Shown here piece after piece: positions 1-37,607 of a DNA stretch of 37,607 nucleotides. The notes beneath the pieces are model-generated. The model worked only from the letters and a program-made list of their open reading frames with translations. It was not told where the DNA came from and ran no database searches. The DNA comes from Bacteroidota bacterium (GTDB taxonomy: Bacteria; Bacteroidota; Bacteroidia; Sphingobacteriales; Sphingobacteriaceae). Numbering within the stretch: position 1 is the stretch's first letter; each line of letters starts with the position of its first letter. The DNA is taken from NCBI GenBank assembly GCA_018828585.1, contig JAHJVW010000141.1, positions 1-37,607 on the forward strand. Reading direction: 5' to 3'. Position numbers and translations under genes: made by a program.

Positions 1-320
1 AGGATTATATGCTCATCAATTTTATTTAATAAGGATGACGAATAAATTTTGGATATAATTAAACTATTATTCTTTGAGACAAATAATATTTGTATTAATA
101 AAAATAGTTAGTTTATTTATGGGGAATTATTTCCCTTTTTGGGTAAAAAAATACCATTTATTTGAGGTATCGTAAAGATATTGTTATTAATTAATTGGAG
201 TATTTTCTAGGAAAAGACAAAAGAGTAGATATATTTTTTTCGAAAAATCGAGTATTTTTTTTAAAAAAAATCAAGCTTTTAATTTATACCAACTAAACAA
301 AAATGATTTTAATATTGGAA
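1..320. other. AT-rich intergenic region with palindromes
   Basis: No credible coding region. It holds a GGGAA-TTAT-TTCCC hairpin at 122-135, followed by GGTA-N6-TACC at 142-155, and an 18-base T8A8 palindrome at 254-271, about 50 bases past the stop of the minus-strand response regulator, which might help end its transcript. The 121-161 block resembles the block at 1001-1041 (32 of 41 positions by eye). The region may also carry the promoter of a minus-strand gene left of the window. Confidence 0.6.
122..135. repeat. GGGAA-N4-TTCCC palindrome, first copy
   Basis: Perfect 5-base arms around a TTAT centre, followed six bases later by GGTA-N6-TACC. The whole block at 121-161 has a homologous copy at 1001-1041. 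Confidence 0.5.
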
Positions 321-716
321 TTAATTAAGTATGACTTTAATTTTATCTTTTAAGATGGAAGGGTTAAAGGGCTTAGACATTAATTCATTAATTTCATAGG
401 GTATTTTCATCTTTATATTTTCTAAAGTTTCTGATCCTGAGAGAACGATCACTGGAACTTCTCTAAAATATCCACTAACTTTTAAGGATTTAACAAAAGC
501 AGCTCCATCAAAATAAGGCATTTCCATATCTGATATAATTAAATCAGGAATATTTCCCTCATCTAACCAAGTTAATGCGTCAAAACCATTGTTTTTAGCA
601 ACCAATTCATAATCCTCCTTTAATATGAAATCAAGTAATCTTAAAATTGAGATTTCATCATCCACTAAGAGAATTCTTTTCTTTTGACTTTCGATTTTTC
701 TTTCTGTAACTTTCAT
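321..716 (-). CDS. Single-domain response regulator (CheY-like), copy 1
   Basis: A stand-alone receiver domain of 131 residues with no output domain. Visible receiver residues are the acidic pair D19-D20, phospho-acceptor D63 in the ISDMEMP stretch, S93 in VIVLSGSE (the Ser/Thr position) and K115 in the MSKPFNP stretch. It probably relays phosphate from a histidine kinase to a partner protein, but nothing here shows which. It differs at 19 of 131 positions from the second copy at 1234-1629, and similarity continues into the 5' leader (a GACAGAAAAAG stretch on the plus strand near 745 and 1655). No kinase gene is adjacent. The family call is secure, the pathway unknown. Confidence 0.93.
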   Translation of the reverse strand: MKVTERKIESQKKRILLVDDEISILRLLDFILKEDYELVAKNNGFDALTWLDEGNIPDLIISDMEMPYFDGAAFVKSLKVSGYFREVPVIVLSGSETLENIKMKIPYEINELMSKPFNPSILKDKIKVILN

Positions 717-1233
717 AATTTCAATCTTTAACCATGGACAGTAAGACAGAAAAAGTGCCGAAGTCTCAGTTAAGATAAATCTGAAATGTTTAAATCCGTT
801 TAAAGTTTTTTATTATTAAAATTAATCTCAGTTTTTTGAGGTTTTTATAATCAGTTTTATTTGTAAAACATTGATTATAAAGTATTTATTTATAAATTGA
901 TACTAGCAATACCTGATTTTAAATTTAAGATAATGTTAAAATATTTTTTTATGGAGCATTAATATGTTTTTAATATGAAGACTTTGGAATATATTTTTTG
1001 AGGAATAAATTCCCGTTTTGAGAAATTAAATACCAGTTATCTAAAAATGTCTAAAAAAATATGATCTCATAAATTAGACTCGTATCAGAGTGATCATAGC
1101 TTATATGATGAAACTAATTTTATTGACAGTAATTGTTATGAAATAAGCTATTAAACATGTAGCAGTCAATTAAGCACTTGTTAACTCATTAATAATAGGA
1201 GAATTTATATTCCTAGTGTTGAATTTATGTCTG
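717..1233. other. Intergenic region between the two response regulators
   Basis: 517 bases without a supported gene, very AT-rich. It holds the conserved block at 1001-1041 with a GGAA-TAAA-TTCC hairpin (1002-1013) and an AAATACCA stretch also seen at the equivalent distance beyond copy 1. No tRNA or good terminator was seen. Promoter elements for copy 1 must lie here, but no convincing TAnnTTTG was found. Confidence 0.5.
1002..1013. repeat. GGAA-N4-TTCC palindrome, second copy
   Basis: Short inverted repeat inside a 41-base block (1001-1041) that matches the block at 121-161 with 32 identical positions. Each block sits 160-190 bases beyond the 3' end of a response regulator, so it belongs to the apparent duplication unit. 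It could be an operator for the gene to its left, or simply duplicated spacer. Confidence 0.5.
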
Positions 1234-1629
1234 TTAATTAAGTATAACTTTAATTTTGTCTTTTAAAATGGAAGGATTAAAAGGCTTAGCCATTAATCCA
1301 TTAATCTCATAAGGTATTTTTTTTCTAATATTCTCTAAAGTTTCTGATCCAGAAAGAACAATTACTGGAACTTCTCTAAAGTATCCACTAAATTTTAAAG
1401 ATTTTACAAATTCGACTCCATCAAAATAAGGCATTTCCATATCTGAAATAATTAGGTCTGGAATATTCCCACTATCTAACCAAGTTAAAGCATCAAAACC
1501 ATTGTTTTTGACAACCAATTCATAATCTTTTTTTAAAATAAACTCTAGTAATTTTAAAATTGAGTTTTCGTCATCAACTAATAAAATTCTCTTTTTAGTA
1601 CTTGATGTTTTTTTTTCTGTTAATAACAT
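1234..1629 (-). CDS. Single-domain response regulator (CheY-like), copy 2
   Basis: Receiver-only protein of 131 residues, paralogous to the gene at 321-716. The acidic pair (D19-D20), phospho-acceptor D63, S93 and K115 are all conserved. The reading frame is open back to an ATG at 1671, but the start at 1629 is chosen: it gives the same length as copy 1, and the extra 14 residues correspond to the region that in copy 1 is untranslated leader. Most differences fall in the N-terminal tail and on surface helices, while the LSGSETLENI and FNPSILKDKIKVILN segments are unchanged. Both copies therefore probably act on similar partners. Confidence 0.93.
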   Translation of the reverse strand: MLLTEKKTSSTKKRILLVDDENSILKLLEFILKKDYELVVKNNGFDALTWLDSGNIPDLIISDMEMPYFDGVEFVKSLKFSGYFREVPVIVLSGSETLENIRKKIPYEINGLMAKPFNPSILKDKIKVILN

Positions 1630-1925
1630 AGTTTTAATCTTTAAATATCTGTAAAGACAGAAAAAGCACATTTAAGCACTTTACTCTTATCCGAGATATT
1701 TACGTAAGATTAATGTAGATTGGATTTTTAAATTATTTATTAATCTAAAACTATTTATAAGACCTAAGATTCTATTTTTCAAGACGTTAAATATTTTTAT
1801 TTCATATCTTAAGACCAAATTGTAGGTTTTTTTTCTTAAATGGATGCAAGTTTTTTAATTTTTAAAATATCATAAAAAAATCCCTAACGAACTTAAGTCA
1901 TCAGGGATTTTTTGAATAGGATTAA
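1630..1925. other. Intergenic region with yidC terminator
   Basis: Nearly 300 bases. The left part shares leader sequence with the region upstream of the other response regulator; the right part carries the bidirectional terminator at 1875-1913. Nothing else is supported. Confidence 0.5.
1875..1913 (-). terminator. Intrinsic terminator of yidC (bidirectional)
   Basis: Perfect 11-base arms AAAAAATCCCT (1875-1885) and AGGGATTTTTT (1903-1913) with a 17-base loop. Read on the minus strand, it lies 13 bases beyond the yidC stop and ends in a U-run. The A/T-rich outer arms let it work in either direction. Confidence 0.85.
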
Positions 1926-3707
1926 TTACTTGTTTTTCTGTTGTTGATTTTGTTGTTTTTGTCTCATCATTTCTTCCATTTTCTTTTGGAAACCACCAGT
2001 CTTTTTCTTGCTTTCTGGTTTTTTCTTATTCTCTTGAATTTGGGCGTGAATTTTATCATCATCAACAAACTTTCTAATAAAATACTGTTGTGAGAAGGTT
2101 AGAATATTAGCACAGAAATAGTAGTAATTTAAACCGGCAGGGTAGCTATTTAAAACACCAAAGAAAATAATTGGGGTAATGTATCCAATGTATTTCATTT
2201 GCCCCTGAGCGCCAGATACCTGATTATTAAAGTACGTATAAATTAATGTAGAAATGGTCATTAAAATACACATCAAACTAATATGACTTCCTATTACAGG
2301 TAAAGAAAAACCTAACTTAAAAAAATCATCATAAGTAGATAAATCATGCATCCACAAGAAACTTTCGTGTCTTAACTCAAATAAATTCGGGAAAAAATAG
2401 AAAAAGGCTAAGATAAATGGCATTTGGAATACCATTGGTAAACATCCACCTAAGGGATTTACACCGGCTTGTTTATATAATTTTAGATATTCTTGTTGTA
2501 CTAATGCTTGATTTCCTTCACCAACTTTTTTCTTAATCTCATCCATTTCAGGTTTCAGAACCCTCATCTTAGCCATGGATAGATAAGATTTATAGGTAAA
2601 CGGAAATAATACTGATTTTAAAATGATGGTTAATAAAAGGATAATTAATCCATAACCCAAGTTTAAGCTTTCAAAGAAATTGAAGATGGGCAATACCAAG
2701 AAGCGGTTAATCCACTTTAAAGGTCCCCAGCCCATTTTAACCATTTTCTCTAAATCATTTCCCTGATCCTTTAATTGGCTAAATTTATTTGAACCAAAAT
2801 AGAACTGCATGTCATAACTGTTGAGATCTTGATTTTTAAAAGGTAAAGTTAATTTGGTTGAATATGCTTTTATTGCAGAGCTATCTGGAAGCGCCTCAAT
2901 TTTAACAGTTGCTTTACTAAAACCTTCTTTTGAAATAATGGCGCCCGAAAAGAAATGTTCTTTAAAAGCCACCCATTTTACTTTTTGGCCTTCAAGAACC
3001 TTTTCACCATCTTTTCCTTCATTTAAATAATCAACACCGTCATTTGCTTGATCATAATAAGTGGTAGAGTACATTCTTTCATTTTTGATGTCCCTTTCTT
3101 GTTGTAATAATTTAGTACTCCAATCTAAAACAAGGTTATTGGTGATCTTATTTTGAAAACCTTTAACATCCATTTTAAAATCGACTTTGTAAGAATCAGG
3201 TTGTAACGAATAGGTATAATTTACAAATGAACCATCAGGATTTTGCATTTGCATCACTATGCTACGGCCATCTTGACTAACCTTGTTAAATGGCTGAGAA
3301 GAAGTATTACCTTCTTTATACGCTATTCCAAATTTAGTATCCGCATCATTAAATAGTATAACTGGCTTACCTTCATAAGTAGTTTCTTTTTTAATTTCTA
3401 CGCTGGCAATCCTACCACCGATATTAGAAATACTCAATTTGATTAAGTTATTTTCTAAAGTGAAAATTTCATCTCTAATGTCTGCTGAATTTGTGATACC
3501 TGAATCTGATGCTAAGGTGGAACCTGCTTTGGCTGCAATGGGCATTTGTACCACTTTCTTTTGACTAACCGAATTTTCTTTTAGCACTGCAATAGAATCT
3601 TGCATGGCTTTTTTCTTCAATTCTTCTGATGATGGCTTTAAAAGAAAGGTTGATCCTACTAAAATTATTAAAATCAGGAATAATCCTGTAAACGTATTTC
3701 TATCCAT
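1926..3707 (-). CDS. yidC: Membrane protein insertase YidC
   Basis: Inserts and folds inner-membrane proteins, alone or with SecYEG. The 593-residue protein starts with one membrane segment (about residues 7-24), then has a large periplasmic domain (about 75-325). The insertase core follows, with hydrophobic segments in NLGYGLIILLLTIILKSVLF, LGGCLPMVFQMPFILAFFYF, ISLMCILMTISTLIYTY and YIGYITPIIFFGVLNSYPAG. The first segment is followed by the KSYLSMAKMRVLKPEMDEIKKK cytoplasmic hairpin. The tail is Lys/Gln-rich and likely binds ribosomes. It follows pyrG by 33 bases on the same strand, probably in one transcript that ends at the adjacent terminator. The periplasmic domain and length fit Gram-negative YidC. 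Confidence 0.97.
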   Translation of the reverse strand: MDRNTFTGLFLILIILVGSTFLLKPSSEELKKKAMQDSIAVLKENSVSQKKVVQMPIAAKAGSTLASDSGITNSADIRDEIFTLENNLIKLSISNIGGRIASVEIKKETTYEGKPVILFNDADTKFGIAYKEGNTSSQPFNKVSQDGRSIVMQMQNPDGSFVNYTYSLQPDSYKVDFKMDVKGFQNKITNNLVLDWSTKLLQQERDIKNERMYSTTYYDQANDGVDYLNEGKDGEKVLEGQKVKWVAFKEHFFSGAIISKEGFSKATVKIEALPDSSAIKAYSTKLTLPFKNQDLNSYDMQFYFGSNKFSQLKDQGNDLEKMVKMGWGPLKWINRFLVLPIFNFFESLNLGYGLIILLLTIILKSVLFPFTYKSYLSMAKMRVLKPEMDEIKKKVGEGNQALVQQEYLKLYKQAGVNPLGGCLPMVFQMPFILAFFYFFPNLFELRHESFLWMHDLSTYDDFFKLGFSLPVIGSHISLMCILMTISTLIYTYFNNQVSGAQGQMKYIGYITPIIFFGVLNSYPAGLNYYYFCANILTFSQQYFIRKFVDDDKIHAQIQENKKKPESKKKTGGFQKKMEEMMRQKQQNQQQKNK

Positions 3708-3740
3708 TATTGCTGTTTATATCCTCTGTAATCCTCTTTT

Positions 3741-5354
3741 TTAGTTCTTTTTCTTTGCGTACTCAAGTGAAGCGGCGACAAATTTAACAAAAAGTGGGTG
3801 AGGATTAGCAACAGTTGACTTTAATTCTGGGTGAAATTGTGCTGCCACAAAATAGGGATGGCTTTTGAGCTCAATCATTTCCACTAAATTATTTTCTGGG
3901 TTAATACCCGATGCAACCATTCCTGCATCTTCATATTGCTTTAAATATTGGTTGTTAAACTCATATCTATGACGATGACGTTCTGTAATTTTTGATTTCC
4001 CATAGATGCTGTATGCCTTGGTGCCCTTCTTTAGTTCACAGTTATAAGCTCCTAATCTCATCGTCCCACCCTTTAGCGTTATTTTCTTTTGATCCTCCAT
4101 CATAGAAATAACAGCTTCATTGGTACTTTCATCCATTTCTGTACTGTGTGCATCTTTTAATCCCAATACATTTCTGCCATATTCAATAACGGCACACTGC
4201 ATTCCTAAACAAATTCCAAAAAACGGAATATTATTTTCTCTGATAAATTTGATGGCAATAATTTTTCCTTCGATACCTCTATTTCCAAAACCTGGGGCAA
4301 CTAAAACACCATCTAAATGAGCAAGTTTAGCTTGTACATTTTCTTCAGTTATTCCTTCAGAATGGATACATTCTACTCTTACTTTACATTCGTTTTGTGC
4401 TCCAGCATGTATAAATGATTCGGTAATTGATTTATAAGCATCGGGTAATTCAACATATTTACCTACTAAACCAATTCTAATTTCGGCTGTTGGATTTTTA
4501 AGCCTTCCTAAAAAGTCTTTCCAATTTTCTAGATCAGGATCATTTTTCAGTGGAAGTTTTAATTTTGATAAAACTGTACGATCTAATTGCTCTTTTAGCA
4601 TCAATAAAGGAACATCATAAATGGTTTTAGCATCGATTGATTCGATCACTGCATTCACATTTACATTACAAAAAAGTGCAATTTTCTTTCTAATGTCTTG
4701 TGAAATATGATGTTCGGTTCTACAAACCAAAATATCAGGTTGAATGCCATATTCTAACAACATTTTTACAGAGTGCTGTGTAGGTTTAGTTTTTAACTCT
4801 CCAGCAGCGGCTAAAAAAGGAACTAAAGTTAAATGGATAACGATTGCATTGTTAGAGCCCACTTCCCACTTAAACTGACGAACCGCCTCTATATAAGGTA
4901 AGGATTCAATGTCACCTACGGTACCGCCTAGCTCTGTAATGACGATATCGTAATCTCCACTTTCGCCCAATAAGCTCATGTTACGCTTAATTTCATCGGT
5001 TATATGAGGCACAACTTGTACGGTCTTACCTAAATAAGCACCTTCACGTTCTCTATTGATTACGTTTTGATAAATTCTTCCGGTGGTAATATTGTTGGCT
5101 TGTGAGGTATTCACGTTTAAAAATCGCTCATAATGACCTAAGTCTAAATCGGTTTCGGCGCCATCTTCTGTTACATAGCATTCGCCATGCTCATAAGGGT
5201 TTAATGTGCCTGGATCAATATTAATATAAGGGTCAAATTTCTGAATAGTTACACGGTAACCTCTGGCCTGTAAGAGTTTAGCTAATGATGCGGAAATAAT
5301 ACCTTTTCCTAGAGACGATGTAACGCCGCCCGTAACAAAAATATACTTAGTCAT
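3741..5354 (-). CDS. pyrG: CTP synthase (glutamine-hydrolysing)
   Basis: Makes CTP from UTP, ATP and glutamine, the last step of pyrimidine nucleotide synthesis. The N-terminal synthetase domain opens with the [22 protein letters not shown] loop and contains [18 protein letters not shown]. The C-terminal class I amidotransferase has nucleophile C382 in FFGICLGMQ and the AAQFHPEL catalytic His/Glu. The frame extends upstream to an ATG at 5429, but 5354 gives the usual length (537 residues) and the family's N-terminus. A TACTTTTG promoter element at 5427-5434 would also put that upstream ATG before the transcript start. Upstream of yidC on the same strand, likely co-transcribed. Confidence 0.97.
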
Positions 5355-5426
5355 GATGGATTTAGTGTTTTTGAGACTTAAAATAGAGGGCTGAATTGCC
5401 AAATTTAAATCTCTTTGTACGGGATT

Positions 5427-5434
5427 CAAAAGTA
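5427..5434 (-). promoter_or_regulatory. Candidate -7 element for pyrG
   Basis: TACTTTTG on the minus strand matches the Bacteroidota -7 consensus TAnnTTTG. It leaves a leader of about 65 bases before the pyrG start at 5354. No clear TTTG is seen at the -33 position, so this rests on the -7 match alone. Confidence 0.4.
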
Positions 5435-5492
5435 GATAAATTTTTCGATTCTGGGTTACTTGTGGAGAAAATAAACTTTTGTGGAAAAGCTT

Positions 5493-6410
5493 TTAGTGCG
5501 CATGATCATGGCTAGTTATTGACTCGTGAGAACAATCACAATGTAAATGAGCAGTGCTTTTTTCTATCTGAATGGTATTGTGAGAGATATTAAACTGTTT
5601 CTTAATGATTTTATTTAGTTCTTCTAGTAATTGATCGGGGGTATTTAAATCGCTCACCACATGAACAGATAATGCATTTTGCGATGTGCTTAAAGCCCAA
5701 ACATGTAAATCATGAATACGTAAAACATTAGGATGTGAAAGAATTGCTTGTTCAATATTTTCTACATCAAATTTTTCTGGAGCGGCATCTAAGGCTAGAA
5801 AAACTGATTCTCTCAAAAGAGACCAAGTGGTGTAAATAATGAAAGCAACAATGAGGATACCTAAAACAGGATCGATCCAATTTAATCCTGTATATAATAT
5901 AATTGCCCCACCAATCGCTACACCTAATGATACCCCAGCATCGGCAGCCATATGAAGAAATGCCCCTTTAATGTTTAGATCATCTTCTTGACCTTTCATA
6001 AATAGAAGAGCTGTGGCGGTATTTATGGCCACCCCAACTAGGGCAACAATAATGACGATAGCGCCTTCTACAGATGCGCCATTGATGAGTTTATCAAAAG
6101 CTTCATAGGCTATAAAGGCAGCAGCGCTTAACATTAAAAACAAACCATTTATCAATGATGATAATATGGTGCTTTTTCTGTAGCCGTAGGTGAAATTTCC
6201 ATTTGGCTTCTTTGTGGCTAAATAAGTGGCTACCCAAGCTAAGATAAGGCTTAAAACATCTACCAAATTATGCCCTGCATCAGCTAATAAAGCTGATGAA
6301 TTGGCTTTAAAGCCATAAATAACTTCAACAACTACAAAAAGTATATTGAGTATGATCCCAAATTTGAAAGCATTATTGTGTTTTACTGAATGTTGATGCT
6401 GATGAGCCAT
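5493..6410 (-). CDS. Cation diffusion facilitator family transporter (zinc type)
   Basis: Proton-coupled efflux of Zn2+ or a similar divalent cation across the inner membrane. 305 residues with about six membrane segments and a cytoplasmic C-terminal domain (about 210-285). Metal-site residues characteristic of zinc-type members are visible: D44/H47/D51 in LLADAGHNLVD (segment 2) and H153/D157 in FLHMAADAG (segment 5). The ends are His-rich (MAHQHQHSVKH at the start; HLHCDCSHESITSHDHAH at the end), as in ZitB/CzcD-like exporters, and may buffer metal. Divergent from the unknown gene at 6460. Specificity for zinc over Co/Cd is inferred. Confidence 0.93.
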   Translation of the reverse strand: MAHQHQHSVKHNNAFKFGIILNILFVVVEVIYGFKANSSALLADAGHNLVDVLSLILAWVATYLATKKPNGNFTYGYRKSTILSSLINGLFLMLSAAAFIAYEAFDKLINGASVEGAIVIIVALVGVAINTATALLFMKGQEDDLNIKGAFLHMAADAGVSLGVAIGGAIILYTGLNWIDPVLGILIVAFIIYTTWSLLRESVFLALDAAPEKFDVENIEQAILSHPNVLRIHDLHVWALSTSQNALSVHVVSDLNTPDQLLEELNKIIKKQFNISHNTIQIEKSTAHLHCDCSHESITSHDHAH

Positions 6411-6446
6411 GTAAAAAGCTTTTAAATCTTATTGACGTTTTTTATC

Positions 6447-6454
6447 TAATTTTG
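6447..6454 (+). promoter_or_regulatory. Candidate -7 element, near-leaderless
   Basis: TAATTTTG matches TAnnTTTG and ends five bases before the ATG at 6460, so the transcript would begin at or next to the start codon. No good -33 element is seen. Confidence 0.35.
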
Positions 6455-6459
6455 TTTCA

Positions 6460-6891
6460 ATGGGTCCAATTTACAAAAGTTTGCTTTTACGTTATCAGAA
6501 TTATTTGATTGAATTTTATCAATTGATAGAAGATAAGGAGATTATTCGTCCAAAAGATTTGGCTAACGCGGCTATGATTAGAGATTTCTTAGAAAATCTT
6601 CCAGATTTAGCTGATAAATTTGAAATAGAATTTACTATTAAAACCACATTGGATGAGCTGGAAAGCATTTGGCAAGCTCAATTTTCAGAAGATGGTTTTA
6701 GTATTCGATCATATACCTTAGAGGGTTTGGATGAATTAAATGAGTGGTATTTTCATTATCATGATGATTCGAAAGAATACGAAGGAAACTTATTTGCTGA
6801 TGGCGACTGGGATTTGTTTTTAGAAGAAGTGGCAGAGATTGATCAGCTTGGAGAGAAGAAGGTGGAAGCTTATATAGTTTTTAGTGTTTAA
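6460..6891 (+). CDS. Hypothetical acidic protein, 143 residues
   Basis: Not recognised. A soluble, strongly acidic protein without a signal peptide or membrane segment. The N-terminal half looks helical (SLLLRYQNYLIEFYQLIEDK, then IRDFLENLPDLADKFEIEF). The C-terminal half is rich in Asp, Glu and aromatics (LNEWYFHYHDDSKEYEGN and DGDWDLFLEEVAEIDQ) and ends in a short strand (VEAYIVFSV). Base composition matches its neighbours, and the codon pattern looks like a real gene rather than a shadow frame. It stands alone between a divergent CDF gene and a non-coding stretch, so context gives no function. Confidence 0.75.
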   Translation: MGPIYKSLLLRYQNYLIEFYQLIEDKEIIRPKDLANAAMIRDFLENLPDLADKFEIEFTIKTTLDELESIWQAQFSEDGFSIRSYTLEGLDELNEWYFHYHDDSKEYEGNLFADGDWDLFLEEVAEIDQLGEKKVEAYIVFSV

Positions 6892-7250
6892 TTAAAGCTA
6901 TTGCCAAGAAAGCTTTATCTTATTATTAATCCTTTACTCAAGCTATACAGATCCTATCCTCACATTTGTCACTAACTCAATTTTTAAAGGTTTGTGAAAT
7001 CATCCTTAGAATAAAATATTAACAATTAATTTTAGCACCATTCAAGATCTTCGTAAATCTTCTTTTTTTCTTAAGTCTTAATTGTTTTTTTGCCGTAAAG
7101 AATTTCGATTAGGCTTCACTGTCCATTTTGTTCTTTGGAAGAATAGGGGTTTGCTAGGGGCCTGCTTTGTACCTTGTTCACTCATCCTTCGTTCAAAAAC
7201 GAAGGATGAGTGAAGGAAAGCAAAATAAGTTATCTATTATTCCTAGATCA
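6892..7250. other. Intergenic region with strong hairpin
   Basis: About 360 bases with no supported gene. A weak hairpin TAAAGCT/AGCTTTA (6893-6917) directly after the hypothetical gene, followed by a T-rich stretch, could end its transcript. A long perfect hairpin lies at 7177-7214. The rest is AT-rich. Confidence 0.5.
7177..7214. repeat. Perfect 17-base inverted repeat, 4-base loop
   Basis: TTCACTCATCCTTCGTT (7177-7193) and its exact complement (7198-7214) around CAAA. There is no U-run on either side, so it is not a standard intrinsic terminator. It lies 36 bases beyond the end of the minus-strand gene at 7251. It may be a repetitive palindrome or an RNA-stabilising 3' hairpin. Confidence 0.7.
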
Positions 7251-8138
7251 TTAAACCAGGTTCGCTTTTATATATTTATAACTTTGCGTAATGCTATCGT
7301 AGGGGTCTCCGGGACATTTATCCTGCTCGACAAAGAAATATTTAAGACCAGCTTGGTCAGCATGTTTAAATATTTTCTTAAAGTCAATAATGCCATTGCC
7401 AACTTCAGTAAACATACGGTCAGTAGTTTTATCCATATCCTTCACATGCCATAAGGGGAAACGTCCGGGGTGCTTATTGATCAAAGCAATAGGGTTCTGT
7501 TTTGCCTTGGTAATCCAATACAAATCCATTTCCATTTTAACAAGATTTTTATCAGTATTTGTTAGTAGGATATCATAAGGATACTTACCATCCTCTTGAA
7601 TGAACTCAAAATCATGATTGTGATAGCAAAGTTGAATACCCGCTTTTTTACAAGTTTCGCCTGCCTTATTAAAGTCGTCAGCTATCTTTTTGTAATGATC
7701 GAGGTTTCCACGTTCCGCTGCTGATAGATAGGCACAAACCATATATTTAAGGCCAACTGTGGCAGCATCATCAACAGCTCGTTCCCAATCATTTAAAATA
7801 GTGCCTTTTTGTGAGGCTCCATTAACTTGTTCTTCGCCAAGCCGAAAGTGACTACTAGGCATTATCAAGCCATTTTGTTTTAAAAGGGAGGCAAATGCCT
7901 GAGGTGTCATGCCGTAAAACATTTCGTTTCCTGTGTAGGTAGCCCCTTCGACCGAGGTGTAACCAACCTTTGCAACTTTTGCTAGGGTTGATGCGGGGTC
8001 TTTTTGCATATAATCTCTAACCGTGTATAATTGCAGGCCGATGTGCTTTTTTTCATGGGCAAATAAATGAGGACTCAAAAGAACACCGGCAGAAAGCAAA
8101 GCCGAGTTTTTGAGAAATGTGCGTCTGGAGTTTATCAT
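7251..8138 (-). CDS. Tat-exported sugar phosphate isomerase/epimerase-like TIM barrel
   Basis: 295 residues. The N-terminus has a twin-arginine signal (SRRTFLKNSALLSAGVLLSP, R5-R6), so the folded enzyme is likely exported. The rest is a xylose-isomerase-like TIM barrel of the AP endonuclease 2 superfamily. Likely metal or catalytic residues are E64, H173/H175 (CYHNHDFEF), D205 (MEMDLYW), H231 (LWHVKD) and E271 (FVEQD). Exported members in Bacteroidota are thought to act on modified sugars, for example as epimerases or lyases. The substrate cannot be read here. Last gene of a minus-strand cluster with a VOC protein and a paralogous barrel. Confidence 0.85.
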   Translation of the reverse strand: MINSRRTFLKNSALLSAGVLLSPHLFAHEKKHIGLQLYTVRDYMQKDPASTLAKVAKVGYTSVEGATYTGNEMFYGMTPQAFASLLKQNGLIMPSSHFRLGEEQVNGASQKGTILNDWERAVDDAATVGLKYMVCAYLSAAERGNLDHYKKIADDFNKAGETCKKAGIQLCYHNHDFEFIQEDGKYPYDILLTNTDKNLVKMEMDLYWITKAKQNPIALINKHPGRFPLWHVKDMDKTTDRMFTEVGNGIIDFKKIFKHADQAGLKYFFVEQDKCPGDPYDSITQSYKYIKANLV

Positions 8139-8188
8139 GATTTTATAGTTAATTTAAGTTTAATTAGTATCATTTACTGTTGGTAGTT

Positions 8189-8629
8189 TTAAAATTTATC
8201 GTCGTTTACCTCAATCCAAATATTGTCTGGGTCTTGGAGATACACTTGCTTAACACCATCAGGCCTTAATTGGGGTAATTTCGAATCTCCTTTCCAATTA
8301 CCATATTTGATACCCATTTTGTCAAGATGATCAGTAAAAACATCGAGAGTAGGTACAGAATAAGCGAAGTGGGAGTTGATGTCATGGGATAAAATTTCAG
8401 CCGCACCTTGTATAATGTGAAGTTGGCTGTGTTCACCTGTTCTGAACCAGACATGTTTACCGTCATTAAATGGTTCGGGTATTTCTTCAAGCTGCATGAC
8501 ATCTCGGTAGAAAGCCTCGCTTACTTTAAGATCTTTTACATAAAGCGCAACATGGTCTGCATGGGGTGCGCTTTGGCCAAACACGCAAGCAGATGCGGTT
8601 AAAAGTAAGCAAAGCATTATTAATTTCAT
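8189..8629 (-). CDS. Exported VOC (glyoxalase/dioxygenase fold) protein
   Basis: 146 residues with a signal peptide (KLIMLCLLLTASACVFGQ) and one vicinal-oxygen-chelate domain. Conserved positions include H26 in the DHVALYVKDL strand and E140 in the C-terminal IWIEV strand, both likely metal ligands. Known VOC reactions are isomerisation, lyase and dioxygenase chemistry; this one cannot be assigned. The frame also has an ATG at 8666-8668 overlapping the previous gene's stop as TGATG, which would add 13 charged residues before the signal peptide. The start at 8629 gives a normal signal peptide and is preferred, although the overlap suggests translational coupling. Confidence 0.8.
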   Translation of the reverse strand: MKLIMLCLLLTASACVFGQSAPHADHVALYVKDLKVSEAFYRDVMQLEEIPEPFNDGKHVWFRTGEHSQLHIIQGAAEILSHDINSHFAYSVPTLDVFTDHLDKMGIKYGNWKGDSKLPQLRPDGVKQVYLQDPDNIWIEVNDDKF

Positions 8630-8667
8630 TTTCTTATCTTTTGGAGTTTGTTCATCTGTTAAAATCA

Positions 8668-9528
8668 TCAGTAAGCGTAACCTAACCTTTTAAGGTATTC
8701 AAAATCATATTTAGCACTTTCTAATGCGGTATTGGTGTATTCTTCCTGCTCAACAAAAAAATGTTTTAAACCAGATTTTTTTGCGTTTTTAAATAAATCG
8801 GGAATGTTCACATCACCTTTGCCAAACTCCGTACTGCGTTTAATTTTTTTATCCATATCCTTTAAATGCCATAACGGAAAACGTCCGGGATATTTATCAA
8901 AGTAATATTGAGGATCAACGTTGGATGCAATCACCCACCCAAGGTCCATTTCCATTTTTACCAGTTCCGGGTCTGTGTGATCCAATAATATATCATATAA
9001 CGTTTGTCCATTATCTTTTTCAAACTCGGATGAATGATTATGATAACCAAAAGCGATATTCATTTTTTTACAATCTTCGCCTGCTTTTAGAAAAATTGCA
9101 GCGCTATGTTTGTAATTTTCAACTGTTTGCCCATTTGAAGGTAAAACGGAACAAATAAGGTAAGGCTGTCCTGCTTCAGCAGCCTCATCAACCGATTTTT
9201 GCCAATTAGCATCGATCTGAACGTGACCACTTATCAACTTAATCCCCAAATCGCTACAAATATTTTTGATTTCGCTGGGCTTTAATCCATAATAATTGCC
9301 CTTTTCACTTTTTGCAGATTCAATTTCTGTATAACCGATTTTTGCTAGCATTTTTAATGTGCCAACGGCGTCGGTAAGCATTTCTTTCCTTACACTGTAA
9401 AGCTGGATACCTACTTTTTTTGTTATTTTACCCTCCGCTTTTAACCAAGTAGGAAAAGCAACCGAACTGGCAGCCAATAAACCCATACTTTTGAGAAAAC
9501 TGCGTCTTTTACTATTTGCTGTTATCAT
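8668..9528 (-). CDS. Tat-exported sugar phosphate isomerase/epimerase-like TIM barrel, paralogue
   Basis: 286 residues, first gene of the three-gene cluster. Twin-arginine signal at the N-terminus (SKRRSFLKSMGLLAASSVAF, R8-R9), then a xylose-isomerase-like barrel. Residues matching its paralogue at 7251 are H163/H165 (GYHNHSSEF), D195 (MEMDLGW), H221 (PLWHLKDMDK) and E260 (FFVEQEE). The shared YPGRFPLWH / HPGRFPLWH and KDMDK segments show common descent. Two divergent copies in one transcript suggest two related steps or substrates. Its stop overlaps a possible VOC start by one base. Confidence 0.87.
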   Translation of the reverse strand: MITANSKRRSFLKSMGLLAASSVAFPTWLKAEGKITKKVGIQLYSVRKEMLTDAVGTLKMLAKIGYTEIESAKSEKGNYYGLKPSEIKNICSDLGIKLISGHVQIDANWQKSVDEAAEAGQPYLICSVLPSNGQTVENYKHSAAIFLKAGEDCKKMNIAFGYHNHSSEFEKDNGQTLYDILLDHTDPELVKMEMDLGWVIASNVDPQYYFDKYPGRFPLWHLKDMDKKIKRSTEFGKGDVNIPDLFKNAKKSGLKHFFVEQEEYTNTALESAKYDFEYLKRLGYAY

Positions 9529-9836
9529 TTTATTTTAGTTAATAAATAATTTGCTTTTTGTCATCGGCAATAAATAATTACAATTTCATCAAAGTTTCCG
9601 CTAAATTTTAGAAATCAGATACATCAAAATATTGATAATTATGATAGACCATTTTATAAAATAAAATTGAACAAGTTAGCTTTTAGGTTTGCTTGACGTA
9701 AATTAGGATTTTAATTTTAATAAATCCATTGTGCATGATAAGTAAAGTAGATTATTTTTTAAAAAAATAGTTCATTATGTTGATTTACAACCTGTTATTT
9801 TTTGATTTATATCAAAATTAGGATTAAACTGGACGG

Positions 9837-9850
9837 TCTACTTAAGTAGA
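9837..9850. promoter_or_regulatory. 14-base perfect palindrome, possible operator
   Basis: TCTACTTAAGTAGA is fully self-complementary. It lies in the divergent control region between the isomerase cluster and the sigma factor gene, a plausible site for a dimeric regulator. No regulator gene is adjacent. Confidence 0.35.
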
Positions 9851-10188
9851 GCTTTTGTATAAGAAAAAACGGAAGTTGTTTCCTTATGTAGAAAAACCGA
9901 GAAATAAGCTGGCGATAAGGCTGAATGTGGGCTAAAAAATATATTTAATTGTTGACTCTATGCACTTCATTATAGGTATCAAACAGAATGTTTTTTAGGA
10001 TTTTGTGCGATATATTTTTTCAATAAAGCAGGGAATAAACTCCATGTTGTCGGTTTTCAGTTGTTGGAAGTAGGAAGCGATGAGTAATCAGTTTTAAAGA
10101 AAGGATGAAAGAATAAGGATGAAAGAAGATAGCTGCTTTTTTTAAATTTATGTAATGATTTAATAACTTCCAGTTAATACGTAAGAAT

Positions 10189-10196
10189 TAGATTTG
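10189..10196 (+). promoter_or_regulatory. Candidate -7 element for the ECF sigma gene
   Basis: TAGATTTG matches TAnnTTTG and ends four bases before the ATG at 10201, implying a nearly leaderless message. No clear -33 element is present. Confidence 0.4.
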
Positions 10197-10200
10197 GATA

Positions 10201-10749
10201 ATGAAAATTGTCTTTTCTTTACTAGATGACGAACAACTAGTTGCTCATTTAAAAAATGGGGATAAAGTTGCCTTAGATGAAATTTATTACAGAAATGCTG
10301 ATTTTTTATTTCGCTATGCTTACAAGCGTTTGAATAATGAGGCGGATGTATCAGATTTAATTCAGGATGTATTTTTTAAATTATGGGTGAAAAGGGACAC
10401 TTTAAAAATTGAAGGTTCTTTACAAGCCTACTTAACCTATTGTCTTAAGAATTTGATTATTGATCAGTTTAGGCATCAAAAAGTTAAAGAACAATATCAA
10501 GAATTCGCATCTCAGAAAAAATCCTACACAACCAATACTGAGGATCAGATTCATTATTCAGATTTAAAGAGCAGTCTTCAACTAAAAATTACGCAGCTCC
10601 CCGCCAAGATGCAGGAGATCTTCGTTCTTCGGAAAATGGAAGAACATTCTGTAAAGGAAATAGCCGAACAACTTAACCTCTCCCCACAAACGGTAAAAAA
10701 CCAGTTGGTATCTGCTATGCTGAGGTTAAAAATGACTTTCAGGTATTGA
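10201..10749 (+). CDS. ECF-type RNA polymerase sigma factor (FecI-like)
   Basis: 182 residues with the two-domain ECF layout. Sigma region 2 spans about residues 25-95 and includes DVSDLIQDVFFKLWVKRD, the core-binding and -10 recognition part. Region 4 spans about 128-180 and ends in the helix-turn-helix VKEIAEQLNLSPQTVKNQLVSAMLRLK, which reads the -35. It should direct polymerase to the susC promoter when released by the adjacent FecR-like protein. The order sigma-FecR-SusC-SusD is the standard Bacteroidota trans-envelope signalling arrangement. FecR starts 124 bases downstream. Confidence 0.95.
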   Translation: MKIVFSLLDDEQLVAHLKNGDKVALDEIYYRNADFLFRYAYKRLNNEADVSDLIQDVFFKLWVKRDTLKIEGSLQAYLTYCLKNLIIDQFRHQKVKEQYQEFASQKKSYTTNTEDQIHYSDLKSSLQLKITQLPAKMQEIFVLRKMEEHSVKEIAEQLNLSPQTVKNQLVSAMLRLKMTFRY

Positions 10750-10873
10750 TTTCAAGCTCCTGATTAAATTAAAAAAAATTACACTTCTTCTAGTACCTTC
10801 TTTTTTCTGATTCGTTATGATTTAAAGTTAGGAGATGTTCACCATGCTAAACAACGCCTGACCGCTTATAAAT

Positions 10874-11800
10874 ATGAATAACAAAAAAGGGAATAAAGAT
10901 TTTGAAGAAGAGTTGAACTTAAAAGATGATGCGATAGAGGCAGCAGATTTTAAGGAACAAATCAAAATGACCAAGCAGGCTATTGATGCCAAGATTAATG
11001 CTTATGAAAAGGATCAGGTTTTTAAATCCCTTCGTCAGCATCGATTTAAAAACCTGATGAAAATGGCTGCTGCCATTCTTTTAGTGGGTTCGATTGCTTT
11101 TTGGTTCACTACCCAAAGTTCTTTCCTCAAAAAGAAAGCAATAAAATATACCACCATTTCGTCACAGCAAAAAGAGCGAAAAAAAATCATTTTGCCAGAT
11201 GGCAGTGTTGTTTGGTTGAACGCAAGTAGTCAGCTTAGCTATGATGAGAATTTTAACGATGAGCAAAGGGCAGTGAATTTAGAGGGTGAGGCTTATTTTG
11301 AGGTGCATCATGATGCAAATAAAACTTTCATTGTAAAGGTTGGGGATTTAAAAACACAGGTTTTAGGGACGAAATTCAATATACAGGCCTATCGTACTCA
11401 TCAAAGTGTAGATGTCAGCTTATTAAGTGGGAAGATAGCAGTTTCAGTAGGAGAAAATCAAGCAGTTATGCTCGCTCCGCATCAATCTATATCCTTAGAT
11501 AAGCAAACACGTACTTTAGGGGCGATCAAGCAGGAGGAAACGGCGTCTGCTGCCGCCTGGCATGAAGGTAAGATCATTTTTAAGGATCAGTCATTTGAAT
11601 CTATTTTGCTTGTGCTGGAAAGGAATTTTGGATTACATATCGTGTTAAAAAGCAAGGAGCTGAATGCTATTAAAATCAATGGCAATTTTAGTTTGGATGA
11701 AAACCCAACGACCATTGTGGAAGAGTTATGCAGGCTGATTGATGCGAGGTATAAAAAAGAAGGTGCGACCATCAGTATCGCTAAAACAAATAGAAATTAA
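10874..11800 (+). CDS. FecR family anti-sigma factor
   Basis: 308 residues, one membrane segment at about 62-80 (LMKMAAAILLVGSIAFWF). The short cytoplasmic part before it would hold the sigma factor. The periplasmic part has the FecR domain (about 95-200, with KIILPDGSVVWLNASSQLSY and LEGEAYFEV) and a C-terminal DUF4974 domain (about 230-305, starting WHEGKIIFKDQSFESILLVL), which resembles an STN fold. It should sense the STN domain of the SusC protein encoded next and free the sigma factor when substrate is bound. It is followed by 158 bases with hairpins before susC. Confidence 0.93.
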   Translation: MNNKKGNKDFEEELNLKDDAIEAADFKEQIKMTKQAIDAKINAYEKDQVFKSLRQHRFKNLMKMAAAILLVGSIAFWFTTQSSFLKKKAIKYTTISSQQKERKKIILPDGSVVWLNASSQLSYDENFNDEQRAVNLEGEAYFEVHHDANKTFIVKVGDLKTQVLGTKFNIQAYRTHQSVDVSLLSGKIAVSVGENQAVMLAPHQSISLDKQTRTLGAIKQEETASAAAWHEGKIIFKDQSFESILLVLERNFGLHIVLKSKELNAIKINGNFSLDENPTTIVEELCRLIDARYKKEGATISIAKTNRN

Positions 11801-11852
11801 ATATTCATTAAAAAAATATGAGGATGTAAAAAACAGACAAATTAAAAAAAGC

Positions 11853-11871
11853 AGGTATGTTGAACATACCT
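11853..11871 (+). other. Hairpin in the FecR-SusC gap
   Basis: AGGTATG-TTGAA-CATACCT, 7-base perfect arms, followed at 11891-11921 by a weaker TATACC/GGTATA pairing. No U-run follows. It could stabilise or partly end the upstream message, or sit in the susC leader. Confidence 0.4.
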
Positions 11872-11958
11872 ACCTTCAAATTCATACCGATATACCAAAA
11901 CGTTTCGTACCGTGGGGTATAAAGGCATTATTTAATAGTTAAAAAACTTCTTAAAGAT

Positions 11959-14900
11959 ATGAAATTTTCATGTTTAAGGTATAAGCAGTACCTATTTTTT
12001 ATAAAATCCTTTGTGATTTTAGTCCTTCTGATTTCATTAAAGCTACCATTAGCCTATTCAAATTCGGCAGTAGCACAAGACATTCTGGACAAAACATACA
12101 GTTTAGAAATTAAAGCCAAAACCATTGGCGAATCTTTAAATTTAATCCATCAAAAAACACAGGTAGATTTTTTATATACTTCTTCTACCATTGCAAACGA
12201 TCAAAAAATCAGCTTATTTGTTAAAGATAAATCCTTAGCGTACATCCTTGACCAATTATTAATTCCTAACCATCTTTCATACGAATTGTCCAATGATAAG
12301 ATATTGGTTTTTGCCCAATCTAATCATTCACAGGATATTGTTGTCAAAGGAACAGTAAAGGATAATTCAGGTGTTTCGCTTCCTGGTATTTATGTGAAGG
12401 TCAAAGGCACCAGTAAAGGTACAGTGACTGATGCAAACGGAAACTATAGCATCAATATTTTGAATGAACAAGCCGTATTGGTGTTCTCTTTTGTTGGTTT
12501 TATCAGTCAGGAAATTGTGGTGGGTTCCAAATCCAGAATAGACATCACCCTTTTGATGGATAACCAAAAATTAAAAGAGGTGGTGGTTACTGCTTTAGGA
12601 ATCAAAAGAGATGAGAAATCATTGGGCTACGCTGCGAGTACAGTAGGAGAGAAAGCCGTGAGCGATGCCAAAACTAATAACTGGGTCAATTCTTTATCGG
12701 GTAAAGTTGCAGGCCTCAATATTCAGGGTTCTGGATCAGGACCTATGGGTTCTTCGAGAATCACTTTAAGAGGAGAGACTTCCCTGAATTTAGAAAATAA
12801 TGAAGCTTTAATTGTGTTGGATGGGGTGCCGGTAAGTAGCAAAATATCAGGTACGGGTTTTTCCTCGCATCTTTCTCAGGATAGTCCTGTAGATTTTGGG
12901 TCTACTTTATCGGATATTAATCCAGATGATATTGCCAGTGTCACGGTTTTAAAAGGTCCGGGAGCTACCGCATTGTATGGGAGTAGGGCAGCTGGAGGAG
13001 CCATCATCATCACCACCAAAACAGGTAGGAAAGGAGCGGGTTTAGGAGTTATCTATAATATGACGACCAGTATCGATCAGGTAAATCGCTGGCCCGATTA
13101 TCAATTTGAATATGGAGAGGGTAGAACGAATAAATACTATTCTTATTTAGATAGTCCTGATGGAGTAAACACCAGTACAGGAGTAGCAGCAGGTAGGGCA
13201 TGGGGGCCAAAGTTTAATGGTCAAATGTACTTTCAGTACGACCCCAATACACCCAATCATCAATCGGCTGAAAGAAGACCTTGGGTAGCCAATGAAAACT
13301 ACATCTCAGGATTCTTTAAAACGGGGCTTACCGTTACTAATAATGTGGCTTTAGAAGGTGGAAATGAGAATGGTTCGGCTCGTTTGTCGGTTACGCATTT
13401 AAAAAACAATTGGATCTTACCTAATACAGGTTTCGAGCGATTGAATGCATCCTTATCTGCCAATCAGCAAATTTCTAAGCGATTAAAAGTGACGGGTAAA
13501 GCCAATTTTACCAATAAAAAGAGTGATAATTTACCTGCTGCAGGATATAATAATCAAACCATCATGTACTTTTTAATCATTGGTACTGCACCAAATATTA
13601 ATCCAGAATGGTTTAAGCCTTATTGGGAACCAGGATTAGCCGATGTAAAGCAAAGGAGTCCTTTTAATAATGGACCTGATAATCCTTATTTAGATTTGTA
13701 CGAGATGCTGAACAAAATGAATAAAAATGGCGTCATTGGTAATCTATCTGCTAATTATGAATTTAGTGATAAGATGAACCTGATGTTAAGATCAGGGATT
13801 GATTTATCTGATGAAGCAAGGTCGCAACAACGCCCATTCAGTATGACTAAATATCCACGTGGGATGTACCGTGAGCAAAATATATTCAGTTATGAAATCA
13901 ATACAGATGCTTTGTTGACTTATAAGGATAAAATCAATCAAGACATTCGATTCAATATTTCTGCCGGCGGAAACCTCATGCGTCAAAACTATAATTTCAT
14001 AGGGTTAAATGCAGATCAGCTTTCTCAGCCAGGGATTTATCAAATATCTAACAGTTTAGACCAGGCAGTAGCAGATCCTCAAAAAACCAAAAAGGTCATC
14101 AATAGCCTTTATGCCTTGACTCAGTTTTCCTATCAGGACAAAATATTTTTAGATCTGACCGGAAGAAATGATTGGTCGAGTACATTGCCTTATGGCAATA
14201 ACTCCTTCTTCTATCCTTCGGTAAGCAGCAGTTTTGTATTGAACGAGATTTTCAGTTTGCCAGCAGCTTTCTCTTTCTCAAAGTTAAGAGTCTCATGGGC
14301 GCAGGTGGGTAATGATACCCGTCCTTATCAAACAGATAAATACTATGACAGGATTTACAGTAATAGTTTTACCAATCCTTCCACATTGTTCAATGCGAAT
14401 TTGAAGCCTGAGATTACCTCGAGTTTTGAAACTGGTTTGGATTTAAGGATGTTTAAGAACCGCCTTTCCTTAGATTTTGCGATTTATAACAATAACAGTC
14501 GGAATCAGATTTTAGCGATTCCATTAGATCCTGTTTCGGGTTTTTCGAGTGCCCTAGTGAATGCAGGTTTGATTAACAGTAAAGGGATGGAGGTGCTCTT
14601 ATCAGGTAAACCCATTTTGAACAAGAATTTCAGTTGGAATACAACGCTTACTTGGAGCAGAAACAGAAGTTATGTCAAAGAATTGGCACAGGGAATTACC
14701 AATCAGGTGATTTATGCGCATAATTCTAACGTAATGATAGAAGCTAGGGTAGGTGGGCGAATGGGCGATTTATATGGCAGGGGTTTTCAAAGAACAGCAG
14801 ATGGTAAAATCATCTATTCCTCTATCGGTTTACCAGCGCCATTGGATCCGGAAAATAAGCGATGGGGGAATGCTTTTGCAGATTGGAAAGCAGGCTTGAT

Positions 14901-15414
14901 GAATGAATTTACTTATAAAGGGGTGAAATTGAGTGTTTTGTTGGATATGCAAAAAGGGGGCGACATGTATTCGCAAACGAATCATAAAAACAATACGCTG
15001 GGAAAAACCAAAGTCACTTTGCCAGGAAGATATGGTGGTATTGTGGGTGATGGGGTTGTTTTAAACTCTAGCACTGGTTTATACGAACCTAATACCGTAA
15101 ATGTAAGTGCCGATTCTTACTATAATAATATTTACGCCATTCGTAATGCAGAGATGAATATTTTTGATGCTTCTTACCTCAAACTAAGAGAGGTGAGACT
15201 GGAGTTTAACCTCGCACAAAAGCTGCTCAGTAAAATAGGGGTACAAAAAGCAAGTATCGCATTTTATGGCAGAGACTTATTCAACTGGACTAAATTCCCA
15301 GGTTTCGACCCTGAAGGTGGTAATCTGAACAGCGGAACTATTACACCCGGTGTAGAGTTGACGCAATTCCCATCCACCAGAACCATAGGAACCAACCTTA
15401 CTTTCAAATTTTAA
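11959..15414 (+). CDS. SusC/RagA family TonB-linked outer membrane transporter with STN domain
   Basis: 1151 residues. A hydrophobic signal (about 14-38, ending SNSAVAQ) is followed by an STN signalling domain (about 45-120), a carboxypeptidase-regulatory-like domain (about 125-205, VVKGTVKDNSGVSLPG onward), a plug (about 215-350, with KLKEVVVTALGIKR and the ALIVLDGVPV and VTVLKGPGATALYGSRAAGG segments), and a C-terminal barrel ending in Phe (GTNLTFKF). It imports a bulky nutrient using TonB energy, with the SusD lipoprotein as lid. The STN domain ties it to the upstream FecR and sigma factor. No typical sign of truncation. Its cargo is suggested only by the phosphodiesterase two genes downstream. 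Confidence 0.95.
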   Translation: MKFSCLRYKQYLFFIKSFVILVLLISLKLPLAYSNSAVAQDILDKTYSLEIKAKTIGESLNLIHQKTQVDFLYTSSTIANDQKISLFVKDKSLAYILDQLLIPNHLSYELSNDKILVFAQSNHSQDIVVKGTVKDNSGVSLPGIYVKVKGTSKGTVTDANGNYSINILNEQAVLVFSFVGFISQEIVVGSKSRIDITLLMDNQKLKEVVVTALGIKRDEKSLGYAASTVGEKAVSDAKTNNWVNSLSGKVAGLNIQGSGSGPMGSSRITLRGETSLNLENNEALIVLDGVPVSSKISGTGFSSHLSQDSPVDFGSTLSDINPDDIASVTVLKGPGATALYGSRAAGGAIIITTKTGRKGAGLGVIYNMTTSIDQVNRWPDYQFEYGEGRTNKYYSYLDSPDGVNTSTGVAAGRAWGPKFNGQMYFQYDPNTPNHQSAERRPWVANENYISGFFKTGLTVTNNVALEGGNENGSARLSVTHLKNNWILPNTGFERLNASLSANQQISKRLKVTGKANFTNKKSDNLPAAGYNNQTIMYFLIIGTAPNINPEWFKPYWEPGLADVKQRSPFNNGPDNPYLDLYEMLNKMNKNGVIGNLSANYEFSDKMNLMLRSGIDLSDEARSQQRPFSMTKYPRGMYREQNIFSYEINTDALLTYKDKINQDIRFNISAGGNLMRQNYNFIGLNADQLSQPGIYQISNSLDQAVADPQKTKKVINSLYALTQFSYQDKIFLDLTGRNDWSSTLPYGNNSFFYPSVSSSFVLNEIFSLPAAFSFSKLRVSWAQVGNDTRPYQTDKYYDRIYSNSFTNPSTLFNANLKPEITSSFETGLDLRMFKNRLSLDFAIYNNNSRNQILAIPLDPVSGFSSALVNAGLINSKGMEVLLSGKPILNKNFSWNTTLTWSRNRSYVKELAQGITNQVIYAHNSNVMIEARVGGRMGDLYGRGFQRTADGKIIYSSIGLPAPLDPENKRWGNAFADWKAGLMNEFTYKGVKLSVLLDMQKGGDMYSQTNHKNNTLGKTKVTLPGRYGGIVGDGVVLNSSTGLYEPNTVNVSADSYYNNIYAIRNAEMNIFDASYLKLREVRLEFNLAQKLLSKIGVQKASIAFYGRDLFNWTKFPGFDPEGGNLNSGTITPGVELTQFPSTRTIGTNLTFKF

Positions 15415-15423
15415 GATTTTGTT

Positions 15424-16908
15424 ATGAAAAGATTTAAAATTCAACACCTTGTTATCATGATGGTCTTGCTGATGACTACAGCCTGTACCAAAAATTTTGA
15501 GGATCTTAATACTGATCCTAACCGTCCAAAGCAAATTACACCCGGTGTCATACTGGGGCAATTACAATATCGGTTGGTAAATACCAGTATCACTCAAGGG
15601 CGTTCTTTTACGCATGAATTGATGCAGGTAGATGCTCCACGTTCTAGCACCAATGGAGTGGGTTTACACCGTTATGTGGTCAATCCGGGTGCAGCGGTAT
15701 GGAACAGCTTTTATGATAGCATGACCGATGTTCAGGATATCTATCAAAACTCCAAAAAATTAGGAGAAAATAATTATGTAGCCATTTCCCTGATTTATAA
15801 ATCGTGGATATATTCCATAATGACCGATTTATATGGTGATGTTCCTTACACCAAAGCAACACAAGCTTCCACGGGAAATATTTACCCTGCATTTGATGCT
15901 CAAAAGGATATTTACACGCATATACTATCAGATTTAGACTCGGCTAATAACATCATCAATACAGGCAAAGCATTAACTTATGGTGGCGATTTATTGTACA
16001 ATGCCAATAGCGTTTCGGGCGGGGTAAATGTAGGGATGGTGAAATGGAAGAAGTTTTGCAATTCTTTAAAATTGAGGTTATTGCTTAGAATTTCGAAAAG
16101 AGATGGGGAGGTGAACGTTACTAATCAAATCAACGCTATCCTGACTGATCCAGTTAAATACCCGGTTTTTACCAGCAATGCTGATGAAGCTATTTTCAGG
16201 TATCCAGGTACTTTTCCATATTATAATCCTTACTATAATCAAAGACAATTGGAATGGCGAGATGGGACCTATTTTACCAAATTCTTTTTAGATAAAATGG
16301 TACAGGATAATGACCCTCGTAAAACAGTTTGGTGTACTACGGTTAAAGTCAATGGGGTAGATGTTTATCAGGGAATAGAAAGTGGTTATCCTACGACTAC
16401 AGAATATTTGGTAGGTAAAAACACCAGTTATAATGATGTGATGAAGACCATGCCTCAATTAGGGGTGATGATGACCTATTCTGAAATGGAATCTATCAAA
16501 GCAGAATTGGCCTTAAAAGGATTCAATACAGGTAAAACCCCTAAGCAGCATTATGAAGAGGCTATTTTAGCATCTATGAAACAATGGGGAGTTAGCATGC
16601 CAGCTAATTACTTAACGCAGTCAGGTGTTGCCTACAACCCAAGTGCAAGTACTGCAGCGCAATTGGAAAGCATCATGGTACAAAAATACTATGCCTATTT
16701 CTTTGTGGATTACCAATCGTGGTTTGAAAAGAGAAGAACGGGTTATCCAGTTTTACCAAGAGGAAGCGGCATTCCTGTTGAGAATAAGTTTCCTAGCAGG
16801 GTTCCATACCCCACTTATCTCCAATCCTTAAATCCGGAGAATCTTAAAAAAGCAGTAACGGCCATGGGCGGCGACAATAGTGATATTAAAGTGTGGTGGG
16901 ACAAATAA
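15424..16908 (+). CDS. SusD/RagB family nutrient-binding lipoprotein (SusD-like 2)
   Basis: 494 residues. The N-terminus is a lipoprotein signal with the lipid-bearing Cys at about residue 21 (VLLMTTACTKNFEDLNTDPN). The NFEDLNTDPNRP stretch after it is typical of the SusD-like 2 subgroup and carries acidic residues near the Cys, as in surface-exported lipoproteins. TPR-like helical segments such as AISLIYKSWIYSIMTDLYGDVPY fit the fold. It is surface-exposed and captures substrate for the SusC barrel, whose gene ends nine bases upstream. The phosphodiesterase gene follows after 17 bases, so the three are one transcript. Confidence 0.94.
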   Translation: MKRFKIQHLVIMMVLLMTTACTKNFEDLNTDPNRPKQITPGVILGQLQYRLVNTSITQGRSFTHELMQVDAPRSSTNGVGLHRYVVNPGAAVWNSFYDSMTDVQDIYQNSKKLGENNYVAISLIYKSWIYSIMTDLYGDVPYTKATQASTGNIYPAFDAQKDIYTHILSDLDSANNIINTGKALTYGGDLLYNANSVSGGVNVGMVKWKKFCNSLKLRLLLRISKRDGEVNVTNQINAILTDPVKYPVFTSNADEAIFRYPGTFPYYNPYYNQRQLEWRDGTYFTKFFLDKMVQDNDPRKTVWCTTVKVNGVDVYQGIESGYPTTTEYLVGKNTSYNDVMKTMPQLGVMMTYSEMESIKAELALKGFNTGKTPKQHYEEAILASMKQWGVSMPANYLTQSGVAYNPSASTAAQLESIMVQKYYAYFFVDYQSWFEKRRTGYPVLPRGSGIPVENKFPSRVPYPTYLQSLNPENLKKAVTAMGGDNSDIKVWWDK

Positions 16909-16925
16909 AATTTAAATTAAAAGCA

Positions 16926-18446
16926 ATGTTAAAAAGTAAATATATCGTTCTACTGATGCTCTGCGCATCGGGATTTCAATTGGCCGCCCAAACTCAAAAA
17001 GAGGTTAAAACCCTTATTGTATTTTTTGATGGATTAAGACCCGATTACATCAATCCGGAATTAATGCCTAATCTGTATCATTTTAAACAAAATGGAAGCT
17101 ATGGAGATCAACACCATAGTGTTTTCCCTACGGTAACTAGGGTGAATGCTTCTTCCTATGCGACAGGGAGCTATCCTGCAAAGAACGGACTGATGGGCAA
17201 TACGGTTTATTTCCCAGAAGTAGATCCCCTTCATGGTTTGAACACTGGTGATGCAGAAGATTTGATGAAAATAACAGCAGCGACCCATAACCATTTATTA
17301 ACGGCTATTTCATTGGGAGAACTGGTTCAACAAATGGGTTCAAAAATGATGGTTTTTAGTTCTGGTTCTTCGGGCCAGGCTTATTTGCAGAACCATACTT
17401 TAAGTGGTGGAGCCATCATCAATACCAGCATGATCTTACCCGAAGTCTTAAGACCTCAAGTGATTAATGATTTAGGGGCCATTCCTGAACATGCTTACCC
17501 TAATTCGGCACAGCATGAATGGATAGCCAATGCGGTGATTAAATATGCTTTAGCTCCGGAAGGTCCTTTAGTAAGTGCCGTTTGGTTTTCGGACCCTGAT
17601 GGCACCGCACATCGTGATGGGATAGGTACAGCCACTGCAAATGCTTCTATCCAAAGTGTGGATGCGCAGTTTGGACGTATTTTAAAAGCGTTAAAGGATA
17701 AAGGGCTGACAGATCAGTGTAATATCATCATCTCTGCTGATCATGGTTTTGTAACGGATATTGGCAAAAAAGGCGTAACTGAATTTTTAATAGAGAAAGG
17801 CCTTAAAAAGGATAAAAATTCTGATGATGTATTGGTGATTGGTGGTGCTGTTTATGTGAAAAACCATGATGCTGCTGTCATCAAAAATATCGTTCAAGCT
17901 TTACAGGAGGAACAATGGATAGGCGCTATATTTACCAAAGCAAGTGCAAGTGATGCACTAAAAGGCGAGGTAGCTGGTACGCTTTCTTTTAATAGCATCC
18001 ACTGGAACCACGCAACCAGAAGTGCTGACATTTTAGTGGACGCCAATTGGAATGATGCGGCAAATGCTGCAGGTTACAAAGGCAGCAGTTTTTCCAGAGG
18101 TGTAGCGGGGCATGGTGGCTTTAGTCCTTACGAGGTACATATTCCATTAATAGCTTCGGGACCTAGCTTTAAGAAAGCTTTCAAATCTGAGTTACCTACT
18201 TCCAATGTGGATATTACACCTACGATACTTTATCTAAGTCACATCAAAGTTCCTAAAGAAATGGATGGGAGGGTGATGTATGAATTATTGAAAGAGAAAA
18301 GTCCAAAATCGTTTACAGATGTAGTTGTGATTAAAAATGTAGAAACTAAAGTGGATTATCCTGGCGGTAGTTACCGCTTGATTTTACAGCAATCGCACTT
18401 AGGAAATGATGTATATAATGATTTTGCAAAGGTGATTAGAGAGTAG
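16926..18446 (+). CDS. Exported type I phosphodiesterase / nucleotide pyrophosphatase
   Basis: 506 residues, alkaline phosphatase superfamily, NPP type. Signal peptide LKSKYIVLLMLCASGFQLAAQ. The start at 16926 is preferred over an upstream ATG at 16893, which overlaps susD and would add 11 residues ahead of the signal. The two-metal site is complete: D35 (FFDGLRPDY), nucleophile T71 (FPTVTRVN), D225 and H229 (DPDGTAHRDG), D272-H273 (ISADHGF) and H396 (GHGG). N74 fits the conserved Asn of the family. It should hydrolyse phosphodiester or pyrophosphate bonds in the periplasm or at the surface. The substrate could be nucleotides, phospholipid head-groups or phosphorylated glycans; the sequence does not say which. 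Confidence 0.92.
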   Translation: MLKSKYIVLLMLCASGFQLAAQTQKEVKTLIVFFDGLRPDYINPELMPNLYHFKQNGSYGDQHHSVFPTVTRVNASSYATGSYPAKNGLMGNTVYFPEVDPLHGLNTGDAEDLMKITAATHNHLLTAISLGELVQQMGSKMMVFSSGSSGQAYLQNHTLSGGAIINTSMILPEVLRPQVINDLGAIPEHAYPNSAQHEWIANAVIKYALAPEGPLVSAVWFSDPDGTAHRDGIGTATANASIQSVDAQFGRILKALKDKGLTDQCNIIISADHGFVTDIGKKGVTEFLIEKGLKKDKNSDDVLVIGGAVYVKNHDAAVIKNIVQALQEEQWIGAIFTKASASDALKGEVAGTLSFNSIHWNHATRSADILVDANWNDAANAAGYKGSSFSRGVAGHGGFSPYEVHIPLIASGPSFKKAFKSELPTSNVDITPTILYLSHIKVPKEMDGRVMYELLKEKSPKSFTDVVVIKNVETKVDYPGGSYRLILQQSHLGNDVYNDFAKVIRE

Positions 18447-18497
18447 AGTTTCAGTTTGAGGAAGCCTTGTGCTTCACTTGGGAGTTTATATTTGAAT

Positions 18498-18529
18498 AGC
18501 ATTGTGGTTTTCCATGATGCTTTTTTTTT
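18498..18529 (+). terminator. Terminator of the SusC-SusD-phosphodiesterase operon
   Basis: 10-base stem (AGCATTGTGG with CCATGATGCT, two G-U pairs) around a TTTT loop, followed by nine T residues at 18521-18529. It lies about 50 bases past the phosphodiesterase stop. Confidence 0.85.
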
Positions 18530-18633
18530 GGAGTAGGTCAGATCAGATGTAAGAAGGGTGAGGTGTTGAACTTTGGCTAATGACGCGGGTGTAGCAGATG
18601 ACAAACGTGAAGTTCTTTGAGACCGCCTCTTTT
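18530..18633. other. Spacer between terminator and degenerate tRNA-Leu
   Basis: About 100 bases, less AT-rich than the other spacers here. No gene, tRNA or terminator was recognised. Confidence 0.4.
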
Positions 18634-18713
18634 GTACTGAAGGCCCCGATTGTACCGGGGCACTCCCTTAATGGGAATCCCGATTAAGATCGGGACGTGT
18701 CTACCAGTTCCAA
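18634..18713 (-). pseudogene. Degenerate tRNA-Leu copy with replaced anticodon and T arms
   Basis: Collinear with the intact tRNA-Leu at 19053-19137 but remodelled. The D-arm (GGAACTGGTAGACACG on the minus strand), the variable arm (one change) and the 3' acceptor strand (CCTTCAGTAC) are kept. The anticodon arm is replaced by the palindrome TCCCGAT-TAAG-ATCGGGA (18678-18695) and the T arm by a GCCCCG/CGGGGC hairpin (18643-18661). The 5' acceptor strand is lost, so the acceptor stem cannot form and it cannot work as a normal tRNA. Stems remain perfectly paired although their sequence is new, which simple decay does not explain. Confidence 0.8.
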
Positions 18714-18747
18714 CTTTTGAATATTTTAGGAATGCTTATGATGTTAT

Positions 18748-18999
18748 TTAAGTTTCACTAGATTGAATTAGTTTTTCAATATAGACCCTGCTTTTCATTT
18801 TCTTAATGTTTAGCTCTCTTTGATTAGCTTCTAATTTAGAGTCAAACTCTTCAAAATAAACTATTTTCCAAGGACCTTTATTTCTGGTAGCGGTTACCAA
18901 TCCATTGTTGTGTCTATTTAGTCGTTCTTGTAGATTGGAGGTATGACCTAAATAGTATCTTCCAGATTTATCAGATTGTAGGATATAGGTATAAAACAT
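18748..18999 (-). CDS. Small GIY-YIG nuclease family protein
   Basis: 83 residues made almost only of a GIY-YIG domain. The motif halves are YTYILQS (residues 3-9) and YYLGHT (15-20), followed by the Arg of LQERLNRHN and the Glu of LEANQRELNIKKMK as likely catalytic residues. Stand-alone members of this size (UPF0213/YhbQ-like) are common in Bacteroidota and mostly uncharacterised; some GIY-YIG relatives are homing or transposon nucleases. It lies between a degenerate tRNA-Leu copy (18634-18713) and the intact tRNA-Leu (19053-19137), all on the minus strand, just beyond the tRNA terminator. That position suggests a mobile cassette, but the sequence does not prove mobility. Confidence 0.88.
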   Translation of the reverse strand: MFYTYILQSDKSGRYYLGHTSNLQERLNRHNNGLVTATRNKGPWKIVYFEEFDSKLEANQRELNIKKMKSRVYIEKLIQSSET

Positions 19000-19018
19000 A
19001 GGATAGGTATTAAATAAA

Positions 19019-19050
19019 AAAATCTTCTTACGGGCCTGTAAGAAGATTTT
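19019..19050 (-). terminator. Terminator of the tRNA-Gly / tRNA-Leu transcript
   Basis: Perfect 13-base arms AAAATCTTCTTAC (19019-19031) and GTAAGAAGATTTT (19038-19050) with a 6-base loop. On the minus strand it starts three bases after the tRNA-Leu 3' end and runs into a T-rich tail. Confidence 0.88.
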
Positions 19051-19052
19051 AG

Positions 19053-19137
19053 TACTGAAGGCGGGAATCGAACCCGCACTCCCTTAACGGGAACAGGATT
19101 TTAAGTCCTGCGTGTCTACCAGTTCCACCACTTCAGC
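19053..19137 (-). tRNA. tRNA-Leu (anticodon TAA)
   Basis: 85 bases. Acceptor GCTGAAG pairs with CTTCAGT (first pair G-U), discriminator A. Anticodon arm CAGGA-CTTAAAA-TCCTG gives TAA, reading UUA. Long variable arm TTCCCGTTAAGGGAGT as expected for a class II tRNA; T arm GCGGG-TTCGATT-CCCGC. CCA is not encoded. It is followed directly by the terminator at 19019-19050. Two partial copies of the same tRNA lie on either side. Confidence 0.96.
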
Positions 19138-19161
19138 AACTGTTTGATATTTTAAATGTCT

Positions 19162-19226
19162 CTCTAACTATCTTAGAGGGAATCCCGATGTAATCGGGAC
19201 GTGTCTACCAGTTCCACCACTTCAGC
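19162..19226 (-). pseudogene. tRNA-Leu 5' fragment ending in two hairpins
   Basis: The first 27 bases (19200-19226; acceptor 5' strand and D-arm) are identical to the intact tRNA-Leu. The anticodon arm is then replaced by TCCCGAT-GTA-ATCGGGA (19183-19199), only a GGGAA remnant of the variable arm remains, and a CTCTAA-CTATC-TTAGAG hairpin (19162-19178) follows. There is no T arm or 3' acceptor strand. It lies between tRNA-Gly and tRNA-Leu, so it should be part of their primary transcript. Confidence 0.8.
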
Positions 19227-19265
19227 GTTTAAATAAATTTCTTCCTGGTAGGAAAGAAATTATTG

Positions 19266-19338
19266 AGCGAAAGACGAGATTCGAACTCGCGACCCCAACC
19301 TTGGCAAGGTTGTGCTCTACCAACTGAGCTACTTTCGC
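19266..19338 (-). tRNA. tRNA-Gly (anticodon GCC)
   Basis: 73 bases. Acceptor GCGAAAG pairs with CTTTCGC, discriminator T as usual for glycine. D arm GCTCAGTTGGTAGAGC; anticodon arm CAACC-TTGCCAA-GGTTG gives GCC; T arm contains GTTCGAATC. CCA not encoded. First tRNA of the minus-strand cluster. Confidence 0.97.
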
Positions 19339-19356
19339 ATTTATTAGACTCTTTTT

Positions 19357-19372
19357 CCTGATAATAATCGGG
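19357..19372. repeat. CCTGAT-AATA-ATCGGG hairpin
   Basis: Six-pair stem with one G-U pair, of the same form as the CCCGAT...ATCGGG palindromes inside the two degenerate tRNA-Leu copies. It lies just upstream of tRNA-Gly. Confidence 0.45.
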
Positions 19373-19478
19373 ATGAGCTAATTAAAATATTTAAAAGAAC
19401 ATTGTTTCCCTTGCGGGATGCAAATATAGACAGAAAAAAATAGTTTGCAAGGGACTAATAAAAAAAAGTTAAAACAAA

Positions 19479-19958
19479 TTATAAGTCATTATCTTTCAGT
19501 ACAAAAAAAATCAAATCTTGTTCAAACCCTCTACTTAAAGCATACTGAACAAGTTTATATTTCTTTTTATAATCTACTTTTTCTTTAATGTCTTTCTCTT
19601 TTTTAATAATCAGCATCTTCAATTTTTCTAAATACTCATCCCCATCTAAACTTTGCAAGGCTTTTTTTATCAACGGCGCAGATACCTGTTTGAATTTTAA
19701 ACCTTGTGATATCTTGTTTTTACCCCAACTTTTGATTCTTAATTTCCCTTGGGCATAAGCTTTTGCGAAGCGCTCTTCATTCAAGAAATTATTGGTGATG
19801 AGATGCGAAATTACTTCTTCTAGTTCCTCACCACGTAAACCCAGCTTGATCAATTTGCCTCGAACCTCGTACTGACTTCTTTCTTGATAAGCACAAAACG
19901 ATTCGCCCTTAGCAATTCCAGTTTTCACGTCAATAGAAATAAATTGATTTTGCTCCAT
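19479..19958 (-). CDS. recX: RecX family regulator of RecA
   Basis: 159 residues, soluble and helical. Carries the RecX-type segments YEVRGKLIKLGLRGEELEEVISHL and NEERFAKAYAQGKLRIKSWGKNKI, with three-helix repeats extending to the C-terminus (YALSRGFEQDLIFFVL). RecX binds RecA filaments and limits their recombinase and coprotease activity. recA is not in the window. It diverges from murF-alr with 49 bases between, so the two share a short promoter region. Confidence 0.9.
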   Translation of the reverse strand: MEQNQFISIDVKTGIAKGESFCAYQERSQYEVRGKLIKLGLRGEELEEVISHLITNNFLNEERFAKAYAQGKLRIKSWGKNKISQGLKFKQVSAPLIKKALQSLDGDEYLEKLKMLIIKKEKDIKEKVDYKKKYKLVQYALSRGFEQDLIFFVLKDNDL

Positions 19959-20007
19959 CGGTTTTAAAATTAGTGATATTCGCGAATAATCGTCAAATTT
20001 GTTGCTG

Positions 20008-22464
20008 ATGTTTAAACAATCTTATACTGTTGAAGAACTAGCTGACCTAATTGCCCAAAAGGTATTGATTAATTTACCTCAGCAATTAATTTCTCATTTA
20101 TCAAGTGATAGTCGAAAAATCGCAACTCCTGAACATACTTTATTCTTCACCTTAAAGGGAAGAAGAGATGCGCACCTGTTTATCTCTCAGCTATATCAAC
20201 AAGGTGTAAGGTGTTTTGTAATCACAGATGAAAACTTTCAGGCAAACCTTTATCCAGAGGCAAATTTTCTTTGGGTGAAAGATAGTTTGAAGGCTTTACA
20301 ATTATTAGCTACTCAGCACCGTCAAAACTTTCATTATCCTGTAATTGGCATTACTGGAAGCAATGGAAAAACCATTGTAAAAGAATGGCTTTTTCAATTA
20401 TTGGTCCCCGATTATAAAATTGTTCGTAGCCCCAAAAGCTATAATTCCCAGATTGGTGTTCCGCTATCTGTTTGGCAGATGAATGAAAATTATAATTTGG
20501 CGCTTTTTGAGGTTGGTATTTCTACCAAGTTAGAAATGGATCAATTAGAAAAAATTGTGAAGCCTGATATTGGAATTTTAACAAATATTGGTTCGGCACA
20601 TGATGAAGGTTTTAAAAATAGAGAAGAGAAGCTAAAAGAGAAGTTAAAGCTTTTTAAGGAAGCTAGAACTTTAATTATAAATGCAAACTTTGTTAGATCA
20701 AATTTTCCTCAAAAGGATGTTTTTACCTGGAGTTTAAATGGTTCAGATGCTGATCTTAAAATTATTGCTATTCAAAAAGATGATGATCAAACTTTGATTA
20801 GTTCGGTTTATCAATCAAAAGAAATAAACATTAACATTCCATTTAATAGTCAATCCTTAATTGAAGATGCTATTATATGTTGGGCCACACTTTTAAAACT
20901 AGGTGTAAAGCAAGAGATTATTCAACAAAGAATGTTGAAACTTTTATCTGTTAAAATGCGATTAGAGTTAAAATCTGGAATTCATCAATCCTCAATTATT
21001 GATGATTCTTATAACTCTGATTTTTCTTCTTTAGAGATTGCATTAGACTTTCTTAATCAACAAAAGCAACATTCTCATAAGACTTTAATTTTATCAGATA
21101 TTCATCAAACTGGTATTCCTCCAAAAGAGCTTTACCAAAAATTGATTCAATTATTAGAAACTAAAGGCATTCAACAATTTGTTGGCGTTGGAGAAGATAT
21201 TTACCAGTTCAAAGATGCATTTAAGATAAAAAGCTGGTTTTATAGAACAACCGATGATTTCTTAAATCAATTCGATACTTCTTTGATCAAAAACCAGATA
21301 GTGTTAATTAAAGGTGCAAGACATTTTGAGTTTGAGCGGATTAGTAAATCACTGACGCAAAAAGTTCACGATACGGTTTTAGAAATCAATATGAATGCAC
21401 TTGAATATAATCTTAATCATTATAAATCAAAGTTAAAACCAGGGGTAAAATTAATGGCCATGGTTAAAGCTTTTGCTTATGGAAGTGGGAGCGAGGAAGT
21501 AGCTAATTTATTGCAACATAACCGTGTTGATTATTTAGCTGTAGCTTATGCTGATGAAGGAATAACGTTAAGACAAGCTGGAGTTACTATTCCTATTATG
21601 GTTTTGAGCCCAGAAGTTTCTTCTTTTGAAGCGATTGTTCAATATCAATTGGAGCCAGAATTATACAATTTTAGAATTTTAAAGACTTTCGCCGATTTTA
21701 TTTCAGAGGCAGATAGTACTGAATACCCAGTTCATATTAAATTTGATACAGGCATGCATCGTTTGGGATTTGGCGAAGATGATTTTAAAGACTTATCGAA
21801 TTTTTTATTGCAGAATTCACAATTGAAGGTTAAGAGTGTTTTATCGCATTTAGCGGCTAGTGATAGTGATTTGCATAGTGATTATACGGAGTATCAGATT
21901 CAATTATTTGATAAGCTTTCATCTAGTTTAAAAAGTGTTTTAGGATACGATTTTATCAGACATATTTCCAACACCTCTGGTATTAGTAAATGGCCCGAAG
22001 CTCAGTTTGATATGGTACGTTTAGGTATTGGATTGTATGGCATAGAAAGCATTGAAAAGGAACGATCTGCTTTACATAACGTGGCCACATTGAAAACCAC
22101 CATCAGCCAAATTAAACATTTGAAAAAGGGCGATACCATTGGATACGGCAGAAAAGGGGTGATGTTGGAAGACGGAAAAATAGCTACAGTTAAAATTGGT
22201 TATGCCGATGGATATCCTCGAGCTTTAGGGAATGGGGTTGGTAAAATGATGATTAACCATCATCAGGTACATACCATTGGGAGTATTTGTATGGATATGT
22301 GTATGTTGGATATTACGGGTTTAGCCATAAAAGAGGAAGATGAAGTGATTATTTTTGGAGAAGAAGCCTCTGTTTACGAAATGGCAAATGATTTAAAAAC
22401 CATTCCTTATGAAGTGATTACGAACATTTCGCAAAGGGTGAAAAGAGTTTATTTTTATGAGTAA
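20008..22464 (+). CDS. murF-alr: Bifunctional MurF ligase / alanine racemase
   Basis: 818 residues joining two cell-wall enzymes, a fusion typical of Bacteroidota. Residues 1-450 are MurF, which adds D-Ala-D-Ala to the UDP-MurNAc tripeptide; the ATP loop GITGSNGKT is at 114-122. Residues from about 453 are the PLP-dependent alanine racemase that supplies D-Ala, with K487 (MVKAFAYGSGS) as the PLP lysine and Y732 in the GYADGYPR segment. The frame continues upstream through TTG codons to 19999, but the ATG at 20008 is preferred. The DUF502 gene follows after 12 bases. The fusion couples D-Ala supply to its use. Confidence 0.95.
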   Translation: MFKQSYTVEELADLIAQKVLINLPQQLISHLSSDSRKIATPEHTLFFTLKGRRDAHLFISQLYQQGVRCFVITDENFQANLYPEANFLWVKDSLKALQLLATQHRQNFHYPVIGITGSNGKTIVKEWLFQLLVPDYKIVRSPKSYNSQIGVPLSVWQMNENYNLALFEVGISTKLEMDQLEKIVKPDIGILTNIGSAHDEGFKNREEKLKEKLKLFKEARTLIINANFVRSNFPQKDVFTWSLNGSDADLKIIAIQKDDDQTLISSVYQSKEININIPFNSQSLIEDAIICWATLLKLGVKQEIIQQRMLKLLSVKMRLELKSGIHQSSIIDDSYNSDFSSLEIALDFLNQQKQHSHKTLILSDIHQTGIPPKELYQKLIQLLETKGIQQFVGVGEDIYQFKDAFKIKSWFYRTTDDFLNQFDTSLIKNQIVLIKGARHFEFERISKSLTQKVHDTVLEINMNALEYNLNHYKSKLKPGVKLMAMVKAFAYGSGSEEVANLLQHNRVDYLAVAYADEGITLRQAGVTIPIMVLSPEVSSFEAIVQYQLEPELYNFRILKTFADFISEADSTEYPVHIKFDTGMHRLGFGEDDFKDLSNFLLQNSQLKVKSVLSHLAASDSDLHSDYTEYQIQLFDKLSSSLKSVLGYDFIRHISNTSGISKWPEAQFDMVRLGIGLYGIESIEKERSALHNVATLKTTISQIKHLKKGDTIGYGRKGVMLEDGKIATVKIGYADGYPRALGNGVGKMMINHHQVHTIGSICMDMCMLDITGLAIKEEDEVIIFGEEASVYEMANDLKTIPYEVITNISQRVKRVYFYE

Positions 22465-22476
22465 ATAATTAAGGAA

Positions 22477-23070
22477 ATGAAAAGGATATTAAGTGCATTA
22501 TTTAGATATTTTATAAAAGGTTTATTAGTAGTTATTCCTTTAGGAGCTGCTTTTTTTCTTCTTTTTTGGGCTTTCTCATCAGTTGATGATGCTCTTAATT
22601 TAAGTGATAAGTTATTTGTAAATCCACAAACTGGAGCACCGCTTTACATTCCAGGAATTGGAATTTTATCGGTTATTTTAGTGATTTTAGTAGCTGGATT
22701 TATTGCAACCTATTTAATTACCGAGCCTATTTATAATTGGTTTAGTAAATGGTTGAATAAGTTACCTTTATTTAAGTTTATTTATTCTTCCATAAAGGAT
22801 TTAACAGAGGCTTTTGTTGGCGACGATAAGAAGTTAAATGAACCCGTTTTGGTAGAAGATAAAGATGGATTTAAAAGAATTGGCTTTTTAACTCAAAAGG
22901 ATATGAGCGCTTTCGGTTTGAAGGGAGAAGTGGCAGTTTATTTTCCATGGTCATATTCCTTTGCCGGACAAGTGTTTATCGTAAAAGCAGATCAAATAAA
23001 ACCTTTAAAAATATCATCGGCACAAGCCATGAAATTTATTATTTCTGGTGGAGTGAGTGCTATGCACTAA
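22477..23070 (+). CDS. DUF502 family membrane protein
   Basis: 197 residues. Two N-terminal membrane segments (about 10-32, YFIKGLLVVIPLGAAFFLLF, and 58-80, IPGIGILSVILVILVAGFIA) and a short cytoplasmic domain with the family's SIKDLTEAFVGDDK and GFLTQKDM segments. DUF502 proteins are widespread, and their function is not established. It follows murF-alr closely, probably in one transcript. Its stop overlaps by three bases the 3' end of the convergent gene at 23067. Confidence 0.9.
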   Translation: MKRILSALFRYFIKGLLVVIPLGAAFFLLFWAFSSVDDALNLSDKLFVNPQTGAPLYIPGIGILSVILVILVAGFIATYLITEPIYNWFSKWLNKLPLFKFIYSSIKDLTEAFVGDDKKLNEPVLVEDKDGFKRIGFLTQKDMSAFGLKGEVAVYFPWSYSFAGQVFIVKADQIKPLKISSAQAMKFIISGGVSAMH

Positions 23071-23963
23071 AGACTTCTCTTATATCGGCTAAAGCCTGTT
23101 GAAATTCCAAACCTGATAAACGAATATTGATCTTTAAAATAAATGTTATATGGATCTTCTCCATAGTAACCTATGGTTGCCATTAGAAAGGTATTTCGCA
23201 TAAAAGACAAGCTATAATTACTAGTTAATTCTATATTTAACCTCTTTTTTAAATTTAAAAATGGGGTATTTTTGATTGGATTAACAGCATAGGAAACATC
23301 GGCGTTGAGCCTTAAAAATTCCTTTTCATTTTTTGATTGATACTTTCGGTAAGAAAAATTATATAACAAACGAGTGAAACCATAATCACCTTCCAATGCA
23401 GTTTCATAAGAGAACCATTTGTGCCATTCTAAACCAATTCTATGGTTTAGAGAATAATTATCCTGACCGATCATCAAGTTATCTCCAAAACGATAGGAGA
23501 GGGTAAGGTAATTGGTGCTAAAGTTCCCGCTATAGGTATTAATCGAGCCATCTGGATTTAAAGCATCGCCATCCTGTCCATTAGAATGGTGCGTGAAACC
23601 TAATTCTGCATATTTATAATGATTAATGTCGTTATTTAAATGAAAGAATATACTTCCTCCTAATTTAAAACTGGGTGTTCTTACTCCAGCAGATTGTTCA
23701 TTACGAACCCTAACTGTAAAATCTGGAATAATAGCAACCGCGATAGGTAATTTGTCAGTGGCTAGTAACATATATTGTGTAGTCACTCTACCCGAGATAA
23801 TATACTTTGAAGGTGCGCCTATCTCGCTAAATGGCGAGGTATAAGAGAAATCAGCATTTTCTTTATATTGATGGATGTAGTTTTCGTTAATAGAATCTTG
23901 AGTCTGCCCAAATCCTTGTAAGGAAATTAGAACAAAAAATAGGAGTGGTAGATGAATTCTCAT
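23067..23963 (-). CDS. Outer membrane beta-barrel, phospholipase A (OMPLA)-like
   Basis: 298 residues, signal peptide to about residue 20 (ending GFGQ), then amphipathic strands rich in Tyr, Phe and Asn. A FTHHSNGQ segment puts H125 two residues before S127, followed by N151 in STNYLTLSY. This resembles the His-Ser-Asn catalytic triad of OMPLA/PldA, in which His and Ser are also two apart; the Ser-to-Asn distance is longer here because of a DGDALNPDGSINTYSGN insert. If the call is right, it would hydrolyse mislocalised outer-leaflet phospholipid. It could instead be a related non-enzymatic barrel. Confidence 0.65.
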   Translation of the reverse strand: MRIHLPLLFFVLISLQGFGQTQDSINENYIHQYKENADFSYTSPFSEIGAPSKYIISGRVTTQYMLLATDKLPIAVAIIPDFTVRVRNEQSAGVRTPSFKLGGSIFFHLNNDINHYKYAELGFTHHSNGQDGDALNPDGSINTYSGNFSTNYLTLSYRFGDNLMIGQDNYSLNHRIGLEWHKWFSYETALEGDYGFTRLLYNFSYRKYQSKNEKEFLRLNADVSYAVNPIKNTPFLNLKKRLNIELTSNYSLSFMRNTFLMATIGYYGEDPYNIYFKDQYSFIRFGISTGFSRYKRSL

Positions 23964-24006
23964 ATAACGATTAACGAGAGTTCTTGTTAGTAAGATTCAT
24001 TTGATT

Positions 24007-26019
24007 TTATTTAATTGTGGAAGGCAGTTTAATCAAAACTATGGTGCCTTGATTAACTTCGCTTTCAAAACTAATTTCACCATCGTTTTTCTGAATCATT
24101 TCTTTGCAAATAGATAAGCCTAAGCCAGTACCCACCTCACCAAAAGTTCCTAAACTGCTTTCTACCAAGTAATTTTGGTTTACTTTATTCATTAATTCAT
24201 TCGTCATACCCACTCCATTATCTTCTATTTTAATGACTTCAAAATCACGAATGCCTGAAGTAGAGATACGAATTTTACCCAATCTAGGAGTAAATTTTAT
24301 AGCATTATTAATAATATTTTGGATAACCACGCCAACCTGATTTTTATCAACGGTTACCGCCCGATCTATATCAATATCTAAATCAATAGAAATATCCTTC
24401 TCTTCTGCTGCAATTTGCATCAAACTTAATTTCTCACGAATTAATTCTTCTAAATAAATGCTTGTTTTTCTTGTGTTTGAGCCACCCATTTGACTTTGAG
24501 CCCAAATAATCAAGTTTTGTATAGATAGATTTAAACCTTTTAATCGTAAACTTACGTGTCCTGCCAGGCTCTTAAATTCTTCAATACTTAAATCTCCAGC
24601 AATAAATAAATCAAACATAGCTTGTAAGGATGCTAAAGGACTACGAAGATCATGACCTATGATAGAGAAAATCTTGGTTTTTTCTTCGTTACTACGCTTA
24701 AGCTTTTGATTAATGAGCTCCAATTCAGAAGTTCTTTCTATCACTGTATTTTCTAATTCTATATTTTTTTGTTGAATGATCTCCTGAATTTCTTTAAGCT
24801 TTTGATCTTTTAAAATAGCATTTTCATCAATTTGTTTACTCAATTCTATTCTTTGATCACGATACCTATTTCCTAGTGCAAATGAAAAAAGTAAAACTTC
24901 TAGCAACGTTCCGATCTTGAAAGCGGTTGGGCCAATTTTTTGAGTAATGTCGTCGTTGATGATTAAAAATTCAAAACCTAAAATTAGTCCTGAAATGATT
25001 AATGGGGTTTCTGCAATTAAAAATAAAATGGTAGCCCTGCTTTTACTACCTAGATTACTTAGACTAAAAATAAGCACCGAGATGATGTTTCCAAGTGCTA
25101 GTATTGCTAAAATGGTATCTTCTGAATGTAAGTAGTAGTCTTTATCATAGAAGAGTTGAATTGCAAATGGAATGATATAAAGGAATTGATAAACAAGAAA
25201 ATATTTGTACCATTTATCTTTTTTACTGGTTTGAAAATAGCTTAAAGCAAAGCTGATGTAAGCGATATTAAAGAAAATCAGAAAAACATTATTGATATAA
25301 TGTTGAATGTTATAAACACTTATTGGTAAATCAATCCAACGGCTAAGCCATAAATTTACCATCCAAAACCCTAAATTGATAAGGTATAATAAATAATAGA
25401 TATAAGTTTTATCTCTAAAAATTAAAAAAATTAAAAAGTTAAAAATAAAAAATGAGACGATAACAGATGAGATGCTAATGGCTTCAATTTCTGATCGCTT
25501 GTCATATTTATTTAATGTCGATCCAGGAGTTAACTTTAATATCACTTTTGAAATTGGTGGAAAACTGCCATTCATTTTTAAGAGCAGCTTTTTGTTTTCA
25601 CCACTTAAAAAATAAATAGGTATAAATCCGGCTTGGATATTTCTGCTAATTTCGCCTATTTGGTAACCTAAACCAGTTTTTCCAATTTGTTTTCCGGTTT
25701 CAAAATCATAAAGCGTTGTTGAGTCAGTAAAATTAGTCTCCAAATAATATAGTTGACCTGATGGATTTTGATTAATAGCATTGAAAACAATCCAATTTTC
25801 TGTGGACTTATTTAAGTTCTTTTGACTTTCAATTTCTGGCAGAGAGGCTTTGAAATTATTAAAATCTATTTTGTTTTTGGTTGGATAAATGAGGGCATTT
25901 TTTAAAACATCGACAGTGCTTATACTATCTATTAAATAAACATTCTGGCCAAAAGCTATATTAATTCCAATAAAGAATTGGAAGAATATAAACATTATTG
26001 AGAGCCGGTTTATTTTCAT
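24007..26019 (-). CDS. 7TM-DISM sensor histidine kinase
   Basis: 670 residues. Signal peptide (ending NIAFGQ), an N-terminal extracytoplasmic sensing domain (about 25-175), seven membrane helices (about 180-390), a coiled coil (about 395-440, KEIQEIIQQKNIELENTVIERTSELELINQKL), HisKA with phospho-acceptor H456 (IGHDLRSPLA) and HATPase with N box NIINNAIKFTP, IEDNGVGM and GTGLGLSICKE. No response regulator gene is adjacent, so it is an orphan here; the two receiver-only genes at the left end are more than 22 kb away. A terminator at 26060-26082 separates it from the gene upstream. Confidence 0.93.
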   Translation of the reverse strand: MKINRLSIMFIFFQFFIGINIAFGQNVYLIDSISTVDVLKNALIYPTKNKIDFNNFKASLPEIESQKNLNKSTENWIVFNAINQNPSGQLYYLETNFTDSTTLYDFETGKQIGKTGLGYQIGEISRNIQAGFIPIYFLSGENKKLLLKMNGSFPPISKVILKLTPGSTLNKYDKRSEIEAISISSVIVSFFIFNFLIFLIFRDKTYIYYLLYLINLGFWMVNLWLSRWIDLPISVYNIQHYINNVFLIFFNIAYISFALSYFQTSKKDKWYKYFLVYQFLYIIPFAIQLFYDKDYYLHSEDTILAILALGNIISVLIFSLSNLGSKSRATILFLIAETPLIISGLILGFEFLIINDDITQKIGPTAFKIGTLLEVLLFSFALGNRYRDQRIELSKQIDENAILKDQKLKEIQEIIQQKNIELENTVIERTSELELINQKLKRSNEEKTKIFSIIGHDLRSPLASLQAMFDLFIAGDLSIEEFKSLAGHVSLRLKGLNLSIQNLIIWAQSQMGGSNTRKTSIYLEELIREKLSLMQIAAEEKDISIDLDIDIDRAVTVDKNQVGVVIQNIINNAIKFTPRLGKIRISTSGIRDFEVIKIEDNGVGMTNELMNKVNQNYLVESSLGTFGEVGTGLGLSICKEMIQKNDGEISFESEVNQGTIVLIKLPSTIK

Positions 26020-26056
26020 TAAAATATAAACATTTGCCTAAGATAAAACATCTCAT

Positions 26057-26082
26057 AAAAAAAGCCAGGTAACCCGGCTTTT
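26057..26082 (-). terminator. Terminator of the symporter-LOG transcript
   Basis: AAAAGCC (26060-26066) pairs with GGCTTTT (26076-26082), with further inner GG/CC pairs and one mismatch. On the minus strand seven T residues complete it, five bases past the LOG gene stop. Confidence 0.82.
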
Positions 26083-26086
26083 AATA

Positions 26087-26794
26087 TTAGAAATTTGGTT
26101 TTAAAACATATTTATCATAAAACCTAAAGATATGCTCTGCTGCTTCTTCGGCTGTATCAACCATTCTAAAAAGATTTAGATCATCTGGATTAATGTTGTG
26201 CTCTACTTCTAGCATGGTATTTTTAATCCAATCGATTAAGCCGCCCCAATATTCTTTTCCTATTAAGACGATCGGAAATTTGGCTATTTTTCCGGTTTGA
26301 ATTAAAGTTAAAGCTTCAAAAAGCTCATCCATTGTGCCAAAACCACCAGGTAAACCAATATACCCTTGCGAGTATTTCATAAACATCACTTTACGGATAA
26401 AGAAATAATCAAACTCTAAAATCTTATCCCTATCAATGTATCGATTATGAAATTGCTCGAATGGTAATTCAATATTTAAACCCACTGATTTTCCACCAGC
26501 CTCGTAAGCTCCTTTATTTCCAGCTTCCATAATTCCTGGGCCACCGCCTGTAATTACGCCATAGCCTCTTTCAGTCAAAAGTCTTCCAACTTCAACCGCC
26601 ATTTTATAATACTTACTATCTTGTTTTGTCCTTGCAGAGCCAAAAATCGAAACACACGGACCAATTTTAGCCAATTTTTCAAATCCATCCACAAACTCCG
26701 CCATGATTTTAAAAATCTGCCATGAGTCGGTTACTTTAATTTCTTGCCACGTTTTATTCTCAAACGCACTTCTTATTTTGTCTTCACTCGTCAT
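26087..26794 (-). CDS. LOG family protein (TIGR00730 Rossmann fold)
   Basis: 235 residues. Contains the family's two signature segments, TGGGPGIMEAGNKGA and LPGGFGTMDELFEAL, the latter with the conserved Thr and Glu of the nucleotide-binding site. LOG proteins hydrolyse the N-glycosidic bond of nucleoside 5'-monophosphates (cytokinin riboside phosphates in plants; purine nucleotides such as AMP in several bacteria). The bacterial role is not settled. It lies 15 bases after the sodium symporter gene on the same strand. Confidence 0.92.
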   Translation of the reverse strand: MTSEDKIRSAFENKTWQEIKVTDSWQIFKIMAEFVDGFEKLAKIGPCVSIFGSARTKQDSKYYKMAVEVGRLLTERGYGVITGGGPGIMEAGNKGAYEAGGKSVGLNIELPFEQFHNRYIDRDKILEFDYFFIRKVMFMKYSQGYIGLPGGFGTMDELFEALTLIQTGKIAKFPIVLIGKEYWGGLIDWIKNTMLEVEHNINPDDLNLFRMVDTAEEAAEHIFRFYDKYVLKPNF

Positions 26795-26809
26795 CTTCTT
26801 TTATTTGTA

Positions 26810-28309
26810 TTATGCAATTTTAGCCTGTTTATTTGAAATTAATAAAAGGCCGACAAAGGTAATCATTCCGTTTATTAATATGAGTTCATTATCAAAAACG
26901 TAGCCACCCAATAAAGTTTTAGAATTTTGATTCAAAAAGAAACAAATGGCTGGTGATAGCAAACAGACAATAGGAACTAATTTATCGTAAACACCTCGTT
27001 TTTTTAGGAACAACCCAAATGCATAAAGGCCAAGTAGCGGACCATAAGTATAAGAGGCCACTGTAAAGATAGCGCTTACTACTGCTTTATTGTTTACCTC
27101 ATTAAAAAGAATCACCGTAAAAAACATCAAAACAGAGAATAAAACATGTACGCCATGTCTAGTTCTAATACTTTTTGCCGAGTTTATATCTTCTTTTTTA
27201 TTAAAGCCTAAAAAATCAACGCAAAAGGAAGTGGTTAACGCAGTAAGTGCCGAATCTGTAGTGGCAAATGTGGCTGCAGTTAAACCCAACATAAATACAA
27301 TAGCTGGAATTATTGATAAATGATTTAAAGCAATTTCAGGGAAAAGAAAATCCGTTCTAGGATTTCCAAGTTCATCTAAAGGAATAGAAATACCATTTTT
27401 AGCCGCATAAACGTATAATAGTGCGCCAACGCTCAAGAAGAAAAGATTGATGATCACAAATATTCCTGTAAAGGTGAACATGTTTTTTTGTGCTTCACCA
27501 ATATTCTTGCAACTCAAATTTTTCTGCATCAAATCCTGATCTAAACCAATCATGGCAATGGTGACAAACATGCCACCTAAAAGCTGTTTGCTGACGTGGT
27601 ATTTATTGGTTAAGAAGTTTTCGTAGAAAAATATTTTTGAATAACCACTATTTTTAATGGTTTCAAAAGCCTCAGCAACCCCTAAATTTAAACTATTGCA
27701 GATAAAGTAAATGGTTAGTATAACCGATAAAACCAGAAATGTAGTTTGTAAAGAATCAGTGATGATGATTGTTTTTAAGCCACCTTTAAATGTATAAAGC
27801 CAAATTAAGGTGAGCGAAATTAACACAGTGGCCCAAAAAGGCATTCCGTAAGCATCAAATATAAATCGCTGTAAAACAATAACGACCAAATAAAGTCTAA
27901 ATGCCGAGCCAATTGTTCTGCTCATTAAAAAAATACCTGCTGCGGTTTTATAACTTACTGTACCTAATCTTTTTTCTATGTAACCATATATAGAGGTTAA
28001 ATTCATGCGATAATAAAGTGGAAGTAATACCGTAGCGACCACAATAAATCCAATGGCATTACCCAAAACAAACTGAAAATATTCAAACTGATTACCGCCT
28101 AACGAACCAACTTGTCCAGGAACAGAGATGAAAGTAACACCGCTCAGCGCAGTTCCTATCATTCCAAAAGCTACTAAGTACCATTTTGAGTTCCTATTGG
28201 CAATAAAAAATGTAGAATTGTCTGATGATTTTCTGGAGGTGATGAACGAAATGATAATTAGAATCAGAAAATAGCCAATGATAAAAGACAATAGAATATT
28301 AGGCGACAT
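26810..28309 (-). CDS. Sodium:solute symporter (SSS/SLC5 family)
   Basis: 499 residues, almost wholly membrane, about 13 helices. Family features include the N-terminal NSKWYLVAFGMIGTALSGVTFIS segment, where the unwound first helix contributes to the sodium site, and the GLTAATFATTDSALTALTTSF helix with paired Ser/Thr of the second sodium site. It imports a solute with Na+; the solute cannot be read (sugars, amino acids, sialic acid and iodide are all known). It heads a two-gene transcript with the LOG protein and diverges from recR. Confidence 0.92.
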   Translation of the reverse strand: MSPNILLSFIIGYFLILIIISFITSRKSSDNSTFFIANRNSKWYLVAFGMIGTALSGVTFISVPGQVGSLGGNQFEYFQFVLGNAIGFIVVATVLLPLYYRMNLTSIYGYIEKRLGTVSYKTAAGIFLMSRTIGSAFRLYLVVIVLQRFIFDAYGMPFWATVLISLTLIWLYTFKGGLKTIIITDSLQTTFLVLSVILTIYFICNSLNLGVAEAFETIKNSGYSKIFFYENFLTNKYHVSKQLLGGMFVTIAMIGLDQDLMQKNLSCKNIGEAQKNMFTFTGIFVIINLFFLSVGALLYVYAAKNGISIPLDELGNPRTDFLFPEIALNHLSIIPAIVFMLGLTAATFATTDSALTALTTSFCVDFLGFNKKEDINSAKSIRTRHGVHVLFSVLMFFTVILFNEVNNKAVVSAIFTVASYTYGPLLGLYAFGLFLKKRGVYDKLVPIVCLLSPAICFFLNQNSKTLLGGYVFDNELILINGMITFVGLLLISNKQAKIA

Positions 28310-28383
28310 AGTTTAATTGGTTTATAACAATTGTAAGATATAAATTGAATCGCTAATTAGCATTAAATTTTTAATTTAGCAAA

Positions 28384-29001
28384 ATGAATTTCTCCTCTAA
28401 ATTATTAGAGAATGCTGTCAATGAATTTGGAAGGTTGCCCGGAATAGGACAAAAAACTGCTTTAAGATTGGTTTTACATTTGTTAAATCAAGACCAATCA
28501 ACAGTTGAAAAATTCAGTGACTCTTTATTAATCCTAAAAAAGAACATTCGTTTTTGTAAAAGCTGCCATAATATTTCAGATCATGATATCTGTGAAATTT
28601 GTACTTCATTGAAGAGAGATAAATCATTAATCTGTGTGGTGGAAGATAGCAGAGATATAATGGCGATTGAAAATACGCATCAATATAACGGTTTATATCA
28701 TGTTTTAAATGGGTTAATCTCTCCTATGGATGGAGTTGGGCCTTCAGATTTAACTGTTGATCAATTGGTTTCCAGAGTGAAGGATACAACAGTAAATGAA
28801 ATTATTTTTGCATTAAGTGCAACAATGGAAGGTGATACTACGATATTTTATCTGCATAAAAGATTAAAAGACGAGCCTTTAAAAATTAGTACTTTAGCTC
28901 GTGGAATTGCTTTTGGTGGTGAAATTGAATATGCTGATGAATTGACTTTAGGTCGATCGATAACTACCCGTGTGCCATACGAAAACACTTTTACAAAATA
29001 G
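28384..29001 (+). CDS. recR: Recombination mediator RecR
   Basis: 205 residues. Helix-hairpin-helix segment near the N-terminus (LPGIGQKTALRLVLHLL), a four-cysteine zinc finger (C58, C61, C70, C73), then a Toprim domain (VVEDSRDIMAIENT onward) and a C-terminal Walker B-like segment (TLARGIAFGGEIEYADELTL). RecR works with RecF/RecO to load RecA at gaps. First gene of a tight plus-strand run. Confidence 0.96.
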   Translation: MNFSSKLLENAVNEFGRLPGIGQKTALRLVLHLLNQDQSTVEKFSDSLLILKKNIRFCKSCHNISDHDICEICTSLKRDKSLICVVEDSRDIMAIENTHQYNGLYHVLNGLISPMDGVGPSDLTVDQLVSRVKDTTVNEIIFALSATMEGDTTIFYLHKRLKDEPLKISTLARGIAFGGEIEYADELTLGRSITTRVPYENTFTK

Positions 29002-29004
29002 CCT

Positions 29005-29781
29005 TTGGAACTATCAATAGTTATTGTGAGCTATAACGTAAGGGATTTACTGCAACAAGCTTTAGATTCTTTGATGGATGCAGCTGAAGATTTTAAATAT
29101 GAAATTTTTGTGGTAGATAATGCTTCCAAGGACCATACAGTAGAAATGGTTCAAGAAAAATATCCTCATATTCATTTGATAGTCAATCCTAAAAACATTG
29201 GATTTTCAAGAGCTAATAATCAAGCTATTTTGAAAGCGAATGGTAAATATATCTTAGTCATCAATCCAGATACCATTACCAGTGCTGATACGATTTATAA
29301 AGTTATCAAATTTATGAATCTACATGATGATGCTGGAGGGTTAGGAGTGAGGATGATCAACGGACAAGGGAGATTTTTGAAAGAGTCTAAAAGGGGTTTA
29401 CCAACTCCTTGGGCCGTATTTAGTAAATTTGTAGGACTTTCTAAAATTTTCCCAACTTCTAAGCTGTTTAACCGTTATCATTTAGGTTGGATAGATGAAT
29501 ACCGAACATCTGAAATAGAAGTTTTAGCAGGTGCTTTTATGTTGTTGAGAAAAAAGGCTTTAGATAAAGTAGGATTATTTGATGAAACATTCTTTATGTA
29601 TGGCGAGGATATAGATCTTTCTTATCGCTTATCTTTGGCTGGATACAAAAATTATTATTTTCCCGAAACTTATATTATCCATTTTAAAGGACAAAGTACT
29701 AGGAAATTAAGTTTGCGATATATTCAAAGTTTTTATGGTGCAATGTTCATATTTGTGAGAAAATATTTTTTAAAGTTTTGA
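29005..29781 (+). CDS. Family 2 glycosyltransferase, TTG start
   Basis: 258 residues, GT-A fold. N-terminal SIVIVSYNVRDLLQQAL and FVVDNASKDHTVEMV nucleotide-sugar segments, VINPDT metal-binding region, and C-terminal FMYGEDIDLSYRLSLAGYK with the likely catalytic acid pair. Similar to rhamnosyltransferase WbbL-like enzymes of surface polysaccharide synthesis; acceptor unknown. The only usable start is the TTG at 29005: the recR stop lies in the same frame three bases upstream, and the first internal ATG would remove the first strand of the fold. The SDR gene begins one base after its stop. Confidence 0.92.
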   Translation: MELSIVIVSYNVRDLLQQALDSLMDAAEDFKYEIFVVDNASKDHTVEMVQEKYPHIHLIVNPKNIGFSRANNQAILKANGKYILVINPDTITSADTIYKVIKFMNLHDDAGGLGVRMINGQGRFLKESKRGLPTPWAVFSKFVGLSKIFPTSKLFNRYHLGWIDEYRTSEIEVLAGAFMLLRKKALDKVGLFDETFFMYGEDIDLSYRLSLAGYKNYYFPETYIIHFKGQSTRKLSLRYIQSFYGAMFIFVRKYFLKF

Positions 29782-29782
29782 A

Positions 29783-30598
29783 ATGAGTTTAAAAGATAAA
29801 ATAGTTGTCATAACAGGAGCTTCTAGCGGCATTGGGAAAGCTTGCGCAGAAGAGTTTGCCAAACGAGGAGCTCATGTAGTTTTAGCTGCCAGACAATATG
29901 TGGTTCTTTGTGAAATTGCTCAAGAAATTCAAGATAAATACCATGTGAGAACCTTAGCAATCCAAACAGATGTAAGTAATGAAACCGAGTGTAAAGATTT
30001 GATGCAGCAATCCATTAGAACAATGGGTAAAATTGATGTTTTAGTGAATAATGCCGGAATCTCCATGCGGGCCTTATTTAAAGATTTAGATATGGATGTA
30101 CTCAAAAAAGTAATGGATATCAATTTCTGGGGAACAGTTTATTGCACAAAATATGCCTTCGACGAAATTTTGAGCCAATCTGGTTCTATTGTTGGTGTAT
30201 CATCCATAGCAGGTTTTAAAGGTTTGCCTGGCAGAACTGGATACTCAGCTTCTAAATTCGCAATGAATGGTTTTATGGAAGCCCTGAGGAATGAGAATTT
30301 AAATAATAACCTACATATAATGGTGGCTTGTCCAGGTTTTACAGCTTCAAATATTAGAAACGTAGCTTTAAATAGTGAAGCTAAACCACAAGGTGAAACT
30401 TCTATGATTGAAGAGAAGATGATGACAGCAGAAGAAGTAGCTATTAGAATTGTAAATGGTGTAGAGGCTAGAAAAAGAACATTAATAATGACAGGTCAAG
30501 GAAAATTAACAGTAATGCTTCAAAAAATTTTACCGAAGTTTTTAGATAATTTAGTTTATAATCATTTTAAAAAGGAAAAAGATCCGCTGATTAGTTAA
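29783..30598 (+). CDS. Short-chain dehydrogenase/reductase
   Basis: 271 residues, classical SDR. NAD(P)-binding TGASSGIG at 11-18, NNAG around 89-92, and catalytic S141, Y154 and K158 (VSSIAGFKGLPGRTGYSASK). The longer C-terminal tail (about 215-271) resembles membrane-associated short-chain reductases acting on lipids. Substrate unknown. It lies between a glycosyltransferase and an alpha/beta hydrolase with almost no spacing, so all are likely co-transcribed with recR. Confidence 0.94.
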   Translation: MSLKDKIVVITGASSGIGKACAEEFAKRGAHVVLAARQYVVLCEIAQEIQDKYHVRTLAIQTDVSNETECKDLMQQSIRTMGKIDVLVNNAGISMRALFKDLDMDVLKKVMDINFWGTVYCTKYAFDEILSQSGSIVGVSSIAGFKGLPGRTGYSASKFAMNGFMEALRNENLNNNLHIMVACPGFTASNIRNVALNSEAKPQGETSMIEEKMMTAEEVAIRIVNGVEARKRTLIMTGQGKLTVMLQKILPKFLDNLVYNHFKKEKDPLIS

Positions 30599-30602
30599 TA
30601 TT

Positions 30603-31439
30603 TTGAAAAGTCTTCTTTTAATCCCTTTTTTAATAATGAATATTTTTGTTGCATTAGCCGGTGTCAAGAAAGAAAAAGATTTGGCTTACGCTGATGCTGG
30701 AACATCCAATTTATTAGATATCTACCATTCAGATCAGTTTTCAAAACCTCAGGATGTTATTGTTTTTATTCACGGTGGTTCATGGAATAGCGGTTCGAAA
30801 GATACTTATTGGTTTTTAGGAAGAAACTTTGCCCGAAAAGGTAAAATAGTAGTCGTCATTAATTATCAATTATCACCAGAAGTCCAATACGATGCGATGG
30901 CCTATGATTGCGCAAAAGCGGTCAAATGGGTTAAAAATCATATTCAAGAATATGGGGGAAACCCCAATCAAATTTTTGTGATGGGCCACTCTGCAGGGGG
31001 ACATTTAGCAGCATTGATTAATCAAAATCCTAAATATTTTAATCAAGCGGGTATTCAAAATCCTATTAAAGGAGTTATTTTAAATGATCCTTTTGGCTTA
31101 AATATCTATCAATATATGAAACTACAAATCAATACGGATGATAAATATATACCTGGGTTTTTAAAAGTTTTTGGTGCTGATGAAGAAGAATGGAAGAATG
31201 CATCTCCCATTTTTACTGTCGATCAAATTCAAAATCCTTATCAACTTTTTTCGGGTTCAAAAACTTACCCATCTATTCAAATGCAAACTCCTGCTTTTTA
31301 TAAGGCACTAAAAGAAAATCATAAATCCGTCAGTTTTGAAATCATTAATGGGAAAAAACATATTGGAATGATTACACAAATGATTTTCGGTTGTAATAAG
31401 ATGTATGATAAAATCATTGATTTTATAGATAAACACTAA
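30603..31439 (+). CDS. Exported alpha/beta hydrolase, TTG start
   Basis: 278 residues. Starts at a TTG (30603), four bases after the SDR stop, giving a signal peptide MKSLLLIPFLIMNIFVALAG; the next ATG, 33 bases in, would lose the charged n-region. The hydrolase core shows the oxyanion segment HGG (57-59) and nucleophile S130 in GHSAG, with a late His in KKHIGMI. HGG with GHSAG fits the hormone-sensitive lipase/carboxylesterase branch (BD-FAE-like). It likely cleaves an ester in the periplasm. The 3' end overlaps the convergent channel gene by four bases. Confidence 0.88.
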   Translation: MKSLLLIPFLIMNIFVALAGVKKEKDLAYADAGTSNLLDIYHSDQFSKPQDVIVFIHGGSWNSGSKDTYWFLGRNFARKGKIVVVINYQLSPEVQYDAMAYDCAKAVKWVKNHIQEYGGNPNQIFVMGHSAGGHLAALINQNPKYFNQAGIQNPIKGVILNDPFGLNIYQYMKLQINTDDKYIPGFLKVFGADEEEWKNASPIFTVDQIQNPYQLFSGSKTYPSIQMQTPAFYKALKENHKSVSFEIINGKKHIGMITQMIFGCNKMYDKIIDFIDKH

Positions 31440-32377
31440 TTAAGCAGCGAATAATCACTTACTTTTGAAATATCTATAGAAAAAACACCGTCTTCATCAG
31501 TTTTAATGATTTGGTCGAATTTTGCGTCAAAAACAATTTCGCTTGCCTGATAAGAAGTTCGAGAATGCACATTTTGAGAAAAAGCATCATCAAAAGCTTT
31601 CAAGAATATAACAAACTCAGCTTCGCTGTCTAATAAATCTCTTTTATTCAAGCCATAAAGTGGGCTATCCTCCGTAATTGGATGAACTATGGTCCACCCT
31701 AAAGTAAGTAACTGAATGGCTTTCCTTTCTAATTCTAGTTGGACAAATCTTCTAGTGGGTTTCCCATTTTCTGATATATTGATACTCAACATGACATTTA
31801 TTTCTAAATCAATTAATTGATTACTCCTTAAATTGGCTAGTCTAAACATATATGCTTTTCCATCCTGATAAGGAGCTACAATTATTTTTTCGCTATAAAC
31901 CATTTTAGCTGTTGGGCGAGAAAACCTTCCATATAATAAACCGGTGGCCAATGCAAAGGTTAATAAACCAATAAAAGATTCTAATGCGGCAACAATATTG
32001 GTAATAAAACCAGAAGGACTTAAATGACCATACCCAACAGTAGCAATTGTTTGCGCAGAAAAAAAGAAGGCATCAGCAAATTTTGTAAGCGGTGTTAAAC
32101 TAACCGAGCCATTTAAATGCTCCATACCTAGTAAAAAGTAAATGGTTGCAAACAATAAATTAATGAGGATGTAAGAAATTGATACAGTGACCCAAAACCT
32201 ATTCCAACTCATATAAATTAGCGAGTTATAGGCCTCATGTGGCTTAAAAAAAGGAAGTCCTTTTCTTCTAACATTAGAACTGCCGTCTTTATTTAGCAAA
32301 CGCTGATTATTAGTAGTTGGATTTTTTCCAAATCCCATATCCTCGTCTACATTGGCTTTTCCTTTTAGTTTAATCAT
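31436..32377 (-). CDS. KirBac-like inward rectifier potassium channel
   Basis: 313 residues. Two membrane helices (about 61-84 and 124-150) flank a pore loop with the K+ filter TVGYG at 113-117 (SAQTIATVGYGHLSP). The C-terminal half (about 158-300) is the immunoglobulin-like cytoplasmic domain of the Kir family (MVYSEKIIVAPYQDGKAYMFRLANLRSNQL region). It should form tetramers conducting K+. Divergent from the trp leader. Confidence 0.94.
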   Translation of the reverse strand: MIKLKGKANVDEDMGFGKNPTTNNQRLLNKDGSSNVRRKGLPFFKPHEAYNSLIYMSWNRFWVTVSISYILINLLFATIYFLLGMEHLNGSVSLTPLTKFADAFFFSAQTIATVGYGHLSPSGFITNIVAALESFIGLLTFALATGLLYGRFSRPTAKMVYSEKIIVAPYQDGKAYMFRLANLRSNQLIDLEINVMLSINISENGKPTRRFVQLELERKAIQLLTLGWTIVHPITEDSPLYGLNKRDLLDSEAEFVIFLKAFDDAFSQNVHSRTSYQASEIVFDAKFDQIIKTDEDGVFSIDISKVSDYSLLN

Positions 32378-32408
32378 GTAATAATTTCAGTTTTAATTGC
32401 AGTTAATT

Positions 32409-32438
32409 TTTGGAATATTCAAAATTTTACCATATTTG
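32409..32438 (+). promoter_or_regulatory. trp operon promoter
   Basis: A TTTG at 32409-32412 and CATATTTG at 32431-32438 (7 of 8 matches to TAnnTTTG), 18 bases apart, fit the Bacteroidota -33/-7 pattern. The transcript would begin close to the leader peptide ATG at 32449. Confidence 0.6.
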
Positions 32439-32448
32439 CGACGTAAAG

Positions 32449-32502
32449 ATGAAAAATTTAAATGTAAATACAATCTGGTGGTGGCATTACGAAAATTCGT
32501 AA
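32449..32502 (+). CDS. trpL: trp operon leader peptide
   Basis: Seventeen codons, MKNLNVNTIWWWHYENS, ending in TAA at 32500-32502. Three consecutive TGG codons (32476-32484) in such a short peptide, 80 bases before trpD and followed by competing hairpins and a terminator, identify it as a ribosome-stalling sensor of charged tRNA-Trp. The peptide itself needs no other function. It starts 11 bases after the -7 element, so its message is nearly leaderless. Confidence 0.9.
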   Translation: MKNLNVNTIWWWHYENS

Positions 32503-32566
32503 GGCTTAACCTGATTATTTACAAAATGATATAATAGAGGGTTGCCGTTGGTAACCCTTTTTTTTT
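32476..32566 (+). promoter_or_regulatory. trp attenuator (competing RNA hairpins)
   Basis: Region 1 (Trp codons and TTACGAA, to 32493) pairs with region 2 (TTCGTAA at 32496-32502, continuing into GGCTTAACC). Region 2 (GGC at 32503-32505 and AACCT at 32508-32512) can instead pair with region 3, GGGTTGCC (32539-32546), the 5' arm of the terminator. A ribosome stalled at Trp codons covers region 1 and frees 2:3, so transcription continues. A ribosome that reaches the stop codon covers region 2 and lets the terminator form. Confidence 0.85.
32539..32566 (+). terminator. Attenuator terminator before trpD
   Basis: Eight-pair stem GGGTTGCC/GGTAACCC (one G-U pair) with a GTT loop, followed directly by nine T residues (32558-32566). 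It ends 16 bases before the trpD start, so it can only act as a conditional terminator. Confidence 0.9.
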
Positions 32567-32582
32567 GATTAAAAACAAAAAG

Positions 32583-33581
32583 ATGAAAGCGATTTTAAAT
32601 CACTTATTTGAACAAAAAACTTTTAGCAGAGAACAGTCCAAAGAAATTTTAACCAATATTTCTTTAGGTAAATTTAATGCCTCACAAATGACCGCATTTA
32701 TGACTGCCTATTGCATGAGAAACATCACTGTTGAGGAGTTACAAGGCTTTAGAGAGGCCATGATTGAGCTTTGTATCCCTGTAAATTTAACTAATGAGTT
32801 TAATCTTATCGATTTATGCGGTACAGGTGGCGACGGTAAAGACACTTTTAATATCTCAACATTAGCATCTTTTGTTGTTGCGGGGGCGGGATATCAAGTC
32901 GCTAAACATGGTAATTATGGTGTTTCTTCTAGCTGTGGTTCCTCAAACGTGATGGAGTATTTAGGCTATAAATTCACCAATGATGAATCTGTTTTAAAGA
33001 AATCTTTACACGAAGCTGGAATATGTTTTTTACATGCACCACTTTTTCACCCAGCTATGAAAAACGTTGCGCCCATTAGAAGAGAACTAGGGGTGAAAAC
33101 ATTTTTTAATATGTTAGGGCCAATGGTGAATCCTGCTCAACCTCAAAATCAAATAGTTGGAGTTTTTAGTTTGGAGTTAGCTCGATTATATGCCTACTTA
33201 TATCAACAATCTAATAAAAACTATACCATTTTACATGCACTAGAAGGATATGACGAGGTCTCTTTAACTTGTGATTTTAAAACTTTTTCTAATAAAGGAG
33301 AGCAAATTCATAGTATTGAGAGTTTGGGATTTGAACAGATTGATGCAGCAACCATAAGTGGTGGAAGCACAATTGAAGAATCTGCTGAAATATTTAAGAA
33401 AGTATTATCAAATAAGGCTTCTCATCAACAAAGAGATGTTGTTTTATGTAATGCAGCATTAGCCATTCAAACGGTAGATCAGCAAAAATCATTTGGGGAT
33501 TGTTATTATTTAGCCGAACAATCTTTAGCAGGAGGTAAAGCTTTACAATCTTTTCAAAAACTAATTGCAATTAGTAATTAA
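32583..33581 (+). CDS. trpD: Anthranilate phosphoribosyltransferase
   Basis: Transfers phosphoribose from PRPP to anthranilate in tryptophan synthesis. 332 residues. The PRPP-binding CGTGGDGKDTFN and the KHGNYGVSSSCGSSNVMEYLG segments are present, as is the anthranilate-site Arg in NVAPIRRELGVKTFFNMLGP. The frame also has a TTG at 32565 inside the terminator U-run; the ATG at 32583 is chosen because it lies beyond the attenuator. First structural gene of the operon; trpF starts two bases after its stop. Confidence 0.96.
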   Translation: MKAILNHLFEQKTFSREQSKEILTNISLGKFNASQMTAFMTAYCMRNITVEELQGFREAMIELCIPVNLTNEFNLIDLCGTGGDGKDTFNISTLASFVVAGAGYQVAKHGNYGVSSSCGSSNVMEYLGYKFTNDESVLKKSLHEAGICFLHAPLFHPAMKNVAPIRRELGVKTFFNMLGPMVNPAQPQNQIVGVFSLELARLYAYLYQQSNKNYTILHALEGYDEVSLTCDFKTFSNKGEQIHSIESLGFEQIDAATISGGSTIEESAEIFKKVLSNKASHQQRDVVLCNAALAIQTVDQQKSFGDCYYLAEQSLAGGKALQSFQKLIAISN

Positions 33582-33583
33582 AA

Positions 33584-34216
33584 ATGGACTTAAAGATAAA
33601 GGTTTGTGGGATGAGAAATGAAGCAAATGTGAACGCATTAGCGGCATTATGTCCAGATTTTATGGGGTTTATATTTTATCCGCCCTCAAAAAGATTTGTG
33701 GGATTAGCGTTCGATAAAAATCTTATCTCAAAATTACCTGATCAGATTATAAAAACTGGAGTCTTCGTGAATGCACAAGTTCATGAGGTGATTGAATTTA
33801 GTAAACTTTATGGTTTTAAAGCTGTTCAGTTACATGGAGATGAAACACCAGAATTTTGCCAAAAAATTAAAGGTGAAGGCTTTATTGTTTTAAAAGCTTT
33901 TGGTTTGGATGATGATTTTGATTTCGATAGTTTAAAAGCTTACGAAGCGTATGTCGATTATTTTTTGTTTGATACAAAAGTTGACACTTATGGAGGATCT
34001 GGACAAACCTTCGATTGGACTATTTTAGATAGCTATCTGTTAGATCAACCTTTCTTTTTAAGTGGAGGAGTAAGTTTAGATAATTTAGAAAGTATTAAAG
34101 AAATCAATCACCAGAAGTTTTACGGTTTAGATTTAAATTCAAAGTTCGAGATTGAACCTGGATTAAAAAATATAGAAAAATTAGCATTAGCATTTAGCTT
34201 GATTAAAAAATTATGA
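33584..34216 (+). CDS. trpF: Phosphoribosylanthranilate isomerase
   Basis: Converts phosphoribosylanthranilate to the ribulose derivative (Amadori rearrangement). 210-residue TIM barrel with the catalytic Cys in KVCGMRN near the N-terminus and the catalytic Asp in [18 protein letters not shown]; the phosphate-binding [11 protein letters not shown] follows. Separate from trpC, which is not in the window. Its TGA overlaps the trpB ATG, so the two are translationally coupled. Confidence 0.95.
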
Positions 34217-35400
34217 TCATGAATTATAGAGTGGACGATAGGGGTTATTATGGTGATTTTGGAGGAGCTTACATCCCAGAAATGCTTTATCCTAATATCG
34301 AGGAGTTAAGAAATGAATATTTAAAAACTATAGCTCAACCTGATTTTCAAAAAGAATTCAAAAGCTTATTGAAAGATTATGTGGGACGGCCTTCTCCATT
34401 ATTTCTGGCAAAAAGGTTATCAGAGAAATATGGGGCTCAGATTTATTTAAAAAGAGAAGATTTAAATCATACCGGAGCTCATAAAATTAATAACACAGTA
34501 GGTCAGATTATTTTGGCCCAAAAGCTGGGTAAGAAAAGGATCATTGCCGAAACAGGGGCTGGTCAGCATGGCGTGGCAACCGCGACAGTTTGTGCTTTAA
34601 AAGGCTTAGAATGCGTGATCTATATGGGTGAAGTTGACATTAAACGTCAAGCACCAAACGTTGCTCGTATGAAGATGATGGGCGCAACTGTTATTCCCGC
34701 TACCTCAGGAAGTAAAACCTTAAAGGACGCTACTAACGAAGCGATGAGAGACTGGATCAACAATCCAGTAGACACCCATTATATCATAGGCTCTGTTGTT
34801 GGACCGCACCCTTACCCAGAGATGGTTTCCCTATTTCAATCCATTATTTCTAAAGAAACTAAACAACAGTTAATCGAACAAACTGGTAACGATCAACCAG
34901 ACTATGTATTGGCTTGTGTGGGTGGTGGAAGTAATGCTATGGGCATGTTTTATCATTTTTTAGATGATGATAACGTAAGATTAATTGCAGCCGAAGCCGC
35001 TGGTTTAGGGATCAACTCTGGTCATTCGGCAGCCACCTCTATGCTTGGAAGAGAAGGTGTTTTGCATGGTTCAAGAACTATTTTAATGCAGACAGAAGAT
35101 GGTCAGGTTACCGAACCTTATTCAATTTCTGCAGGTTTAGATTATCCAGGAATTGGTCCGCAGCATGCGCATCTGCATAAGGTAAAAAGGGTTGAATATG
35201 TAAGTATTACCGATGATGAAGCCATGGAAGCAAGTATGGAACTATCTAAATTAGAAGGGATCATTCCGGCTATTGAAACAGGACATGCTTTGGCGCAACT
35301 CAAAAAAATGACTTTCAAAAAGGAGGATGTTGTTGTGATTTGCCTTTCCGGGAGAGGTGATAAGGATTTAGAAACTTTTATGAAATATTTTAACCTTTAG
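34213..35400 (+). CDS. trpB: Tryptophan synthase beta chain
   Basis: Condenses indole with serine. 395 residues from the ATG at 34213, which overlaps the trpF stop; an ATG at 34219 is equally possible and loses two residues. The PLP lysine is K91 in [12 protein letters not shown] (K89 from the later start); the phosphate-binding glycine loop is [10 protein letters not shown], and the GRGDKD segment lies near the C-terminus. The alpha-chain gene follows after 95 bases. Canonical TrpB1 type. Confidence 0.97.
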
Positions 35401-35437
35401 CAATTTGATAATTTGATGGTTTGACCATTTTCGGATA

Positions 35438-35460
35438 CCATTATTTCTAATTAATAATGG
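35438..35460. repeat. AT-rich hairpin in the trpB-trpA gap
   Basis: Perfect arms CCATTATT and AATAATGG around a 7-base loop, preceded by two direct AATTTGAT copies (35402-35417). The 95-base gap is the only sizeable one in the operon. No U-run, so probably not a terminator. Confidence 0.5.
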
Positions 35461-35495
35461 ACTATTAAACCAATGATTATAGAAATTTTAATAAA

Positions 35496-36269
35496 ATGAA
35501 CAGATTAACACAACTCTTTGAAAAAAAGAAAAACGATATACTTTCTATCTACTTCACAGCAGGTTATCCCGAAATAGGAGCAACGCTTAATATTGCAGAA
35601 GCTTTAGAGAAAGCAGGTGCAGATTTTTTAGAAATAGGTTTTCCTTATTCTGATCCTTTAGCTGACGGGCCAGTGATTCAACATAGTTCACAAGTGGCGA
35701 TAGAAAATGGGATGACTTTAAAAGTCCTGTTTGAACAATTGAAAGATTTAAGAAGTAGGGTTTCTATCCCAATATTATTAATGGGTTATGCTAATCCAAT
35801 GATTCAATACGGAGTGAGTAATTTTTGTAAGGTAGCCGCTGAGGTAGGAGTGGATGGTGTAATTGTGCCTGATTTACCATTATATGAGTATGAAGAACTT
35901 TATAAAAATGATTTCATCAGTAACGGATTAAGCAATATCTTTCTAGTAACGCCACAAACCTCTGAAGAACGGATCAGAAAGATAGATAGCCTCTCCAACG
36001 GATTTATCTATTTACTTTCATCTTCATCAACCACAGGGAAAGATTTGAATGTGTCGAATGAGATTGGCGACTATTATAACAGGGTAAAAGCGATGCATCT
36101 TAAAAATCCATTAATCATAGGATTTGGAATTTCAGATCATCAAAGTTTTTCCCGAGCAAATCAATATGCAAATGGCGCAATTGTAGGTACTGCTTTTGTG
36201 AAAGAATTAGGTGATCCAGAAAATTATTTGAGTCATATACCAGAATTTATCAGGAAAATTAAGGGTTAG
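35496..36269 (+). CDS. trpA: Tryptophan synthase alpha chain
   Basis: Cleaves indole-3-glycerol phosphate and channels indole to TrpB. 257-residue TIM barrel with the catalytic Glu and Asp in ADFLEIGFPYSDPLADGP, plus VDGVIVPDLPLYE and a phosphate-binding GFGISDHQS loop. Last gene of the operon. Its stop is one base from that of the convergent nhaA. Confidence 0.96.
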   Translation: MNRLTQLFEKKKNDILSIYFTAGYPEIGATLNIAEALEKAGADFLEIGFPYSDPLADGPVIQHSSQVAIENGMTLKVLFEQLKDLRSRVSIPILLMGYANPMIQYGVSNFCKVAAEVGVDGVIVPDLPLYEYEELYKNDFISNGLSNIFLVTPQTSEERIRKIDSLSNGFIYLLSSSSTTGKDLNVSNEIGDYYNRVKAMHLKNPLIIGFGISDHQSFSRANQYANGAIVGTAFVKELGDPENYLSHIPEFIRKIKG

Positions 36270-36270
36270 G

Positions 36271-37515
36271 TTAAGCTAACTCTAATTTTTCTTTAGCATT
36301 ATATATAGGTTCTCTTTTTGGTTTTGTGGATTTTACTTTTTCTGGATCAGCTTTTTTACTCAGGTAGTTTAAGAAAATATATCCAGTTGTAGCTGCCGAA
36401 ATGGACGCAATCAATATGGAGAACTTTGCTTCTAATTGAAATAGTGGTGAAGCAAAAGATAATATCGATACAAAAATCGACATGGTAAATCCAATTCCTC
36501 CTAACATACCCACTCCCGAAAGTTGTTTCCAGCTAGCAGCCCTTGGTTTTTTAGCCATTTTAAATTTAATAGCCATCCATGAAGCTAAAGTTATTCCGAG
36601 TGGTTTTCCAATAAATAATCCAGCTAAAATACCTAATCCTAATGAGTTAGTTAATCCTTTCATCATTTCAGATTCAAACCTAATATTCGTATTCGCCAAT
36701 GCAAACAAAGGCATAATGATGTAGCTTACTGGATTACTTAATAAGCTTTCTAATTTTTCTAATGGAGAATGTTTTCTTTTTTCTACATTGGCAGGAATTG
36801 CAATAGCAGTTAAAACGCCAGCTATCGTTGCATGAATACCACTATGGTGAATAAAGTACCATAAAACCACTCCTGGGATAATATAAAATATCAATTTCTT
36901 AACGCCGAAATAATTTAATGCCATCTGGAAGGCGAAAACACCAGCAGCATATAATAAAAATGTCGCATGAATGTCAGACGTGTAAAAAACAGCAATCACT
37001 AAAATGGCACCTAGATCATCTACAATTGCCAGCGCCGTTAAAAATACTTTTAACGAGTTTGGAACTCGATTTCCTAATAGAGATAATATACCAATAGCGA
37101 ACGCAATATCTGTTGCCATTGGAATACCCCAACCTTTATGAGTTGCAGTGCCGATATTTACCAATGAAAAAAGTAGCGCTGGCACTAACATTCCCCCAAT
37201 TGCGGCAATAATAGGTAATGAAGCTTGTTTAATTGATTTTAACTCGCCATCAATGATTTCTCTTTTAATTTCTAAACCAACATAAAGGAAGAATATAGCC
37301 ATTAAACCATCATTAATCCAGCTGAGAGCACTGAAATTAAGATCTATACTTCCTAATTCGAAACCCAATTTAAAATTTAAAAAATCGTTAAAATAGTTTG
37401 CTATAGTGGAATTAGCAATTATAATAGATAATAAAACGCAGATTATAAGAAATATTCCAGCTTTTGATTCGTTTTTCTTGAATTTCTTATAGATATCAAG
37501 GCTTAATTTTCTCAT
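36271..37515 (-). CDS. nhaA: Na+/H+ antiporter NhaA
   Basis: Exports Na+ in exchange for H+ at the inner membrane for pH and salt homeostasis. 414 residues, about 12 helices. The ion-site aspartates are D166-D167 (LAIVDDLGAI), with D136 in MATDIAFAIG. The cytoplasmic tail is Lys- and Pro-rich (KKADPEKVKSTKPKREP). Length and motifs are normal for the family. Its promoter should lie in the AT-rich 92 bases at the right edge; none was recognised. Confidence 0.96.
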   Translation of the reverse strand: MRKLSLDIYKKFKKNESKAGIFLIICVLLSIIIANSTIANYFNDFLNFKLGFELGSIDLNFSALSWINDGLMAIFFLYVGLEIKREIIDGELKSIKQASLPIIAAIGGMLVPALLFSLVNIGTATHKGWGIPMATDIAFAIGILSLLGNRVPNSLKVFLTALAIVDDLGAILVIAVFYTSDIHATFLLYAAGVFAFQMALNYFGVKKLIFYIIPGVVLWYFIHHSGIHATIAGVLTAIAIPANVEKRKHSPLEKLESLLSNPVSYIIMPLFALANTNIRFESEMMKGLTNSLGLGILAGLFIGKPLGITLASWMAIKFKMAKKPRAASWKQLSGVGMLGGIGFTMSIFVSILSFASPLFQLEAKFSILIASISAATTGYIFLNYLSKKADPEKVKSTKPKREPIYNAKEKLELA

Positions 37516-37607
37516 TTAATTAAATAATTGATTTAATATGATGATAAAATTAACAAATTATTGAGTTTATTGCAATAAAAAATATATAATAGCTATTTTT
37601 TATAATA

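Follow-up and report, generated by a model that had tools for sequence, protein, structure and literature searches.

Upstream of the tryptophan biosynthesis genes trpDFBA, a genome of the Sphingobacteriaceae carries a short open reading frame with consecutive Trp codons followed by a terminator, which raises the question of how transcription of these genes is controlled. We analyzed this locus in a 37,607-nt contig of a Bacteroidota bacterium (JAHJVW010000141.1; hereafter the window, meaning this whole stretch of DNA), for which an initial annotation had proposed a complete tryptophan attenuator of the enterobacterial type. From the analyses below, we hold it very probable that a ribosome-mediated transcription attenuator controls trpDFBA.

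A Trp-rich leader and a terminator precede trpDFBA

The trpD gene and a divergent potassium channel gene are separated by 205 bp, and the leader lies inside this gap (Table 1). Since the neighboring gene is transcribed away from the leader, the terminator cannot serve as the end of an upstream gene. Apparent relatives of the potassium channel gene also stand beside the trp leader in two other loci (L009 and L018). The 17-codon leader with its TGG-TGG-TGG run, as first annotated, is present, as is the GC stem followed by exactly nine T residues. Scanning the two strands of the window turned up three short ORFs that start with ATG and contain a pair of neighboring Trp codons (WW), and only the leader ORF has a terminator behind it. 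Read directly, TTACGA and TCGTAA form a hairpin at 32487-32502 that has the stop codon within its 3' side, and GGTAACCC occupies 32550-32557.

Table 1. Features of the trpD leader locus (window coordinates unless another contig is named) and of two further leaders in the same genome
Feature	Position	Strand	Basis or remark
-33 promoter element TTTG, predicted	32409-32412	+	sequence; centre ~-33 if +1 = 32443
-7 promoter element CATATTTG	32431-32438	+	one mismatch to consensus TAnnTTTG
Leader peptide ORF MKNLNVNTIWWWHYENS, stop codon included in span, 17 codons	32449-32502	+	sequence; conserved in relatives
Three consecutive Trp codons, TGG TGG TGG	32476-32484	+	putative ribosome stalling site
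1:2 hairpin	32463-32523	+	minimum free energy (MFE) fold; 32463-32470 with 32516-32523, 32487-32492 with 32497-32502
Region 2, GGCTTAACC	32503-32511	+	directly 3' of stop codon; partner is region 1 or region 3
Region 3, GGGTTGCC	32539-32546	+	terminator 5' arm, also partner of region 2
Intrinsic terminator stem-loop, regions 3 and 4	32536-32560	+	terminator scan, fold, relatives
Terminator T tract, exactly nine T	32558-32566	+	sequence
trpD, anthranilate phosphoribosyltransferase	32583-33581	+	PF00591, PF02885; name from these and context
trpF, phosphoribosylanthranilate isomerase	33584-34216	+	PF00697
trpB, tryptophan synthase beta	34213-35400	+	PF00291; TrpB by operon context
trpA, tryptophan synthase alpha	35496-36269	+	PF00290
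Inward-rectifier potassium channel gene	31436-32377	-	PF17655, PF01007
Second Trp attenuator, predicted, before trpE-G-C: leader MNKNRYTNNSWWRSLKAASENLFVSF and terminator	G000 contig C109, L027 ~2890-3035	-	
pheA leader, Phe/Tyr-rich, MNSNTTYYFGYFYFKNKSRD	G000 contig C95, L247 375-495	+	before prephenate dehydratase (pheA) and DAHP synthase gene

The 127-nt leader RNA folds to -35.8 kcal/mol, compared to -20.4 (sd 3.2) for shuffled sequences (z -4.9), and none of 200 shuffles was as stable. The 1:2 hairpin that had been proposed to sequester region 2 is present in the MFE fold of the window leader, but GGCTTAACC is paired in part only, with just its GCU and ACC paired to the Trp-codon side.

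We infer from this arrangement that, when charged Trp-tRNA is scarce, the leading ribosome would stall on the TGG-TGG-TGG run and mask region 1, so that region 2 (GGCUUAACC) could base-pair with region 3 (GGGUUGCC); this 2:3 pairing would block the terminator and allow transcription of trpDFBA. With plentiful charged Trp-tRNA, the ribosome would reach the UAA codon, which abuts region 2, and cover region 2, so that regions 3 and 4 would pair and transcription would stop in the nine-U tract near 32566. If the leader were not translated, 1:2 pairing would form and would also lead to termination.

A predicted near-leaderless start

Housekeeping promoters of Bacteroidota carry TTTG near -33 and TAnnTTTG at -7 (PMC7366714), and the -7 box in Flavobacterium spans -12 to -5 (PMC9723704). 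The promoter-like pair noted earlier was found here as TTTG and a -7 element (Table 1), and this putative window promoter is a consensus match only. Because the -7 box spans -12 to -5 in Flavobacterium, we predict that transcription of the trpD leader starts at ~32443, some 6 nt before the leader ATG, with a 5' UTR of 6 nt. An enterobacterial-style promoter was considered and rejected: a sigma-70 scan returned five sites versus 8.7 in shuffles, its sole plus-strand match (32506-32535) falls inside the attenuator, and the TTTG/TAnnTTTG pair of Bacteroidota was preferred.

TTTG and the leader ATG are 7-13 nt apart in 47/57 trpD leaders and 5-10 nt apart in 24/27 trpE leaders (described below), where the predicted 5' UTRs are ~3-9 nt and ~1-6 nt, respectively, or 1-9 nt in 71/84 leaders overall. 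The relatives thus strongly support the near-leaderless leader peptide described in the initial annotation, and its question of how ribosome and polymerase are coupled is a fair one because the predicted 5' UTRs are so short. There is a precedent in Sinorhizobium meliloti, where the trpL transcript starts at its own ATG (PMC7298713). In the Bacteroidota, ~3.7% of 5' UTRs in Bacteroides thetaiotaomicron are given as shorter than 10 nt (PMC7366714), and 5.5% of mRNAs in Flavobacterium psychrophilum are described as leaderless (PMC9723704).

The trpD leader is conserved across the Sphingobacteriaceae

The closest named relatives of the window are Sphingobacteriaceae such as Pedobacter. A trpD gene is present in 184 of 201 genomes of the family, and we examined 70 of these loci, chosen regardless of whether a leader was present. 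In a first count, restricted to ATG starts within 350 nt of the gene, a WW ORF was present in 58 of 68 trpD regions compared to 15 of 1360 dinucleotide shuffles (the control being drawn from these first 68 regions, 350 nt each). With gene starts re-placed by tblastn, as was done for all counts within 400 nt (70 trpD and 30 trpE loci), 63/70 family loci have a WW leader upstream of trpD, and 47/70 have three consecutive Trp codons (WWW). Among the seven loci that lack a WW leader, three carry WRW, WCW or WLW variants (L053, L056, L113), one has a single Trp (L094), one is cut off where its contig stops (L121), and the remaining two, which belong to genus g3 (L116 and L122), are without any Trp leader. 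The run of Trp codons persists in the trpD leaders of relatives while the flanking leader residues vary.

A second set of 80 named loci, which shares genomes with the first and is not independent of it, gave a WW leader before trpD in 77; of the other three, one reads WCW, one has just a single Trp and one is on a truncated contig in which three TGG codons are still seen. These loci come mostly from Mucilaginibacter, Pedobacter and Daejeonella, with one titled Flavihumibacter and the rest including some Sphingobacteriaceae, Sphingobacteriales or Bacteroidetes bins. A terminator lies behind 57 of 58 WW trpD leaders from the first count; in the remaining genome (G177), which has a WW leader, the terminator search found none. 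The check that the initial annotation had suggested, of Trp codons and stems in the upstream regions of relatives, found the Trp codons, the terminator and the core of the antiterminator kept rather than lost. As judged from these comparisons, the leader is a real, widely conserved element, and it is conservation across the family that is decisive.

Genus g3 has no Trp run before trpD (L116, L122) and a single Trp before trpE (L081, L087), and terminator-like hairpins are still visible before trpD in its loci L116 and L122. It is possible that the Trp sensor has been lost in this genus.

Alternative pairings in the trpD leaders

The structural analyses were made on the first-count sets, comprising 57 trpD and 27 trpE leaders. 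A MAFFT alignment of the leaders from the window's genus misaligned region 2 in several rows, and per-sequence duplexes were used instead. Folds predicted for the RNA as far as the terminator give region 2 at least two expected pairs with the Trp-codon stretch in 56/57 trpD leaders. The trpD leaders share an antiterminator core in which GGCAA..CC pairs with GGGUUGCC, and the antiterminator duplex is better than with shuffled spacers at p<=0.05 in 35/57 leaders and at p<=0.01 in 8/57, with 22/57 not reaching 0.05. In the window, the 2:3 duplex of GGC[UU]AACC with GGUUGCC is no better than shuffles (p 0.149). The 2:3 antiterminator described in the initial annotation is thus upheld for its core, which is kept in relatives, but not for the window sequence by itself, and the predicted window antiterminator is convincing through relatives only.

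When region 2 and arm 3 were swapped among trpD leaders, native pairs scored -11.2 and swapped pairs -10.8, and the native pair was better in 46/57, a weak difference that is slight because the core hardly varies. Compensated changes across the alternative partners occur at position -2 of the terminator arm (U:A:U in 2/57) and at position +3 (A:U:A in 3/57). Together with the 35/57 duplexes, these few compensated changes support a mutually exclusive terminator and antiterminator at the level of the family.

Across trpD relatives, the spacing between region 2 and the stop codon varies: relative to where the stop codon ends, region 2 begins anywhere between 25 nt upstream and 6 nt downstream. 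The enterobacterial geometry that had been claimed is accordingly supported in its 1:2, 2:3 and 3:4 logic, but its placement of the stop codon is kept in only part of the family. In seven loci (L046, L048, L052, L055, L088, L101, L124) region 2 is contained in the leader ORF, with its start 24-25 nt upstream of where the stop codon ends, and to block it the ribosome would have to sit elsewhere than it would in the window.

Alternative explanations of the leader

The terminator might instead be operated by a leader that senses a ligand or a protein, such as a T-box, a TRAP-like device or a riboswitch, with the Trp-rich ORF being incidental. While a terminator before a biosynthetic operon is compatible with any such sensing device, no T-box or riboswitch family reached its gathering score in the window, where only two tRNAs did, and the retention of the Trp run as other leader residues change is hard to explain without translation. 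We regard a sensing leader of this kind as very unlikely. Equally improbable, in our assessment, is that the leader ORF mainly aids translation of trpD by reinitiation or coupling, with the terminator giving constant partial read-through. Leader ORFs are described as able to raise downstream translation, but the leader stop lies 80 nt from trpD in the window and 66-231 nt from it in relatives, compared to a peak at 11-14 nt reported for Bacteroidetes in the same source (PMC4833913), and reinitiation or coupling would not need the Trp codons to be conserved.

That a random WWW ORF happens to lie beside an ordinary terminator has next to no probability. Terminator-like sites are expected at 1.2 per 2 kb by chance, one was found in the 2 kb around the leader, and the window terminator, taken alone, is not significant. 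Against a chance association stand the excess of WW ORFs over shuffles (58/68 vs 15/1360), their presence at 63/70 loci with re-placed starts, and the fold z of -4.9, and the chance explanation is refuted because the leader is conserved across the family. We retain ribosome-mediated attenuation as the most likely explanation of the trpD leader.

Relation to RF01692 and to other trp leaders

The defining features of the Rfam family RF01692 (Bacteroid-trp) are a short ORF, at least two Trp codons within it, and a terminator downstream. The window has a Trp-codon ORF and a terminator of this kind, and their position upstream of trpDFBA in a Bacteroidota genome agrees with the location of the family. 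The window scores 42.8 bits against RF01692, below the 49-bit gathering score (E 4.3e-4; 241 nt, all families), and leaders at the same position in three genomes of the same genus pass it (54.7, 51.0 and 49.4 bits in G003, G009 and G014). The window leader is a sub-threshold homologue of RF01692 and no formal member of the Rfam family. It shares with RF01692 a full-length match to the model (1-131), the Trp-codon ORF, the hairpin, the 5' arm of the terminator and the phylum.

RF01692 is listed as a Bacteroidota family in Table 1 of Weinberg et al. 2010 (PMC2864571), Bacteroid-Trp is named upstream of the trp operon of F. psychrophilum (PMC6414381), and for the same species clues for leader-peptide attenuation before amino-acid operons have been described, along with 5' elements of pheA and hisG (PMC9723704). 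With these reports, the suggestion in the initial annotation that the phylum had no well-described example does not hold. The impression that Bacteroidota are without a described trp attenuator is thereby corrected. The attenuation in F. psychrophilum is from the same phylum as the window but from a different family.

In 60 related genomes, including the window's, RF01692 matched 22 at E<=0.1; four of these passed the cut-off, and the window's genus accounts for three. Taking 20 short trpD regions from genera other than the window's, we found an RF01692 match at E<=0.05 in three, although a WW leader is present in 20/20; the model misses many members in the family. In a sample of the phylum, 35 of 296 genomes had a match at E<=0.01. 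When RF01692 loci were searched with TrpE and TrpD as queries, TrpE was the first match in 31/31 loci outside the family (29 new from the phylum sample, plus L017 and L020; in L212 it lies ~1.3 kb further on), whereas three of the four family loci searched have trpD and the last one (L005) lies where its contig ends. From these counts (31/31 versus 3/4), leaders of the RF01692 type precede trpE elsewhere but trpD in the Sphingobacteriaceae, where a second, unlike leader serves trpE.

The enterobacterial trp attenuator (trpL; RF00513, Trp_leader) combines Trp codons, alternative 1:2, 2:3 and 3:4 pairings and a stop codon beside region 2, and its leader in E. coli contains WW. The window shares the Trp codons, the three alternative pairings, as predicted, and the stop codon beside region 2. 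It differs in having WWW, in preceding trpD rather than trpE, and in a predicted 5' UTR of 6 nt, which leaves no room for a Shine-Dalgarno sequence. RF00513 was absent from the 21 window matches listed at E<=10 in the covariance-model scan. In S. meliloti, as in the window's genome, the Trp genes are distributed over several operons, and the leader ATG of trpL-trpE(G) is at the 5' end of the transcript, near to which it is predicted to lie in the window; one of the three S. meliloti trp operons, trpE(G), is described as attenuated, whereas in the window's genome both trp clusters found carry a predicted attenuator (PMC7298713).

A second, unlike leader precedes trpE-G-C

The trpE, trpG and trpC genes of the window's genome are on another contig, where they are preceded by a Trp leader (Table 1) with a terminator of CCCGACG...CGTCGGG. 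We examined trpE in 30 of the 184 genomes with a match and found a WW leader within 400 nt of trpE at 28/30 loci; the two misses (L081, L087) are those of genus g3 and have a single Trp in the same place. An ORF encoding MKDRNPWWNM recurs in five trpE regions, 231-240 nt upstream of the gene, and was left out of the leader counts; those five genomes have another WW leader. A terminator lies behind 27/27 of the trpE leaders tested.

Three-way covariation is clearer at trpE than at trpD. The trpE antiterminator duplex is better than shuffles at p<=0.05 in 15/27 leaders (p 0.06 in the window's genome), and the swap test is clear, with native pairs at -10.3, swapped pairs at -8.5, and the native pair better in 24/27. 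When 26 distinct trpE leaders were aligned, 90.3% of antiterminator cells and 98.6% of terminator cells were paired; 19 antiterminator cells are changed on both sides, compared to a shuffled mean of 7.1, with 0/500 shuffles reaching 19, and structures slid along the same alignment fared far worse. At one position of the terminator arm, A occurs with U on both partners in 14/27 leaders and G with C in 8/27, the remaining five not fully fitting. One and the same site of the trpE terminator arm thus covaries with both of its possible partners, which is what a switch demands; the sequences are related and stand for few independent events.

Scans of 14 trpE loci gave no Rfam family at E<=0.05, and the trpE leader of the window's genome is unmatched by RF01692. 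The scan of its locus (L027) returned six weak Rfam matches, all below their cut-offs, including RF00513 Trp_leader at 23.8 bits versus 41. A covariance model built from the trpE leaders (R1) gave matches at E<=0.01 in 44 of the 198 genomes searched in the phylum. Of ten R1 loci inspected, eight lie before trpE (the window's genome included) and two do not (L244, L246); many weaker R1 matches may be terminators of other genes, and we draw no distribution from R1. In another family, three loci (L242, L243, L245) have a similar leader ahead of trpE, with modest R1 scores of 40-48 bits.

A split pathway with two leaders

In 17 genomes with trpD and trpE on one contig, picked by eye among the matches listed, the two genes are at least 1.1 Mb apart. 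We consider it likely that, in the Sphingobacteriaceae, the pathway is split into distant trpEGC and trpDFBA clusters, each with its own near-leaderless ribosome-mediated attenuator unlike the other in sequence, such that charged tRNA-Trp would be read twice; the trpE-side RNA would have no Rfam family, and coupling would be governed by how ribosomes load onto the extreme 5' end of the nascent transcript. The novelty lies in the splitting of the pathway, with an attenuator for each half, and in the trpE-side RNA, which is uncatalogued; the type of the trpD attenuator was already catalogued in the phylum. No report of a split or double trp arrangement in Bacteroidota was found in the open-licence literature, and this argues only weakly that none exists. 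A pathway divided in this way offers a natural test of whether two RNA devices of unlike sequence are tuned to the same tRNA signal, and with two conserved leaders whose predicted 5' UTRs are below 10 nt, the coupling of transcription and translation from near-leaderless starts can be put to the test in Bacteroidota.

An R1 match also brought up a Phe/Tyr-rich leader before pheA in the window's genome (Table 1). Its peptide contains YYFGYFYF, with Tyr or Phe at 7 of 20 codons, and its fold has a z of -5.1, with 0/200 shuffles as stable. Within this leader, GAGCCGGG and the terminator arm CCCGGCTC are perfect complements of each other.
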